Part shown: positions 1 to 64,000 of the stretch, in pieces
Layout of the letters: the number at the start of each line of letters is the position of its first letter
How positions within the stretch are numbered: position 1 is the first letter of the stretch
Assembly (NCBI RefSeq): GCF_001941625.1
Contig: NZ_CP016076.1
Coordinates: 2,232,001-2,296,000, forward strand
Length of the DNA stretch: 64,000 nucleotides
Reading direction: 5' to 3'
Source of the DNA: Actinoalloteichus fjordicus
GTDB lineage: Bacteria; Actinomycetota; Actinomycetes; Mycobacteriales; Pseudonocardiaceae
Made by a program: the position numbers and the translations under genes
Notes under the pieces: generated by a model
Seen by the model: the letters and a program-made list of their open reading frames with translations, nothing else
Told to the model about the DNA's origin: nothing
The model's database searches: none

Positions 1-115
1 GGCGGACGCCGTCCTGGTCGGCGAGGGCCTGGTGGCCAGCGGCGACCCGAAGGCGGCGGTGACGCAGCTCGTCACCGCGGGCTCGCACCCGGCCTGTCCG
101 AGGCCGAGCCGATGA
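1..115 (+). CDS. trpC: Indole-3-glycerol-phosphate synthase, C-terminal end (partial)
   Basis: The last 37 codons of a gene entering from the left edge. The reading frame from base 2 contains the [11 protein letters not shown] segment typical of the final strand of the TrpC barrel, where GEGL/GESL binds the substrate phosphate, and stops at 113-115. TrpC closes the indole ring in tryptophan synthesis, making the substrate that TrpA then cleaves. The stop overlaps the trpB start as ATGA, so the genes are translationally coupled. The assignment rests on this short segment plus the trpB-trpA context. The rest of the gene lies outside the window. Confidence 0.85.
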
Positions 116-1365
116 GCGGTGCCGGTGAGGGCACGAAGCCCACGTCGGAAGAGCGGTCCATCGAGCACGAACCGGACGAGAGCGGCCACTTCGGCCCCTA
201 CGGCGGCCGGTTCGTGCCCGAGGCGCTGATGTCGGCGTTGGAGGAACTGGCCACGGCCTACGACAAGGCCAGGGTCGACCCGGAGTTCACCGACGAGCTG
301 GCCCGGCTGCTGCGGGACTACACGGGCAGGCCGTCGCCGCTGACCGAGGTGACCCGCTTCGCCGAGCACGCGGGCGGCGGCCGGGTGTTCCTCAAGCGTG
401 AGGACCTCAACCACACCGGCTCACACAAGATCAACAACGTCCTGGGTCAGGCGCTGCTCACCAAGCGGATGGGCAAGTCCAGGGTGATCGCCGAGACCGG
501 AGCGGGGCAGCACGGGGTGGCCACGGCCACCGCCTGCGCCCTGCTCGGGCTCGACTGCGTCGTCTACATGGGCGAGGTCGACACCAGAAGGCAGGCGCTC
601 AACGTCGCCAGGATGCGGCTGCTCGGCGCCGAGGTCATCCCGGTGACGACCGGCTCCCGCACCCTCAAGGACGCCATCAACGAGGCGCTGCGCGACTGGG
701 TCGCCAACGTCGACGACACGCACTACCTGCTGGGCACCGTCGCGGGTCCGCACCCGTTCCCGGTGATGGTCCGCGACTTCCATCGGGTGATCGGCATCGA
801 GGCGCGGGCCCAGATGCTCGACCAGGCGGGCACGCTGCCCGACGCGGTGATCGCCTGCGTCGGCGGCGGATCGAACGCCATCGGCATCTTCCACCCCTTC
901 CTCGGCGACAAGGACGTCGCGCTGATCGGCTTCGAGCCCGCAGGCGAGGGGCTCGACACCGGACGGCACGGCGCCACCCTCACCGCCGGGCTGCCGGGGA
1001 TGCTGCACGGCGCGCGCTCCTACCTGCTTCAGGACGAGGACGGGCAGACCGTCGAGACGCACTCGATCTCGGCGGGCCTGGACTATCCCGGCGTCGGCCC
1101 GGAGCACTCCTGGCTCAAGGACACCGGCCGGGCGGAGTATCGGGCGGTGACCGATGCGGAGGCGATGGACGCCTTCGAGCTGCTGTGTCGCACCGAGGGC
1201 ATCATCCCGGCCATCGAGTCCGCCCATGCCCTGGCGGGCGCCCTGAAGGTCGGGCGCGAACGGGGCGAGAACGCCGTGCTGCTGGTGAGCCTCTCCGGTC
1301 GCGGCGACAAGGACGTGGACACGGCGGCCTCGTGGTTCGGCCTGCTCGGGGAGAAGGAAGCCTGA
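112..1365 (+). CDS. trpB: Tryptophan synthase beta chain
   Basis: Cytosolic PLP enzyme that condenses indole with serine to give tryptophan, working as an alpha2-beta2 complex with TrpA. The 417-residue protein has the usual start [16 protein letters not shown] and the PLP-binding lysine in the [11 protein letters not shown] motif (about residue 106). It also has the [13 protein letters not shown] substrate loop and the glycine-rich phosphate-binding GGGSNAIG. A short extra N-terminus of about 25 residues precedes the conserved part. The start ATG overlaps the trpC stop (ATGA) and the gene's own stop overlaps the trpA start (TGATG), so trpC-trpB-trpA is a tight operon. Confidence 0.97.
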
Positions 1366-2180
1366 TGAGTCGTCTCGCGCCGATGTTCGCCCAGTGCCGC
1401 GCCGAAGGGCGGGCCGCGCTGATCGGCTACCTGCCCGCCGGTTATCCGACGGTGGCGGGCTCCTCGGCGTTGTTCCGGACGATGCTGGACTCCGGCGTCG
1501 ACCTGGTCGAGATCGGCGTGCCCTACTCCGATCCGGTCATGGACGGTCCCGTGATCCAGCGGGCGGCCGAGTCGGCCCTGCACGGTGGCTTCCGGCTTCG
1601 CAACGTCTTCGAGGTCGTGGAGTCGGTGGCCTCGGCGGGCGGGCGGGCCGTGGTGATGACCTACTGGAACCCCGTGCACCGCTACGGGGTGGACGCCTTC
1701 GCCAGGGACCTCGCCTCGGCGGGCGGGCTCGGCATGATCACGCCGGACCTCATCCCCGACGAGGCCGACGACTGGATCTCGGCCGCCGACACGCACCGGC
1801 TGGACCGCATCTTCCTGATCGCGCCGTCCTCCAGCGAGGAGCGGATCTCGCTGACCGCCGAGGCCTCCAGCGGCTTCGTCTACGCCACCGCCGTGATGGG
1901 CGTCACCGGCGCCCGCGACGCGGTGGGCTCCGAGGCCTGGAGCACGGTCCGGCGAGCTCGCGCGCACACCACTCTGCCCATCGGCGTCGGTCTCGGGGTG
2001 CGCTCCGGGGATCAGGCCGCCGAGATCGCGGGCTTCTCCGACGCGGTGATCGTCGGCTCGGCCTTCGTCTCGCGGATCGGCGGCGTGGACCGTGAGCTGT
2101 CCGGCGCCGAGGCCGAGGTGCGGGAGCTGGCCGTCGAGCTGGCGGCCGGGGTGCGCAGGCGGAGCACGCAGCCTGCCTGA
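1365..2180 (+). CDS. trpA: Tryptophan synthase alpha chain
   Basis: Cleaves indole-3-glycerol phosphate to indole and glyceraldehyde-3-phosphate and passes indole through a tunnel to TrpB. The protein is 271 residues from the ATG at 1365, which overlaps the trpB stop; an in-frame upstream extension exists but would lie inside trpB. Visible family motifs are LIGYLPAGYPT, the catalytic-glutamate strand LVEIGVPYSDP, YWNP, FLIAPSSSEERI and GVGLGVRSGDQAAEI (phosphate site). The length is normal for the family. It is the last gene of the trp run. The next gene is a non-trp insertion. Confidence 0.96.
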   Translation: MSRLAPMFAQCRAEGRAALIGYLPAGYPTVAGSSALFRTMLDSGVDLVEIGVPYSDPVMDGPVIQRAAESALHGGFRLRNVFEVVESVASAGGRAVVMTYWNPVHRYGVDAFARDLASAGGLGMITPDLIPDEADDWISAADTHRLDRIFLIAPSSSEERISLTAEASSGFVYATAVMGVTGARDAVGSEAWSTVRRARAHTTLPIGVGLGVRSGDQAAEIAGFSDAVIVGSAFVSRIGGVDRELSGAEAEVRELAVELAAGVRRRSTQPA

Positions 2181-2317
2181 CTCGGGTCGACTTCGCCGGG
2201 CCGGATCGCGGAATTCACTACTCTGTGTGTTTGACGGTACGCTCCGCGTGTGCAGAAGAGGATCAGTCGGAACCCGTGCCAGGGTGGTGCCGCCGACCCT
2301 GGAGGAGGCCCCCGGTC

Positions 2318-2875
2318 ATGGTGGCACCAGCAGAACCCAGCACCAACATCTTCGCCCACGCCGGTCCCTGGACTGCGGCGGCGGTGCTCCAGCTTCCCGA
2401 GGATCACGGGCAGCGCATCGAGCTCGTCGACGGCGCGTTGGTCGTGAGCCCGGTGGCAGGCCGAACCCATCAGCGGATTCTGCAACGGCTTCAGATGTCC
2501 TTCCTCGCCGCCGTTCCGCCGGAGTACGAGTCGCTGCCCCGGATCAGCGTGCTGCTGGACAGCGGACGGCTGCTCATTCCCGACCTCGCCATCACCAGCG
2601 TGCCGGATCGCGACGGTCTCTATCTCGACGCGGCGGACCTGGTGCTGGTCGTCGAGGTGTCCTCGCCCGCGTCGAAGATGTTCGACCGGGCGCTGAAGAA
2701 GCAGCTCTACGCGCACGCGGGCATCCCGTTCCTACTGCTGGTGACGCCGATGGCGCAGTCGGTGACGATGACCGTCTTCGAATTGATCGGCGGCGAGTTC
2801 CAGGAGACGGCGCGCAGTAGAGACGGCCACCTGGACCTCGAGCGACCCTTTCCGGTGCGGCTCGACCTCAATTGA
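2318..2875 (+). CDS. Uma2 family restriction-endonuclease-fold protein
   Basis: A 185-residue protein of the Uma2 (DUF820) family, a PD-(D/E)XK-fold group expanded in actinomycetes and cyanobacteria and of unclear biological role. Motifs seen are RIELVDGALVVSP at the start of the fold, LLIPDLAIT with the metal-binding Asp, LVLVVEVSSPAS with the Glu, and the basic helix KKQLYAHAGIPFLLLV. The start at ATG 2318 is chosen because GGAGGAGG at 2301-2308 is ideally spaced; an upstream in-frame start at 2225 has no ribosome site. The gene sits between trpA and lgt, which are commonly close neighbours in actinomycetes, so it looks like an insertion. A TTGACG hexamer near 2230 could be part of its own promoter. 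Confidence 0.88.
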   Translation: MVAPAEPSTNIFAHAGPWTAAAVLQLPEDHGQRIELVDGALVVSPVAGRTHQRILQRLQMSFLAAVPPEYESLPRISVLLDSGRLLIPDLAITSVPDRDGLYLDAADLVLVVEVSSPASKMFDRALKKQLYAHAGIPFLLLVTPMAQSVTMTVFELIGGEFQETARSRDGHLDLERPFPVRLDLN

Positions 2876-2934
2876 GTCCCGTCGCCGGGCGACCATGCGT
2901 GGGCATTCCCGAGAGTGCCGGATAGTGTGACGGC

Positions 2935-4128
2935 GTGACCGGTACCGTAACCATGTTCCTGGCGAGCATTCCGAGTCCAGATCAGGGTGTCTGGCGCATC
3001 GGACCGCTGTCCCTTCGGGCCTACGCGATCTGCATCCTGATCGGGATCGTCGCGGCGATCTGGTGGGGTGAGCGGCGGTGGGCGGCCCGAGGCGGGGAGC
3101 AGGGCACCGTCTTGGACGTCGCCGTCTTCGCGGTTCCGTTCGGGCTCATCGGCGGCAGGCTGTACCACGTCGCCACCGATTACCACCTGTACTTCGGCGA
3201 GGGCCGCAACCCGCTGGACATCTTCGCCATCTGGAACGGCGGTCTCGGCATCTGGGGCGCCATCGCCCTGGGCGGGGTCGGCGCCTGGATCGCCTGTCGA
3301 CGCAGGGGCATCCCGCTGCCGATGATGGCCGACGCGCTGGCACCGGGCATCATCCTGGCGCAGGCCATCGGCAGGCTCGGGAACTGGTTCAACCAGGAGC
3401 TCTACGGCGGGCCGACCGATCTGCCCTGGGGCCTGGAGCTGTACCAGCGGATCGATCCGGCGACCGGGTTGGAGGACCAGGTCAACGGCATCGCCGTTGA
3501 TCACACGCCCATCGCGGTGGTCCACCCGACCTTTCTGTACGAGCTGCTGTGGAACCTCGGCGTCGTGCTGCTGCTCATCTGGGCGGACCGCCGATTCCGG
3601 CTGGGCCACGGCCGGGTCTTCGCGCTCTACGTCGCCGGTTACACCCTCGGCCGGTTCTGGATCGAGCTGATGCGAACCGATCAGGCGACGATGATCTTCG
3701 GTCAACGCATCAACGTGTTCACCTCGGGCCTGGTCTTCCTCGGCGCGGTGGCCTATCTGATCCTCGCGCGGCGCGGCCGGGAGGACCCGGCACTGGCGCG
3801 GGGCACGAACCCCGATCGCGACGGCTCCACGGGGGCCACGGGCGGTGACTCCGACGGTGGCGGCGGCACGGCGGTCGCCGGTGGTGCGGCTGCGACCGAC
3901 GCCGGGGCGGGCGACCGGCGAGACGCCGGCGGTGCGTCCTCTGAACGGGGTGCCTCGGGGCCGGATGCTTCGGACTCCTCGGGGTCCTCGGGGAGCCGTG
4001 CCGAGGTGAGCGTCTCCTCGACCGCCGATGCCGGGGTCTCTTCCGGCTCTTCGTCGTCTTCGTCCTCGTCTTCGCCCTCGTCGGACTCGGGTTCCGGGTC
4101 GGACGGCGGCGGTGGCGGCGGTGACTGA
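2935..4128 (+). CDS. lgt: Prolipoprotein diacylglyceryl transferase
   Basis: Integral membrane enzyme that moves diacylglycerol from phosphatidylglycerol to the lipobox cysteine of prolipoproteins; lspA at 17.4-17.9 kb encodes the next enzyme. The family core spans about residues 20-285 with multiple membrane segments, the GGRLYHVATDYHLYF region, IWNGGLGIWG and the signature GRLGNWFNQELYGG (about residues 145-160, including the essential Arg). It starts at GTG 2935; ATG 2953 is an alternative. After the last membrane segment there is a tail of roughly 110 residues made almost only of Gly, Asp, Ser, Ala and Thr, ending in Ser runs and GGGGGGD. The tail is unrelated to catalysis and is presumably disordered. 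Confidence 0.96.
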   Translation: MTGTVTMFLASIPSPDQGVWRIGPLSLRAYAICILIGIVAAIWWGERRWAARGGEQGTVLDVAVFAVPFGLIGGRLYHVATDYHLYFGEGRNPLDIFAIWNGGLGIWGAIALGGVGAWIACRRRGIPLPMMADALAPGIILAQAIGRLGNWFNQELYGGPTDLPWGLELYQRIDPATGLEDQVNGIAVDHTPIAVVHPTFLYELLWNLGVVLLLIWADRRFRLGHGRVFALYVAGYTLGRFWIELMRTDQATMIFGQRINVFTSGLVFLGAVAYLILARRGREDPALARGTNPDRDGSTGATGGDSDGGGGTAVAGGAAATDAGAGDRRDAGGASSERGASGPDASDSSGSSGSRAEVSVSSTADAGVSSGSSSSSSSSSPSSDSGSGSDGGGGGGD

Positions 4129-4151
4129 ACCGGTCGGCTGACTGACTTGGG

Positions 4152-4190
4152 GACTGCCCGCCGCGCTCTTGTGCGGCGGGCAGTCTTGTT
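4152..4190 (+). terminator. Intrinsic terminator after lgt
   Basis: A perfect 13-bp inverted repeat, GACTGCCCGCCGC and its complement, with an 8-base loop (GCTCTTGT) lies 24 bases past the lgt stop and is followed by TTGTTC. It separates the trp-lgt unit from the CRISPR leader. Confidence 0.85.
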
Positions 4191-4368
4191 CATCGGGGGA
4201 TTCGCGGCGTTTGGAGCGGTCCGCTTCCGGGCGGCTGCGGAGCCGAGGTCTCTGGCGGGCCGCCGACGCCCGCTGCCGAGGGCGACCCCATGCGGCGGCA
4301 CTCAGACGAGCGCTACTCGGCGCTGAGGTATGGTGACGCCGTGTGCCCAGTCAAGGCTGCAAGAATAA

Positions 4369-4412
4369 ATCACAAAAGGATAACGCCCTTCTGAAGCCCC
4401 AGGTCGCGAAGG
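4369..4412 (+). promoter_or_regulatory. CRISPR array 1 leader (conserved leader-proximal block)
   Basis: AT-rich stretch immediately before the first repeat: ATCACAAAA, then ATAACGCCCT, then AGGTCG and AAGG abutting the repeat. The same block, colinear and ungapped with 34 of 44 bases identical by my alignment, lies next to array 2 on the opposite strand. A leader normally carries the array promoter and the Cas1-Cas2 integration signals, so this fixes the orientation of array 1 as rightward. Confidence 0.8.
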
Positions 4413-5052
4413 GTCCTCCCCGCGTAGGCGGGGGTGAGCCGCAGGCATCCCAGGAGTACCACCGTGCCGCCCGGTCCTCCCCGCGTAGGCGGGGGTGATC
4501 CCCCGTCAAGGTCGATCTCGAATTCGTGATGCCCGTCCTCCCCGCGTAGGCGGGGGTGAGCCTTCCGGTTACACGTCGGGGGGATGTCGTTGTCCGTCCT
4601 CCCCGCGTAGGCGGGGGTGAGCCGCCCGCCGTGCCGCTGAGTCCGCCGCCGAGGAGGTCCTCCCCGCGTAGGCGGGGGTGAGCCGTGGTTGTCGCGGGCG
4701 CAACTCCGATCGGTCGTGTCCTCCCCGCGTAGGCGGGGGTGAGCCGGAGCGCGCGACGCGGATGCGGCAGGCGGCCGAGGTCCTCCCCGCGTAGGCGGGG
4801 GTGAGCCGCATCGCCGTCGAGCCCGGGTCTCCGAGGTTCAGTCCTCCCCGCGTAGGCGGGGGTGAGCCGACCCTCGCGGAGCAGCCAGGCGACGGCGCGG
4901 AGTCCTCCCCGCGTAGGCGGGGGTGAGCCGATGTGGGCCTGGGCGCGGTACTTCGGCGGCGGGTCCTCCCCGCGTAGGCGGGGGTGAGCCGGCGGGCCTA
5001 CCGCCTACCGCGCAGAACATCCAGCCCTCCCCGCCCAAGCAGGGGTTGCCGT
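4413..5052 (+). CRISPR. CRISPR array 1 (type I-E-like repeats, 11 repeats, 10 spacers)
   Basis: A 29-base repeat starts at 4413, 4474, 4535, 4596, 4657, 4718, 4780, 4841, 4902 and 4963, plus a degenerate last copy at 5024. It begins GTCCTCCCCGC, has the loop GTAG, continues GCGGGGGTG and ends AGCCG. Spacers are 32 bases, one (4747-4779) being 33. CCCCGC/GCGGGG arms form the usual I-E-like hairpin. Copies 2 and 3 differ at their 3' ends (ATCCC and AGCCT). The terminal copy has several mismatches, which marks the leader-distal end and agrees with the leader on the left. No spacer is duplicated and none obviously matches the rest of the window, but I could not search. No cas genes are in the window. 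Confidence 0.97.
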
Positions 5053-5327
5053 ACGCGCGAGCCGGATAACGGGACCTGCGTGCCCCGAGACGCCACGTCA
5101 CTCACCGGGAGCAGCTCAGGGTAGAACGACCCTGATCACCGTCCCCCCGAGCAGAGCCGACCGCCCAGGGCGGCCAGCAGGCGCCCGAGGCCCGCCGGGA
5201 TCTCGCCCACATTCCTCGCGCGACCGCCCTCGGAGCATCCGACCCGAGCGGGCAGAATGGACGCCGGACATGCGGTGTCCCCCGATCGGGGCGCGGCGAG
5301 GCAGAGGCACGGCCGAACGGAGGCACG

Positions 5328-6053
5328 GTGGAGGGCGCTGAGTTGCGCGGGATCGTCGCGATGGACGGGCCGTCGGGGACGGGGAAGTCCACCGTCTCGC
5401 GTCGGCTGGCCTTCGGCCTGCGGGCGCGCTACCTGGACACCGGCGCGATGTATCGGGCCGTGACGCTGGCGGTGCTGCGGTCGGGGACCGATCCGGCGGA
5501 CGCCCCTTCGGTCGCCAGGGTCGCCGCCGAGGCACGGCTGAGTGTGGGCACCGATCCGGAGCGGCCCGAGATCCGGCTCGACGGCGAGGACGTCGCCGCC
5601 GAGATCAGGGGCGAGCCGGTGACGCAGGCGGTCTCGGCGGTCGCGGCCGTGCCCGAGGTGCGCGGGCTCCTGGTGGCCCAGCAGCAGGCGGTCATCGCCG
5701 AGGCACGCGGTGTCGACGTCGGCATCGTCGTCGAGGGGCGGGACATCGGCGAGGTCGTGGCCCCCGAGGCGGGCCTCAAGGTCTACCTGACCGCCGACGC
5801 CGAGGTCAGGGCCCGGCGTCGCAGCGCCCAGGACAGCGCCCAGGGCAGACGGGTGTCGATCGACGAGACCCACGCCGACGTGCGCAGACGGGACGAGTTC
5901 GACTCGAGCCGGGCCGTCTCGCCGCTGCGGCGCGGCACCGACGCCGTCGAAGTGGACACGACCCACCTGGACGTGGCCGGGGTGCTGGCGGAGCTGTCCC
6001 GCCTCGTCGTCGAGAGCGGCCTCGCCGTCACGAGACCACGGAGCCCCCGATGA
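5328..6053 (+). CDS. cmk: Cytidylate kinase
   Basis: Phosphorylates CMP and dCMP with ATP in pyrimidine nucleotide synthesis. The 241-residue protein has the P-loop GPSGTGKST near the N-terminus, followed by [12 protein letters not shown] (CMP-binding region), [15 protein letters not shown] and the LID-type Arg-rich segment RARRRSAQD, all standard for Cmk. It starts at GTG 5328 with GGAGG at 5319-5323. It is the first gene of a three-gene coupled operon: its stop overlaps the next start as ATGA. The cmk-plsC-der order is a known actinobacterial arrangement. Confidence 0.96.
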
Positions 6054-6772
6054 CCGCCCGCTCCTCGACGGCCGACTCCGAGTCGTCGAGCCCGGCGGTC
6101 TCGGCGCTGCCGGAGGGTTCCTGGCGGGCGATGAACCGGGTGGGCCGCTGGATCGGCACGACGATCGGCCGGGTCTTCTTCCGCGTCCGGGTCCACGGAC
6201 GCGACCAGCTGCCGCGCCGAGGCCCGGTGGTCCTGGTCGCCAACCACAGTTCGCTGATCGACGGGCCGCTGCTGTTCGGCCTGGTCCGGCGGCAGTGCGT
6301 GTTCCTGATCAAGCACGAGATGTTCCGGGGGCCGATGGGCTGGGCGCTGCGGCGGATGGGGCAGCTTCCCGTCCGCCGAGGCGAGGCCGATCGGGTGCCG
6401 CTGCTGGCCTCGGTCCGGGCCCTGCGTGCAGGCGGGCTGGTCGCGGTGTTCCCCGAGGGGACCAGGGGCAGCGGCGACGTGTCGGGGGCGCACAACGGCG
6501 CCGCCTGGTTGGCCAGGTCCTCCGACGCACTCGTTCTGCCGGTGGCCTGCCGTGGCACCCGCCGCCCAGCGGAGTCCGGCCGCAGGTTCCGGCCCAGGGT
6601 GGACGTATTGTTCGGGGAAGCCTTCACCGTGCCCTCGGGACGGGGGCGCGCGGCCCTTCACGAGGCGACAGCGCGGGTGCAGGGCGAACTCGCGGAGCTG
6701 GTGCGCGAACTCGATCGGCGACTGCTCGCCGAATCGGGCTCGCCCGGCGGAGACAAGGGAGAGAACACGTGA
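6050..6772 (+). CDS. 1-acyl-glycerol-3-phosphate acyltransferase family protein (PlsC-like)
   Basis: Membrane-associated lysophospholipid acyltransferase, probably making phosphatidic acid. Over 240 residues it shows the catalytic HX4D box as NHSSLIDGP, the glycerol-phosphate site [11 protein letters not shown], and [12 protein letters not shown]. The N-terminus before residue 25 is Ser-rich and not conserved. The ATG overlaps the cmk stop and the TGA overlaps the der GTG (GTGA), so three genes are translated as a coupled set. The exact acyl acceptor cannot be read from sequence. Confidence 0.93.
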
Positions 6773-8187
6773 CCGGCCTGAACGGGAGCTGGACCGATGA
6801 GGCCGAGTGGGAGCTGTCGGCCGACGGTGAAATGGTGGAGGGCTCGGAGGAGGCGGCGCTGCCGCAACCCGTGCTCGCGGTGGTGGGGCGGCCGAACGTC
6901 GGCAAGTCGACGCTGGTGAACCGCATCCTGGGCCGCCGAGAGGCGGTGGTGCAGGACATCCCCGGCGTGACCAGGGACCGCGTCGCCTATGACGCGCTGT
7001 GGAACGGCCGGAAGTTCACGGTCGTGGACACCGGCGGCTGGGAACCCGACGCCACCGGCCTTCAGGGGGCGGTCGCCGCCCAGGCGGAGCTGGCGATGAG
7101 CGCTTCCGACGCCGTGCTGCTGGTGGTCGACGCCACCGTCGGCGCGACGGCCACCGACGACGCCGTGGCCAGGGTGCTGCGCCGCTCGGATCGGCCCGTG
7201 CTGGTCGCCGCCAACAAGGTCGACAGCGAGCGGGCCATGGCCGAGGTGCATCAGCTCTGGTCGCTCGGACTCGGCGAGCCGCTGCCCGTCAGCGGTCTGC
7301 ACGGCCGGGGCTCCGGTGACCTGCTCGACGCCGTGCTGGCGGCGCTGCCGGAGTCGCCGCGAGACCTCGTCGGCCACGGCGGCGGCGGGCCCCGGCGGGT
7401 CGCGCTGGTCGGCAAGCCCAACGTCGGCAAGTCGAGCCTGCTCAACAAGCTGGCGGGCGAGCAGCGGGTGGTCGTCGACTCGGTCGCGGGCACGACGGTC
7501 GATCCGGTCGACGAGCTGATCGAGCTGGACGGCGAGATCTGGAAGTTCGTCGACACGGCGGGCCTGCGCAAGCGGGTCAACACCGCGAGCGGCACCGAGT
7601 ACTACGCCTCGCTGCGGACCAAGGCGGCCATCGAGGCCGCCGAGGTGGTCGCGGTGCTGCTGGACGCCAGCGAGCCGATCACCGAGCAGGACCTCCGGGT
7701 CATCACCGACATCGTGGAGGCGGGCCGGGCGCTGGTACTGGCCTTCAACAAGTGGGACCTCGTGGACGAGGACCGCCGCACTCAGCTCACCAGGGAACTC
7801 GACCGAGGCCTGGTCCGGGTGCCCTGGGCCGAACACGTCAACGTCTCGGCCAGGACCGGCCGCGCGGTGGCGAAACTGGCGCCCGCGCTGCGCAAGGCCC
7901 TGGACTCCTGGGACACCAGGGTGCCCACCGGGCAGCTCAACGCCTGGCTGAACGAGCTGATCCAGGCCACCCCGCCGCCGGTTCGGGGCGGCAAGCAGCC
8001 CAGGGTCCTCTTCGCCACGCAGGCGCAGACCCGGCCGCCGACGGTGGTGCTGTTCACCACCGGCTTCCTGGAGGCGGGCTACCGACGCTTCCTGGAGCGT
8101 CGATTCCGGGAGACCTTCGGCTTCGCTGGCAGCCCGATCCGCTTCTCGATCCGGGTCAGGGAGAAGCGGGGCCAGCGCAAGCCCTGA
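6769..8187 (+). CDS. der: Ribosome biogenesis GTPase Der (EngA)
   Basis: Essential GTPase for 50S ribosomal subunit assembly. The 472-residue protein has two tandem Era-type G domains. The first P-loop GRPNVGKST is at about residue 40 with G3 DTGGW, and the second, GKPNVGKSS, is at about 215 with G3 DTAGL and G4 NKWD. A KH-like C-terminal domain ends in Arg/Lys-rich REKRGQRKP. The GTG at 6769 overlapping the previous stop is chosen; an in-frame open stretch upstream lies inside the acyltransferase gene and is rejected. The acidic N-terminal extension of about 35 residues is common in actinomycetes. Confidence 0.96.
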
Positions 8188-8373
8188 CGACAGCCTGCCG
8201 GTGACGACCCGGGCTGGGCAGACGCGAACCAGGTCTCGCCCGGCTCGGGGTGATCACGTCGAATTCTGGCCGGCGGGCCTGCCCGCCTGACCACCTTCCT
8301 CGGTGAGTATTCGCTCGACTACGGAACGCTGTTCCGACACCATGGGTGAACACGGAAGGTAAGGATTCGCGCA

Positions 8374-9134
8374 GTGTCGGTCACCGATATCGTGGCCGGC
8401 TCCACCGGGCCCACGCCCTGCTCACCCAGGCACGCCAGGCCACCATCCAGGCCGATGCCGCCATTGCCGACGGCGCGGTCGTCTTCTCCGCCGCCACCCA
8501 CGGCTCGACACAACCCGAAGTCGCACAGATCAACCAGCTCGCCGTCCGGTCCACCGAGGACGTCCGCGCCGCCCGCGCCCTGCGCGGCGGGGCGCAGGAG
8601 ATCATCGACGGCTACTGCAGACATATCGCCGGGCACGGGATCGGCGACGCCGAGACGTCGCCCCCAGGCGTTTCGCCTGCCGGACCGGCGGGCCCCTCAG
8701 CCTCCTGGCCCGTTGACCCGAACCCGTCGGCAGACGTGTCCTCGAGTGATCCAGAAGTGCGTTATGCGGAGTGGATCACCGAGCTGAAACGCGGCGGAAC
8801 CAAGATCAGTCCCGCGAGGATCGTCAGGATGATCCGTCACCGATGCGGCCATCTGGTGTGGTTGGAAACCGGAGATCCTGACCACGCCGGACAAGCACAC
8901 ATCCTTCGACCGAAGCGCCGAAAGGAGTTCGCCGACGCGGCGATACCGGAACATGAGATCATCGACGTCGTGTTCCGCTGCCTCCGCCGCGGCCGGTTCG
9001 TGGGAAAGCATAAGGCTGCGGAGGTGTACGAGATCGAGATTCACGGCGGGAGCATCCGCATCGCCATCACGATAGGCGACAACGGCTTCATCGTGACAGC
9101 GCACCCGATCAGCAGGAAGAGAAAGCTCTCATGA
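8374..9134 (+). CDS. Polymorphic-toxin-like protein, apparently frameshifted near 8400
   Basis: Read as one frame from GTG 8346 this gives 262 residues with no ribosome site and an implausible N-terminus. GTG 8374 has a strong GGAAGGTAAGGA at 8353-8364 and encodes MSVTDIVAG, a start I associate with actinobacterial DUF6244-type helical proteins. The sensible continuation LHRAHALLTQARQ is one frame off, so one base seems missing at about 8400 (sequencing error or real mutation). Restored, the protein is about 253 residues. It has a helical WXG-like N-terminus, a Pro/Ser linker (about 100-125), and a C-terminal domain with AHILRPKRRKEF and ending IGDNGFIVTAHPIS, a pattern seen in BECR-fold ribonuclease toxins. 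The stop overlaps the next start (ATGA), as in toxin-immunity pairs. Function is inferred. Confidence 0.6.
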
Positions 9135-9481
9135 CCTCGACGGCGGTGGAACTTGCGATACTGGCCGGGTACGACCAAGACCCCATGTACTTCGACGCGC
9201 AGGACGGCGACTTCCACAATCACACGATAGACGAGGCAGCCGAGTACTTCGGATTTAGTGATGATCTGACTCGTGAGCTTCATGAGTGGGATGAGGAACT
9301 GCAGGGCACCTTCAATCTCGCCGTCCCGCAGGACTCCGGGTTCCCTTCCCCGCAGCATCGACATGCCTGGATCGAGAAGGGCAAGGAACTCGCTGCCCGC
9401 ATCAAGCGGGAATCCCCCGTCGTTACGAGCGTGGATTATCAGGCCGACGGCTATTTTCAGGATGGCACGTGCGTGTTCTAA
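9131..9481 (+). CDS. Small acidic protein, putative immunity protein
   Basis: A 116-residue, strongly acidic protein (DQDPMYFDAQDGDFHNHTID, HEWDEEL) with no signal peptide or membrane segment. I recognise no named family. Its ATG overlaps the stop of the toxin-like gene by four bases, and its size and charge suit a cytosolic immunity protein that blocks the basic C-terminal toxin domain upstream. A bidirectional-looking terminator follows at 9550. The immunity role is inference from position and composition only. Confidence 0.6.
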   Translation: MTSTAVELAILAGYDQDPMYFDAQDGDFHNHTIDEAAEYFGFSDDLTRELHEWDEELQGTFNLAVPQDSGFPSPQHRHAWIEKGKELAARIKRESPVVTSVDYQADGYFQDGTCVF

Positions 9482-9549
9482 ACGCGGTGACGCGGGGACG
9501 AGTCATGACGGTGCAGAGGTGATTCAGCTTTCCCGGACACGGACCGCGC

Positions 9550-9584
9550 CCGGGAGGCGGCGGCGCTCGCCCGCCGCCTCCCGG
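9550..9584 (+). terminator. Strong hairpin terminator between convergent genes
   Basis: A perfect 14-bp stem, CCGGGAGGCGGCGG against its complement, with loop CGCTCGC, lies between the immunity-like gene (rightward) and the phosphodiester glycosidase gene (leftward, stop at 9597). It could stop transcription from both sides. Confidence 0.75.
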
Positions 9585-9596
9585 CTCTGAAAACCG

Positions 9597-12500
9597 TCAG
9601 CGGACGCTGACGTCCACCGTCTCCGTGACGCCGTTGACCGTCACCGACAGCTCGACCTCACCGCGTCGGAGGCCCGCCAGCGTGCCGGTCGCCGGGTCGA
9701 AGGACGCGACGTGCCACGGCCGAGGCCGGTCCTTCGGTCGGTCCGACTCGACGATGTGCAGGCTCCGCGAGCCCGACCAGTCCGCGCTGACCGGATAGGC
9801 CACCGGCACCTCGCGATCCTCCTGCCGGACCAGCGTCGTCACGGTCTCGCTGTCGTCCCTGCCGATGCGTTCCGGCGCGGTCAGCACCAGCTCGTCGACA
9901 TGTGGGCGCAGCTCGAAGCGGACCGCCTCGTCGCGATCGGCAGGCCGCATCTGCACCAGGCTCCAGCCGGTGAACCCGCCCTGATCGACGGGACCCGACG
10001 GCGACTTGCCGGCGTTGCCGTTAACCAGCCTCGGCACTCCGTCCACTCGATCGGCGTGGAACCGGCCCGCGTGGGAGGCCACCAGCGCCGTCGGCTTGCC
10101 TGCGGCGTCCTCGAACTCGCTCAGCCAGTCCAGGAGCAGCTCGGCCTCGCGTTGGTCGCCGAGCTGGGAGTTTCCGGCCGTGCCGGGGTCGTCGGTCGGA
10201 TGGTGCAGCGCGACGAGCACGCCCTTGACGGACCTGTCCTCCTCGGCCGCGTCCAGTTCGGCGCGCAGCATCTCGATCTGATCGAACCCGCCGCCGCGCA
10301 GGGTGCCGCGCGAGCTGTCCAGCAGGATCAGCCGGATCCCGTCGTGGTCCACTCGCTGAGAAGTCTCCCCGAACACGGCCTCGAACTCGGAGGTGTCACC
10401 GGGGCCGGACACCTCGTGATTGCCGGGCAGGTAGTACCAGGGGACCTGCTCGCCCAGCTCCTCGTCCAGCACCGCACGGGCCAGCTCGAAGTCGGGCGCC
10501 GTGCCCCGGTCGACCAGGTCGCCGTTGATCAGGACGAGATCGGGCTCCGCCGCGAGGGCCTCTTGCAGCGTCCGGCGAGCCTGGGCGACCAGCGGGCCCG
10601 CCGGGTCGTCGGCGGTGAACTGGGCGTCGCTGACCACGGCGACCCGCAGGGCTCCCCGCTCGGGGGCCAGCACGTCGTCGACCACGACGGCGGCGTCCGG
10701 GGAGACCGGCTCGGGCGGCACGTCGGCCACCGGGGAGACGGCGGCGGTCAGGTCGTCGAACACGACCCGGCCCTCGTACTGCCGATCGCGGTCGGTCTCC
10801 ACCAGATAGAAACGCTGGAGTCGCACGGGGGCCGCCAGCCCGGCGGGCAGCTCGGTCTCGACATACCGCCAGCCCGTCCAGTCCACCGAAGCGGCCAGGC
10901 CCAGCACGGCGGGGGAGTCCGCGCCGTCGCGCAGTTCCAGCCGCAGCCACGCGCCGTTGCCGTCGCCGTTGACCCAGAGGCCGATGCGCTGCGTGCCCTC
11001 GGGCAGCGGCGTCTGCGGTACCGCGTTGACGTAGGCGGCGCGGGTCGCGGTGGTGCCGGTCAGCCGGTAGTCCAGGGCCACGCCCTGCGTGTCGTCGCGG
11101 CCGTCGGCGAGTGAGACGGCCGAGCCGACGACGGCGGGGAAGGCCGAGGCCTGCCAGCCGTCGAGCGAGTCCAGCGGGTCGAGCACCTGCTGTTCGGTGC
11201 CGACCGTGACGCCGATCCGGGCCGTGAGGTCGCCTGCGGTCGCGGTGATCACCGTCGAGCCGGAGTCGACCAGCGCGGTGACGGCGAATCCGTCGTCGGC
11301 AGGCTCGACCCGCACCACGTCCGCATCGAAGTCGAGTCGCAGGTCATCCGGTTCCACCCAGGTGCTGAACCCGTCGGCGTCGCTGCCGAGCACGCGAACC
11401 TGGCTGGTGACCTCGGCCCCGGACAGCGCCACCTGGCCGACGTCGCCCCGCAGCCGCACCGGCCTGCCCAGCACGTCCAGCTCGGTGGTGCCCTGGAGCC
11501 TGCCCGTCGCGGCGGTCACGGTCGTCGTCTCGCCGATCCGGTCGGCGCGGTCGCGCGCGACGAACACCCCGTCGGTCACCCGGCCGTTGCCCGGCCGGTG
11601 CACCCGCCAGCGGGGCGTCGCCTCCACCGGGGCGCCGCTCTCGTCGTGCCCGAGGGCGTCGAGCCGCCTGCTCAGGCCCGCCAGCACCCGATGGGAGTCC
11701 GGCCCGGCCACGGCGGGTTCGACGCGGTAGCCGGTCAGCCGTCCGCTGCCCTCGGCAGTGCGCAGGCCCAGTCCGTTGGGCACCAGCCGCTCACCGCCGT
11801 CGGAGGGCGAGTTGTGCACCGCCGCCTCGGCGTCGCCGACCTTCCTGGCCAGCAGCGTGGAGGAGCCGCCGCCGTCGAGGTTCAGCGCCTCGTGCGCGCC
11901 GAGGGAGTGCAGGTGGTGCGCCAGCTCCAGCTCGGTCATGCCTCGGCTGGTCGACTGCCGACCGTCGATGCTGACGAGCCAGAAGCGGGAGCCGTCCTCG
12001 GAGAAGCCCACGGCGGTCCGAGGGTGCGCTGCGACGTTGTCGACCGGCTGCACCTCTCCGTCGCGGACCAGGACCCGGTTGCCGCCCACCGCGACGGCGA
12101 TCTCGGCCGCGTCGGCGCGGGGCGCCAGGCCGACCTCCACCGCATCGCCCTCGACCAGCGCGTCGAGCGCCGTGGCACCCGCGTCCCTGGCGAGCAGGAT
12201 CTGGGTGCCCTCGGCGATCGGCCCGTCGCCGGGCGCCGTGCGGATCGCGGACACCCGGCCGTCGACCAGTTCCACCTCGCGCACCTCGGCCGCTCCCGAC
12301 GTCGCCGTGACGCGGCTGGTCGAGCCCCATGCCGGGGTGAACACGCCGATGCCGTCCCGGGCGATCACAGGCGAGTTCAGGTTGCTGCCCGTCAGCACCG
12401 TGCCGTCGGGCAGCGTGAGGCGAGCCGCGAGGAACACCTCGGTGAGGGCGGCCCTGCGGTCCTCGGTGAATGCCGCCGTGAGGTTGTGGCCCGCCGCCGG

Positions 12501-13181
12501 GGCATGGCGCAGCTCGCCGTCGTCGATGCCGACGCCCAACGGCGCACCGGTCGCGTTGATGTCGAAGAAGTCTCCGTTGACCCCGGCCACCGCGCCCGCC
12601 TCGGCGAGCTGCTCGGACAGCGGAGTCCGGTCCGCCACGGTGCCGGGGTGCAGGTAGACGGGCTCCAGGCTCGTCTCGGACAGCTCGGCGGTCAGCACGT
12701 CGCCGCGAATCCACCCGGCCGGGTCGAAGCGGTCGAACTCGGTGAGTTCGATGCCGGGGGCGACCTGGGTGGTCACGCTGTCGGTGGTGAAGCCCGATTG
12801 CGGGGTGGCGGTCGGGTCGATCGACGTCCGCAGCGCGGACTCACCGGACGAGGACGCGGCGGGTGCGTCCTCCACGGGCGGCGCGACGGCCGTGCCGTCC
12901 ACCGCACCCGCTCCGGTGCTCGCCGCGAGCAGCAGCAGCGCGGAGACGGCGGTGATCCCGACGCCTCGGCGCGCGCGACCTGCCGACCGGGGCATCGGGG
13001 CCTCGGGCGCCTGCCTGCTGCGTAGGGCCGCCCCGATGGCGTCCGAGGTGCGGCGTACTCCTGCCGAATCGCTGCCGTCCGGTCTTCGCGGGCTGCCGGA
13101 CCCGTCCGAGGGTCTGGCTCCGTCGGCTCCGTCCGACTCCGCCGTGTCCGTGCTGCCCCTTGCGTCGACTCGTCGCCGCAT
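9597..13181 (-). CDS. Secreted phosphodiester glycosidase / metallophosphoesterase fusion
   Basis: A 1194-residue exported protein. After a Ser/Asp-rich leader, residues about 63-92 look like a signal peptide (basic, then VSALLLLAASTGAGA). A phosphodiester-glycosidase (NAGPA/DUF2233) domain covers about 170-450 with VNGDFFDINATG and LNLDGGGSSTLL. Ig-like and jelly-roll-like segments follow. A calcineurin-type metallophosphoesterase covers about 840-1080 with VVSDAQ, GDLVDRG, GNHEVSG, ALHHPTDD and ASHAGRFH. The first metal motif reads D-x-Q rather than D-x-H. The start at 13181 follows GGGGAGG closely; ATG 12995 is the other candidate and would begin directly at the signal peptide. The likely role is outer-surface hydrolysis of sugar phosphodiesters such as teichoic acid decorations, which is inference. 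Confidence 0.88.
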   Translation of the reverse strand: MRRRVDARGSTDTAESDGADGARPSDGSGSPRRPDGSDSAGVRRTSDAIGAALRSRQAPEAPMPRSAGRARRGVGITAVSALLLLAASTGAGAVDGTAVAPPVEDAPAASSSGESALRTSIDPTATPQSGFTTDSVTTQVAPGIELTEFDRFDPAGWIRGDVLTAELSETSLEPVYLHPGTVADRTPLSEQLAEAGAVAGVNGDFFDINATGAPLGVGIDDGELRHAPAAGHNLTAAFTEDRRAALTEVFLAARLTLPDGTVLTGSNLNSPVIARDGIGVFTPAWGSTSRVTATSGAAEVREVELVDGRVSAIRTAPGDGPIAEGTQILLARDAGATALDALVEGDAVEVGLAPRADAAEIAVAVGGNRVLVRDGEVQPVDNVAAHPRTAVGFSEDGSRFWLVSIDGRQSTSRGMTELELAHHLHSLGAHEALNLDGGGSSTLLARKVGDAEAAVHNSPSDGGERLVPNGLGLRTAEGSGRLTGYRVEPAVAGPDSHRVLAGLSRRLDALGHDESGAPVEATPRWRVHRPGNGRVTDGVFVARDRADRIGETTTVTAATGRLQGTTELDVLGRPVRLRGDVGQVALSGAEVTSQVRVLGSDADGFSTWVEPDDLRLDFDADVVRVEPADDGFAVTALVDSGSTVITATAGDLTARIGVTVGTEQQVLDPLDSLDGWQASAFPAVVGSAVSLADGRDDTQGVALDYRLTGTTATRAAYVNAVPQTPLPEGTQRIGLWVNGDGNGAWLRLELRDGADSPAVLGLAASVDWTGWRYVETELPAGLAAPVRLQRFYLVETDRDRQYEGRVVFDDLTAAVSPVADVPPEPVSPDAAVVVDDVLAPERGALRVAVVSDAQFTADDPAGPLVAQARRTLQEALAAEPDLVLINGDLVDRGTAPDFELARAVLDEELGEQVPWYYLPGNHEVSGPGDTSEFEAVFGETSQRVDHDGIRLILLDSSRGTLRGGGFDQIEMLRAELDAAEEDRSVKGVLVALHHPTDDPGTAGNSQLGDQREAELLLDWLSEFEDAAGKPTALVASHAGRFHADRVDGVPRLVNGNAGKSPSGPVDQGGFTGWSLVQMRPADRDEAVRFELRPHVDELVLTAPERIGRDDSETVTTLVRQEDREVPVAYPVSADWSGSRSLHIVESDRPKDRPRPWHVASFDPATGTLAGLRRGEVELSVTVNGVTETVDVSVR

Positions 13182-13566
13182 GTCCTCCCCTTCACGCCGA
13201 ACCGGTGCTGCGACCGCCGAGCACAGTCGACCGAGGCGACCGGGGCCTGTCTCGGACGTGACCAGGGCGGGAACAGTGGACGATCTCGCCTTTCACTCTG
13301 GTCGAACGGCCGCCGCCAGCGACTCCGCTCATCGGGGGAAGCGCGCGCCGGAAGGCAGTCGAGACGAGGAGTCGCCAAGGTGAACGCAGTGCGGGCGGCG
13401 GCGATGAATCCACCGCCGCCCGCCGACCACTGTGGACGACAGGGCCGCGGACCGCCTGCCGTACGGTGCGCTCTGCGGCCCGTCGCTCTCGGCGATCGGG
13501 GGCTCGGCGATCAGCGTTCGGTAGCGAGGGCGCCGGGCCTGCACTCGCCGAGAGAGGTCCCCGGCG
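13182..13566. other. Intergenic region with one hairpin
   Basis: No convincing gene. A perfect 11-bp inverted repeat at 13391-13401 and 13413-13423 (GCGGGCGGCGG and its complement, 11-base loop) lies 144 bases downstream of the DapA-family stop on the minus strand and may terminate that operon; there is no T-rich tail. The remainder should hold the promoter of the phosphodiester glycosidase gene, but I see no clear -35/-10 pair. Confidence 0.4.
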
Positions 13567-14523
13567 TCAGCTCCCAGCGAGGGAGAGGCCCGCTCGGGAG
13601 AGGTGTTCGCCGACCGCGGCGATCTCGGCAGAGTCCAGCGGAACCATGGGCAGGCTGGTGGTGCCGTGCCGGATCACCCCGCGCAGGACGAGCGCGGCCT
13701 TGAACGCGCCGATCGCCGAGGAGTAGCGGCCCATCCGATCGGCAGGCGCGACCCCGATCAGACCGAACAGCGCACGCAGCCGCTGCTGCTCGCGCAGCGC
13801 CTCGTCCCAGTCGCCTGCCGCCGCCGCCCGGTGCAGCCGGACGTAGCCGTGCGGGTCCACATTGCCCAGTCCTGGCACCAGACCCGCCGCGCCGCAGCGC
13901 AGCCCCAGATCGGCCACGGTCTCGGAGCCGCTGAAGACCCGGAAGCCGGGGATGTCGCCGACGAGGTCGAGCACGGCGCGCAGACCGTCGAGGTCCCCGC
14001 TGGAGTCCTTCAACCCGTCGAGAGTGCCCTCCGCCGCCAGCTCGCCTACCGTCGCCGCGTCGAGTTTGGTGTGCACGGCGCTGGGGATGTCATAGCCGAT
14101 CAGCGGCAGGTCGACCTCGGCCCGAATCGTCCGGAAGTGCCTGCGGATCTCCACCGGATGAGTGGGGGAGTAGAAGGGCACCGTCGCCACCAGGCCGTCG
14201 GCGCCCAGCGCCGCCGCCGCGCGGGCGTGGTCGAGGACCCGAGGGGTGGACATGTCGACGACGCCCGCGAGCACCGGCACCTGCCCGGCGGCCGCGCCGA
14301 CCACCACCTCCAGGGTGCGTCTGCGCAGCTCGTCCGGCAGGTAGGCGGCCTCCCCCGTGGAGCCGCCGACGAACAGGCCGAGGACGCCCGCGTCCAGCAG
14401 ATGGGCGACCAGCCGTTCGAGCGAATCGACGTCGAGTTCCTGATCCGGCGTCAGCGGCGTGCACAGCGGGGGCACCACGCCCCCGTCGACGAGCGGTCGG
14501 GCTGCGGTGGTCGGCTTGCTCAT
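13567..14523 (-). CDS. Dihydrodipicolinate synthase/N-acetylneuraminate lyase family protein
   Basis: A 318-residue class I aldolase of the DapA/NanA family. The phosphate/carboxylate loop reads FVGGSTGEA (51-59), the catalytic Tyr is in LIGYDIP (Tyr144), and the Schiff-base Lys is in DGLKDSSGD (Lys172). Being coupled to a sialate-type MFS transporter and a GntR regulator, it is more likely a catabolic lyase (sialic acid or a 2-keto-3-deoxy sugar acid) than the lysine-pathway DapA. The start at 14523 overlaps the transporter stop by four bases (ATGA), so the two are coupled. The exact substrate cannot be decided from sequence. Confidence 0.9.
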
Positions 14524-16118
14524 GAGGTTCGGCCTCCGGTCGGCGAGTCTGGTTCGGTCGTGTCCTGCGGCGCGGCGGGTCCGGCCGCGCCTGCGTCGTC
14601 GGGGCCGTCGGCCCCTTCGGCGTCGTCCGCCGCCGAGTCGGCGCTCCGGCCTGCGGGAGTTCGGAGTTCCGGCGCGATCTGGTCCTCGGCGACGGTGAGG
14701 TCGACGGCCGCGGAGTCGTCGCCGAAGAGCCGCTGCACTCGGGCGGGGGCGTCCACCGCGATGAGCACGATCACCACGAGCGTCAGGCTGAACGCCAGGC
14801 CGCCGAGGGCGGTCGCCAGGCTGGTCCGCTCGGCGATCTGCGCACCGAGGATCGGCGCCACGGCGCCGCCCAGCGCCCCGACGTTGTAGGTGAAGCCCAG
14901 CCCGCCCGCACGGGTGCTGGTGTCGAAGTAGCCGCTGACCAGCTTCGGCAGGATTCCGGAGATGCCCTGGCCCAGCGCCTGCTGACAGAACAGCAGCACC
15001 CCGAGCAGCAGTAGTTGATCCCCGCCGATGGCGAACACCGGGAGGATGAACAGCAGCGAGGCGAGCAGCGTCAGGCTGTAGGCGCGACGGGTGCCCAGCC
15101 AGTCGCCGACGAAGCCCGCGAGACAGCAGCCCACCGCCGTGCCGAAGCCCGCGAAGAACAGGACCTCGCTGACCTGGGCGGGGTCATAGCCGAGGTCGGT
15201 CTTGAGATAGGTCGGCAACAGGGCCTGGATCGGCCACGAGTACAGGAACGCGCAGAAGACCACGACGATCAGCGTCAGCATCATCGGGCTGCGTGAGCCC
15301 GCGAACTGGATGGTGAAGGCGCCCAGACCCGCGACGGTCACGGCGATCGACACCCACGTGAGCACGCCCGTCGCGCCGCCGGTGAACAGGAAGAACAGCG
15401 CGAGCGACACCGCGATCGTCAGCACGATGTTGATCAGCCTGTTCCGGCCGCCGTACAGGACGCTGACGAAGTCGCGTTCGCCGGTTCCGTCGCGTCTCTC
15501 GGCCTGATGCTGCCAGTCCGGCGTCTCCGGAAGACTCCGGCGCAGCCAGAGTGCCAGCAGGATCGGCAGCAGGCCGAGCAGGAACAGCGCGCGCCAGCCG
15601 AACTCGGGCACGATGAAGCGGTAGGCCTGCGCCGCGAGCACCCCGCCGAGCGAGAAGCCCGAGATGAGGAAGCCGCTGGCGCGGTTGCGCAGGGCGCGCG
15701 GCCAGCTCTCGATCACGTAGGTGGCGCTGGCGCTGTACTCGCCCGCCATGCCCATGCCGACGACGAGCCGCGCCACGAACAGCGGCCAGTAGCCCCAGGC
15801 GAGTCCGCAGGCGAAGGTGCCGACGGAGTAGAGCACGATGCTCAACACCATCGCGGGCCGTCGTCCGTAGCGGTCGCCGATCGCACCGAGGGCCAGCCCG
15901 CCGAACCACCGGGAGATGAACGCCGCCGAGATCAGGCTCGCCGCCTCGACGGTGGACAGTTCGAACTCGGCCGCGACCTCGGTGAGTACCAGTGCGATGA
16001 GGACGAAGTCGAAGCCGTCCATCGCATAGCCGAGCCATGCGGCGAAGAACGCCTTCCAGTCTTTCCTCGTGAGCTGGTGATACCACCGGGGACGGCCGCG
16101 AGTGTGCTGCGGATCCAT
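14520..16118 (-). CDS. MFS transporter, sialate/sugar-acid:H+ symporter type
   Basis: A 532-residue twelve-helix major facilitator. The motif [13 protein letters not shown] follows helix 2, and the sialate/aromatic-acid symporter pattern [20 protein letters not shown] is in helix 1. The start ATG 16118 has AAGGAGG six bases upstream; an earlier in-frame start at 16193 would run through the operator palindrome and is rejected. The C-terminus carries about 70 residues of Asp/Ala/Pro-rich cytoplasmic tail. It probably imports the substrate of the coupled lyase gene downstream. It is divergent from the GntR regulator at 16217. Confidence 0.92.
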
Positions 16119-16140
16119 CAGAGCCTCCTTGCTCCGCTGG

Positions 16141-16171
16141 CAGACATCCCACCTGGGAGGTGGGATGTCTG
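16141..16171. promoter_or_regulatory. Perfect operator palindrome between MFS and GntR genes
   Basis: CAGACATCCCACCT, spacer GGG, then its exact complement AGGTGGGATGTCTG: 14-bp arms, no mismatch. It lies 22 bases upstream of the transporter start and 45 bases upstream of the GntR start, in the shared divergent region. This is the expected place for the GntR protein to repress the transport/lyase operon and itself. Confidence 0.8.
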
Positions 16172-16216
16172 GGCAAGGTACTGTGGTGCCCACACCCGTG
16201 GCAAGAGGGATGGCGC

Positions 16217-16906
16217 GTGACTGCGAACGGCCGGCGGCTGCAAGACCGGATCATCGATCTCATCATCGACAGTGGACTGACACCGGGCTCCCCGCTGCCC
16301 ACCGAGAACCAGCTCGTCGACGAACTCGGCGTGGGGCGCAACTCGGTGCGGGAGTCACTGCGGGCACTGAGCACCCTGGGCATCGTCGACATCAGGCACG
16401 GTTACGGCACCTTCGTGGGCGCGGCGCCGATCACCGCCTTCACTCCCGGCCTGCTGTTCCGCGCCCGCCAGTCGATGCGGCACGACGCCTCGGTGCTGCG
16501 GGATCTGATGGAGGTCCGGCGGGTCCTGGAGATGTCGCTGGTCGAGGCCGTGGTGGCCCGCGCCGACGAGGACCTGGTCGGCGAACTGGATGCGCTGGTG
16601 GCGGCGATGGAGTCCGGCGATCTCGTCGAGACCGATCAGCGGTTCCACGAGACGCTGTTCCGGCCGCTGGACAACGAGATCGCCCTGGAGCTGATCGGTC
16701 TGTTCTGGACGGTCTACCACCGCGTGGAGGCCGAACTCGACCCGCCGAGGCCCGGCCGCGCCGAGATCTGCCACGAGCATCGGACGATCGTCGAGGCCGT
16801 GCGGGCGGGCGATCCGGTCGCCGCCCGCGACGCCCTCGGCGCGCATTTCGTGGACATCGAGGAGCGGGTGGCGCGGTTGATCCGGCAGAGCGCGGACGCC
16901 GACTGA
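16217..16906 (+). CDS. GntR family (FadR subfamily) transcriptional regulator
   Basis: A 229-residue regulator with an N-terminal winged helix ([45 protein letters not shown], about residues 7-50, IRHGYGTFV wing) and a C-terminal FCD ligand-binding domain. The FCD region includes [25 protein letters not shown] and [11 protein letters not shown]; its His/Asp residues usually bind metal and the sugar acid. GTG 16217 is chosen because AGAGGGA precedes it by eight bases; an ATG at 16160 would overlap the operator. It most likely represses the divergent transporter-lyase operon through the palindrome at 16141-16171. Confidence 0.92.
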
Positions 16907-16973
16907 GTCCCTCGGGAGTCGGGGTGAGTCCGGGGTCAGGGCCGTGCGAACCACACTCCACTCGATCGATATC

Positions 16974-17002
16974 TTGCTCGAATCGAACTTGTGTTCGATA
17001 GT
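16974..17002 (+). promoter_or_regulatory. LexA-box promoter, apparently leaderless
   Basis: TTGCTC at 16974-16979 and GATAGT at 16997-17002 with a 17-base spacer. Inside it lies TCGAAC TTGT GTTCGA (16983-16998), a perfect match to the actinobacterial SOS box (TCGAAC-N4-GTTCGA). The box overlaps the -10, the ideal position for LexA repression. The expected transcription start is about 17009, which is the ATG of the next ORF. Confidence 0.8.
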
Positions 17003-17008
17003 CGTGTC

Positions 17009-17410
17009 ATGGTCATTCACACGTTCACCGCACTCGCCGTTCTCGCCGTTCTCACGGTGCTCGCCGCCCTGGTCAGGCGGCGCGATCACGCCCGCCTGGT
17101 GTTGCCGGGATCGACGATCGTGCCGGTGGTGCGCCCGGTCGGCGTCGCGCGGGCCGGCTCGACATCCCCTGTGCGGCACCCTCGAAGTCAGGCGCCGTCG
17201 ACGACTGCGCCCTCGGCTATCGGCGAGGTCGGGGTCGCGTCGGCCGGTGCGAGGTTGATCGCGCGGTGGATGTTCGCGCCGTGGTCCGCATCACCGCCGA
17301 TCGCTCGGCCGAGACCGGGTGCGCGTCCCGCATCCGTCCGCAGCCACGCAGCGTCTCCGTTCGCGCCCCGAGACGGGCCGGGCCGACGTCAGCTCGCGGG
17401 CTCGTCCTGA
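17009..17410 (+). CDS. Putative SOS-induced small membrane protein
   Basis: A 133-residue reading frame from ATG 17009. It begins with one hydrophobic segment (HTFTALAVLAVLTVLAALV) followed by RRRD, then a Pro/Ala/Arg-rich, probably disordered part. I recognise no family. Support comes from the LexA-box promoter just upstream, whose predicted start coincides with the ATG, and from GC-rich third positions in the first half. Its 3' end overlaps the lspA 3' end by 22 bases, tail to tail, which weakens the case for the full length. A short membrane protein under LexA control recalls SOS division inhibitors such as DivS or Rv2719c, but I see no homology and do not assign that role. Confidence 0.45.
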   Translation: MVIHTFTALAVLAVLTVLAALVRRRDHARLVLPGSTIVPVVRPVGVARAGSTSPVRHPRSQAPSTTAPSAIGEVGVASAGARLIARWMFAPWSASPPIARPRPGARPASVRSHAASPFAPRDGPGRRQLAGSS

Positions 17411-17937
17411 GGTTCCGGCCTGGTGGCGGGGCGGTACTCGGTCAGCAGCGTGACCAAAATCAGCAGGACGACGCCACAGGTCAGCAGCGCGTCGGCGATG
17501 TTGAACGTCGGGAACCAGCCGGTGTGCAGGTAGTCGGTGACCGCCCCGTCGTCGATGCGGTCGATGAGGTTCCCCGTTGCGCCTGCGAGGATCATGGCTA
17601 AGGCCAGCCGCGCCGAGTTCGGCACCTCGGGAGCCGTGCGCCACGCATAGACGGCGATGCCCAGCGTCACCGCGCCGGTGACGGCGATGACCACCCACGC
17701 AGGCAGCGAGGCGCCCATGCTGAAGGAGATGCCGGGGTTGTAGGCCAGCCGCATGCTGAGGATGCCGAGATCGGGACCGGCCGGGTGGGCTTGCTCGACG
17801 AGGTGCTTGACGAAGAGGTCGATCGCGGCCAGCGTCGCCGCGATCGCAGCGATCACCAGACGGACACGGGCGGGCCGGACCACCGTCTCGGCGGCGGGGG
17901 CGGATGCGGCGGTGGTCACCCGAGGGACTTTACCCAT
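17389..17937 (-). CDS. lspA: Lipoprotein signal peptidase (signal peptidase II)
   Basis: Membrane aspartyl protease that removes signal peptides from lipoproteins after Lgt has acted. The 182-residue protein has four membrane segments and the conserved motifs AIDLFVKH, YNPGISFSM, AGATGNLIDRI and FNIADALL, the last two carrying the catalytic Asp pair. The N-terminus extends about 25 residues before the first helix. It stands alone here; in many actinomycetes the neighbour would be rluD, which is absent. The downstream tail overlaps a putative ORF on the other strand. Confidence 0.95.
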   Translation of the reverse strand: MGKVPRVTTAASAPAAETVVRPARVRLVIAAIAATLAAIDLFVKHLVEQAHPAGPDLGILSMRLAYNPGISFSMGASLPAWVVIAVTGAVTLGIAVYAWRTAPEVPNSARLALAMILAGATGNLIDRIDDGAVTDYLHTGWFPTFNIADALLTCGVVLLILVTLLTEYRPATRPEPQDEPAS

Positions 17938-18198
17938 CGGCCCCTCGTCTGCGGAGCGGGCTTCGTCACCAGGGCTCGGTAATTGCAGTAGCGGCGTCGC
18001 GAAGGATGGCGCCGCGCGAGGTCCCGTCGCGGCTCCCTACGGCTCCTTGGCAAGCCTGGCAGGCGGGGACCGTGATCGCGGTGGTGGTGCCCGCCCGCGA
18101 GGCGGACGACCGGTCGACGATGCGCGGATCGACGATGCGCTGCGCCATCGTGACCTCGGCTCCGATCACGCCGGAGCCGACCCGGTGGGGCCCCTGAC

Positions 18199-18882
18199 TC
18201 ACAGGGCTCCGACGGCGAGGACCACGCCGAATCCGCCGAGCAGCATGCCGGTGCCGAGATCGAGTCCGTCGCGCACGGAACGCCTGCGCAGCACGGGGGC
18301 GAGTCGTCCGACGGCCGTGACATAGGCCAGCCACCACAGGGTGGCCAGCAGCGTCGCGATCCCGCTCAGCAGCAGCGTCTGCCCGACCACCGACCCCGCA
18401 GGCTGGATGAACTGCGGCAGCAGGGTCAGGTAGAAGACGAGGGCCTTGGGATTCAACAGGTTGTTCAGTACGCCCTGTACCAGCGGTGCGGGGAGTCGGA
18501 TGCCGGAACGCGCTGCCGTGCGCCTGGTGCCGTGGGCGGGCAGAGTCTCGGCCGGAACGGCACCGGGCTCGTCGAGCGTCCCCCGGTTCGCCCGGCCACG
18601 CCACCACGACCGCAGTGCCTGCCAGCCGAGGAACGCGAGATAGCCGCCGCCTGCGAGGCGCAGCGCCGTGAGCATCCCCTCGTGCGCGGCGATCAACGTC
18701 GTCAGGCCGACCACCGCGAGCAGCGAGTACAGGGTCAGGCCCGCCGCGATGCCTGCGGCGGTGAGATAACCTGCCCGGCGGCCGAGCAGCAGCGTGTTGC
18801 GGGTGACCAGCACGAAGTCCGGTCCCGGTACGACGATGGTGATCGCGGTGATCATGATGAACAGCGAGATGCCTTCCGGCAC
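18199..18882 (-). CDS. LysE/RhtB family amino acid exporter
   Basis: A 227-residue inner-membrane protein with six predicted helices and the family start VVPGPDFVLVTRNTLLLGRRAG plus NLLNPKALVFYLTLLPQF in the middle. These exporters remove excess amino acids (homoserine, threonine, lysine and others). It is divergent from an Lrp/AsnC regulator, a standard pairing in which the regulator senses the exported amino acid. The central loop is Arg/Pro-rich. The specific substrate cannot be read. Confidence 0.92.
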   Translation of the reverse strand: MPEGISLFIMITAITIVVPGPDFVLVTRNTLLLGRRAGYLTAAGIAAGLTLYSLLAVVGLTTLIAAHEGMLTALRLAGGGYLAFLGWQALRSWWRGRANRGTLDEPGAVPAETLPAHGTRRTAARSGIRLPAPLVQGVLNNLLNPKALVFYLTLLPQFIQPAGSVVGQTLLLSGIATLLATLWWLAYVTAVGRLAPVLRRRSVRDGLDLGTGMLLGGFGVVLAVGAL

Positions 18883-18946
18883 GACGGACGCTCCCCGGTC
18901 GATGCTGGCGTCGCGGATTCGATGCGCCGGGGAGATCCTGACTGAT

Positions 18947-18988
18947 ATTCGGGAGAATGGATCGAAGTCCGTCTACTATTCGCCGAAT
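18947..18988. promoter_or_regulatory. Candidate Lrp operator pair
   Basis: Two short inverted repeats lie in the divergent exporter/Lrp region: ATTC-GGGA-GAAT at 18947-18958 and ATTCG-C-CGAAT at 18978-18988, centres about three helical turns apart. The second overlaps the regulator's ATG. Phased imperfect palindromes are typical of Lrp-family binding. Confidence 0.55.
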
Positions 18989-19469
18989 GTCAGATGCTGC
19001 CGAATTGGATTCGATTGATCTTGAGATTCTCCGTCTGTTGCAGAACGACGCACGGATGGCGAACAAGGAACTGGCCGCCGCCGTGCGCGTCGCGCCGTCG
19101 ACCTGCCTGGATCGCGTCGCGCGGCTGCGCTCGATCGGCGTCATCCTCGGCCAGACGATCCGCGTGGACCCGGAGCGGCTGGGCAGGCCCCTGGACGCGC
19201 TGATCTCCCTGCGCATCCAGCCGCATCGACGTGAGCTGGTCGAGCCCTTCGTCTCACACGTGCTCGGCCTGCCCGAGACCAGGGCGCTCTACAACCTGGC
19301 GGGTCCCGACGACTATCTCGTCCACGTCTCCACGGCAGGCGCCGCCGACCTGCAACGCCTGGTGCTCGACGAGTTCGCCTCCCGTGACGAGGTCTCCCGC
19401 GTGCAGACCACCCTGATCTTTCAACAGTGGTCCGGCGGTCCGCTGCTGCCGCCTGCCGGATCGGCGTGA
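18987..19469 (+). CDS. Lrp/AsnC family transcriptional regulator
   Basis: A 160-residue protein with an N-terminal helix-turn-helix ([27 protein letters not shown]... [16 protein letters not shown], about residues 6-55) and a C-terminal RAM domain (about 65-150) with [16 protein letters not shown], the amino-acid-binding region. ATG 18987 begins the normal family start; an in-frame start at 18957 would add an unconserved stretch. It is divergent from the LysE exporter and probably activates it in response to an amino acid. Confidence 0.93.
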
Positions 19470-19561
19470 CGCACCGCACCCCCCGGCGGGACCGGGATGT
19501 GGGGATCATGGCCTGACCCCGTCGTGACGGCCGTCGTGCCGTCCTCGTCAGAAGGAGCCGG

Positions 19562-20173
19562 ATGAGCCGGATCGAGGTCGGACCGCCGCCGCTGCCGCAG
19601 CTCGACGCGCCATGGGAGGCCCGCTGGGCACGAGCCGAGGGACCCGACCTGGACCTGGTCCACGACTGGATGAACCGCGACCACGTGGCGGCGTTCTGGC
19701 ACCAGGACTGGCCGAGGGAACGCTGGCGCGAGGAGTTGGCCGCGCAGTCTGCGGGTGACCACTCCCGCCCGGTGTTCCTGCTGTACGAGGGAAGTCCGCT
19801 GGCCTACCTGGAGGTCTACCGGGCGAGCCGAGATCGGCTGGCCGCGTGTTATCCGGTACAGCCCCACGACCTCGGGGTGCACGTCGCGATCGGCGACCGG
19901 CTCGCCACCGGGCGCGGACTGGGCCGGGCGCTGCTCGGCGCGGTCGCGCGCGGACTGCTGCGGGCCGACCCGGCCTGTGACCGAGTGGTCGCCGAACCCG
20001 ACGTCGCCAACCCGGCCTCCGTTCGTGCCTTCCTCGCGGCGGGCTTCGTCGACCACGGCGAGATCACCCTGCCGGACAAGACGGCCGCCCTGCTGATTCA
20101 CCCCCGCCGGCCCGAACCGCCCGCCGACCCCGACCGCGCCGAAGAGGCGACGGCCGCGCCGCCGGTCGCGTGA
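19562..20173 (+). CDS. GNAT acyltransferase of the siderophore IucB/MbtK type
   Basis: A 203-residue member of the Acetyltransf_8 group. [18 protein letters not shown] near the start and the GNAT core [22 protein letters not shown] (acyl-CoA loop), followed by [22 protein letters not shown], are characteristic. Family members acylate N-hydroxylysine or related amines in siderophore synthesis. No siderophore synthetase or monooxygenase is nearby, so this copy may have another amine substrate or act from afar. AAGGAGC precedes the ATG. The final 25 residues are Pro/Glu/Ala-rich. Confidence 0.85.
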
Positions 20174-20187
20174 CGCGCGGCGGCGCG

Positions 20188-20331
20188 GAACGGGCGTCGG
20201 AACGGGCGTCGGAACGGGCGTCGGAACGGGCGTCGGAACGGGCGTCGGAACGGGCGTCGGAACGGGCGTCGGAACGGGCGTCGGAACGGGCGTCGGAACG
20301 GGCGTCGGAACGGGCGTCGGAACGGGCGTCG
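20188..20331. repeat. Minisatellite: 12 perfect copies of a 12-bp unit
   Basis: GAACGGGCGTCG repeated twelve times head to tail with no mismatch, between the GNAT stop (20173) and the aviRa stop (20336). The unit is a multiple of three, so each frame stays open: one plus frame would read (ERAS)n from a GTG at 20170 and a minus frame (SDAR)n. Neither has other support as a gene. Perfect copies imply recent expansion or ongoing homogenisation. Confidence 0.97.
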
Positions 20332-20335
20332 GCGA

Positions 20336-21220
20336 TCAGTCGGGGAGATCGCCCGCTCGGAGCAACACCGAGGAGCGGGCGCCGATCCGAACGCGCTCCA
20401 GCGGCCGCAGCCCGGCGGGCAGTGCCACCCGGCGGGAACGGTCGACGAGGACGATCACGGCCGCCGGGGGCAGCGCAGGGCGCAGCGCGCGCAGCAGCGT
20501 CGTGACTCGAGCCGCCCTGGTCGCCTCCGCAGCGGCCGGATTCTCGGCGGTGCCGCCGGCGCGGTGCGGGCCGGGGCTGCGCGAGCCGGGGCTGTGCAGA
20601 CCATGGGCGGCCGAGTCCTCGGAGGCAGGCCCCGCAGCCGTCGGGTCCGTCGCTTCGGCTCGCCCCTGCCAGTCGGTCTGCTCGCCGTAGGGCAGGTCCG
20701 TGATCACCAGGTCGACCGGGGGAAGTCCCGCCACTGCCGCCTGCGTCTCGGCCGGGTCCGTCGCGTCGGTGCGGCGGATGAGGGCGGGCAGGTCGCCGCC
20801 GCCCACCCGGAGCAGGCCGTCCAGCCTGCCTGCGGCCTCGGCGGCCTCGGCATAGGAGGGCTTGTCGAACTGCCCGGCCAGCTCCCGCAGCCGCGTCGCG
20901 CGGGCCCGCAGCCCCGCCGTGCTCAGCATGGCCAGGTTCTCGGTCGCCAGTTCGCAGGCTCGGGGATCGATATCGGAGGCGAGCACCGTGCCCAGTTCGC
21001 GGCGGTACAACAGCCCGAGGACGGTGAGCAGGTATCCGCTGCCGCACAACGGGTCCCACAGGGTCAGCTCGCGCCGATCCGGGAGCCACGCCCGTGCCCT
21101 GGCGAACAGCTCGACGGCCGGCCGGACCGGGAAGGCGGGAAAACCGGGCGCCGAGCGCAGCACCGATCCGCTCGCCAGGTCGGCGTGATCGGTCCGCTCG
21201 ACGGCGAAACGGTAGGACAC
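20336..21220 (-). CDS. aviRa: 23S rRNA methyltransferase AviRa homologue
   Basis: A 294-residue SAM-dependent methylase closely resembling AviRa of the avilamycin cluster, which methylates 23S rRNA at G2535 and protects against orthosomycins. Matching segments include the start [32 protein letters not shown], the SAM motif [22 protein letters not shown], the acidic [28 protein letters not shown] and [13 protein letters not shown] Ser/Gly/His-rich insertion of about 45 residues (around 195-240) is absent from AviRa as I recall it. No orthosomycin genes are visible, so it is either stand-alone resistance or at a cluster edge. The stop is five bases from the minisatellite. Confidence 0.88.
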
Positions 21221-21589
21221 CGGGCACTCCCACTTCAGGCGGCCGACGACGAACCGGGCCGACGGCGTCGCGCCCAGCCTAGGACAGCGGCTCGACCTGC
21301 CTCCGGCTCGACCTGCCTCCGCCTCGACCCGATCCGACCGGGCCGATGCGACGCGGCGGGCTCCGGGTGCACCGCCTCGGGCCGAATCGTGCCGACCCCG
21401 GGCTTCTCGCCAAGATCACCGGGGCGGACCTAGACGACGATGCAGGCGATGGGCCCTGCTCGTCGTGCTGGCAGCCGTTGCGCCCCCCACAGCCGCCCGG
21501 CTGCCGCTCTGCCGCTGACGCACCCGCCGCACCCGCCGCACGTGCCGTCCCGGCCCGCCCGCGCGTGCCCGGCGGCGTGGCCGTCCGCG
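21221..21589. other. Intergenic region without a supported gene
   Basis: Very GC-rich, with low-complexity Arg/Pro/Ala-type reading frames only. A 16-base direct duplication (GCTCGACCTGCCTCCG) occurs around 21291-21322. I see no promoter or RNA gene. It leads into the transposase remnant. Confidence 0.4.
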
Positions 21590-21871
21590 CACCAGACCGG
21601 AGGTGTCCCGGCCGACGAAGCGAATTCGTCCCGCATGATCCGCGACCACGTGCGCAAGCGCCGCAGCCGGACGTCGGTCCAGGCGGATCAGCATGGACAC
21701 CGGCCGCGACGCAGTCAGCCCAGCCGGCGGCCGGAGGCCTTCGCCCGTCAGGCCAGCGGGCAGCGCCACATCATCAAGCGGTGCATGAACCGTCGCGAGC
21801 AGTGGCGCGGCATCGACACCTGCTACGCGAAGACCGGAACCAGCCGTCCCGCCGGGCTCCCCGTCGCCTCG
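21590..21871 (+). pseudogene. IS5-family transposase remnant (C-terminal part)
   Basis: A plus-strand frame reads HQTGGVPADEANSSRMIRDH, then VRKRRSRTSVQ, a diverged basic stretch, RRPEAF, and IIKRCMNRREQWRGIDTCYA, KTGTSRPAGLPVAS. This follows the IS5 DDE transposase C-terminus as I know it: an AD(K)AYSSR block, then N-V-V-E-R-C-F-N-R-L-K-Q-W-R-G with the catalytic Glu, then RYDKTA. Here the catalytic VVERC has become IIKRC (Glu to Lys) and the N-terminal half with the two Asp residues is missing, so it is dead. I cannot find terminal inverted repeats. Confidence 0.75.
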
Positions 21872-22110
21872 CCTCCACCCGATCCGCTCGGTGATCCAGC
21901 CGAGAGTCCCTAGGACGCGGGCGGTCCGAGCCGGTGATTTCCCGGAACTACCCTGTGATGGTCCGGCTCGCCAGCCTCTCGGGCGGCGGCGCGCACCCCG
22001 AGAGCGGGGGCACGCTGCGTGGCCGTGTCACGGAGGCAGGCGTGCGACGGCGTCGGTCCGTGCCGCACGGCCCGTGCCGACACCACCCCCAGGTCACGAG
22101 GAGACGTGGC

Positions 22111-23277
22111 ATGACTCGAACCGGTGACCACGCGGCCACGAGCGCCGAGCTGGGCGGACCCGAGGGCTCGACGACACCCGAGCCGGTGTTCCGGGCAGGC
22201 GACGCCGAGGTGGTCCGTGCCGTCGACGGCCATCTGGCTCGCTACCTGGCCGCCCGTCGAGCCGAGTCGCTCGCCCTCGACGACGACTTCACCGTGGAGC
22301 TGGTCGACCCGCTCGTCTCCTTCGTCCGCGACGGCGGCAAGCGAATCCGCCCGCTGTTCGCGTGGTGGGGCTGGCGGGCGGCAGGCGGCGCCGCGACCGG
22401 GGCCGAGGCCGACGCGGTGCTGCGCGCCGTCAGCGCGGTGGAGCTGGTGCACGCCTGCGCGCTGGTGCACGACGACGTGATGGACGGCTCCGACGTCCGC
22501 CGTGGGCGGCCCGCCGTGCACGTGGCCATGGAGTCGATGCACCGGGACGCCGGGATGCGCGGCGACGGTGCGAACTTCGGCCGGTCGGTGGCCGTCCTGG
22601 TCGGCGACCTGGCGCTGTGCTGGGCCGACGACATGCTGCACCAGTCCGGGGTGCCGCACGAACTGCTGCACCGCGCGGGCGCCGCGTGGCGGGCCATGCG
22701 CACCGAGATGATGGCGGGACAGTTCCTCGACCTGCGTACTCAGGCGGCGGGCAGCGAGTCGATCGAGGCCGCGCTGCGGGTGAACCTGCTCAAGACGGCG
22801 GGCTACACCGTGCAGCAGCCGCTGCGCCTCGGTGCGCTGCTGGGCGGCGCGGGCCACGACGTGACGACCGCGCTCCATGAGTACGGCGCCGATCTCGGCA
22901 TCGCGTTCCAGCTCCGAGACGACCTGCTCGGCGTCTTCGGCGAGCCCGAGACCACCGGAAAGCCCGCAGGCGACGACATCCGCGAGGGCAAGCACACCGT
23001 GCTGGTCAACGAGGCGCTGCGGCTCGCCGATGCCGAGGGCCGTCCCGGCTCCGGTGCGACGCTGCGTGCCGCGCTCGGCGACGCCGACCTCTCGCCGCAA
23101 CGACTTGTCGAGGTCAGGAGCCTGCTCGTCGAGTCGGGCGCGGTGGACCTCGTGGAGCGACGCATCGAGTCGCTCGCCGCCTCGGCGGTGGAGCGGCTGT
23201 CGACCGTCGACCTGCCGGAACCGGCCGCCGCCCGGCTGCGCACCCTGGCCGACGCGATGATCCGTCGTGATGTCTGA
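22111..23277 (+). CDS. crtE: Polyprenyl (geranylgeranyl) diphosphate synthase
   Basis: Trans-prenyltransferase giving C20 GGPP for carotenoids. The 388-residue protein has the first aspartate-rich motif in ALVHDDVMDGSDVRRGRP, the K-R pair in GGKRIRP, and the second motif FQLRDDLLGVFGEPETTGKPAGDDIREGKHTVL. The ATG at 22111 follows GAGGAG by eight bases; a longer in-frame start at 21934 has no such site. It is followed at once by phytoene desaturase and phytoene synthase genes, which makes the carotenoid role secure, although chain length (C20) is inferred. Confidence 0.93.
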   Translation: MTRTGDHAATSAELGGPEGSTTPEPVFRAGDAEVVRAVDGHLARYLAARRAESLALDDDFTVELVDPLVSFVRDGGKRIRPLFAWWGWRAAGGAATGAEADAVLRAVSAVELVHACALVHDDVMDGSDVRRGRPAVHVAMESMHRDAGMRGDGANFGRSVAVLVGDLALCWADDMLHQSGVPHELLHRAGAAWRAMRTEMMAGQFLDLRTQAAGSESIEAALRVNLLKTAGYTVQQPLRLGALLGGAGHDVTTALHEYGADLGIAFQLRDDLLGVFGEPETTGKPAGDDIREGKHTVLVNEALRLADAEGRPGSGATLRAALGDADLSPQRLVEVRSLLVESGAVDLVERRIESLAASAVERLSTVDLPEPAAARLRTLADAMIRRDV

Positions 23278-23332
23278 GCCTGCCCACCGTCGCCGCCGAG
23301 GCTGGGCAGGCACCCTGCGTCCGGAGCGTGGG

Positions 23333-24844
23333 ATGAGCGGGCGGACCGACCATGTCGTGGTCGTCGGCGCCGGGCTCGCCGGGCTGTCCGCCGCGCTGCA
23401 CCTGCTCGGCGCGGGCCGCCGGGTCACCGTCGTCGAGTCCGCGAGTCACCCGGGAGGCAGGGCGGGCCTGCTGGACGCGGCGGGCTATCGGGTGGACACC
23501 GGACCCACCGTGCTGACCATGCCCGAGGTCGTCGCCGACGCACTCGGCGCCGTGGGCGAGTCACTGGCCGACCGACTCGACCTGGTGCCACTGCACCCGG
23601 CCTACCAGGCACGCTTCGCCGACGGCAGCGCACTGGCCGTGCACTCCGACGCGGCGGCGATGGAGGCAGAGGTCCGCCGGTTCGCCGGGCCTCGGGAGGC
23701 GGCGGGCTACCGGCGACTGCGACGGTGGCTGACCGAACTCTACGAGGCGCAGTTCGACCGGTTCATCGCCGCGAACCTGGGCTCGCCGCTGGACCTGATG
23801 CACCCGGCGGCGGCCCGGCTCGTCGCGCTCGGCGGCCTCGGCAGGCTCGGACCTGCGGTGGGCAGGCACCTGCGGGATGAGCGGCTGCGGCGGGTGTTCT
23901 CCTTCCAGGCGCTGTACGCGGGTCTGTCGCCGCAGCGCGCCATGGCCGCCTACGGCGTGATCGCCTATCTGGACACCGTCGGCGGCGTGTGGTTCCCGAA
24001 GGGCGGCATGCGGGCCCTGCCCCGTGCCCTCGCCGACGCCGCCGCCGCACACGGCGCCGAGTTCCGCTACGACAGTCCGGTGCGTCGACTCGAGCGGGTC
24101 GGCGACCGGGTGCGTGCCGTGCACACCGATCAGGAGCGGATCGAGTGTGATGCGGTCGTGCTCACCCCCGACCTGCCCGTCGCCTACCGCCTGCTCGGCC
24201 GGACACCGCGTCGGCTCGTGCCGTTGCGTTGGTCGCCCTCCGCCGTCGTCCTGCACCTAGGGGTCGCGAGCGGGGCGCAGGCGGACCCCGCCCACCACGT
24301 CATCTCCTTCGGCGGGGCCTGGCGCCGAACCTTCCGCGAGATCATCGACGAGGGGCGGCTGATGTCGGACCCGTCGTTGCTGGTCACCCGGCCCACGGTG
24401 ACCGATCCGACGCTGGCCCCGGACGGCCGTGAGCTGTTGTACCTGTTGGCGCCCGCCCCGAACCTGGCCGTCGGCCGCCAGGACTGGGCCAGGATCGGCC
24501 CGGCCTACCGTGACGAGCTGATCGCGGTGGCGACCCGGCGCGGCCTGCTCATCGGCGAGCCGGACATCGACCTGAACCATCTGGTCACCCCGCGCGACTG
24601 GGCCGAGGGCGGGCACGGCGCGGGCACGCCGTTCTCTCTCGCGCACACGCTGAGCCAGACCGGTCCGTTTCGGCCGGGCAATCGGGTGGCGGGCACGGTC
24701 AACGTGGCGCTGGCGGGCTCCGGGACGACCCCCGGCGTCGGCGTGCCGACCGCGCTGATCTCGGGCAAGCTCGCCGCCGCGCGCGTCACGGGCATCCCGG
24801 CGGGTCCCGGCCGCAGCAGGCAAGGACGGACGCACGGGCGATGA
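23333..24844 (+). CDS. crtI: Phytoene desaturase
   Basis: FAD-dependent CrtI-type desaturase, 503 residues from ATG 23333. The N-terminal dinucleotide fold is [21 protein letters not shown] and the C-terminal FAD signature region is [22 protein letters not shown]. The middle has [14 protein letters not shown] typical of phytoene desaturases. In-frame starts at 23267/23270 overlap the crtE stop but lack a ribosome site, whereas GGAG is about nine bases before 23333. The gene converts phytoene toward lycopene or neurosporene. It overlaps crtB by four bases (ATGA). Confidence 0.93.
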
Positions 24845-25836
24845 GCCGGGCCGAACTGGACGCGGCGGGAATCCGGGGCGCCGTGCTGCGGAACTCCTAT
24901 GCACGGTGCCGGGCGCTCAACGCCCGCCACGGTCGCACCTACTTCCTTGCCACCCGGCTGCTGCGTCCCGACCAGCGGCCCGCCGTGCACGCCCTCTACG
25001 GCTTCGCCCGCTGGGTGGACGACATCGTCGACGAACCAGGAACGGTCGATCCCACGGCCCGGCTGCACCTGGTGGCCGACCAGACCGCCGCCGAGCTGGC
25101 CGCCGGACGCAGCGGCCATCCGATCCTGGCCGCGGTGGTCGACACCGTCACCCGTTACGGCATCGAGCACCACCTGATCACCGACTTCCTCGTCTCGATG
25201 CGCATGGACCTGACGGTCACCGAGTACGCCAGCGCCGCCGACCTGGCCGTGTACGTCCGGGGCTCCGCCGAGGTGATCGGCCTCCAACTGCTCCCGGTGT
25301 TCGGCACCGTCGGGGCGCGCGGCGCGGCGGCCCGCCATGCCGCCGCACTCGGCGAGGCGTTCCAACTGACCAACTTCCTCCGCGACGTCGGCGAGGACCT
25401 CGACCGGGGCAGGCTCTACCTGCCGCTGGACGAGCTGGCCGCCTTCGGCGTCGACCGAGACCGGCTCCTCTGGTGTAGGCGACTCGGGCGACCGGACCCG
25501 CGAGTGCGGCGGGCGCTGGCGCACTTCATCGCCCGCAATCGAGCGGTGTATCGGCGGGCGCTGCCGGGCATCCCGATGCTCGCGCCGGACGCACGGCCCT
25601 GTGTCGCCACCGCCGCCGTCCTCTACCAGGGCATCCTCGACGAGATCGAGGACTCCGACGTCGACGTCCTCCTGCATCGCGCCGTCGTCCCCCGCAGCAG
25701 ACGACTCGCCGTGGTCGCACCGGCGGTCCTGCACAGCCTCGGCAGGCGGATGCGGTCCAAGGCAGCAGATCGCCTGCGCCGGACGCCGGGAACCGAGCGA
25801 TCGGAGACGCCGCTGCCGGGAGCACGGCGGGCCTGA
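24841..25836 (+). CDS. crtB: Phytoene synthase
   Basis: Joins two GGPP into phytoene. The 331-residue squalene/phytoene synthase has both Asp-rich sites: [13 protein letters not shown] (about residues 54-66) and [18 protein letters not shown] (about 177-194), plus RMDL at the substrate channel. ATGA coupling to crtI gives the unit crtE-crtI-crtB. No cyclase, hydroxylase or glycosyltransferase follows, so the end product cannot be predicted from here. The C-terminal 35 residues are Arg-rich and unconserved. Confidence 0.95.
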
Positions 25837-26263
25837 CCACTCCGCGTTCTGCGCGGGCGTCGCCGACGGTCCGGGTGGGCTGGGCCGTCGCCTGTCGAGG
25901 CCTGTGCCGAGCCCGCGCGAGCTGCGTCCGCCGAAGACGGGCTCAGGCGCCCGCGCCCGCCTGACGATCCTGCCGGTACTCGGCCCGCCCGTCCTGGATG
26001 TCCGGAGCCGCCCACAAGTCCCCGCCGCCCACCAGCCCCGACCCGTGGTGGACCGCGTTCGGAGCGAGCCCCGCCACGTGTCCGCACCGCTGATCCGGCC
26101 GGCGACACCACCCCGTTACTACACCTGGCCCCACCCCGGCACGGGGGCAGGCCACCAGGGCTTCCGACTGGCTGTCGCCATGGTCATCGCACCGCGAGAT
26201 TCCTAGATTTTCCCTTGTCAGAAGGTTGCGAATGCGGCACGGACGATCGGCACGGGGAAGATC
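25837..26263. other. Intergenic region
   Basis: No supported gene. Low-complexity frames on both strands are shadows or noise. The last 60 bases are AT-richer (AGATTCCTAGATTTTCCC) and probably hold the promoter of the DUF1023 gene, but no confident hexamers can be picked. Confidence 0.4.
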
Positions 26264-27565
26264 ATGAGAAACGCACGCGCTGGTGTGGTGACGCTGGTCC
26301 TCGCCCTGCTGCTGCCGTGGTGCGCGGGCTCGGCGACGGGGCCGGCACCGCTGCAGCCGCTGACGGGGGCAGCGGAATGGTCGCGACAGGTCGTCGACGG
26401 AGTGGCGACACCGGATCCCGAGTCGGCCGACCCGAGGGTCGTCGCCGAGTTCTTCGCGAGTCTGCGCCCGCAGCAGGCCGAGGAGCTCGCCGAGAGATTT
26501 CCCTTCGTCGTCGGCAATCTCGACGGCGCGCCCGCCACACTGCGGTACGCGGCGAATCGGCGGGCGCTCGCGCAGGAGCGAAGCAGGCTGCGTGCGGTCG
26601 CGGCCGATGTCGAGGAGTACGGGCCTGCCAGGGACTCGGCGCGGCACCTGGCGGCCGTCTACGGGCGTCTCGCCAGGGACGGCAGACCGATCCTCGTGTT
26701 CGACCCGCGCGGTCGGGGTCGCTATGCCGAGGTGCACGGTGACCTGGAACGCGCCGAGCACGTCGCCGTCATGGTCCCCGGCACGGGCATCACCCTGCGC
26801 TCCTTCGATCCCCGTTCCGACCACGTCGGCACGCCGGGGGAGATGGGCGCCGCCCTGTACGCGGCGCAGCGTGCGCTGACGACGGAACCGGCGACGGCGG
26901 TGATCGCCTGGGCGGGCTACGACACCCCGCAGGCCCTGGGCGTCGGCGCCGCGACCGCGACTCATGCCGAGGCCGGGGCGGTGCTGCTGAACAGGCTCGT
27001 CGAGGGTCTGCACGCCGCGCGGGCGGCGCTGGACGGGACGGCGGAGGGCGGCGAGGACAGCGCGTCGACGCCCGGCCGACCGGCCGCCCCGACAGCGTCT
27101 GCTCGCCCTTCTGCCGTTCGCCTCGCAGCAGACTCGGCGAACACGTCGGGGGCGGCCGCACCGCCCCTGCGGCTCGCACTGTTCTGCCACAGCTACGGAT
27201 CGGTGGTGTGCGGCCGGGCCGCCGCAGGCCTCCCGGTGCAGGACGTCGTCTTCTTCGGCAGCCCCGGCGTCGGCGTGGACTCGGCGGACGAGTTGAACAC
27301 CGACGCTCGCGTCTGGGCCGCGCGCGGGCCGCAGGACTGGATTCGACATGTCCCCAACGTCCGCCTGCTCGGCTTCGGACACGGTCGCGACCCGTCGTCG
27401 GCGGCCTTCGGCGCCCGGCGAGTCCCGGCCGCGCGCGTCGCGGGCCACGACGGCTACCTCCGGGGCGACAGCGACGCCGCCCGCTGGTTCACCCGCATCT
27501 CGCTCGGCCTCGCCGCCGAGCCGTACTCGCCGTCGAACAGGACGTGGACCGATGCCCAGATCTGA
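26264..27565 (+). CDS. Secreted alpha/beta hydrolase, DUF1023 type
   Basis: A 433-residue protein starting with a signal peptide (MRNARAGVVTLVLALLLPWCAGS). The mature part has the DUF1023 pattern: RGRGRYAEVHGDLERAEHVAVMVPGTG, TAVIAWAGYDTP, the nucleophile elbow CHSYGSVVCG (GxSxG with His for the first Gly), VVFFGSPGV, and a late His in VAGHDGYL. Actinobacterial members are uncharacterised extracytoplasmic hydrolases. An Ala/Ser/Pro-rich insertion of about 50 residues precedes the elbow. The stop overlaps the next start by 14 bases. Confidence 0.85.
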   Translation: MRNARAGVVTLVLALLLPWCAGSATGPAPLQPLTGAAEWSRQVVDGVATPDPESADPRVVAEFFASLRPQQAEELAERFPFVVGNLDGAPATLRYAANRRALAQERSRLRAVAADVEEYGPARDSARHLAAVYGRLARDGRPILVFDPRGRGRYAEVHGDLERAEHVAVMVPGTGITLRSFDPRSDHVGTPGEMGAALYAAQRALTTEPATAVIAWAGYDTPQALGVGAATATHAEAGAVLLNRLVEGLHAARAALDGTAEGGEDSASTPGRPAAPTASARPSAVRLAADSANTSGAAAPPLRLALFCHSYGSVVCGRAAAGLPVQDVVFFGSPGVGVDSADELNTDARVWAARGPQDWIRHVPNVRLLGFGHGRDPSSAAFGARRVPAARVAGHDGYLRGDSDAARWFTRISLGLAAEPYSPSNRTWTDAQI

Positions 27566-29036
27566 TCAGACCGCCGCTTCGTTGCGGCCTTTGCGTTCCG
27601 ATCGTCTCGCCTACTCGGCCGCGCCGCCGATCGCCCTGCTGCATCCGGCGGCGCGGCAGCCGTCCGGCTCGCACCCCGGCCGGGGACGGCCGCGCGGGCC
27701 GATGCTGTGCAGGAGGGCCGAGGCGATCGACGCCGCGACACCGCCGGAACGGGACCGCGTGATCGACGCCCTGCGCGCGCTGGCCATCGTCGGTGTCGTG
27801 CTCGGGCACTGGCTGGTCAGCGTGGTCGTGTTCGACGAGAACGGCCCGCACATCGCCAGCCCGTTGCAGCACATGCCCGCGCTCGCCCCGCTGACCTGGG
27901 TGTTCCAGCTGCTCGGCCTGTTCTTCTTCGCGGGCGGCTGGGCGAACGCGCGCAGTCTGCACCGAGCGGCGGGCCGCTCGGTGGGTACAGCGGCGGGCCG
28001 CTCGGTGGGTACAGCGGCGGGCCGCTCAGTGGCTACAGCGGCGGGCCGCGCCGCGCCGCGCCACCGCGCCGCGAGGACTCGGGGACGGGCCTGCCTCGGC
28101 GGATGGGATCGAGTCGAGCCGGGATCGCCGCTCCGGAGCGCTTATCCGGGCTGGCTGCTCGGCCGCCTGCATCGGATGCTTCGACCCGTGGTGCTGTTGG
28201 CGGTGCTGGTGGCCGGTGGCCTCGGCGGGCTGGCGGCGGCGGGCTGGTCGGGCACGGACCTGTACACGGTCGGCCTGTTCGTGGTGAGCCCCTTGTGGTT
28301 CCTGCCGGTCTATCTGGGGTTGACCGCGCTCACCCCGCTCGCGGCGACGGCGGTCCGCCGCTGGGGCGCCTGGGCGGCGCTGGGCCCCGCCGTCGTGGTC
28401 CTGGTGCTGGACGTCCTGCGGTACGGGCCGTGGTGGGAGGTCCCCGCCTCGGTGGGGACCCCGAACCTGATCGCGGCGTGGCTGGTGCCCTATCTGCTCG
28501 GGATCGCGTTCGCTCAGGGCAGGCTGTCGACGGCGGCCGGACTGCGGATGCTGATCGCGGGCGTGCTGGCCTGCGCGGTGCTGATCCTGCTCGCGGACTA
28601 TCCGGCGAGCATGACGGGCGTGACGGGCGCTGATCGGTCCAACATGGGGCCGCCGTCGCTGCTGGTGCCCGCCATGGCCGTGGCGCAGCTGGGTGTGGCC
28701 CTGCTGCTGTATGAGCGGCTTGCCCGACTGCTGCGGCGGCCGATGCTCTGGGCGTCGGTGGTCCTGCTGAATCTGGTGGCGATGACCGTCTACCTCTGGC
28801 ACCAGACGGCCCTGCTGACGACCCAGCTCGGCACCCACGCGCTGGGCCTGCGCCTGCCCGCCCTCGACGGGGTGCCCGTCGACGCGGCGTGGCTGGCGGG
28901 CCGGATCGCCGTGTTCCCGGTGTGCGCGGCGGTGCTGGCGCTGTTGATCCTGCTGTTCCGCCGTTGGGAGCAGCGCAGCGCACCTCGCGTGCTGCACACC
29001 GAGCAGGCCGGAGCGTCCGTCCGCCCGGAGGCGTGA
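27552..29036 (+). CDS. Membrane acyltransferase, acyltransferase-3 family
   Basis: A 494-residue protein with about ten membrane helices. The family start RDRVIDALRALAIVGVVLGHW contains the catalytic-type His, followed by FFFAGGWANARS and, late, MTVYLWHQTALL. Such proteins acylate cell-surface sugars or lipids. ATG 27552 overlaps the DUF1023 gene; the conserved part begins near ATG 27702, so the first 50 residues may not be real. Between helices 2 and 3 there is an in-frame tandem repeat of AAGRSVGT. Confidence 0.85.
   Translation: MPRSDQTAASLRPLRSDRLAYSAAPPIALLHPAARQPSGSHPGRGRPRGPMLCRRAEAIDAATPPERDRVIDALRALAIVGVVLGHWLVSVVVFDENGPHIASPLQHMPALAPLTWVFQLLGLFFFAGGWANARSLHRAAGRSVGTAAGRSVGTAAGRSVATAAGRAAPRHRAARTRGRACLGGWDRVEPGSPLRSAYPGWLLGRLHRMLRPVVLLAVLVAGGLGGLAAAGWSGTDLYTVGLFVVSPLWFLPVYLGLTALTPLAATAVRRWGAWAALGPAVVVLVLDVLRYGPWWEVPASVGTPNLIAAWLVPYLLGIAFAQGRLSTAAGLRMLIAGVLACAVLILLADYPASMTGVTGADRSNMGPPSLLVPAMAVAQLGVALLLYERLARLLRRPMLWASVVLLNLVAMTVYLWHQTALLTTQLGTHALGLRLPALDGVPVDAAWLAGRIAVFPVCAAVLALLILLFRRWEQRSAPRVLHTEQAGASVRPEA
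27966..28037 (+). repeat. In-frame 24-bp tandem repeat inside the acyltransferase gene
   Basis: Three copies of a 24-base unit starting GCGGCGGGCCGCTCGGTG at 27966, 27990 and 28014 (the third with two substitutions), plus a partial fourth. They encode eight-residue units AAGRSVGT in a loop between predicted membrane helices, so copy number can vary without frameshift. Confidence 0.9.
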
Positions 29037-29063
29037 GTCTGCGCCGCGCCGTCGGATCGAGAG

Positions 29064-29114
29064 CGCGTGGTCACCGGGCCCGCCGGATGTGCGGTGCCGC
29101 ACGGTGACCACGCG
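29064..29114. terminator. Bidirectional hairpin between convergent genes
   Basis: A 13-bp perfect outer stem (CGCGTGGTCACCG with its complement) encloses a smaller GTGCGG/CCGCAC stem. It lies between the acyltransferase stop (29036) and the fuconate dehydratase stop (29123), which converge. Confidence 0.7.
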
Positions 29115-29122
29115 GCCTCGAC

Positions 29123-30421
29123 TCAGCCCTCGGTGCGCCAGACCTCGCCGTCGGGGTGCGCGAATCGTCGGCGCGAGTCGGCGTGCATCTCCGCACCGGA
29201 ACCGGGATCGACGGGCACCCGGTAGCGTCCGCGCTCCACCCGAACCGGGGTGACGAAGTGCTCGTGCAGGTGATCGACGTACTCGATCGCCCGCCCCTCC
29301 ATCGAGCCGGACACCGCCACGAAGTCGAACATCGACAGATGCTGCACCAGTTCACACAGCCCGACGCCGCCCGCGTGCGGACACACCGGGACGCCGAACT
29401 TGGCCGCCAGCAGCAGGATCGCCACGTTCTCGTTGATCCCGCCCACCCTGGTGGCGTCGATCTGGAGGATGTCGACGGCCCCGGCTTGAAGAAGCTGTTT
29501 GAAGACCACCCTGTTCTGCACGTGCTCCCCGGTGGCGACCCGGATCGGCGCCGCGCCGGAGCGGATCGCCGCGTGACCGAGGATGTCGTCGGGCGAGGTC
29601 GGCTCCTCGATCCACCATGGACTGAACTCGCGGAGCCGACGCAGCCACGGCACCGCCTCGTCGACGCTCCACCGCTGATTCGCGTCGATGGCGATCCGCA
29701 CGTCGGGCCCCACCGCCTCCCGCGCCACCCGCATCCGACGGACGTCGTCCGTCACCGAGGCTCCGACCTTCAGCTTGATCAGGTCGAAGCCGTCGGCCAC
29801 CGCCTCGGCCGAGAGCCGCGCGAGCTTCTCGTCGTCGTAGCCGAGCCAGCCGGGAGAGGTCGTGTAGCCCGGATAGCCTGCCGCCTCGAGTTCGGCCAGC
29901 CGCTGCCCGCGACCGGGCTCGGCCGCCCGCAGGATCGCCAAGGCCTCCTCGCGGGTGAGCGCGTCGGTGAGGTAGCGGAAGTCGACGAGGTCGACGAGCT
30001 GTTCCGGGGTGAGCGAGGCGAGCAGCCGCCACACCGGCAGCCCGGCGCGCTTGGCGGCCAGGTCCCACGCGGCGTTGACCACCGCGCCGACCGCCATGTG
30101 CATGACGCCCTTCTCCGGCCCGAGCCAGCGCAGCTGCGAGTCCGAGACGAGTTCGCGAGACAGCCCGCCGAGATCGGCGCACAACTCCTCGACGTCCCGG
30201 CCGACGACATACGGCGCGAGCAGCGCGATCGCCGCGCACTGGACGTCGTTGCCCCGGCCGATGGTGAAGACGAAGCCGTGTCCGTCGGGCCCGTCGTCGG
30301 TGCGCAGCACCGCATAGGCGGCCGAGTAGTCCGGATCGGGATTCATCGCGTCCGAGCCGTCGAGTTCCCGCGAGGTGGGGAAGCGCACGTCAGAGACGTC
30401 GAGCGCGAGGACTCGGCTCAT
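29123..30421 (-). CDS. L-fuconate dehydratase (enolase superfamily)
   Basis: A 432-residue mandelate-racemase-like dehydratase of the FucD/ENOSF1 type. The conserved N-terminus is [29 protein letters not shown]. Active-site elements are LIKLKVGAS (base Lys), [27 protein letters not shown] and PHAGGVGL with the catalytic His. It dehydrates L-fuconate to 2-keto-3-deoxy-L-fuconate. ATG 30421 overlaps the stop of the preceding FAHD gene (ATGA) and gives the standard start; longer in-frame extension through the FAHD gene is rejected. The non-phosphorylated fucose route needs two dehydrogenases that are not in the window. Confidence 0.92.
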
Positions 30422-31281
30422 TCGGCGGTTCCCGATGTGACCATGACCTGGCGCTGTCGGCCCAGCCCGTCGATCTCGATCTCCACGACGTCCCCGGCGG
30501 CGAGATACGGGAAGCGACCGGACATGGCGACCCCCTCCGGGGTTCCGGTGTTGATGACGTCGCCGGGCTCCAGGGTCAGGAAGTGGCTCAGGTGCCAGAC
30601 CAGGTGGGCGACGCTGAACACCATGTCCGAGGTGGAGGAGTCCTGCCGGGCCTCGCCGCCGACCCAGGACCGCAGGCGCAGATCCTGCGGGTCGGCGATC
30701 TCGTCGGCGGGTGCCAGCCACGGGCCGAGCGGGTTGAAGCCGGGACCGCACTTGCCCAGCGACCACTGGCCGCCGGACCGCTCCAGCTGCCACTCGCGCT
30801 CGGAGATGTCGTTGGACACCGTGTAGCCGGCGATGTGCGCGAGGGCGTCCTTCTCGCTGGCCAGCCTGCTGGCACGCCTGCCGATCACGACCGCCAGCTC
30901 CACCTCCCAGTCGGTGCGCGAGCTGTTCGGCGGGATCTCCACCGCGTCGTCCGGTCCGACGATCGTGTTGGGATGCTTGAAGAACAGGATGGGCTGGGCT
31001 GGCGGTTCGGCGCCGGACTCCCGCGCGTGGGCTGCGTAGTTCTGGCCGATGCACAGCACCGCCGTCGGCCGCGCCACGGGCGCGCCGACCCGCAGGCCCG
31101 TCGCGTCGAGCGCGGGCAGCGTCCCGGCGGCGAGCGCCTGCCTGGCGCGGGCGATGCCGTCGCCCGCGAGAAAGGCGCCGTCGATGTCGTCGGTGACCGG
31201 GGTCAGGTCGAAGACCGAGCCGTCGTCGGCTCGCAGGGCGGGACGTTCGGCCCCCACAGGACCGAGTCGAAGCAGCCGCAC
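30418..31281 (-). CDS. Fumarylacetoacetate hydrolase family protein, probable 2,4-diketo-3-deoxy-L-fuconate hydrolase
   Basis: A 287-residue FAHD-family enzyme with [29 protein letters not shown], the metal-binding [11 protein letters not shown] (E and E/D ligands), [14 protein letters not shown] and [17 protein letters not shown] 31281 is chosen because GGAGAGGAG precedes it and it gives the usual [15 protein letters not shown] start; an upstream in-frame ATG at 31500 has neither. Coupling to L-fuconate dehydratase points to the last hydrolytic step giving pyruvate and lactate. A different diketo-acid substrate cannot be excluded. Confidence 0.9.
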
Positions 31282-31539
31282 GGGTACTCCTCTCCTACCG
31301 CCGTGGCAGGCGGTCTGAACGATGTGGACGGTGTGTCTCTCGGCCTGGTGCCGGGCGATCTCCGCCCAGCGGCCGACGGACCCGCGCTCCTCGGCGGGGG
31401 CCGGGGCTCGGCGAGACGCGCCGGGACGCGGGTTCGTGGGACGGCGGGCGATCGGAGGCGGGCGCGGCGGCACGACTTCGGACGGGCTGTCGGTGCTCAC
31501 CCGCCCGCTCCGATCCGGCGCGCGGGCGCCCGAGGCGCG

Positions 31540-32250
31540 TCACGGCGTGTCCCGACTCTCGACCAGCGGCCGCAGCCGGTCGTAGTAGGCCGCCTCCAGG
31601 TGGGCGCGCATGGCCGTCTCGGCCTCGGTCGGGTCGCCGCGCAGGATCGCCTCGGTCACCCTGCGGTGCTCCGCCACCGTCATCGTGCCCGCCCGGTGGT
31701 CGTAGTACAGCCGGAAGATGTGCAGGTGGCAGTGGGTCCGTTCGAAGGCCCGTCGGATCTGGCCGCTGCCTGCCAGCTCGGCGACGAGCAGGTGAAAGCG
31801 GGTGTCGTGCAGGGCGAGTTCCTGATAACGCGGGGAATCCGGCGTCGCGCAGGAGTCCATCTCGGCACGCAGCCGGGACTTCGGCCCCGTCCCGGCGGAG
31901 CGAGCCGCCTCCGAGGCCGCCCACGGTTCGATGAGCAGCCGGAAGCGGTAGAGGTCGTCCAACTGGTCGAGGGTGAGCAGCGACGTCGTCCGATAGCCGC
32001 GCAGCGGCTCCTTGACGACCAGTTCGGCCGACTCCAGCCGGGCCAGCGCCTCGCGGACCGGGGTGGGGGAGACGGCAAGCGTGCGGGCGAGCCCGTCAAT
32101 CGAGACCCTGGCGCCGGGGGCGATCGCGTGATCCATGATGAGGTTCTTGATCGTCTCGTAGACGTCGTCGACCAGGACGTTCCTGCGGCGACCCTGCGGC
32201 GCGGTCGTCGTCGCGGGACCGGGGTCGGTTTCTGCCGTGCCGACGGCCAT
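31540..32250 (-). CDS. GntR family regulator with FCD domain
   Basis: A 236-residue regulator. The winged helix spans about residues 24-90 (YETIKNLIMDHAIAPGARVSIDGLARTLAVSPTPVREAL is its core). The FCD domain follows, with RFRLLIEPWAA, HDTRFHLLVAEL and the metal-site VAEHRRVTEAIL. ATG 32250 has GGGAGG upstream; the earlier in-frame start 32307 lacks a ribosome site. It lies upstream of the fuconate genes on the same strand, 258 bases away, and probably represses them and itself through the palindrome at 32328. Confidence 0.92.
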   Translation of the reverse strand: MAVGTAETDPGPATTTAPQGRRRNVLVDDVYETIKNLIMDHAIAPGARVSIDGLARTLAVSPTPVREALARLESAELVVKEPLRGYRTTSLLTLDQLDDLYRFRLLIEPWAASEAARSAGTGPKSRLRAEMDSCATPDSPRYQELALHDTRFHLLVAELAGSGQIRRAFERTHCHLHIFRLYYDHRAGTMTVAEHRRVTEAILRGDPTEAETAMRAHLEAAYYDRLRPLVESRDTP

Positions 32251-32327
32251 CGTGCCTCCCGCGTCCGTGCGCCAGAGCCGCCTCGACGGCAACCCTTCGT
32301 CCTGCACCCTAGGCTGAGGCGGCCCGA

Positions 32328-32341
32328 AATCCTATAGGATT
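32328..32341. promoter_or_regulatory. Perfect palindromic operator AATCCTATAGGATT
   Basis: A 14-base perfect palindrome 78 bases upstream of the GntR start. FCD-type GntR proteins bind short palindromes of this kind, so autoregulation of the fuconate regulator is the natural reading. I see no second copy immediately before the FAHD gene. Confidence 0.75.
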
Positions 32342-32487
32342 CGCCGACCGCCGGCCTCCTTCGGTCGAACTCGGAGCCTGGTGGGAGTCCCGCCCTCGGC
32401 GCACGGCCTGGAGTCCGAATCGGAGCCCGACGAGGATCGTCCTGCGGATCGGGCGGGATTCGGACGAGTCGGGACGGGCAGCGGTAA

Positions 32488-32943
32488 CGGCGTACCCCGG
32501 CTTGCGCGGGGCGGACCACAGACACACCGAAGGCGCACCCGGCCTGGCCGGCTCACCCCCGCTTGCGCGGGGCGGACACTCGGGCGCTGTTCGCCGCGCC
32601 GCCGATCCCCGGCTCACCCCCGCTTGCGCGGGGCGGACATCACCGCGTGCGACAGACTCGGCATCCGCGACGGCTCACCCCCGCTTGCGCGGGGCGGACA
32701 CCCGACGCCCGGACCCGCGCAGGAGTATGCCCGGCTCACCCCCGCTTGCGCGGGGCGGACTCGCGACGCGCGCGCAGCTTCGTCGGGCGGGTCGGCTCAC
32801 CCCCGCTTGCGCGGGGCGGACACCTGCTCTACCTCCTGGACCACCTGCACCGGGGGCTCACCCCCGCTTGCGCGGGGCGGACCCACCGACCACGCCTGGG
32901 TCGTCACCACACCGGGGCTCACCCCCGCTTGCGCGGGGCGGAC
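32488..32943 (-). CRISPR. CRISPR array 2 (type I-E-like, 8 repeats, 7 spacers, opposite orientation)
   Basis: Repeats of 28-29 bases begin at 32488 (degenerate), 32549, 32610, 32671, 32732, 32793, 32854 and 32915, period 61, spacers 32-33 bases. On the minus strand the repeat reads GTCCGCCCCGC, loop GCAA, GCGGGGGTG, AGCCG. It thus differs from array 1 at one early base and in the loop, keeping the hairpin arms. The outermost base of the 32854 and 32915 copies varies. The degenerate copy at the left and the leader on the right fix transcription as leftward, facing array 1. All spacers differ by eye. No cas genes adjoin. Confidence 0.97.
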
Positions 32944-32987
32944 CCTTACCGACCTGCTCCTCTAGGAGGGCGTTATTGTTTTGTGAT
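32944..32987 (-). promoter_or_regulatory. CRISPR array 2 leader (conserved block)
   Basis: On the minus strand it reads ATCACAAAACAATAACGCCC, then the block ending AGGTCG and AAGG next to the first repeat. It matches the leader of array 1 without gaps (34 of 44 positions). Sequence further upstream shows no obvious similarity, so the shared functional leader seems confined to this proximal block. Confidence 0.8.
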
Positions 32988-33183
32988 CATGGGGTGAGGC
33001 CTCCTGAGGGCACCTGGGGTCGCCGTGCCTGGGCGTCGGCCGGAGTCGCTCCGGCCGTGGTCGGCAGGTCATATGTCGCGCACCGGCGGGCATTCGGATG
33101 GCGAATCGCGCGTGGCGCTGTCAGGCGATCACGCGACGGCTCGACTCGCCGCTGGAGCGCGGGAGGGCTGAGCTTCGCCTGCC

Positions 33184-33489
33184 TCAGGCGGGCTTCGGTC
33201 GCGTCGTCGCCGGGACATGACCCGCGCGGGTCGCGGCCGCGCGCGGGAGGCCGCTGACCGAGGCGGCGGAATCGCGTTCCCGCCGGGTTCGCATCCGACT
33301 CCGGTCGGTGCGGCCCGCGAGATCCGTCGGCCCGCCGTCCGAAGTGGACGATCCAGGTCCGGCCGAGTTCCTGGCCAGCGCCGCGCGCAGGCCCGGCCTG
33401 CCGTCGGAGTGCTGCGCGCGCGGCGGATCGAACGCGGGGGTGTTCCTGGCCAGCGCGCGCACCAGGGCGCCTAGGAAACCTTCAGTCAT
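33184..33489 (-). CDS. Small hypothetical protein coupled to the upstream membrane protein
   Basis: A 101-residue reading frame whose ATG lies inside the last codons of the upstream gene (eight-base overlap, ATGACTGA). It begins MTEGFLGALVRALARNTPAFD and repeats a similar element LRAALARNSAGPG about 33 residues later; the rest is Arg/Thr/Ser-rich. I recognise no family. Coupling is the main support, and the low-complexity C-terminus could be non-coding. Confidence 0.4.
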   Translation of the reverse strand: MTEGFLGALVRALARNTPAFDPPRAQHSDGRPGLRAALARNSAGPGSSTSDGGPTDLAGRTDRSRMRTRRERDSAASVSGLPRAAATRAGHVPATTRPKPA

Positions 33490-33913
33490 CGTCGCCTCCA
33501 GTGCCTCGGTGAACGGTCAGTTCGCGGTGCGCCTCGGCTCGGACCCCGCTCAGGTCGGCGGTCTGCTGCTCGGATGATGTCGCCGCTTCCTCGGCGGCAG
33601 GCCCTGCCGGGACGGACGGCGGCGCGGCGGCGGGCAGTGCTCTGGTGATCTGCTCCACCAGCAGTGGAGCCGCCACCCCGATGGCCAGGGCGCCGAACGG
33701 GCCGCTGACCTGACCGGTGATCCCGGCGGCGGCGGCCAGCCCTGAGCCGACGCCCAGCCGGATCAGCACCGAGACCAGCAGCGGCAGCGGGCCCGGCTCG
33801 CCGGGAATCCGCCACGGCCAGTTCCCCGTCCGCCGGATCGCGCCCGAGAACTCCAGCCCTTCGACCGCGAAGCCGCCGAAGAGCCCCCAGACCGCGTACT
33901 CCCACCCACCCAC
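33482..33913 (-). CDS. Small membrane protein of unknown function
   Basis: A 143-residue protein: WEYAVWGLFGGFAVEGLEF, a soluble stretch with RRTGNWPWRIPGEPG, then hydrophobic segments LLVSVLIRLGVGSGLAAAAG and FGALAIGVAAPLLVEQI, then an acidic, Ala/Glu/Thr-rich tail. I have the impression of conserved Pseudonocardiaceae hypotheticals of this form but no function. The start is GTG 33913 with no ribosome site; TACATT lies about seven bases upstream, so transcription may begin at the GTG (leaderless). Confidence 0.65.
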   Translation of the reverse strand: MGGWEYAVWGLFGGFAVEGLEFSGAIRRTGNWPWRIPGEPGPLPLLVSVLIRLGVGSGLAAAAGITGQVSGPFGALAIGVAAPLLVEQITRALPAAAPPSVPAGPAAEEAATSSEQQTADLSGVRAEAHRELTVHRGTGGDDD

Positions 33914-34287
33914 CGTCCTAATGTAACGCTCGGTGTCCGATCATGAACCCGATACGTACCATGATAGGCCGCGATGTCGTCGGGACTGCCCTCCGTACGA
34001 GGGTCGTTTCTCCGGTGTGCGCAGCGATCGGATGATCTCCTCGCGCTCACGCAGCGTGGTCGTCACGGGAAGTGCGGACGTCCCGCGTCGTCTCGCCGCG
34101 CCGACTGCCTGTTCTTGCGGGCCTTGCGAGGTGCGGCAGCCGGTCTCGCCGGGTCCCTCGGCGGGTGGCGATCACTGACGCTAAACGCGAATTGAGTTGC
34201 ATTTAACCGAGACGCCCTGCGACGCTGCGCATCAGCGGCGGAAGAGCCGTGTCGCCGGGGGCCGTGCCCGCAGAGAAGAGAGTCGCC
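33914..34287. other. Divergent intergenic region
   Basis: Between the small membrane protein (leftward) and the Vat-like gene (rightward). Contains the candidate leaderless -10 TACATT for the leftward gene and an AT-richer stretch at about 34180-34206 (AAACGCGAATTGAGTTGCAT) likely to hold the Vat promoter. No gene is supported. Confidence 0.4.
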
Positions 34288-34962
34288 ATGCCCGCAATTC
34301 CCGACCCGACCGTGCTGCATCCGATGCCGGATCGGCCGAGCGTGGTGCTGCTGAAGCCGCTGATCGGCCCGAGCTATCGGATCGACGTCGGCGAGTTCAC
34401 TTACTACCACCATCCGGAGCGCGCGCTGGACTTCGTGGAGCGCAACGTGCTCTACAGCCACGGCGCCGAGCGGCTGATCATCGGCCGATACTGCGCGATC
34501 GGCGCCGACACGCGATTCATCATGGCGGGTTCGGCCCACCCGGCCTCGGGGGTGTCGACCTTCCCGTTCACGATGTTCGGCGGCGAGTGGCTGGAACGGA
34601 CCTTGGACGTGATCCTGGCGATGCCGCGCAAAGGCGACACCGTCGTCGGCAACGACGTGTGGTTCGGCTACCAGTCCACGGTGATGCCCGGCGTCCGCAT
34701 CGGTGACGGCGCGATCATCGCCACCGGAGCCGTCGTCACCTCCGACGTGCCGCCCTATGCGATCGTCGGCGGGAACCCGGCCCGCGTCATCCGCCTGCGC
34801 TATGACGAGGCCGACGTGGCCCGGCTGACGGCGGCCGCCTGGTGGGACTGGCCGGTCGAACTGGTGACCGAGCACGCTCGCACGATCATGACGGGCACCC
34901 CCGCCGACATCGAGCGCATCGCGGCCGAGGCCGTGTCCTCTGCGCAGTCCGACGCGAGGTAG
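34288..34962 (+). CDS. Vat-family acetyltransferase (xenobiotic/streptogramin A type)
   Basis: A 224-residue left-handed beta-helix acetyltransferase of the Vat/CatB group. It shows IGPSYRIDVGEFTYYHHPE, the hexapeptide-repeat region LIIGRYCAIGADTRFIMAGSAHPASGVSTFPF with the catalytic-type His, then VVGNDVWFGYQSTVMPGVRIGDGAIIATGAVVTSDVPPYAIVGGNPARVI. Relatives inactivate streptogramin A or chloramphenicol, but many actinobacterial copies have unknown acceptors. ATG 34288 gives the family start; a GTG at 34249 is possible. Confidence 0.9.
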   Translation: MPAIPDPTVLHPMPDRPSVVLLKPLIGPSYRIDVGEFTYYHHPERALDFVERNVLYSHGAERLIIGRYCAIGADTRFIMAGSAHPASGVSTFPFTMFGGEWLERTLDVILAMPRKGDTVVGNDVWFGYQSTVMPGVRIGDGAIIATGAVVTSDVPPYAIVGGNPARVIRLRYDEADVARLTAAAWWDWPVELVTEHARTIMTGTPADIERIAAEAVSSAQSDAR

Positions 34963-35053
34963 CCCGCCGGTCCGGCGACGGGCCGGGAACAGCGTGCTCG
35001 GCGTCGCGGCGTTGCCGGAGTCTCGGCGTGCTGGACGTTTCGGCGTGCTCCGC

Positions 35054-35815
35054 TCAGCCGCGCAGGAAGTACAGGATCGTCATGGTCACGGCGGTGACCA
35101 GGATGGTGCCGCGCAGGATGCCGGGCGGCAGCCTGCGGACGAGGTGCGCGCCGCCGTAGCCGCCCGCGACGCCGCCCACGAGCATCGCGAGCAGCGGGAG
35201 CGGATGGGCGAGGACGTCGGAGGCGACGAGGAAGAGCACCGTCGCGGTGGCGTAGACGGCGGAGAGCTGGCGGACCCGCATCGGATTGCTCTTCGCGACG
35301 TCCAGCCCCAGCCCGACACCCCACAGGGCCATCATCAGGATGCCTACGGCTCCGCCGAAGTATCCGCCGTACATCGCGAGGACGAACTGACCGATCAGGA
35401 TCGGGCGCGGACCCAGGCGCAGCGTCCGTCCCGCCGCGTTCCGCAGCAGGGTCGACAGCCGACGGCCGAACGTCAAGACGACGGTCGCGAACGCCAGCAG
35501 CCACGGCACCGCGACGTCGAACGACTCCGACGGCAGCGCGAGCAGCAGCCCGGCGCCGATCGCACCGCCGACCATGCTCGTCACGGTGAGCGCGGTCGTG
35601 GAGGTGACACCGACGGGCACGACCTCCCGGCGATAGACCCAGGCACCGACGACGGCACCCGGCACGAGCGCGACGGTGGACGCGGCGTTCGCCGTGACGG
35701 GCGGCAGCCCGGCGGCGACGAGGGCGGGCAGTGCGAGGAAGGTCCCGCCGCCGCCTGCGGCGTTCAGCGCACCCGCCGCAATGCCCGCGAGCAGGAGGAA
35801 GACGATCTCGGCCAC
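35054..35815 (-). CDS. TauE/SafE family sulfite/sulfonate exporter-like membrane protein
   Basis: A 253-residue protein with about eight helices in two related halves. The first starts LLLAGIAAGALNAAGGGGTFLALPALVAAGLPPVTANA and the second LIGQFVLAMYGGYFGGAVGILMMALW, both family hallmarks. Relatives export sulfite, sulfoacetate or other organic anions. GTG 35815 begins at the usual position; an in-frame start at 35848 would add 11 Arg-rich residues. It is divergent from a LysR regulator 82 bases away, which probably controls it. Confidence 0.9.
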   Translation of the reverse strand: MAEIVFLLLAGIAAGALNAAGGGGTFLALPALVAAGLPPVTANAASTVALVPGAVVGAWVYRREVVPVGVTSTTALTVTSMVGGAIGAGLLLALPSESFDVAVPWLLAFATVVLTFGRRLSTLLRNAAGRTLRLGPRPILIGQFVLAMYGGYFGGAVGILMMALWGVGLGLDVAKSNPMRVRQLSAVYATATVLFLVASDVLAHPLPLLAMLVGGVAGGYGGAHLVRRLPPGILRGTILVTAVTMTILYFLRG

Positions 35816-35897
35816 GCGCCGAGCATCACACCGCCGAGCGGGGCCCACAATGCGTCATCTCCGCAGTCAGGGTAAGGCTGTGCCATAGGCTGGGCTG

Positions 35898-36839
35898 GTG
35901 CGCTACGACCTGGGCGACCTCCGGCTCTTCGTCCACGTCGTGACGGAGGGCTCGATCACCGCAGGCGCCCGGCGGATGTTGATGAGCCTGCCCTCGGCCA
36001 GCGCGAGGGTGCGTTCCCTGGAACGGCACGCCGGGGTCGAGCTGCTGATCCGGGAGCGCCGGGGCGTGCGTCCGACGCCCGCCGGGGCGACGCTGCTCCG
36101 ACATGCCCGCGACGTGCTCGCCCAGACCGCGCTGTTGGAAGGTGCCGTCGCGGGCTACGCCCGGACCTCGGCCGCGCCGCTGGTGCTGCTGGCGGGCGGC
36201 TCCGCGATGCACCGCTTCGTGCCGCAGGCACTGGTCTCCTTCCTGCGTGCGCATCCGGACGTCGACGTCACGGTCTCGGAGTGCCCGACACCGCAGACCG
36301 TGCAGCGGCTCGCCGACGGTGCGGCGAACCTGGGCATCGTCCTGGACGACGAGGCCCGCGATCGAGGCCTGCGGACCGAACCGCTCGGCGACGACTCGCT
36401 GGTGGTGATCGGCCGGGCAGGCGGCGTCCTCGCCGGGCGCGGCACCCTCGCCTACCGCGAGGTCGCCGAGCATCCGCTCGTCGGGCTGGGCACGGACTCC
36501 TCGCTGCACCGCTGGATAGCGCAGCACGTCGGCCCGCCCGCGCCCGCCCCGCGCTACCGCACCCTCGTCGCCGACCTCGGCACCGTGATCGCCCTGGCCA
36601 TGGCGGGAGTCGGACTCGCCGTCGTGCCGAGCCGGGCCGTCGCAGCAGGCACGCCGGTCGAGATGTGCGCGCTCCGGGACTCCTGGGCGCGACGCCGCCA
36701 TCTGCTGTGCTGGGGAGCGGGCGCCAGTGCGTCGCCGGCTGCGGTGACGGCCCTCGCGGGCCACCTGCGCGCCGCGGCCAACGCAGGCGGGGACGAGCAG
36801 CCCGACCTCGGCGCGGCGGCGCGGTCCGCCGACCCGTGA
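35898..36839 (+). CDS. LysR family transcriptional regulator
   Basis: A 313-residue protein with the LysR winged helix at residues 1-60 (LGDLRLFVHVVTEGSITAGARRMLMSLPSASARVRSLERHAGVELLIRERRGV region) and a periplasmic-binding-like effector domain (about 90-290). The start is GTG 35898. The HTH is somewhat divergent at MLMSLPSAS. It is divergent from the TauE gene and the likely regulator of that exporter. The final 25 residues are low complexity. Confidence 0.92.
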   Translation: MRYDLGDLRLFVHVVTEGSITAGARRMLMSLPSASARVRSLERHAGVELLIRERRGVRPTPAGATLLRHARDVLAQTALLEGAVAGYARTSAAPLVLLAGGSAMHRFVPQALVSFLRAHPDVDVTVSECPTPQTVQRLADGAANLGIVLDDEARDRGLRTEPLGDDSLVVIGRAGGVLAGRGTLAYREVAEHPLVGLGTDSSLHRWIAQHVGPPAPAPRYRTLVADLGTVIALAMAGVGLAVVPSRAVAAGTPVEMCALRDSWARRRHLLCWGAGASASPAAVTALAGHLRAAANAGGDEQPDLGAAARSADP

Positions 36840-37172
36840 TCGCCGGGCTTGCCTGCGCCCCGGCCCCTCGCCGTCCTCGCGCCGGTCCACTCGATATGCC
36901 TGCCTTCGCCCCGTTCTCGTCGGTTCGGAAGCGCGTCGTCCGACCTGCCGGCGTCGACGGCATCCGGCGTCGGATCGACCGGCCCGACGCCGATCGCGGG
37001 CGCCTCGGCTCCCGCCTCGAATCGGGCCCGCCGTCGTCCGGGACCGCGTTTCAGTTCCCGACGATCGTGGCGCATCTCGGCCACCGAACCCGATGTCCTC
37101 GTCGTTGACGCAGCGCAGTGGCCTTGGCTAAGAAAGAAGTCCACTGGTCCAGGCCACTAAGGCGGTGCTGCG
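36840..37172. other. Intergenic region
   Basis: No supported gene; a 103-residue plus-strand frame here is Pro/Ser/Arg-rich and lacks a ribosome site. The last 60 bases (GGCTAAGAAAGAAGTCCACT near 37125) are AT-richer and may hold the promoter of the following membrane protein. Confidence 0.4.
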
Positions 37173-38216
37173 ATGGTCGCCACGGAGGCGAAGACCGAGG
37201 AGAGACGACGGCCTGCGGGGTTGCGTGCCGACCTGCGCGCGGCGATCCCCGATGCCACCGCAGCGTTGGTGATCACCGGCCTGATCTTCTGGTTCCTGTT
37301 CGACCGGGTGCTGGCGGGCAGCTCGCCGACGCTCGAGGTGATGCCCTACCTCGACCCGCACGCCTACTGGATGTATTGGCTGTGCCAGGCCTTCGGCTGG
37401 TCCGCGTTGTTGTGGGCCTGGCTCACGACCATGCTCGGCCTGATCCGCTCCAGCGACCGGCCCGGCTGGCTGCGGATCTCCCCGGTGCGCGTCGAGCGTT
37501 GGCATCGCACCACCAGCCTCACCACGATCGCCCTGATGTTCGCGCACGCCTTCCTGTTCTTCCTCGAACTGGTGCGGACCAACGACAACGAACTCGGCGC
37601 CCTCGGCCGGGTGCTCAGCGCCTTCGTGGAGGGCTTCGTGCCCGGCGGCTATCCGTCCGGCACCGGCCGGGTGGCGATCCTGCTGGGGCTGCTCGCCCTC
37701 TATCTCGCCATTCCGCTCGGCCTCGTCTACTACCTGCGCAACCGCACCGGAGCCCGGCTGTGGCGGGCGCTGCACCGCTTCGTCATCGTGGTCTACGTGC
37801 TCAGCGTGTGGCACACCCTGCTGTACGGCACCAACGTCTGGTTCGAGGGCTGGCCGAGGACGACGCTGTGGCTGTTGCAGATCCCGGTTGCGGTGCTGCT
37901 GGTATTGCGGCTGATCGCCCCGGCCCGCCGAGGCGAACGCCTCGGCGGGGACAGGAGCCCACTGGCGATCGCCCGCAAGATCATCTCGCTGCTCGCCGTC
38001 GTGGCGACGATCGCGGTGATCATCGCGGTCGCGGTCAGCGGCCGCGACGGCGGCCGCATCCGTGACGAGGCGATGGGCGCCGAGCCGGTGGTGCTGCCCT
38101 GGATGGTCTGGGTCGGCTTCGCCGTCTTCTGCGTCGCGATCGCCGTGGCGGTCGCCGTGGTACGCCGCGCCGAGCGCAGGCGGCCGGAGCGCGCTGCGCG
38201 ACGGTCCCGGGGCTGA
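37173..38216 (+). CDS. Ferric-reductase-like transmembrane protein
   Basis: A 347-residue membrane protein resembling the heme-binding membrane domain of ferric reductases/NADPH oxidases. A core of about six helices includes the histidine-bearing RWHRTTSLTTIALMFAHAFLFF and LWRALHRFVIVVYVLSVWHTLL, whose paired His residues would ligate two hemes. It lacks the cytoplasmic FAD/NAD domain seen in full ferric reductases, so an external partner would be needed. Two more helices near the C-terminus and an Arg-rich tail follow. No iron-box was found upstream. Confidence 0.82.
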   Translation: MVATEAKTEERRRPAGLRADLRAAIPDATAALVITGLIFWFLFDRVLAGSSPTLEVMPYLDPHAYWMYWLCQAFGWSALLWAWLTTMLGLIRSSDRPGWLRISPVRVERWHRTTSLTTIALMFAHAFLFFLELVRTNDNELGALGRVLSAFVEGFVPGGYPSGTGRVAILLGLLALYLAIPLGLVYYLRNRTGARLWRALHRFVIVVYVLSVWHTLLYGTNVWFEGWPRTTLWLLQIPVAVLLVLRLIAPARRGERLGGDRSPLAIARKIISLLAVVATIAVIIAVAVSGRDGGRIRDEAMGAEPVVLPWMVWVGFAVFCVAIAVAVAVVRRAERRRPERAARRSRG

Positions 38217-38640
38217 GGCGCTTCGCCGCGCTCGGCACAGGTAGCTGCACCTGCATCGGTCGGCTCACCTGCCGCCCCGGGCCCGTCACGGGACGAACGA
38301 CAATTGTCCCGTCGCCTGAAAAAGACGAATTGCTCGCCTCGCCGATCTCGGCGTCCCGGCCGTCTCACTATTCGGGCTGCTGGGACGCCGCACTTCGTCA
38401 TCAGGTGGATATCGTCGCGCTTCCCGCTCGCGCGGGGCGCGCCGCGCCCTGCCGTAGCCGAGGCTGGGGGCGAACTAGCGCGAGGCAAGTTGACATGGTG
38501 GGAAATCAGATCAGATGTCTGGGACATCAATGGCGCAGGGTCTTGAAGGACCAGGGGACGTGCGCCACCAGCCAGCCTATGACCAACCGTGAGGAATCTC
38601 CCCGCCGCTGTGACGGGGTTCGTGATGCGGTGTCCTTCGA
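38217..38640. other. Left border of the defence island, non-coding
   Basis: No gene found. An inverted repeat ACGGGAC...GTCCCGT at 38288-38294/38306-38312, containing GACAATTGTC and followed by CGCCTGAAAAA, is either the terminator of the ferric-reductase-like gene or an operator. A lone TTGACA at 38490 has no convincing -10. CCCCG/CGGGG at 38600-38618 is a weak terminator candidate for the leftward TIGR04141 gene. I see no tRNA or att-like repeat. Confidence 0.45.
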
Positions 38641-40356
38641 CTATTCCTCAGAACCGGTCGCGTTCGTGCGAGAGATGGAGACCACCTGGAGATTCACTCC
38701 CATGCCTTGAAGCGCCGTTGCGGTCTGTAGTAGAGCGACCTTGGCGAAGGAGAACAGGGACTCCGAGGTCAGGGCCACGCCGTCTTTGAGCAGGATGCCG
38801 TAGACGAGGGTCGGGGAGCGAAATGACCGGTCCACCGGATGCCCGGGCGCAAGCGTATCGAGCTTCGCAACGAACTTGGTTCGGACTTCCGTGTCGTAGC
38901 GGAGGGTCTCGATGGCCGCCCGACCCTGTGCGAAGAGGTGGTTCAGCGCTGCCGTCCTGTCCGCCTTCTTGATGTAGACGAGCTCACCACGCGGGCCGAG
39001 GGCGTCGGCAATTTCAAGGCCGCCGCCGCGGAAGCGCTTCGTGTGCACCGTGTCCTTGTCGAGAAGGACATAACCGCGCTGAGCGGCGATCTGCCTGTTG
39101 TACCAGCCCTCATCGTGGCTCTCGCCTCGGCTCCACGGCGGCAGCGTGACACTGACCGGGCGGGCCAGGAGCTCGGTGATCCTCCGTTCGATGGCGGTGT
39201 GATAGTCGGCGCCGATCTCGTACCAGCAGCCCTGCCAGTAGAAGTAGTGGGCAATGCTGTCAGACACCTCGGCGGTCAGCCAGTGGTCTGCCCGGCTCCG
39301 CCCACTGATGCGGTCGGCGCCGTCGGTGTCGGCGAACACTTCGACGCGCCCTCGGCGCAGCGTCTTCAGCCTGCTGCCCGAGGGCAGGTGTCGTACCGGG
39401 GAGACGAGATCGTCGACATCCAGGTCGAAGTGCTGCCTGGTACGGCCAGGCATGGTCAGCCTGAAGGATTCGGCGAACTCGAATCGTGTCCGGCACTCGC
39501 TGGGCACCGCCAGCCCGATTCGGGTCTCCCCGGCCACGCCGAGCATCGCGTCGAGATGCGCATCGAGGCGCTGTGCCTGTTCGGACTTCGGGCCGAGTGG
39601 ACGCACCTGAGCGATGAACTCGAACTCGGGTAGCGGCGAGGGACGGGCGCACACCTCTTCGATCTGGTGGAGGTCGTGGAGCAGGGCCGCAGGCGAGCTG
39701 CCGATGTGCAGCTTGATCGACCGGTCGTTGCCGGTGACATGTGCAGCCCGCTTACGGTCCCGGGTGAAGGTGAGCCCGACGCCGCTGATCTGGCCGGAGA
39801 TCTGGCTGACGATCTCGCCGTACTGCTCGATGCCGTACTCGCGGATGTGCTCACCTCGCGTGGCCGAGTTCTCATCCGTACGACCTCGGGCGTCCATGAG
39901 CTGGCGGCGGACCTTGGTGATCCGGTCCTCGTTCAGACACCGTACGGCGAACGCGATCCCGAATCCCGGGTCGATGCGAGCCGGATCGATCATGAGATGC
40001 CCCATGCCGTAGGTGAGGCCGTAGACAGCGCTGTCGGTGCGTACCAGGAGCAGCCCGAAGGCGGTCCGGTTCTCTTCCGAGACGAGGCGGCCTGCCAGGG
40101 CGCTCAGGGGGTGACACCAGTCAGCTCGTCCCGGGGCGACTGTGCCCGAGACGAGGAGGCCGCGAACCCCTTCGTGATTCACCGGGACGGCGGCGAAGCC
40201 GTCGCGGTCCAGGTAGCGCGGCAGGACGAATGACCGGAGCGGCTCGTCGGCCACCGGGCCGTGGGTGCGCAGGCGGTAGAGGGACGTCTTGCGGGTGTCA
40301 GGCGGCGCTTTCTTGGGTTCGTCGGCGATGACGGGGGAGACGTTCGACGCGGTCAT
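38641..40356 (-). CDS. TIGR04141/DUF6119 family sporadically distributed protein
   Basis: A 571-residue cytosolic protein of the family named for its patchy distribution (TIGR04141, DUF6119), usually found in variable or defence loci; its activity is not established as far as I know. Recognisable stretches are TSLYRLRTHGPVADEPLRSFV near the start, a central YGMGHLMID, and the C-terminal block GYVLLDKDTVHTKRFRGGGLEIADAL with KKADRTAALNHLFAQG. I see no nuclease or NTPase motif. ATG 40356 gives the family length; an upstream in-frame start at 40542 is in the divergent promoter region. It is divergent from the HTH-methylase operon and shares its control region. Confidence 0.82.
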   Translation of the reverse strand: MTASNVSPVIADEPKKAPPDTRKTSLYRLRTHGPVADEPLRSFVLPRYLDRDGFAAVPVNHEGVRGLLVSGTVAPGRADWCHPLSALAGRLVSEENRTAFGLLLVRTDSAVYGLTYGMGHLMIDPARIDPGFGIAFAVRCLNEDRITKVRRQLMDARGRTDENSATRGEHIREYGIEQYGEIVSQISGQISGVGLTFTRDRKRAAHVTGNDRSIKLHIGSSPAALLHDLHQIEEVCARPSPLPEFEFIAQVRPLGPKSEQAQRLDAHLDAMLGVAGETRIGLAVPSECRTRFEFAESFRLTMPGRTRQHFDLDVDDLVSPVRHLPSGSRLKTLRRGRVEVFADTDGADRISGRSRADHWLTAEVSDSIAHYFYWQGCWYEIGADYHTAIERRITELLARPVSVTLPPWSRGESHDEGWYNRQIAAQRGYVLLDKDTVHTKRFRGGGLEIADALGPRGELVYIKKADRTAALNHLFAQGRAAIETLRYDTEVRTKFVAKLDTLAPGHPVDRSFRSPTLVYGILLKDGVALTSESLFSFAKVALLQTATALQGMGVNLQVVSISRTNATGSEE

Positions 40357-40518
40357 GGTCCGTGCCCTTCTTCGGGGTTGCGGGCGTGTCTGGCAAGGCG
40401 AGATGCCCGTCGACTGCGGCTTGGCGTCAGCACCGGTTCGTCGGCAGATTGGGAGGCCAGCCGGCTGGAGAGCGGCGGTACGAAGTCGATCGGGGCGACG
40501 AGACCATAGTTCAATTCC

Positions 40519-40571
40519 GTGAACACGGGCAACTCTGTACACAAGTTGTGAACCTAGGCATGGATGTTCAC
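40519..40571. promoter_or_regulatory. Candidate operator cluster in the divergent defence promoter
   Basis: GTGAAC half-sites occur at 40519 and 40548 and in the opposite sense (GTTCAC) at 40566. The middle one is part of a near-perfect 17-base palindrome, GTACACAA-G-TTGTGAAC (40537-40553, one arm mismatch). The cluster lies between the TIGR04141 start (40356) and the methylase-like start (40615). The HTH domain of the latter is an obvious candidate binder. Confidence 0.6.
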
Positions 40572-40614
40572 CCGGGTTCGTCGGCTCGGACGCGACCTTG
40601 TAACCTCACCGCTC

Positions 40615-42333
40615 GTGAGCCCTGACGAAACCGGCGAGATCACGGCTGCCGCCATCGCGCGGCTGGCCGGTGTCGGGCGTGCGGCCGTGTCGAACTGGCG
40701 TCGCCGCTATCCGCAGTTCCCTCAGCCCGTCGGGGGCACTCGATCGAGCCCGACCTTCTCGCGGATTGCGGTCGAGGCCTGGCTGGCGGCGACGGGCAAG
40801 GCCCATCAGTTGGCGACTGCCGGGCGCACCGAGACAGGTACCCAGTCTCTCGACGGCGCCTCGAGCTCAGACGACGAGCACTGCGAATCGTCGTGGCGAT
40901 CCTCGGAGACGACGGCCGAGCGAGGCGTGGCGGACCTGACCGCCGGGCAGATGATGGCCAGGGCCATGGTGTCACTGCTGCCGAGATCGACATCGGCGTC
41001 AGCCGAGGACGCCGACGCTCCCGTCGTGCTCGATCCGGCCTGCGCCGATGCGACGCGACTCATGGCCGTCGCCGACCGGTTCGGCGATCACCTTCGACTT
41101 GTCGGCCAGGAGGCCGACGAGCCGACCGCTGCTACTGCCGCCCTCAACCTCCGCAGCGCTGCACATGACGTGTCGTATGAAATCCACGTCGGTGATTCCC
41201 TGCTCGACAACAGGCTGAGTAGATATCTCGGCACTGCGGCGGCCGTCGTCTGCGACCTGCCATCCGATCACTCGCGGTGGCCCTCGGCCGGGCTTGCCGC
41301 CGATCCACGGTGGAGATTCGGAACGCCGGAACGCCGTGACGGAGAACTTGCCTGGGTCCAGCACTGCTACGCCTTCCTGCGCCCGGGAGGCGTGGCCGTG
41401 GTCGCGATGTCGCTGCGGATGTGTGTCCAACCATCCGGCCGACATGTCCGGGCGGCCTTGGTTCAGTCCGGGGTCCTTCGTGAGGTGATCGCGCTGCCGA
41501 GGGGCTTCGGCTCGCTGTCGGATGCACAGCTGTGCCTCTGGGTGCTGCGCCGCAGCGGCGGCACCGTCGCGCCGCCGGCCGTGCGGATGATCGATGTGTC
41601 CGGCGTGGAGACCGGCGCCGAAGTCCCGCAGGATTTCGCCGCATGGCAGCAGCTGTTCGCCAACGCCGACGGGAGTTTCTCCCGATCCGTGCTGCGGGAG
41701 GATCTGCTCGACGGCGACACCGAGCTGTTGCCGTCCCGACATGTCACACCGGTCGAGGTTCGCGCCGAAGACCTCTCCGGTGTCACCGCTCGCCTGCAGG
41801 CCGTGTACGCCCGGATAGGCCGGGGCCTGCCGAGCTTCGTCTCACCCGCCGGGTCCGCCAGACACGACTATGTGACCGTCGCCGAGCTGGAACGGTCCGG
41901 AGCGCTGACCATCCTTTCGCGGGACGCGACACCCCGCGCGGGTGATCTGCTCCTGCGGACCATGGGACGCCCACCCGTCGTCGCGACCGGCACGGCCGCC
42001 GACGATTCCGGTGTCGCCCAGGTCGTCGAGCTGGATGCGAGTCTGCTGGACGGGGACGTCGTCGCGATGTTCCTGCGAGCCGAGCTCGCCGCACTGCCGG
42101 TGGCCAACACCCTCGGGGCGCCGAGCCGGGAGGACCTGCGCCGCTGCCGCCTCCCACGGATGTCTCGGGCCGAACAGCGTCGTTACGGTGAGGAGTTCCG
42201 TCGGCTGCGAGAACTGGCCGATGCGCTTCAGACGTTGGCGACCGTGAGCGAGAACGTGATCGAGAAGACCGTGCACGGCCTGATCTCGGGTGTCCTGTCG
42301 CCGGGAGCCGCACACGATGAAGAAACCGACTGA
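40615..42333 (+). CDS. HTH-N6-adenine methylase homologue with degenerate catalytic motifs
   Basis: A 572-residue protein. Residues about 5-60 form an HTH (EITAAAIARLAGVGRAAVSNWRRRYPQFPQPVGGT), then an N6_Mtase-like domain (about 100-370), then a region resembling a target-recognition domain (GDLLLRTMGRPPVV onward). Related actinobacterial enzymes carry DPACGSG and NPPFN-E. Here the SAM motif reads DPACADATRLM and the catalytic motif CDLPSDHSRW, while the flanking DPRWRFG and ELAWVQHCYAFLRPGG are intact. It therefore looks catalytically dead but folded. GTG 40615 has no Shine-Dalgarno; TGTAAC about ten bases upstream suggests a near-leaderless transcript. Its end overlaps the hsdM start by 17 bases. 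Confidence 0.82.
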   Translation: MSPDETGEITAAAIARLAGVGRAAVSNWRRRYPQFPQPVGGTRSSPTFSRIAVEAWLAATGKAHQLATAGRTETGTQSLDGASSSDDEHCESSWRSSETTAERGVADLTAGQMMARAMVSLLPRSTSASAEDADAPVVLDPACADATRLMAVADRFGDHLRLVGQEADEPTAATAALNLRSAAHDVSYEIHVGDSLLDNRLSRYLGTAAAVVCDLPSDHSRWPSAGLAADPRWRFGTPERRDGELAWVQHCYAFLRPGGVAVVAMSLRMCVQPSGRHVRAALVQSGVLREVIALPRGFGSLSDAQLCLWVLRRSGGTVAPPAVRMIDVSGVETGAEVPQDFAAWQQLFANADGSFSRSVLREDLLDGDTELLPSRHVTPVEVRAEDLSGVTARLQAVYARIGRGLPSFVSPAGSARHDYVTVAELERSGALTILSRDATPRAGDLLLRTMGRPPVVATGTAADDSGVAQVVELDASLLDGDVVAMFLRAELAALPVANTLGAPSREDLRRCRLPRMSRAEQRRYGEEFRRLRELADALQTLATVSENVIEKTVHGLISGVLSPGAAHDEETD

Positions 42334-44341
42334 CGCCGACCGAAGGCGAGACGAGAGACCCGTGACCTCACCCCCCACCCATTCCGCGATGGCGAGCAAC
42401 ATCTGGTCGGTGGCCGACCTGCTCCGAGGCGACTACAAGCGCCACGAATACGGACAGGTGATCCTGCCGCTTACCCTGCTGCGGCGTCTCGACGCGGTGA
42501 TGGCACCCACCCGCGACGCCGTCCGCGAGCGGGACGCGGCCCTCGACATGCAGAACAAGGAACTCCTGCTCGAACGCGCAGCGAAGCTGCCGTTCTACAA
42601 CACCTCCGGGCAGGACTTCACGACGATCGCCGCCGACGCACAGAGCGTGGCGAAGAATCTGCGCGACTACATCAACGGCTTCTCGCTGAACGTCCGGAAG
42701 ATCCTGGCGCGCTTCGACCTGGACAACGAGATCACCAGGCTCGCAGGGGCGAAACTCCTGTACCGGGTGGTCGGCAGGTTCGCCGAGATGCGGGATCTCG
42801 ACAAGCTCTCGAATCACGACATGGGATATGTCTTCGAGCACTTGATCCGCAAGTTCGCCGAAGACTCCAACGAGACCGCCGGTGAGCACTTCACCCCGCG
42901 CGAGGTCATCAAGCTGATGGTCAACCTGCTGATCGCCCCGGACGCCGACACGGTGGCGGGCGACGGTCAGGTGATCAACATCCTCGACCCGGCCTGCGGT
43001 ACCGGCGGCATGCTGACCGCAGCCGAGGATCACCTCAAGTCGATCAATCCGGATGCTCGCGTGTACCTGTTCGGCCAGGAGATCAATGCCGAGTCCTGGG
43101 CCATCTGCGAGTCCGACATGCTCATGCGGCGCCAGCGCGGGGAGAACATCCGCTTCGGCAACTCCTTCAGCGAGGACGGCCACAGCGGTCGGAAGTTCGA
43201 CTACATGCTGGCCAATCCGCCGTTCGGCGTGGAGTGGAAGAAGGTCAAGGACGAGGTCGAGGCCGAGGCCGAACTCGGGTTCGCTGGGCGCTTCGGTGCG
43301 GGACTGCCGAGGATCAACGACGGCTCCTTCCTGTTTCTCCAACACATGATCTCGAAGATGGAGCCGGTCGAGGGCAAGGGCTCGCGGGTGGCGATCGTCT
43401 TCAACGGGTCCCCGCTGTTCACCGGCGCGGCGGAGTCCGGCGAGTCCAGAATTCGGCAGTGGATCCTGGAGAACGACCTGCTGGAGGGCATCGTGGCGCT
43501 GCCAGACCAGTTGTTCTACAACACCGGCATCTCCACGTACTTCTGGATTCTCTCCAACCGCAAGGACGCCCGGCTGCGGGAGAAGGTGATCCTGCTGGAC
43601 GCCCGCGACCAGTGGGAGAAGATGCGCAAGTCGCTGGGCGACAAGCGCAAGCAGATCAGCGAGGCGCAGATCAAGCACATCACCGAGCTCTACGGCGACG
43701 CCGTCGCCGTCGCCGCCGACAGCGAACACCCGGACCACGCGAAGGTGAAGATCTTCGGCACCCGCGACTTCGGTTATCATCGCATCACCGTCGAACGCCC
43801 GCTGAAGCTGCGCTTCGAGATCACCGAGGACACCCTCGCGGCGCTGGCGACGGCCAAGGGACTGGCCAGGTGGGATGGCCGGGAGGCGCTGGCCCCGGCC
43901 CTGCGCGGGCTGATCGGCTCGGTGTGGTGGACGAAGCAGGACGCGGCCGACGCCATGAACAAGGCCGTCGCCGAGGCCGGTGCCCTGTGGCCGAAGACCG
44001 CCTCGCTGCTCAAGGCCTTCTGGGGCGCGGTCTCGGTCGCGGACCCCGAGGGGGAGGTGCAGCGCGACAAGGACGGCGCGATCCTGCCGGACCCCGACCT
44101 CCGGGACAACGAGAACATCCCGCTGGACGAGGACATCGAGGCCTACTTCGCCCGCGAGGTCGTCCCGCACGTCCCGGACGCCTGGATCGACCACGACAAG
44201 ACCAAGGTGGGCTACGAGATCCCCTTCACCCGTCACTTCTACGTCTACACCCCGCCTCGGCCGCTGGCGGAGATCGATGCGGAACTGCGGGAGCTTGAGG
44301 CTCAGATCCAGAAGCTGCTTGGTGAGGTGACGGGGTCGTGA
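42317..44341 (+). CDS. hsdM: Type I restriction-modification system M subunit (N6-adenine methylase)
   Basis: A 674-residue modification subunit. It has the N-terminal helical HsdM domain (SNIWSVADLLRGDYKRHEYGQVILPLTLLRRLD), GEHFTPREVIKLMVNLL, the SAM motif DPACGTGGML (about residue 225) and the catalytic NPPFG (about 300), all intact. The C-terminal part, including DNENIPLDEDIEAYF and VGYEIPFTRHFYVY, is typical of the longer HsdM class. ATG 42317 with GGGAG upstream is chosen; GTG 42362 is the alternative. With HsdS it methylates the target site and with HsdR forms the restriction complex. GTGA overlap joins it to hsdS. Confidence 0.96.
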   Translation: MKKPTDADRRRDERPVTSPPTHSAMASNIWSVADLLRGDYKRHEYGQVILPLTLLRRLDAVMAPTRDAVRERDAALDMQNKELLLERAAKLPFYNTSGQDFTTIAADAQSVAKNLRDYINGFSLNVRKILARFDLDNEITRLAGAKLLYRVVGRFAEMRDLDKLSNHDMGYVFEHLIRKFAEDSNETAGEHFTPREVIKLMVNLLIAPDADTVAGDGQVINILDPACGTGGMLTAAEDHLKSINPDARVYLFGQEINAESWAICESDMLMRRQRGENIRFGNSFSEDGHSGRKFDYMLANPPFGVEWKKVKDEVEAEAELGFAGRFGAGLPRINDGSFLFLQHMISKMEPVEGKGSRVAIVFNGSPLFTGAAESGESRIRQWILENDLLEGIVALPDQLFYNTGISTYFWILSNRKDARLREKVILLDARDQWEKMRKSLGDKRKQISEAQIKHITELYGDAVAVAADSEHPDHAKVKIFGTRDFGYHRITVERPLKLRFEITEDTLAALATAKGLARWDGREALAPALRGLIGSVWWTKQDAADAMNKAVAEAGALWPKTASLLKAFWGAVSVADPEGEVQRDKDGAILPDPDLRDNENIPLDEDIEAYFAREVVPHVPDAWIDHDKTKVGYEIPFTRHFYVYTPPRPLAEIDAELRELEAQIQKLLGEVTGS

Positions 44342-45615
44342 CCAGTGCTGATTCGACTCCTCGTCTCTTCGGCGCAGCCGAAGTCCGCCTCGGTCGTCAA
44401 CGGAGCCCGCAGCACGAGTCGGGGCCCAACATGGTCCCGTACCTGCGAGCAGCGAACGTCAAAGACGGACAACTTGTCTTGTCCGATGTCAAGATGATGA
44501 ATTTCAGCCCGGCTGAGCAGGCGATCTTCAAGCTGCGGGCAGGTGACGTTCTGGTTACCGAAGGTAGTGGAAGTCTCGGCGCCGTTGGGGCCTCTGCGGT
44601 GTGGAACGAAGAGATTCCGGGAACGATCTGCTTTCAGAACACCCTGGTGCGGCTCCGCCCGAGGCCGGAGATCACCGATGCCCGGTACCTCGGCTGGTGG
44701 GCTCGAGGGGCCTACTTGAGTGGGGATTTCGCGTCGATTGCGTCCGGTGCAAACATCTACCATCTAAGTGCGGACAGGATCAAGGGCTTGGCGGCGCCAC
44801 TGCCGCCCATTGGCGAGCAGCGTCGCATCGCCGATTTCCTTGACGTCGAATTGGCGCGGATTGATCAATTGGCCGCCTTGCAAGGTGCTGTTCGTGAATC
44901 CGTGATTGCGCGAATTACGGCGGCCCTTGATGCCAGGATTGGCGAACTCGTTCACCGTTTCGGCGAGCATCCGTTTCGTCGATCAATTCGTTCTATTGAG
45001 CAGGGAGTCAGTCCGCAAGGCTTTAACTATGCGGCTGATTCTGGGGCGTGGGGCGTGCTAAAGGTGAGTGCGGTTAAGGATGGTTCATTCTTTGAGGATG
45101 AGAACAAGAGTCTGCCTGGTGAATTTAATCCGGTCAGGCGTTATGAGATAAGGCATGGTGATCTGCTGATCACCCGTGCGAATACGCCAAGACTCGTCGG
45201 TGCTGCTGCGGTCGCCAACTTCCCTCGTCGGAAGCTCATGCTGTGCGATAAGATATTTCGTATAGCAACTACGCCGGACCTGCTGTCGGAATTCCTTGTG
45301 GTAGTTTCGACTTCTACCAAGATTCGCACATTTTGTGCCGAGGTATCGCATGGCACCTCGCACTCGATGGCGAATCTAAAGGCGGGCGATGTTAAGTCCT
45401 GGCCTATACCTAGTGTGCCCATTTCTGTTCAATTGGATGTGATTGCAGAAATGTCTGAGATGCGTAGCCGTGCAACGAAACTGCTTAACGCCATCGATCG
45501 GCAGGCAGGACGCCTCGCCGAACGCCGCCAAGCCCTGATCACCGCCGCCGTCACCGGCCAGATCGACGTCACCACCGCACGCGGGTTCTCCGCGTCAGGG
45601 GGCCTCGCCGGATGA
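44338..45615 (+). CDS. hsdS: Type I restriction-modification system specificity subunit S
   Basis: A 425-residue DNA-recognition subunit with two target-recognition halves. TRD1 ends in ANIYHLSADRIKGLAAPLPPIGEQRRIADFLDVELARID (first conserved helix, about 150-190). TRD2 spans about 205-355, ending SMANLKAGDVKSWPIPSVP, then the second coiled-coil helix with RQAGRLAERRQALITAAVTGQID. From about 44,860 to 45,490 the DNA is clearly AT-richer and uses A/T third bases, unlike all neighbours, while the final 120 bases return to high GC. That pattern fits a domain swap of the second specificity half. Start and stop are coupled to hsdM and hsdR (GTGA, ATGA). Confidence 0.94.
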   Translation: MTSADSTPRLFGAAEVRLGRQRSPQHESGPNMVPYLRAANVKDGQLVLSDVKMMNFSPAEQAIFKLRAGDVLVTEGSGSLGAVGASAVWNEEIPGTICFQNTLVRLRPRPEITDARYLGWWARGAYLSGDFASIASGANIYHLSADRIKGLAAPLPPIGEQRRIADFLDVELARIDQLAALQGAVRESVIARITAALDARIGELVHRFGEHPFRRSIRSIEQGVSPQGFNYAADSGAWGVLKVSAVKDGSFFEDENKSLPGEFNPVRRYEIRHGDLLITRANTPRLVGAAAVANFPRRKLMLCDKIFRIATTPDLLSEFLVVVSTSTKIRTFCAEVSHGTSHSMANLKAGDVKSWPIPSVPISVQLDVIAEMSEMRSRATKLLNAIDRQAGRLAERRQALITAAVTGQIDVTTARGFSASGGLAG

Positions 45616-48600
45616 GCCCGGGAGCCCACACCGAGCACGCCTTCGAGAGCCGTGTCGAGGCCGAGCTGATCGTGCAAGGCTGGGTGCCCTCGGAAGGCAC
45701 CTACCAGGCCGAACTGGGCATCGACGTCGCCGAGGTCTACCGGTTCGTCGGTGCCACCCAGCGGAAGAACTGGGAACGACTCGTCGAGCTCTACGGTGGC
45801 GATCACGCCGTCGCGGAACGCCGGTTCGCGCAGCGCGTCGCCGCCGAGATCGACGCACGAGGGGTGCTCGACGTGTTGCGGCAGGGCATCCGGGATCGTG
45901 GCGTGCAGATCGATCTGGCCTACTTCCGGCCCGGTCACACCCTGGCCGCCGACGCCCTCGCCGAGTATCGCCAGAACGCGCTGACGTTCTCGCGTCAGCT
46001 GCACTACAGCGTGCGAGACCCGGCAAAGTCGGTTGACATGGCGTTCTTCCTCAACGGGCTGCCGGTGGCGACCGTCGAGCTGAAGAACCCGAACACCGGG
46101 CAGAATGCCGACCACGCCATCGCGCAGTACCGGCGTCGCGACCCGAATGAGATCTTCTTCGCCAAGCGGGCCTTGGTGCACTTCGCCGTCGATCCCGATC
46201 GAGCCTTCATCGCCACCCGGCTGCGCGGCCGGGACACCCAGTTCCTGCCCTTCAACACGGGCACCCATGGCCCCGGGGTGTCCGGCGGGGCAGGTAATCC
46301 GGCTGCTGCACCCGGCTCCTACAGTGTGGGCTACCTGTGGGAAGAGATCTGGCAGCGGGACAACTGGCTGGAGATCCTCCAACGTTTCATCCATGTCACG
46401 GCGCCGGACAAGAAGGGGGTGAAGACCAGTCCGCACACCGCGCCTCGGATCTTTCCGCGCTATCACCAGTGGGACGCGGTGCGGAAGATGGTGTCCCATG
46501 CTCAGCAGGCCGGGGCGGGGAGCCACTATCTGATCCAGCATTCGGCAGGCTCGGGCAAGTCGAACACGATCGCGTGGCTGGCACACCGGCTGTCGAACCT
46601 GTTCGACGCCGACAACCAGCCGGTCTTCCACAAGACCATCGTGATCACCGACCGGGTCGTGCTCGACCGGCAGCTCCAGAAGACCATCTACCAGTTCGAC
46701 CACACGGCGGGTGTCGTCAAGAGAATCGACGTCGACTCGACACAGCTTGCGGGTGCGCTCGACGACGCCACCTCGAAGATCGTCATCAGCACCCTGCAGA
46801 TGTATCCCTATGTGTTGAAGAAGATCGTCGCGATGGGGCTGGCAGGCAAGCGCTACGCGGTGATCATCGACGAGGTGCACTCCTCTCAGGGCGGCGATGC
46901 GGCGACACGGCTCAAGCAGGCGCTCGGATCGAATGCGGTGCGTCTGGAGGGTGAGGACGACGCCGAGTACATGACGCGCGTGCGCGGCAGGCACCCCAAC
47001 CTGTCGTACTTCGGCTTCACCGCCACCCCCAAGTCCTCCACACTCAAGTTGTTCGGCACCTTCAATCCGGATCGTGTCAATCCGCGCACCGGTGAACAGG
47101 GCATGCACGTGCCCTTTCACGTGTACTCGATGCGCCAGGCGATCGAAGAGGGCTACATCCTCGACGTGTTGGCCAACTACATCACCTACGACACCAAGTG
47201 GCGACTGCGGGAGGCCGCTGTCGAGCAGGCCGAATCGCGGATCGCCAATCCTGAGGTCGACGCGGCCAAGACGAGGGCCAAGCTGGTCCGCTTCGCCGAA
47301 CAGCATCCGAAGTCCCTGGCACAGAAGGCCAAGCTGATCGTCGACGATTTTCGGGAGAACATCGCCGGGCGACTGGGCGGGCGAGCCAAGGCCATGGTGG
47401 TCACCGGCAGCAGACAGCACGCCGTGGACCTGTACCAGGCGATGCGTGCCCACATCGAACTACGTGGGTACACCGACTGCGGGACGCTGGTGGCGTTCTC
47501 CGGCCGGTTGACCGACGAGAAGACCGAACTGGACTTCACCGAGGCGCAGCTCAACGGCTTCCCCGAGAGCAGGCTGCCGGAACGATTCGCCTACACCAAG
47601 GCCGACGACCCGCAAGCCGCCGCGCGCGACCAGGACGAGTACCGGCTGTTGGTCGTGGCCGAGAAGTACCAGACCGGCTTCGATCAGCCGCTGCTGTGCG
47701 GGATGTACGTCGACAAGCCGCTGACCGGGGTCACGGCCGTGCAGACCCTCTCCCGGCTCAATCGCATCCACCCGCTGAAGTCACAGGACGACGTGCACAT
47801 CCTGGACTTCGTCAACGCCGCTGCCGACATCCAGACCGCGTTCGAGGACTGGTTCGAGACGACGATCACCGAGCCGAGCGATCCGCACCTGCTCTACACC
47901 AGGCAACGCGAGGTGATGGAGTACGCCCTGCTGGTGGCGTCCGAGATGGAGGCCTTCATCCGGGTGCTCGCCTCGGCCGGGCCGGGCAGACTGCCCGACG
48001 CCGCCGAGCGCAGGCTGCACGCCGAGCTGCACGAGTACCTCAAACCCGCGCTTGACCGGTTCGACGCGCTGGAGACCGATGACGAACGAGAGGGCTTCCG
48101 CAGCGCGCTACAGGACTACGTGCGTGCCTACAGCCTCCTCGCGCAGATCGTCGACTGGGGAGATCGAGACCTGGAGCGCCTCTACCAGTACGGCCGGGTC
48201 CTGCTGATCCGGCTGCCGGGCAGACCTGCGACCTCGGTCGACATCGGTGACGCCGACCTGAGCCACTTCCGGCTGGAGTTCACCGGGCGGCACAACGTGT
48301 CCCTCTCCGCCGTCGGCGACCGGGATGTACGCGGCCACGCCGCCGACGGCGGCGGCGGGTATCGGGAACCGGATCTCCAGCCGCTGTCGGAGGTCATCGA
48401 CGAACTCAACAACCGGTTCGGCCTCGACCTGGGCACCGCCGATCAGATCCTGGTCTACCAGCAGGTGGTCGGTCTGGTGGAGGACACGGGAATGCAGCAG
48501 ATCGCGCTGATGAACGACGAATCTCGGTTCGGACAGGTCGCCGATGATCGGCTCGACGACATCGTCGCCGAGAACTCCGAACGCAATACCGACTTCATGA

Positions 48601-48758
48601 AGCTGTACTTTGACAACAACGAATTCCGCACTGCGGTCAAGGAGGCGGCACGCAGGCGCGCGTATCGAATCATCACCGAACCTGCCCGCGATGAGGCACT
48701 GGCGCGATTGCGAGCCGAGATGGCCCGGGAGACCGGCGGACACGCAGCCGAAGAATGA
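45612..48758 (+). CDS. hsdR: Type I restriction-modification system R subunit (endonuclease/translocase)
   Basis: The 1048-residue restriction and DNA-translocation subunit. The N-terminal PD-(D/E)XK nuclease is seen as SVDMAFFLNGLPVATVELKNP (about 140-160). The SF2 motor follows with Walker A HSAGSGKSNT (about 312), VITDRVVLDRQL, DEVHSSQ (about 418), FTATP, and a helicase C part with EKYQTGFDQPLLCGMYVDKPL and SRLNRIHP. The C-terminal helical domain binds HsdM/S. The N-terminal 100 residues are the longer variety of the family. ATG overlaps the hsdS stop. All motifs look intact, so the R-M core is probably active. Confidence 0.95.
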   Translation: MSPGAHTEHAFESRVEAELIVQGWVPSEGTYQAELGIDVAEVYRFVGATQRKNWERLVELYGGDHAVAERRFAQRVAAEIDARGVLDVLRQGIRDRGVQIDLAYFRPGHTLAADALAEYRQNALTFSRQLHYSVRDPAKSVDMAFFLNGLPVATVELKNPNTGQNADHAIAQYRRRDPNEIFFAKRALVHFAVDPDRAFIATRLRGRDTQFLPFNTGTHGPGVSGGAGNPAAAPGSYSVGYLWEEIWQRDNWLEILQRFIHVTAPDKKGVKTSPHTAPRIFPRYHQWDAVRKMVSHAQQAGAGSHYLIQHSAGSGKSNTIAWLAHRLSNLFDADNQPVFHKTIVITDRVVLDRQLQKTIYQFDHTAGVVKRIDVDSTQLAGALDDATSKIVISTLQMYPYVLKKIVAMGLAGKRYAVIIDEVHSSQGGDAATRLKQALGSNAVRLEGEDDAEYMTRVRGRHPNLSYFGFTATPKSSTLKLFGTFNPDRVNPRTGEQGMHVPFHVYSMRQAIEEGYILDVLANYITYDTKWRLREAAVEQAESRIANPEVDAAKTRAKLVRFAEQHPKSLAQKAKLIVDDFRENIAGRLGGRAKAMVVTGSRQHAVDLYQAMRAHIELRGYTDCGTLVAFSGRLTDEKTELDFTEAQLNGFPESRLPERFAYTKADDPQAAARDQDEYRLLVVAEKYQTGFDQPLLCGMYVDKPLTGVTAVQTLSRLNRIHPLKSQDDVHILDFVNAAADIQTAFEDWFETTITEPSDPHLLYTRQREVMEYALLVASEMEAFIRVLASAGPGRLPDAAERRLHAELHEYLKPALDRFDALETDDEREGFRSALQDYVRAYSLLAQIVDWGDRDLERLYQYGRVLLIRLPGRPATSVDIGDADLSHFRLEFTGRHNVSLSAVGDRDVRGHAADGGGGYREPDLQPLSEVIDELNNRFGLDLGTADQILVYQQVVGLVEDTGMQQIALMNDESRFGQVADDRLDDIVAENSERNTDFMKLYFDNNEFRTAVKEAARRRAYRIITEPARDEALARLRAEMARETGGHAAEE

Positions 48759-48819
48759 CACCCCGTGCGCGCTGTCTTCATGGCAGGCTTGGATCGGGGT
48801 CCGGCGTGGAGGTGGGAGC

Positions 48820-50436
48820 GTGGCGGGGGAGACGGGCGGGCCGTCGGAAAGACGGTTACTCGCGGGGCGTTATCGGATAGACGGGCTGCTCGGCAGGGGC
48901 GGCATGAGCGAGGTCTTCCACGGCTACGACGAACGTCTGGATCGACAGGTCGCGATCAAAGTGCTGCGTCCGTCGTCGGCCGGGTCGGTGCCTGCCGCGC
49001 CGGACAGCCCCGCAGCGGTGGAGATCCTCGACGCGCTGGAGCGGGACCGCAGACGATTCCTTCGGGAGATCCGCACCACCGCTCAGCTCGAACACCCCGG
49101 CACGCCTGCCGTCTACGACACCGGCATCGAGACCATGGCTGACGGCAGTTCGCAACTGTGGCTCGTCATGCAGCTCCTCCGCGGTTCGACCTTGGAGGCC
49201 GTGCTCGACCATACGGACTACGCCTCGTCGTCACCGGACGTGGCCTGGTCGGCGGCGATCGGAGCCCAGATCGCCGCAGTACTGGCCGATGTTCACCGGG
49301 TCGACGTCGTCCACCGCGACATCAAGCCTGCCAATGTCATGTTGGTGGACGGTGGACTGGTCAAGGTGCTCGACTTCGGCATCGCCATCCTGCGCGGCGC
49401 CGGGGCACTGCCGAGGCTCACCCAGGTCGACAAGACCGTGGGCACGCCCGTGTACATGTCCCCGGAGCAGTATCGGGGCAGGATCGTCACCTCCGCGTCC
49501 GACATCTATTCACTGGGCTGTCTGCTCTGTGAGCTGCTCACCGGGGATGTGCCGTTTCACGAGACGGTCGGCTCCTCGCTGCGTGACCAGCATCTGTCGT
49601 CCGCTCCGCCGTCCGTGCGAGCGCGTCGGGCCGCCTTGTCGGGGGAGGTCGATGAGCTGGTGAAGTCGATGCTCGCCAAGGAACCGTCGGCCCGGCCGTC
49701 CGCGACTGAGGTCTACGCGGCACTCGTGCCGTTGATATCTGACGCACGGTCTACCCCGGTGGATGGCCACCGCGATCCGACCGACCCCTTTCGGCGACCG
49801 CTGCTGGCTGCGCCTCGTCCGCGTTCATCCGGCGGTGACCGGGGGAGCTTCACCGACGCCGAGTTCGATCGACTGAATGCCAACGTGCAGGTGTTATTGG
49901 ATGACGACAGGCCGTCGCAGGCGGTCAGACTGATCGAGGACGCCATCGAGCGCGCAGGCGACGACCGGGCACTGTCGCTGTTGCTGCGGGAACTCCACGG
50001 CGCCGCCCTGTTCAACGCGGGGGAGTACACGCGTGCCGCCAGAGTCCTCGAGGTCGTCGTAGATGATTACCTCGAGTTCCGGCAGGCGGACGATGCTCGG
50101 GCGCTGAACGCTGCCTATCAGGCCGGCCATGCGTACGCGGAGATCGGCAAGCCGGACAAGGCCTTGCCCCAACTGCGATTCTACGTGCAGAACGCGGTCA
50201 ACAGCGATGACAGTGACGAGTCGGCCAGGATCTTCGAGTCACGATTCGTCATCGCCCAGATGCTTGCCGTCGCGGGGTACGTCGATGAGGCACTGACGGA
50301 GCTGGATGGCATCCGCCCGATGCTCATCGACGCGTTCGGCTCCGACTCGGCTCAGGTACGCAACCTCGCCCGACAGCGACAACGACTGGGACTGCCGGAA
50401 GCTGAGCCGGACGGGCGCCTGCCGCTCGAAAAGTGA
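48820..50436 (+). CDS. Serine/threonine protein kinase with C-terminal TPR-like region
   Basis: A 538-residue soluble Hanks-type kinase. The glycine loop is LLGRGGMSEVF (about 22-32), the ATP Lys is in VAIKVL (about 45), the catalytic loop VVHRDIKPANVM (about 165), DFGIAI (about 185), and the activation end GTPVYMSPEQYRG. Residues about 345-530 are helical with TPR-like repeats (AIERAGDDRALSLLLRELHGAALFNAGEYTRAARVLEVV). There is no membrane segment or PASTA domain, unlike housekeeping PknB. GTG 48820 follows GGAGG; an in-frame start at 48610 lies inside hsdR. The gene is 61 bases after hsdR, so it is probably in the same transcript. A defence-signalling role is inferred from position. Confidence 0.9.
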   Translation: MAGETGGPSERRLLAGRYRIDGLLGRGGMSEVFHGYDERLDRQVAIKVLRPSSAGSVPAAPDSPAAVEILDALERDRRRFLREIRTTAQLEHPGTPAVYDTGIETMADGSSQLWLVMQLLRGSTLEAVLDHTDYASSSPDVAWSAAIGAQIAAVLADVHRVDVVHRDIKPANVMLVDGGLVKVLDFGIAILRGAGALPRLTQVDKTVGTPVYMSPEQYRGRIVTSASDIYSLGCLLCELLTGDVPFHETVGSSLRDQHLSSAPPSVRARRAALSGEVDELVKSMLAKEPSARPSATEVYAALVPLISDARSTPVDGHRDPTDPFRRPLLAAPRPRSSGGDRGSFTDAEFDRLNANVQVLLDDDRPSQAVRLIEDAIERAGDDRALSLLLRELHGAALFNAGEYTRAARVLEVVVDDYLEFRQADDARALNAAYQAGHAYAEIGKPDKALPQLRFYVQNAVNSDDSDESARIFESRFVIAQMLAVAGYVDEALTELDGIRPMLIDAFGSDSAQVRNLARQRQRLGLPEAEPDGRLPLEK

Positions 50437-50593
50437 TTTCGGCGGCTGCGATGGACGGCCGGACGACTCGCCTGCTCTGAATCTTGCGTCGAGTCAGCCG
50501 GCGCTGGGCGTTGATTCGGCGGGGAATGATATGACTTGTGGACGATCACGGGGCCTGGTGCGTGCCCGGATTCAGCCGGCGTAGGAGTTGAGC

Positions 50594-52741
50594 ATGAGCA
50601 GCGTTCGCGGCAGCCACGGCGATGTGACCCTGCAAGTCCGTCAGATCGAGAAGGCGCTGCGCCGGGTGTACCTGGACTCGGGTCTGCTCGACGTCAGCGA
50701 TCTCGACGGTAAGGCAGAGGAAGAGCGCAGCCCGCGCCTGCTGTCGAGGGCATTGACCGCGCAGGCCGTTCGCCTCGTCACCGGCTTCAGCCCGCAGGAC
50801 GCCGCACAGACGGTCATCGACGGCGCAGGTGACCAGGGAATCGACGCGATCGCGGTCGTCGAAGGCCCCGATCCGCACGTCTACCTGGTGCAGGCAAAGT
50901 GGAGCAGGAAGGGTCGGGCTAGTAGCGATCGATCTGCCGTCCAGGAGTTGCTTGCCGGGCTGCGACTCATCGATGACGAGGACTTCGCCGAGTTCAACCC
51001 CCGTGGTCGACTTCTCGCCGAGGCAGCCAAGGCCGTCATGGTCGGGGATGCGGTTCCGATCACCCAGGTCATCGTTCTGATGCGGGCCGACGACGTGACC
51101 GAAGGGTTTCTGCACGCGCTTGCCATGGGGGAGAAGGAGTTCAATCGTGACGGGGACGTCCTCAGTCACCGCATCATCCTGGCTGCGGAGGTCTGGGATT
51201 CGGTGCGCAAGGACCTCACGCCCGAGCCGATCATGCTGAGTGCCGAGCTGTTCCCCTGGTTCATGGTCGGCGAACCCTACGAGTCTTATCAGGGTGTGGT
51301 CCTGGCCGAGCAGGTCGCCGAGTGGGTCAGCCATGGATCGAACCTCTTCAACCTCAATATTCGCAACCCGCTCGGCAGAACCCCGATCAACAACGAACTG
51401 GTGAACACACTCACTCAGGAGCCCGGTCACTTCTGGTACTTCAACAACGGGATCACGATTCTCTGCGAGTCGGTGGACAAGCCTCGAACCTCGCTCCGTA
51501 CACCGCACGCGCGTCCACTCGGGCTCACACTGCGCAATGCCAGCGTCGTCAACGGAGCTCAGACGGTTCGGTCCGTGGCCGAGGCCGTCGCCGCCGACGA
51601 GGCAGCGGCCTCGGCGCAGGTCGGTGTGCGCATCATCGTGACGGGTCAGGCCGAGGAGTTCGCCAAGCAGACCACCCAGGCGACCAACCGGCAGAATCGT
51701 GTCGAGGCCCGCGATTTCATCGCGCTCGATCCGGTGCAGGCAGAGATCCTTCAGGAGATGCGTGCCGAGCTGGAATTGGAGTACAGCGTCCGGCGCAGCG
51801 AACTGGAACCGCAACCCGACACGGGATGCTCGGTCGTCGAAGCCGCGTGTGCGCTGGCCTGCGCTCACCCCGACAGCCAGTACGCGGCGCGGATCGCGAC
51901 CACCCTCGACGGACTGTGGGAGAGGGGATCGCAGGGCATCTATGACACCCTCTTCCGGCCACGGCCGGGCGCCTATCTGATCTGGAACGCCGTACGAGTC
52001 CTTCGCGAGGTGCGCCGCAGTCTGCACGCGGTGCGTGGCCGATACGAACGACGCGGGGTCGCGTTGATCGATCACGGAACCTTCCTGATCGCGCACCTCG
52101 TCTTCCGGCGACTGGACACCGAAGCCATCGACGAGCCGGACGAAAAGCTGGAATGGGCCGAGCACGCTGTCCAGCGCACCTCGACTCTGGTGAAGGAACT
52201 GATACCAGAGGTGCTGACCGCGATCGATGAGCTCTTCAACGAGCGCTCCCAGATCAGTGCGGTCTGCTCGGACGTCGCGCGGTGCCGTGAGGTCGTCGGC
52301 AGGCTGCTCTCCTCGTCCGAGGAGCCGGCGAATCAGGCGCGGACGGACAAGTACCGCCGTGCCTCGACCCAGCGGAAACGTCGTAGGCCCAACGCCGTCT
52401 CGGTGTTGATCGACAAGGGTGTCCTCCACGAGGGAGACGCACTCACCCTCAGCGCCGGATACCCCCTGGAAGCGGCGGCATTGCGGGACTGGCTCACCGA
52501 GGACCCGCAGCGTGCTCGCGCGACCTGGATTCCGCACCGCACCAAACCGATCCTCTGGGCGGCCGACGGCCGACAGTACTCGCCCTCCGGCTTGATCTCG
52601 CACATCTGGGAACTCGCCGAGTGGAAGGAACGACCGGTGGCGAATCAGGGCACCGCGCGGTGGGTGCTGAGCTCGGGCGAAAGTCTCGCCGATCTGGCCT
52701 GGCGGGTGCTCAGCGACATCGAGGCGGCGGAGGAAGTCTAG
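50594..52741 (+). CDS. AIPR family abortive-infection protein with N-terminal nuclease-like and C-terminal RAMA-like regions
   Basis: A 715-residue protein. Residues about 55-110 resemble a PD-(D/E)XK nuclease (DGAGDQGIDAIAV then VYLVQAKWS, the D and QxK arrangement of Mrr-like folds). The AIPR domain covers about 220-560 and is unmistakable: NLFNLNIRNPLGRTPINNELVNTL, FWYFNNGITILCE and NASVVNGAQTV. The last 110 residues (LIDKGVLHEGDALTL, DGRQYSPSGLISHIWEL, NQGTARWVLSSGESLADLA) fit the RAMA pattern, thought to recognise modified DNA. ATG 50594 has AGGAG six bases upstream; a TTG at 50588 is the alternative. AIPR proteins are linked to abortive phage resistance. It follows the kinase by 157 bases. 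Confidence 0.88.
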   Translation: MSSVRGSHGDVTLQVRQIEKALRRVYLDSGLLDVSDLDGKAEEERSPRLLSRALTAQAVRLVTGFSPQDAAQTVIDGAGDQGIDAIAVVEGPDPHVYLVQAKWSRKGRASSDRSAVQELLAGLRLIDDEDFAEFNPRGRLLAEAAKAVMVGDAVPITQVIVLMRADDVTEGFLHALAMGEKEFNRDGDVLSHRIILAAEVWDSVRKDLTPEPIMLSAELFPWFMVGEPYESYQGVVLAEQVAEWVSHGSNLFNLNIRNPLGRTPINNELVNTLTQEPGHFWYFNNGITILCESVDKPRTSLRTPHARPLGLTLRNASVVNGAQTVRSVAEAVAADEAAASAQVGVRIIVTGQAEEFAKQTTQATNRQNRVEARDFIALDPVQAEILQEMRAELELEYSVRRSELEPQPDTGCSVVEAACALACAHPDSQYAARIATTLDGLWERGSQGIYDTLFRPRPGAYLIWNAVRVLREVRRSLHAVRGRYERRGVALIDHGTFLIAHLVFRRLDTEAIDEPDEKLEWAEHAVQRTSTLVKELIPEVLTAIDELFNERSQISAVCSDVARCREVVGRLLSSSEEPANQARTDKYRRASTQRKRRRPNAVSVLIDKGVLHEGDALTLSAGYPLEAAALRDWLTEDPQRARATWIPHRTKPILWAADGRQYSPSGLISHIWELAEWKERPVANQGTARWVLSSGESLADLAWRVLSDIEAAEEV

Positions 52742-53240
52742 AGATCGTCGTGTCGCTGCGATGATGTGCCGACTGCCACGCCCCTTCTTGCGCTCTGCAC
52801 TGTGCCGAGGCCGCTGACGCATGGGCGTAGGGAAGCGAGTGAGCCTGCCTAGATCGACGACTGGCCCACGCTCGCGACGATCACCGAGGGAGCGGCGGTC
52901 GGACACTCGGCCGCCGCCATCAACAGGCTGCGGCGGCGCGGCCTTGGACCCGGTTCGTACTGGCTCGTCCTCCTCTTCGCCCCTGCCCGGTTCTTTACCA
53001 CGACCGTCATGGCGGGTTCTCGGACCACGACCCGGCTCTGAACTGGTCAGATTCTGTGGTCACGGACGCGATCACGGCGCGGCCATGAAGACGATCTCCG
53101 AGAAAGACCCCGAGGAAAGTTCTCCCGCGCGTCGATCCCGCCCCACCCGTTCGACGCCCAGCTGAGAGCCGGGTTTGCCTCCCCGCACGGTGGGGGCAGC
53201 CTGCCACTGACGACTCGAGGGCGATGAGGGAGAACTGACG
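52742..53240. other. Right border of the defence island, non-coding
   Basis: No gene with a start and ribosome site. A short open stretch at 52856-53041 reads LATITEGAAVGHSAAAINRL, then RRRGLGPGSYW, directly after a stop codon and without an initiation codon; it may be a decayed fragment but I cannot place it. No tRNA, att repeat or integrase is visible. The region near 53000-53080 is less GC-rich and may contain the promoter of the YCII gene. Confidence 0.4.
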
Positions 53241-53669
53241 ATGCGATTCATGATTCTGATCAAGGCGAACGCCGAGACCGAGGCAGGCGTCCTGCCGAGC
53301 GAGGAGATGCTCGCGGCGATGGGGCGTTACAACGAGGAGCTGGCCAAGGCGGGCGTGATGCTCGCGGGCGAGGGCCTCCAGCCGAGCGCCAAGGGTGCGC
53401 GGGTGCGCTTCGCCGACGGCGGGACCACCGTGATCGACGGGCCCTTCACCGAGGCCGAGGAGTTGGTCGCCGGATTCTGGCTGATCCAGGTGAAGTCGAA
53501 GGACGAGGCGATCGAGTGGGTCAAGCGCATTCCCGCCACCCCGGACAGCATGCAGGAGGTCGAGATCCGGCAGGTGTTCGAGGCTGAGGACTTCGGTGCG
53601 GAGTTCACGCCCGAGCTGCGCGACGCCGAGGAGCGGTTGCGTGCCGAGGTGGCGTCGCAGCAGAGCTGA
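53241..53669 (+). CDS. YCII-related (DGPF domain) protein
   Basis: A 142-residue protein of the YCII/DGPF group: MRFMILIKANAETEAG at the start, MLAGEGLQPSAKGARVRF, the hallmark DGPFTEAEELVAGFWLIQVKSKDEAIEWVKRIP. Proteins of this group are the standard genomic partners of ECF42 sigma factors, one of which follows at 53986. Their biochemical role is not established. The start is supported by GGGAG about nine bases upstream. Confidence 0.92.
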   Translation: MRFMILIKANAETEAGVLPSEEMLAAMGRYNEELAKAGVMLAGEGLQPSAKGARVRFADGGTTVIDGPFTEAEELVAGFWLIQVKSKDEAIEWVKRIPATPDSMQEVEIRQVFEAEDFGAEFTPELRDAEERLRAEVASQQS

Positions 53670-53985
53670 CCTCGCCGCCCCGCCCACGGCAGCTGCGCCG
53701 GGCCGGCGTGCTCGGCGAGCTGCCTGCGCCGACCGGTCCTGAGCCGCCAGATGCGCGACGGCCTGCGCCTGCCGACGGGCCGCGGCCCGGAGTGGTCGGC
53801 AAGCGGTCGGCAACCAGCCCCCGGCACCGGCCGGGCGATGATCGACGCGGCCGAGCGCAACCGGGGCCTGCCCAGGCCGGGGCGCCTCGCCTGCCGCAGG
53901 CAGCGCTCACCGGAACAGCCTGCCGACTGGAACAGATCGGCAGTCTCCCGCCCGCGCGTCGGGGACATGTGCTTCAGTCGGCGCC
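53670..53985. other. Intergenic region between YCII and ECF sigma genes
   Basis: GC-rich with low-complexity frames only; no supported gene. It could hold the ECF42-dependent or other promoter for the sigma gene, but no motif can be assigned with confidence. Confidence 0.35.
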
Positions 53986-55329
53986 ATGACGGCTTCTGAC
54001 ACCCGGCGCGCGATCGACGCGGTCTGGCGTATCGAGTCGGCGCGGCTCATCGCGGGTCTCGCCCGGTTCCTGCATGATGTGGGGCTCGCCGAGGAGTTCG
54101 CGCAGGACGCGTTGGTCGCCGCGTTGGAACAGTGGCCTGCGGAAGGAATTCCCCGCAATCCGGGCGCTTGGCTGATGACCACGGCGAAGCGGCGTGCCAT
54201 CGACCATCTGCGTCGCAGGGAGCGCAACGCCCGCAACCTCGAGGAGCTGGGCCGCGATCTCGACTCCGGGGGCGGTGCGATCGCGCCGGACGCCGCCGCA
54301 GGCCTGGACGGCGAGGACATCCAGGACGACATCCTGCGACTGCTGTTCGTCGCGTGTCACCCGGTGCTGTCCGCCGACGCCAGGGTGGCGCTCACCCTTC
54401 GGCTGCTCGGCGGTCTGACCACCGAGGAGATCGCGCGGGCCTTCCTCGTACCGGAATCGACGATCGCCCAGCGGATCGTGCGGGCGAAGCGGACCCTCAC
54501 CACGGCGGGCGTCCCGTTCGCCATCCCGGCCGAGGCGGACCGCGCCGAGCGGTTGTCCTCGGTGCTCGGGGTGATCTACCTGGTGTTCAACGAGGGCTAT
54601 TCCGCCACGTCCGGGGAGCACTGGACGCGGCCTGCGCTGTGTGAGGACGCACTACGCCTCGGCCGGATGCTCGCAGGCCTCGCGCCCAGGGACGCCGAGG
54701 TGCACGGCCTGATCGCCCTGATGGAGATCCAGGCCTCGCGGCTGCGGGCGCGCATCTCCCGCTCGGGAGAGCCCGTCCTGCTGCTCGACCAGAATCGGGC
54801 GCACTGGGATCAGCTCCTCATCCGGCGCGGCCTGGCGGCGCTGGATGAGGCCGAGGCGCTGGCTCAGCCGCGCGGGCCCTACACCATGCAGGCCGCCATC
54901 GCCGCCTGTCACGCCAGAGCCAGGACGTCGGAGGAGACCGACTGGGTGCGCATCGCGGCGCTCTATCAGGGGCTCGCCCTGCTCACGCCCTCTCCGGTGG
55001 TGGAGCTGAACCGCGCGGTGGCGTTGTCGATGGCCTTCGGCCCGGCGGTCGGGCTGGAACTCGCCGACACGCTGGTGGGGGAGAAGGCGCTGGCCGGTTA
55101 TCACCTGCTGCCGAGTGTGCGCGGCGATCTGCTGTATCGGCTGGGCCGGTTCGCCGAGGCCCGTACGGAGTTCGAGCGGGCCGCCGCACTCACCGGCAAC
55201 GCACAGGAACGTCGTCTGTTGCTGGATCGCGCGGCCGAGTGCGGGCCCGCCGGGGACGGCGAGCGCGATGCCGAGGAGGGCGGTGACGTCCGCAGTCGCT
55301 TCGCACCGGCCACGATCGACGCGAGCTAG
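53986..55329 (+). CDS. ECF RNA polymerase sigma factor with long C-terminal extension (ECF42 type)
   Basis: A 447-residue sigma factor. Region 2 covers about 15-80 (RFLHDVGLAEEFAQDALVAALEQWPAEGIPRNPGAWLMTTAKRRAIDHLRR) and region 4 about 120-170 (LFVACHPVLSADARVALTLRLLGGLTTEEIARAFLVPESTIAQRIVRAK). The rest (about 185-420) is the DUF6596/TPR-like extension with IYLVFNEGYSATSG, EVHGLIALMEIQASR, HWDQLLI and GPYTMQAAIAACHA, the ECF42 hallmark that is needed for activity and replaces an anti-sigma factor. The YCII gene next door is the usual partner and target. The C-terminal 30 residues are unconserved. Confidence 0.94.
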   Translation: MTASDTRRAIDAVWRIESARLIAGLARFLHDVGLAEEFAQDALVAALEQWPAEGIPRNPGAWLMTTAKRRAIDHLRRRERNARNLEELGRDLDSGGGAIAPDAAAGLDGEDIQDDILRLLFVACHPVLSADARVALTLRLLGGLTTEEIARAFLVPESTIAQRIVRAKRTLTTAGVPFAIPAEADRAERLSSVLGVIYLVFNEGYSATSGEHWTRPALCEDALRLGRMLAGLAPRDAEVHGLIALMEIQASRLRARISRSGEPVLLLDQNRAHWDQLLIRRGLAALDEAEALAQPRGPYTMQAAIAACHARARTSEETDWVRIAALYQGLALLTPSPVVELNRAVALSMAFGPAVGLELADTLVGEKALAGYHLLPSVRGDLLYRLGRFAEARTEFERAAALTGNAQERRLLLDRAAECGPAGDGERDAEEGGDVRSRFAPATIDAS

Positions 55330-55723
55330 GCCGGGCCGGGAGGCGCTCGACGACATCGTCGTTCCTCGAGCAGCGACCACCCCACCCGAGGCTCTCGGCG
55401 GCGACCGCGTGGCGTCCTTGGGCTCCGACGCCAGGACCGGATCTCCCGGCGCGTTGCTCGAGCCACGCCGTCGCTGATCAGCCCCGGTCGACGTCTGCGG
55501 CGGCCGCACCACGCCACTGGCCGACGGGCCACCCTGCTGCACACCCCGTCGCCGCCGAAACAGCCCCGGCGGCACTCTGCCCGGCGGGCGTAGACCAGAC
55601 CCGCTCGTCGTTCCGCCGCTCCCAGGGTTTCAGGCTCTCGCGGCACCGCGTCCCGGCTGCCCCAAGGCGTGCCGCTGCTCCGAGACTCCGATCGCCTCGG
55701 CCCTGCCCGCCCCAGACGACCGG
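55330..55723. other. Intergenic region between convergent genes
   Basis: No supported gene; both strands show only Arg/Pro-rich frames without ribosome sites. I see no clean terminator hairpin with a T tail. Confidence 0.35.
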
Positions 55724-56386
55724 CTAATGCGTGGCACCGCCGGGAAGGCGCGTGTCGACCCGCACGGCCAGGCTCGTTCGGACGATCGTGAGCAGCGCCG
55801 CCGCGATGACCGGCACCGGCATGCTGGGCTGTGTGCCGTCGGTGACCTGCTCCGGGGCGAACGGGACGTGGACGAAGCCGCCTCGGGCGCCGGGGCCGTC
55901 GTCACCAACGCCTCGGGCGCCTGCCAGCTCGTGCATGAGTCGGTAGAACACGTGATTGCAGGTGAAGGTTCCCGCCGTCTGCGACACCGAGGCGGGCACG
56001 CCCGTCCTGCGCAGCTCCGCCACGCAGGACTTGACCGGCAGGGTGCTGAAGTACGCGGCCGGACCGTCCACCACGACGGGGACGTCCACCGGCTGATCGC
56101 CTGCGTTGTCGGGAATCCGGGCGTCGTCGATGTTGATCGCGATCCGCTCCAGGGCGATTCCCGGCCTGCCGCCCGCCTGCCCGACCGCGACGACGAGGTC
56201 CGGTCTGCTGCGGTCCAGCGCCGCCGCCAGCGCGGGTCCGCAGCGGGCGAACTCCACGGGAAGCTCCGCCACGTGCAGCTCGGCGGTGCCGTCCCAGTCC
56301 CGTCGTGCCTGCGACACCGCCCGCCACGACGGGTTCACCGACGCCCCGTCGAAGGGCTCGAAGCCGGTCAGCAGGACGGTGGTCAT
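55724..56386 (-). CDS. pcp: Pyroglutamyl-peptidase I
   Basis: Cysteine peptidase that removes N-terminal pyroglutamate. The 220-residue protein has TVLLTGFEPFDGASVNPSW at the start and the catalytic triad context: Glu in GIALERIAINIDDARIPDN, Cys in TAGTFTCNHVFYRLMHEL, and His in GFVHVPFAPEQ. ATG 56386 follows GAGGAG; longer in-frame extension is rejected. The insert GARGVGDDGPGARG before the His strand is longer than in the usual enzyme. It stands alone. Confidence 0.94.
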   Translation of the reverse strand: MTTVLLTGFEPFDGASVNPSWRAVSQARRDWDGTAELHVAELPVEFARCGPALAAALDRSRPDLVVAVGQAGGRPGIALERIAINIDDARIPDNAGDQPVDVPVVVDGPAAYFSTLPVKSCVAELRRTGVPASVSQTAGTFTCNHVFYRLMHELAGARGVGDDGPGARGGFVHVPFAPEQVTDGTQPSMPVPVIAAALLTIVRTSLAVRVDTRLPGGATH

Positions 56387-56513
56387 GGGCGCGCTCCTCG
56401 GCGGGACGGCGGGGACGGCACCGATGGTGCGGCATCGACTCGGCATGGCGGGCGGCGGGGCCACCAGCGGGATCTGGTTCGCGCCTGCCGTTCCGGGGCA
56501 CGTACCCGGCGGT

Positions 56514-57335
56514 TCAGCCCTCCCGGAGCAGCTCGGTGATGTCCTGGTGCAGCCGCTCGGCGGGCGCGAGTCCCCATCGCGCCGCCGCCTCGTCCGCCAG
56601 CTCCCGGCTCCACCGCCAGCTCTCCCGGACCGCCGCCCGTACCGAGGCCGGGTCCAGCGTCGAGGTCGTCGCGGCATAGCGGGCGACGTCCTCGGCGGGC
56701 AGGTCCGCCTCCAGCGCCCGGCTCGGCGTGAGCCAGTGCTCGGTAGAGCCGCGCAGCAGCCTGCACAGCTTGAGCTGGTGGGGCGCGACCATCGAGGCCA
56801 GCCCGGCGTGCGCGCGGGCCGTCTCGCCCCTGGCGAGCACCTGCGTCACCATCAGCGTCCAGTTCGTCAGCTCGTCGACGAGCTGACGCGCCGTGGCGGC
56901 CTCGTCCGGCGCGGGGACGTCGGCCAGCTCTTTCGCGACCGGACCGAGCAGCCCACGGCGATCCAGCAGGACGGCGCGGTCCGGTTTCGGCAGCCGCACC
57001 AGGCCCCGCCAGCCAGCGAGCTGTTCGGCGCTGCCGCTTGCAGGCTCGACATGGAACTCGCCCCGCATCAGGTCGTCGAAGACCACGGCGAGGATGCCGA
57101 ACATGTTGGTGTAGGCGAGCAGGAGCGGGGCCAGGCGGGAGACGAACTCCGCGCCGTCGAACTCGTCGAGATGCTCGTCCAGGACGAAGACGTAGGCCTC
57201 GATGTCGGAGTGGGCGTCGGCCTCGCCGAGCGTCCACGACCCGTACAGCACGACACCGTCCAGTCGGGGATCGGCGTGGGCGACCTCCCGCAGCCGGTGC
57301 ACTCGGGCGTCGAGCAGGGGGGAGGGAGAGGACAT
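56514..57335 (-). CDS. Nucleotidyltransferase resembling lincosamide Lnu(F)-type enzymes
   Basis: A 273-residue protein with the nucleotidyltransferase signature VVLYGSWTLGEADAHSDIEAYVFV (GS-x10-D-x-E, residues about 27-50) and a helical C-terminal half (LTNWTLMVTQVLARGETARAHAGLASMVAPHQLKLCRLL). This resembles the LinF/Lnu(F,G) lincosamide group and some aminoglycoside adenylyltransferases. ATG 57335 has GGAGG upstream. The substrate, if an antibiotic, is unproven; nearby Vat-like and AviRa genes give a ribosome-drug theme to the window. Confidence 0.8.
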   Translation of the reverse strand: MSSPSPLLDARVHRLREVAHADPRLDGVVLYGSWTLGEADAHSDIEAYVFVLDEHLDEFDGAEFVSRLAPLLLAYTNMFGILAVVFDDLMRGEFHVEPASGSAEQLAGWRGLVRLPKPDRAVLLDRRGLLGPVAKELADVPAPDEAATARQLVDELTNWTLMVTQVLARGETARAHAGLASMVAPHQLKLCRLLRGSTEHWLTPSRALEADLPAEDVARYAATTSTLDPASVRAAVRESWRWSRELADEAAARWGLAPAERLHQDITELLREG

Positions 57336-57713
57336 GAAAGGTGCCTCCTGCGGGCTGGTTCTGACTGGCGGAGCAGAGAGTGTGCCGCGCCCGCTCAGGT
57401 CGGGAGACGGCGATCCGACCATCCTGGTGGTGCCGGTGTCAGGCGCTCGAACCGGCCCGCGCGGGCGCAGCCGAAGGCGACTGCCGCCGCCGGACCCGCC
57501 GGACCGGCCCTCGGCAACGCGTCTGCCGGTCCCGGAGGTGAGGCAGGCGGCTCGGCGGCAGCAGGCCGAATCGACGTCCCCGATTCCACCGCCCGACGGC
57601 ATCGGTTGGCACGGACGCACCAATCACGGCCGCCGGCCTTGACCGGGTCGTGACCTGCCTGCCACCGTCTCAATCGGTCACTGGGGACCCGACGAGGAAC
57701 TTCGAGGTGCGGC
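57336..57713. other. Divergent intergenic region
   Basis: Separates the leftward nucleotidyltransferase from the rightward GH8 gene and should contain both promoters. No gene and no confident hexamers are seen; the sequence is GC-rich throughout. Confidence 0.35.
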
Positions 57714-59000
57714 GTGATGCGCGGTGTTCGAGCAGCAACGGCGTTACCGGTGGCCGTCGCCGCCGTCCTGACCCTGGTCGTGACGACGGGGATCGCCCAT
57801 TCGGGCCAGCCCGCCTCGCCTGTGGCCGCCGACGCGGGTTCACCTGCTCCGCCGTCGAACTCGCAGGCGGAGCCGGTACGGCCGGGAGCGGTGATCGCCC
57901 CGTCCGCCGCCCGCGCCGAGCAGGAGGCGGCCGTGGCCGAGGTCTACGCGGCGTGGAAGGCGGCCTTCGTTCGGGACGACTGTCGGGACGACTGGTACCA
58001 GGTGTACTCGCCGGACGCGTACGAGCCCTACGTCGCCGAGGGCCAGGGTTACGGCCTGGTGATCACCGCCCAGATGGCCGACGTCGACCCGGACGCCCAG
58101 GAGATCTTCGACGGCATCCTGCGTTACGTGCTCGACCACCCGTCCGCGCTGGACCCCGATCTGATGGCGGGCGCGCAGGATCTGTCCTGCAACACCACGG
58201 GCGGACAGGACTCCGCCACCGACGGGGACATGGACATCGCCTACGGGCTGCTGCTCGCCGACGCGGCCTGGGGCAGTGCAGGCGCGGTCGACTACCACGC
58301 GCTGGCCGTGACGCGGATCAACGCCATCAAGCGCAGCGAGGTGCATCCCGAGACGAACCTGATGGAGCTGGGGGACTGGGCTCACCCGGAGTGGACTCCG
58401 CAGCTCTACTGGGGAAGTCGCACGTCAGACTGGATGTTAGATCATTTTCGGGTGTTCGGAGCGGCCACCGGTGACGCGGACTGGGACACGATCCGCCTCG
58501 CCCATCAGGACCTGATCGAGACGCTGCAGGACGACTACGCGCCCGACACCGGGCTGCTGCCCGACTTCGTCCAGGACACCGGTACCAACCCCAGGCCCGC
58601 CCAGGGACAGTTCCTGGAGAGCGAGACCGACGGCTACTTCAGCTGGAATGCCTGCCGCACGCCGTGGCGGATCGGCGTGGACGCGCTGAACTCCGGCGAC
58701 CCGCGCTCGGTGGCCGCCGCCCAGCGGCTCGACGACTGGATCCAGGAGTCCACCGGGGGCGATCCCGACCAGATCGGCACCGGTTACCGGCTCGACGGCA
58801 CCCGGTACGGCACCGGCTCCGATGCCGCGTTCTTCGCGCCCTTCGCGGTCGCCGCCCTGAGCGACCCGGACAGCCAGGAATGGCTGGACGCCCTGTGGGC
58901 GAAGATCCTGGCCACCGACGTCGACCCGCAGCGGTATTACGCCGCGAGCATCCAGCTCCAGGTGATGCTGATCGTCAGCGGCACCGGCCTGACACTGTGA
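57714..59000 (+). CDS. Secreted glycoside hydrolase family 8 endoglucanase-like protein
   Basis: A 428-residue protein with a signal peptide (about 1-30, LPVAVAAVLTLVVTTGIAHS) and a Pro/Ser-rich linker, followed by the GH8 (alpha/alpha)6 barrel. The catalytic acid lies in YVAEGQGYGLVI (Glu109) and the second acidic motif is ATDGDMDIAYGLLLAD (about 168-183). NACRTPWRIGVDAL and YRLDGTRYGTGSDAAFFAPFAV are later family elements. Relatives cleave beta-1,4-glucan, licheninan or chitosan; the exact subfamily is open. The start is GTG 57714 or ATG 57717. Confidence 0.92.
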   Translation: MMRGVRAATALPVAVAAVLTLVVTTGIAHSGQPASPVAADAGSPAPPSNSQAEPVRPGAVIAPSAARAEQEAAVAEVYAAWKAAFVRDDCRDDWYQVYSPDAYEPYVAEGQGYGLVITAQMADVDPDAQEIFDGILRYVLDHPSALDPDLMAGAQDLSCNTTGGQDSATDGDMDIAYGLLLADAAWGSAGAVDYHALAVTRINAIKRSEVHPETNLMELGDWAHPEWTPQLYWGSRTSDWMLDHFRVFGAATGDADWDTIRLAHQDLIETLQDDYAPDTGLLPDFVQDTGTNPRPAQGQFLESETDGYFSWNACRTPWRIGVDALNSGDPRSVAAAQRLDDWIQESTGGDPDQIGTGYRLDGTRYGTGSDAAFFAPFAVAALSDPDSQEWLDALWAKILATDVDPQRYYAASIQLQVMLIVSGTGLTL

Positions 59001-59003
59001 CGG

Positions 59004-59018
59004 CCCGCCCGGGGCGGG
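59004..59018 (+). terminator. Short GC hairpin after the GH8 gene
   Basis: CCCGCC-CGG-GGCGGG immediately after the stop. It is compact and GC-rich but lacks a T tail, so termination is only possible, not shown. Confidence 0.4.
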
Positions 59019-59289
59019 TGCCTGCGATCGGGTACCCGGCTGCCGGGCGGCCCGGCGGAGCACGGCGCTGCGGGCGGCTCGCCGCGACGAGCCTGCGGTG
59101 CACGGCTCCGCCCGCGAGCGAGGCTGCGGGCACACCGCCCGGCCGGGCCGGGGCGCTCATGCTCGGGGAACGACGTCGTTCGTGCGACTCGGCGGTGGCG
59201 TGTCGGCACAGCCCGATGAAGCGAGCCTCGTGGCGAGACCGCAGCACGCCCGCCCTCCACGGCGTGCGGACCTCCCCGGCAGCCTCATG

Positions 59290-59647
59290 TCACGATCGCC
59301 GATCCCTCCCGTCCGCCGCCTCCTGAGCCGTGGCGATCTCGGCGCCGTGTTCGTCCGCCCACCCGGAGAGGGCGTCCAGGGCAGGCAGCAGGCTTCGGCC
59401 GAGCTCGGTGAGTGCATAGTCGACACCGGGTGGCCGGTCGTGGGCCTCCCGGCGGAGCAGCGCGTCCCGGTTCAGACGTTGCAGCGTCTCCAGGAGCACC
59501 TTGGTGCTGACCCCGCCGATCGTCGCCCGCAACTCGACGGGCCTGCGCGGCCCGTCGCGCAGCGCGTGCAGCACCACGATCGTCCAGGTGTTGCGGAGCA
59601 GATCGGCCGCTGTCCTGGCCGGACAGTCGGCAGGAGGCCGCGCTCAC
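59290..59647 (-). CDS. HxlR family transcriptional regulator with an N-terminal frameshift
   Basis: The conserved HxlR winged-helix sequence runs without a start codon: PADCPARTAADLLRNTWTIV, then VLHALRDGPRRPVELRATIG, GVSTKVLLETLQRLNRDALL and the family C-terminus LTELGRSLLPALDALSGWADEH. The frame is open from 59643, where TGA lies upstream, and contains no ATG/GTG before the conserved Cys; a GTG at 59577 would cut away the essential CPA segment. In another frame GTG 59647, with GGAGG upstream, encodes MSA and would join if one base were removed near 59638. The gene is therefore either mutated or misread. Restored length is about 118 residues. HxlR proteins sense electrophiles or redox state through that Cys. 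Confidence 0.8.
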
Positions 59648-59861
59648 CGGAAGGGCTCGTCCTCCCGGCCTGCCCGCCGGGCTGGGCGAGCCGGCCCTCG
59701 GCGGCGTCCGGCAGACCCGGTCTCCACCGGCCCGTTCCGCGGGCCAGCGGCGGGCCTCGACGCCCGCGACGCGCCCCGCACCAGGTCGGACCGGCCCGGA
59801 ACGACGGGCCGGTCCGGCGACCGGGCTCGAATGATCGACGTGTCCGACGGTTCGAGGAGAC

Positions 59862-61316
59862 TCAGCGGGGTCGACGCACCGGGGTGATGTGCTCGCCGCC
59901 CTCGGCCTCCGGCCTCGGCTCGGGCCTGGTCGGCGGACGGCCGTCGGGTCCCCGCTTGGCGGGCTGCCCGGCGGCGTGGGGCTGGGCGGACGGCGGCCGG
60001 GAGGCGGGTCGCCTCGGCGCCGCGCCTGGGGGAGCCGCTCGGCCGGGGGCCTGCGGCGTGAGACGTCCCGTCGGCTGGGGCGCGGGCAGCTGCTCGGTCG
60101 CCCCCAGCTCGGTCGTTCCCTGACCAGCCTGCGCCCGCTCGGTCGGGCCTCGGTCGGTCGTCGGCCGCCCGGTCTGCGCCTGCCCGACGGCCGCCTGAAT
60201 CGTGGCCGGTTCGGGGACCGCGCCGGCCCTGGGCGCCGCCCCGGCTCCGGCGACGTCGGCCTCGGCAGGTCCGGAGCGGTGCGATGCCGGCCGTCGGCTC
60301 GCCGAGCCGGGGGGCCGTCTGCGGTGCTGTGTCGCGCCGAGGACCGCCGTCGCCTGCGGATCGCTGCCGACCGCCGCCGTCCCAGCCCTGGGGTGCACGG
60401 TCGTCGGGGCCTCGGCACCCGTCGAGGCAGGCCCGGGTCGGGCACCGGACATCGCCGGGCTGCGATCACCGGGGCCGCCCGGTGCCGGGCCTCGGGCGGG
60501 CACGGGCAGCCGTACGGTCGCCGAGTCGGCAGGCGAGGTCACCACGGCCGGGCCCCGCCGCATCGGCGGCGATGCGTGGTCCTCGGAGCGTTCGTCCTCG
60601 TCGGAGTCCCGGCCGCTGGGGATCAGCGGCCCCTCGGCCACCGCCCAGCGCAGCGCGGGCACGCCCTCCGCCCACTCCACCAGCCTGGTCGTCGGCCGCA
60701 GGCCTGCGATCAGGATCACGGCGGCGACGGCCGCACCGAGGAGCAGCCCGACGGCGACGTCGTGCGGGTAGTGCGCGCCGACGAAGACTCGGGAGAAGGC
60801 GGTGAGCACTGCCGCGACCAGTACCCAGAGCGCGGTGCGACGCCAGGCGATCGCCAGCCCGACGGCGGCGGCCGCCGCGAAGGTCGTGTGGTTGCTCGGG
60901 AACGACCAGTCGCCCATCGGCGGGCATGGCGAGATCGGCAGCACCTCGATCGCCTGGCACGGCCGGTCCTGGCGGATGATCGACTTGGCGACGTTGCTGA
61001 TGAGGTACGACGTCGCCGTGGCGAACGGGGCCAGGAAGGCCTGCGCCGTCGTCGCGGCGTCCAGCCCTCGCGACCGCCACCAGTTCACCGCCAGCACCAC
61101 GACCAGCAGGATCGGCAGCGCCTCGGTGCCGATCTCTGCTAACCAGTGCACCCAGCCGGGGGTGCCGTGGGCGAAGTCGACGAGGTCCCGGTACCAGGTC
61201 GCGCTCATGCCTGGAATGCCCTCGACCTCGACCGTGGTCGGGCGTCCGGCGGGGAAGCGCGCGACGGCCCCGACCTCGGCCTGCCACGGGCCGGTCGGTG
61301 TCAGCCAGCGGAACAC
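59862..61316 (-). CDS. PAP2 superfamily phosphatase with long low-complexity tail
   Basis: Membrane lipid or undecaprenyl-pyrophosphate phosphatase-like protein, 484 residues. The three PAP2 motifs are KSIIRQDRP (about 110-118), PSNHTTFA (a PSNH variant of PSGH) and SRVFVGAHYPHDV. About six helices fill residues 50-220. From about 235 to the end the protein is Pro/Ala/Thr/Gln/Arg-rich without hydrophobic segments, a tail as long as the enzyme. GTG 61316 has GGAGG just upstream. The tail is presumably cytoplasmic or disordered; its role is unknown. Confidence 0.9.
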   Translation of the reverse strand: MFRWLTPTGPWQAEVGAVARFPAGRPTTVEVEGIPGMSATWYRDLVDFAHGTPGWVHWLAEIGTEALPILLVVVLAVNWWRSRGLDAATTAQAFLAPFATATSYLISNVAKSIIRQDRPCQAIEVLPISPCPPMGDWSFPSNHTTFAAAAAVGLAIAWRRTALWVLVAAVLTAFSRVFVGAHYPHDVAVGLLLGAAVAAVILIAGLRPTTRLVEWAEGVPALRWAVAEGPLIPSGRDSDEDERSEDHASPPMRRGPAVVTSPADSATVRLPVPARGPAPGGPGDRSPAMSGARPGPASTGAEAPTTVHPRAGTAAVGSDPQATAVLGATQHRRRPPGSASRRPASHRSGPAEADVAGAGAAPRAGAVPEPATIQAAVGQAQTGRPTTDRGPTERAQAGQGTTELGATEQLPAPQPTGRLTPQAPGRAAPPGAAPRRPASRPPSAQPHAAGQPAKRGPDGRPPTRPEPRPEAEGGEHITPVRRPR

Positions 61317-61976
61317 GGCACCTCCATAGCTTTGTCGATCATGAACCAGGAGTGTATGGAGTCTGACATTCCGGCCACTGCGACGCCTGTCCTCCAGACG
61401 TCTGGCACCCTGGTCAGGTTGATCGCCACCTCGGATGCCGTCGGTCGAGAGAGTGTTCTCGGCGGCGTGAGCAGACTCGGCGAAGATCCTGCTCCGACGG
61501 CCGGTCTCTGGTCCTTCCCATCGGAGGCCCTGCGCCCTCGGTGAATCCGCCGTTCGGGGATCGCCGGTCTGGGGGACACCTGTGTCGTGTCCAGGGGACC
61601 GCAGCTCGATGGCCGCAGATCACGTCTGGCACCGCGCAGCCGTGCCTGCGGGGCGCACCCTGCCCGGGGCGACGTCGTGTGACGCCGACCAACCCGCTCG
61701 CAGCCGGGCCGTGACGCTCGGCTCGGCGATGTCCGCCTGCTGGTCGCCGAGCACGGCGACTGCGTCGGGCGTCGGCGCGGTATCGTCCTGGTAGCCTTCT
61801 TGATTGAAAACTCTATTACTTCAGGGTGAATCGAAACCAATCACCAGCGGCCCGGACTGCTCAGCACTTCGCATCGGAATCGCATCGACCACTGCGCGGC
61901 CGAATCAGCCGGGAAGCGCGACACCCGGTCGCCTACCCGCCCGGGTGGTGACCGGTCGCGGCGTCGTGATCGGACC
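61317..61976. other. Long intergenic region with a palindrome and an AT-rich promoter-like patch
   Basis: No gene is supported; a 179-residue minus-strand frame here is basic and without conserved features. CCAGACGTCTGG (61394-61405) is a perfect 12-base palindrome 78 bases upstream of the PAP2 start and could be its operator. An AT-rich patch at 61799-61842 (TTGATTGAAAACTCTATTAC) stands out strongly from the background and looks like a promoter, but no gene clearly starts from it. Confidence 0.45.
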
Positions 61977-62306
61977 TCAGTCCACCGGGCCGAGGTCGAG
62001 TGCGAGTTGTGCCGCGTGGTCGAGCCGGTCCTCGTCCTGCCGCGAGGCCGGATCACGGCGACAGCGGGAGCAGGTGATCGGTTCGGCGGTGGGCAGCAGT
62101 CGAGACCAGTCCCAGCCGCCCACGGCGGTGCCACAGCCGAGGCCGGGCACACTCCGCCCGAGGAACCGGGCCGGGCGCATGGCGTGCACGACGGACGAAC
62201 CGGGAACCCGCGCGTTGCGATCGGCGAACCGGTCGAGCGCGAAGGCCGCGGTCTCGGCGGAGATCACGCCGATCGGCTCGGCGACCTCATCGATGTTCAC
62301 CAGCAC
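61977..62306 (-). CDS. Hypothetical protein with a CxxC pair
   Basis: About 109 residues in the minus frame. The stretch NIDEVAEPIGVISAETAAFA, then VVHAMRPARFLGRSVPGLGC, GTAVGGWDWSRLLPTAEPIT and CSRCRRDP has balanced composition and a CSRC motif, with another Cys at PGLGC, that could bind zinc. I recognise no named family. The start is uncertain (GTG 62306 or 62300, no clear ribosome site); the frame stays open upstream but that part overlaps the terminator hairpin at 62419 and is rejected. Confidence 0.5.
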   Translation of the reverse strand: MLVNIDEVAEPIGVISAETAAFALDRFADRNARVPGSSVVHAMRPARFLGRSVPGLGCGTAVGGWDWSRLLPTAEPITCSRCRRDPASRQDEDRLDHAAQLALDLGPVD

Positions 62307-62418
62307 ACCGTAGTGCGCCCCGGCGGCCCTCGTCGCGAACCGCGCCACGGCCCGGCGACGGCCCGTCGCTGCGGTCCCGGCGGCCCTGGCCCGTCCGCAG
62401 GAGAAGACCGCCGAGCGC

Positions 62419-62454
62419 CAGAAGGCCTCGCTCCGAACGGAGCGAGGCCTTCTG
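62419..62454 (-). terminator. Strong terminator hairpin downstream of the M23 peptidase gene
   Basis: A perfect 16-bp stem, CAGAAGGCCTCGCTCC and its complement, with loop GAAC, about 70 bases past the peptidase stop (62524) in its direction of transcription. It is one of the longest perfect hairpins in the window. Confidence 0.85.
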
Positions 62455-62523
62455 CATCCGGCGCCCTTGACTCGTGCGACGCGAGCCGCCCGACCCGGCG
62501 GCGTCGGATGGTGGATCAACTGA

Positions 62524-63378
62524 TCAACCGCAGTGTTCGAACGGGCTGGTATAGGACTGTCCGCCCGCCGAACCGCCCCACTTCACGCAGGTGGCTCCCG
62601 CCGCCCGGCGCACCGGACCCGCGTAATAGGAGAAGGACCCGGAGTCGGTGACCCGAGTCTGTCCCTGCACCTCGAGAAACGCCGTGGTCGCGGTCGGGGT
62701 GCCCAGCGAGGCGGACTTGAGGGTCACGACGCAGTTGTTTCGGTTGGCGGAGTTGTACGTCAGGTACACGGTGCCCGCATTGCCGAGCGCCCGCTGATTG
62801 ATGACCTGGTAACCGCTGCCGCAGACCTGGCCGGGGGAATAGGGATTGCCGTTGTCGGAGCAGCGGTTGTTGCTGGTGAAGCTCGTGTTGCCGTAGTAAG
62901 GGACTGCGACTCCGTCCAGCGTGGCTCGCACCGGCGAACCCCCAGAACGCTGCTCGTAGTGCAGATGCGGTCCGGTGGAACCGCCGGTCGATCCGACATT
63001 GCCGATCCGCTGCCCCAGCCGCACCTGCGTGCCGACCGTGACGGCCTGGCTCGACAGATGCGCGTAGCGGGTCGTGAAGCCGGAGCCGTGGTCGATCTCG
63101 ATCCATCGGCCGTAGCTGGTGCTTCCGGTGTTCTCGACGCGGGCGACCCGACCCGCGGCAGAGGCGACGACCGGAAGATTGTTGATGTTCGAGCGCTGGA
63201 AGTCGACGCCCTGCGCGGGGCTGTGATTCGATCGCGTGTTGGCGTTGACCGTCTCATTGCATTCGAACGGCACCTGGTAGTTCGGCGCGGCCAGCGCCGT
63301 TCCCTGGCCGGCCACCAGGCCGAGCAGGGAGATGGCGAAGGCCGTCGTCACTGCGCCTAATCGTCTCGTGAACGTCAT
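62524..63378 (-). CDS. Secreted M23 family metallopeptidase
   Basis: A 284-residue secreted peptidase. The signal peptide is MTFTRRLGAVTTAFAISLLG plus LVAGQGTALAA. The LytM/M23 zinc site is seen as NHSPAQGVDF (His and Asp ligands) and HLHYEQRSGG (His ligand), with GNVGSTGGSTGPHLHYE typical of the fold. A C-terminal domain of about 110 residues (YLTYNSANRNNCVVTLKSASL, ending SPFEHCG) with paired Cys follows, probably a binding module. ATG 63378 has GGAGG upstream; a longer in-frame start at 63633 is rejected. It is likely to act on peptidoglycan cross-bridges or proteins outside the cell. Confidence 0.93.
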   Translation of the reverse strand: MTFTRRLGAVTTAFAISLLGLVAGQGTALAAPNYQVPFECNETVNANTRSNHSPAQGVDFQRSNINNLPVVASAAGRVARVENTGSTSYGRWIEIDHGSGFTTRYAHLSSQAVTVGTQVRLGQRIGNVGSTGGSTGPHLHYEQRSGGSPVRATLDGVAVPYYGNTSFTSNNRCSDNGNPYSPGQVCGSGYQVINQRALGNAGTVYLTYNSANRNNCVVTLKSASLGTPTATTAFLEVQGQTRVTDSGSFSYYAGPVRRAAGATCVKWGGSAGGQSYTSPFEHCG

Positions 63379-63479
63379 ACGCTGTCCTCCATGCACTGGA
63401 GCGGCGGCCGATCGGCCCGCCGCCGGTAGCACGAACCAGCTGATCTGACCACACGATCCGATCAAGGGGAATGCGTCCG

Positions 63480-63504
63480 GGGAATCTTTCGGTGAAAGAT
63501 TCCC
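63480..63504. promoter_or_regulatory. Perfect inverted repeat upstream of the M23 peptidase gene
   Basis: GGGAATCTTTC-GGT-GAAAGATTCCC, 11-bp arms without mismatch, about 100 bases upstream of the peptidase start. AT-rich arms in a GC-rich genome suggest an operator; an RNA hairpin in the 5' leader is the alternative. A second GC-rich inverted repeat (GCGGCGG/CCGCCGC, about 63400-63424) lies closer to the ribosome site. Confidence 0.6.
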
Positions 63505-63698
63505 GTCGTCCTCGTTATTGTTCGGCGCGTCTTGTCGAGTCGATGATCCGCCCGGTAATCTGCCCGACCGGGTATGCGAACGTGTCGATCTCGATACCCG
63601 ATGACGGCGCGGACGAGTCATCGACGTCTGCACTGCGGAATACCCCGCAGACCGTGCGACATCGTTTTCAGCCGGTCTCCGTCTGGGCGTCGAAGGAC

Positions 63699-64000
63699 TC
63701 AGGCCGGTGTCAGCTCCGGTGTGCTCGCGGGCGGAATCCGGTGTCGGGTCGCCTGTTCGTAGGCGTGCCCGATGCCCAGCAGCGTCGGCTCGTCGAAGGC
63801 CCGCCCCAGCAACTCCACGCCCACCGGCAGTCCGTCGGCGGTCAGACCCGCCGGGACGGTCAACGCGGGCAGTCCGCTGTACGCGGCCAGCCGACAGTTC
63901 GCGTAGGACTGGCTGGTGCCCACCGGGGTCGCGGGGGCGGTGATCGTCGGATAGAGGATCACGTCCAGGTCGTGCGCCGTCATCAACGCGGTGATCCGTG
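63699..64000 (-). CDS. Amidase signature family protein, C-terminal end (partial)
   Basis: The last roughly 100 residues of an amidase that continues past the right edge; the frame is open to base 64000. The segment LDVILYPTITAPATPVGTSQ, CRLAAYSGLPALTVPAGLTADGLPVGVELLGRAFDEPTLLGIGHAYEQAT is the conserved C-terminal part of amidase-signature enzymes. The catalytic Ser-cisSer-Lys triad lies outside the window, so activity and substrate cannot be judged. Confidence 0.9.
   Translation of the reverse strand, partial: RITALMTAHDLDVILYPTITAPATPVGTSQSYANCRLAAYSGLPALTVPAGLTADGLPVGVELLGRAFDEPTLLGIGHAYEQATRHRIPPASTPELTPA

Follow-up and report, generated by a model that had tools for sequence, protein, structure and literature searches.

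The window analyzed here is a stretch of 64,000 nt from Actinoalloteichus fjordicus (contig NZ_CP016076.1, positions 2,232,001 to 2,296,000 of the forward strand). In its first third, a GntR/FCD regulator gene and a convergent lspA gene flank a putative LexA-controlled promoter, followed by an open reading frame (ORF) whose start codon lies on the predicted transcription start. The features are the following:

16220..16906, + strand: upstream neighbor, GntR/FCD regulator (Pfam GntR 4.8e-18, FCD 5.7e-24)
16957..16977, + strand: extended upstream motif TCCACTCGATCGATATCTTGC, spanning roughly -52 to -32, with hardly any variation in a 30-copy alignment
16974..16979, + strand: weak -35 hexamer TTGCTC, read from the sequence, with TTGC at the same place in other copies
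16983..16998, + strand: perfect LexA (SOS) box TCGAACTTGTGTTCGA, 0 mismatches, 2-nt overlap with the -10 hexamer
16997..17002, + strand: -10 hexamer GATAGT, with A-11 and T-7 invariant across the family
17009..17410, + strand: putative leaderless ORF, 133 aa, in frame 0, the stop-free frame common to other copies
17021..17074, + strand: predicted transmembrane (TM) helix, about residues 5-22, from hydropathy
17389..17937, - strand: convergent neighbor, lipoprotein signal peptidase lspA (Pfam Peptidase_A8 3.3e-29; TIGR00077)

A preliminary description of this locus reported TTGCTC-N17-GATAGT enclosing TCGAAC-N4-GTTCGA. This arrangement is exact and can be read directly from the sequence: 17 nt separate the two hexamers, and the box at 16983-16998 is the sole perfect LexA box within the window. 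The same description placed the predicted start base on ATG 17009. The coincidence is borne out, the ATG being located 6 nt 3' of the -10 hexamer, and it supports a predicted leaderless start. In the -35 hexamer, TTG alone matches the consensus, its TTGC being part of the extended upstream motif, and a generic sigma-70 scan does not call the window's forward promoter. Hence, the promoter and the leaderless reading are based on conservation across the copies described below and not on the weak single-site consensus; this comparative evidence is far stronger. Counted from an alternative GTG at 16991, the ORF would have 139 aa. The ORF and the oppositely oriented lspA gene overlap by 22 nt at their 3' ends. 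The lspA gene of the window is a second, divergent paralogue with close relatives in a few genomes only; the other LspA-like gene of this genome (G000) is found at G000:2174078 and is 36% identical to it.

The perfect sequence TCGAAC-N4-GTTCGA is present at 19 sites in G000 (7.12 Mb, one contig), vs. 2 sites for the reversed control pattern, and is thus found beyond chance. Identical perfect boxes are located upstream of lexA (LexA_DNA_bind 4.7e-28, Peptidase_S24), rmuC, sbcD, and imuA' (NCBIfam NF058630, 2.5e-50). This sequence is therefore the SOS box of the organism, and binding of LexA at the module box is likely. In S. venezuelae, the LexA motif is tCGAAC-N4-GNNCGa (PMC9380542). The present case shares the identical 16-bp box with the actinobacterial LexA regulon, and repair genes of G000 carry this box too. 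In contrast to that regulon, however, the box stands here within a longer fixed module that also comprises a conserved upstream motif of 20 nt and, at +1, a start codon, and the module is present in many copies without repair genes. Indeed, 9 of the 19 perfect boxes of G000, that of the window included, share this longer oriented module.

Thus, while the promoter anatomy first described holds, the view of a lone promoter feature does not: the module is multi-copy, a point that the first reading had overlooked. Its layout is TCCACYCGATCGATATCTTGC, N5, the LexA box, 10 nt, and ATG, with fixed spacing. G000 contains 10 exact occurrences of CGATCGATATCTTGC, all of them with a LexA-type box, the congener G002 contains 15, and the congener G001 one; other genomes of the family and of the order give scattered single near-matches only. 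A sequence model of the module was built from 30 aligned genus copies. At E<1e-13, it retrieves 10 copies in G000, 21 in G002, and 3 in G001, and below these matches there is a gap, followed by bare LexA boxes. No near-exact site of the upstream motif lacking the box is found in G000 or in five genomes of a second genus, and the module pattern has no match in genome_contigs or viral_contigs, two collections that may not include very close records.

Fixed elements shared by the copies are TTGC in the -35, a spacer length of 17 nt, A and T at -11 and -7 of the -10, respectively, and a start codon at +1. The start codon is at the exact position in 28 of the 30 copies (27 ATG and 1 GTG), and the other two have ATG one base further. 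Two types are distinguished by the -10 sequence alone, the ORF not being looked at. Type I has GATAGT and accounts for 16/30 genus copies, including that of the window; type II mostly has GATCAT. In 15 of the 16 type I copies, the left half-site is TAGAAC, a weaker LexA match, the exception being the window's copy.

Similarity between copies usually extends over ~55-120 nt around the module, and up to ~185 nt in a few cases, with different flanking genes. Comparison of the copies for an insertion sequence or a MITE reveals no unit boundary. The neighbors are diverse housekeeping genes, unrelated to each other. A convergent gene is faced by 25 of the 30 copies (p=1.6e-4) and the strand of the upstream neighbor is random, which argues that the module drives a stand-alone unit and not the downstream gene. 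Some copies are antisense between otherwise adjacent genes (by eye, inhA-hemH and ftsX-smpB), and two places of this kind are compact and empty in G001. A syntenic G002 copy exists for 5 of the 10 G000 copies, that of the window not being among them. The preliminary description suggested a search for the ORF and the box upstream of lspA in relatives. Both are absent there in both congeners, and the promoter with a TM ORF is found elsewhere in these genomes; because the module is dispersed, absence at the lspA site is misleading as a refutation. The gntR-lspA interval is a short gap in G001 and contains a repeat array in G002, where about seven repeats with 61-nt spacing (GTGCTCTCCACACGCGTGGAGGTTGGTC; L017:1047-1440) read as a type I-E CRISPR.

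Sites that are not shared between congeners would be expected if the copies were spreading or decaying promoter DNA, with functionless ORFs owing their translation to the pervasive use of any AUG-starting RNA. In M. tuberculosis, hundreds of leaderless ORFs are translated, most of them without signs of purifying selection (PMC9094748), and the lack of coding bias in the tail of the present ORFs (see below) also fits this explanation. It is nevertheless quite unlikely. The upstream promoter motif is nearly unchanged over 20 bp in the 30 copies, half of the G000 copies are kept in synteny, and the stop depletion and helix conservation presented below are frame-specific and look selected.

With regard to the product, the single N-terminal membrane helix proposed at the outset is predicted by hydropathy, with a 19-residue Kyte-Doolittle maximum of 2.27 at the N-terminus of the window's ORF, and RRRDHAR follows it. 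The protein was also said to be unknown and, indeed, it belongs to no recognizable family: neither LysM nor any other match is found in Pfam, NCBIfam, or PADLOC. By tblastn, no orthologue is detected in PLSDB plasmids or in genome_contigs, the latter with the same restriction on very close records. Among the type I copies, 14/16 have a TM-like segment in codons 1-34 of frame 0, as compared with 0/16 in each of frames 1 and 2; the expectation from composition shuffles averages 0.08, and open ATG windows have a base rate of 4.3%. Pairwise amino-acid identity in this N-terminal stretch is only 24%, so that hydrophobicity is kept while the sequence drifts. Type II copies, half of the family, have no helix. 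In one type I ORF, L085:1547-1650 (+), an in-frame tandem GCACTCACC repeat, (ALT)n, is located inside the membrane helix and suggests that length may change by slippage.

The LexA box and the N-terminal helix are also found in SOS division inhibitors of the YneA, ChiZ (Rv2719c), DivS, and SosA kind, and such a role had been suggested for the present ORF. This assignment is very improbable. The ORF has no LysM according to Pfam, is absent at the lspA site in congeners, and belongs to a multi-copy set with variable bodies. It is not beside lexA either, the lexA box being at G000:1927249 and the window's module at 2248983, about 320 kb apart. That place is already filled in G000 by L015:1544-2065 (+), which encodes a TM+LysM protein of the ChiZ/YneA type (PF01476, 1.5e-4), is divergent from lexA with a common perfect LexA box, and is the probable SOS division inhibitor of this organism.

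A membrane toxin similar to TisB or DinQ may also be considered. Its helix would depolarize the membrane and arrest growth, and it would be silenced by LexA and perhaps by an antisense RNA. In E. coli, the promoters of dinQ and tisB, which encode small single-helix proteins, likewise lie under an SOS box (PMC3567139); the multi-copy character of the module and the conservation of the helix in type I are in line with this. However, DinQ has 27 aa, whereas the frame here runs on for 106 or more codons, giving a long tail, and half of the copies lack the helix. The dinQ and tisB mRNAs are processed and leadered, whereas those of the dispersed module would be leaderless. No antisense RNA is seen, and no sigma-70-like promoter or terminator is found on either strand between 16800 and 17500 by a crude scan that also misses the forward promoter. 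A toxin of this sort appears quite improbable.

A further property of the family concerns the region beyond the helix. Past codon 20 and up to the neighboring gene, 5 stops are found among 3434 codons of frame 0, as against 32, 26, 24, 35, and 33 in the other five frames. It is stop-free in 27 of the 30 copies (11-16 for the other frames), and 0 of 200,000 random frame choices among the six frames reach as few stops. Gene edges for these counts were defined with a home-made codon-usage caller, the errors of which are not expected to favor frame 0. In four held-out copies, frame 0 is open past the neighbor in all four cases. In the tail, GC content by codon position gives no sign of coding bias, and composition is equal to that of the other frames. 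Charge or composition of the tail as a selected property was rejected, frame 0 being the same as frames 1 and 2. Codon-usage scoring of the module ORFs is negative overall, a method that is uninformative for short hydrophobic peptides. At syntenic G000/G002 sites, most ORF bodies are unalignable, yet both stay open; in the pair L081/L207, which can be aligned, every indel has a length divisible by three. Stop-free frames with unconstrained composition and unalignable bodies thus indicate that selection appears to act on openness rather than on sequence. To our knowledge, few bacterial cases of selection against stop codons without visible sequence selection have been documented; with some 30 parallel copies, the family lends itself to a direct test.

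Stop avoidance may reflect either a protein tail of generic character or an antisense RNA that is translated. The latter is the main rival to the small-protein reading, and we consider it unlikely. A long SOS-induced RNA would extend into the 3' end of the convergent neighbor and interfere with it, stop-free translation serving only to shield the RNA from Rho and RNases. The predominance of convergent copies, with frame 0 usually running on into the antisense strand of the neighbor, would be accounted for in this way, and so would a tail without protein-level constraint. The antisense phase of frame 0 into convergent neighbors is distributed 14:7:4, favoring the codon-aligned, stop-poor phase, and the phase is retained in 4/5 syntenic pairs although the bodies are divergent. 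On the other hand, the neighbors are unrelated and are not conserved targets, and the conserved membrane helix of type I is left unexplained. The phase has changed in the syntenic pair L087/L208; strict phase conservation into the antisense neighbor was accordingly rejected.

On balance, we favor, with a probability of roughly 0.55, the reading of the window's feature as one copy of a dispersed LexA-controlled module that would start a leaderless small membrane protein. The designation as an SOS-inducible leaderless small membrane protein is supported, as a prediction. In the proposed mechanism, a housekeeping-sigma promoter with a 17-nt spacer would be repressed by LexA, through the box that covers the -10. 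Upon DNA damage, LexA would be cleaved and a stand-alone leaderless mRNA released, transcription beginning on the A of the start codon. In mycobacteria, efficient translation has been reported for RNAs with a 5' AUG (PMC9094748). The conserved motif of 20 nt that lies immediately 5' of the -35 is probably bound by a second factor, as its fixed character suggests a second regulator alongside LexA. The type I product would be a small protein inserted in the membrane via one N-terminal helix, with a C-terminal tail that is basic, of low complexity, stop-free, and otherwise almost unconstrained. Because the tail combines freedom from stops with so little other constraint, the functional part would likely consist of the promoter, the start, the membrane helix, and some length of generic tail. 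For the family as a whole, we tentatively propose genus-specific SOS promoters whose leaderless frames may be selected only for stop-freedom while their sequence turns over, as proto-genes or as translated antisense.

Taken singly, LexA boxes, leaderless genes, and SOS membrane peptides are nothing new. A literature search found no dispersed genus-specific family joining a LexA box, a leaderless start, and stop-depleted free-running frames. The novel leaderless ORFs of M. tuberculosis (PMC9094748) also have their start codon at the 5' end and little codon bias; here, in contrast, a single promoter module recurs, and stops are scarce in its frame throughout the copies. Since nearly half of the perfect LexA boxes of G000 belong to the family, a large share of the SOS response may go to unannotated, fast-changing leaderless proteins.

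Outside the genus, when the model was run against 390 genomes of the taxonomic family, full-length relatives were retrieved from a single further genus, g22; seven of the eight genomes checked again have 2-7 copies each, and the remaining one has none. The upstream half of the g22 variant reads ATCACYCGATCGTGATCTTGC, and in five g22 genomes all 0-1 mismatch forms of the upstream motif correspond to known copies. These copies are found at conserved places, before genes that, as read from the sequence, are priA-, response-regulator-, penicillin-binding-protein-, and M16-peptidase-like. At one and the same locus (L184, L187, L192), unannotated, orthologous, and putatively leaderless proteins of 249-335 aa are located under the module. 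They have conserved N-terminal RHRAPS-like and C-terminal GELxRWxDExxARL...W segments with a variable middle, and no Pfam match is found for L184 and L187. Their conserved ends argue that the module can start real, selected leaderless proteins. Before the priA-like gene (L159, L165, L168, L174, L188, L190), the module would start a leaderless leader peptide of 13-46 codons; it ends ...GLW-stop (TGGTAG) in several species and looks like a conserved regulatory leader. Finally, in several g22 species, two outward-facing copies, separated by ~4.4 kb, stand on either side of the same gene block (L175, L176, L177, L178).
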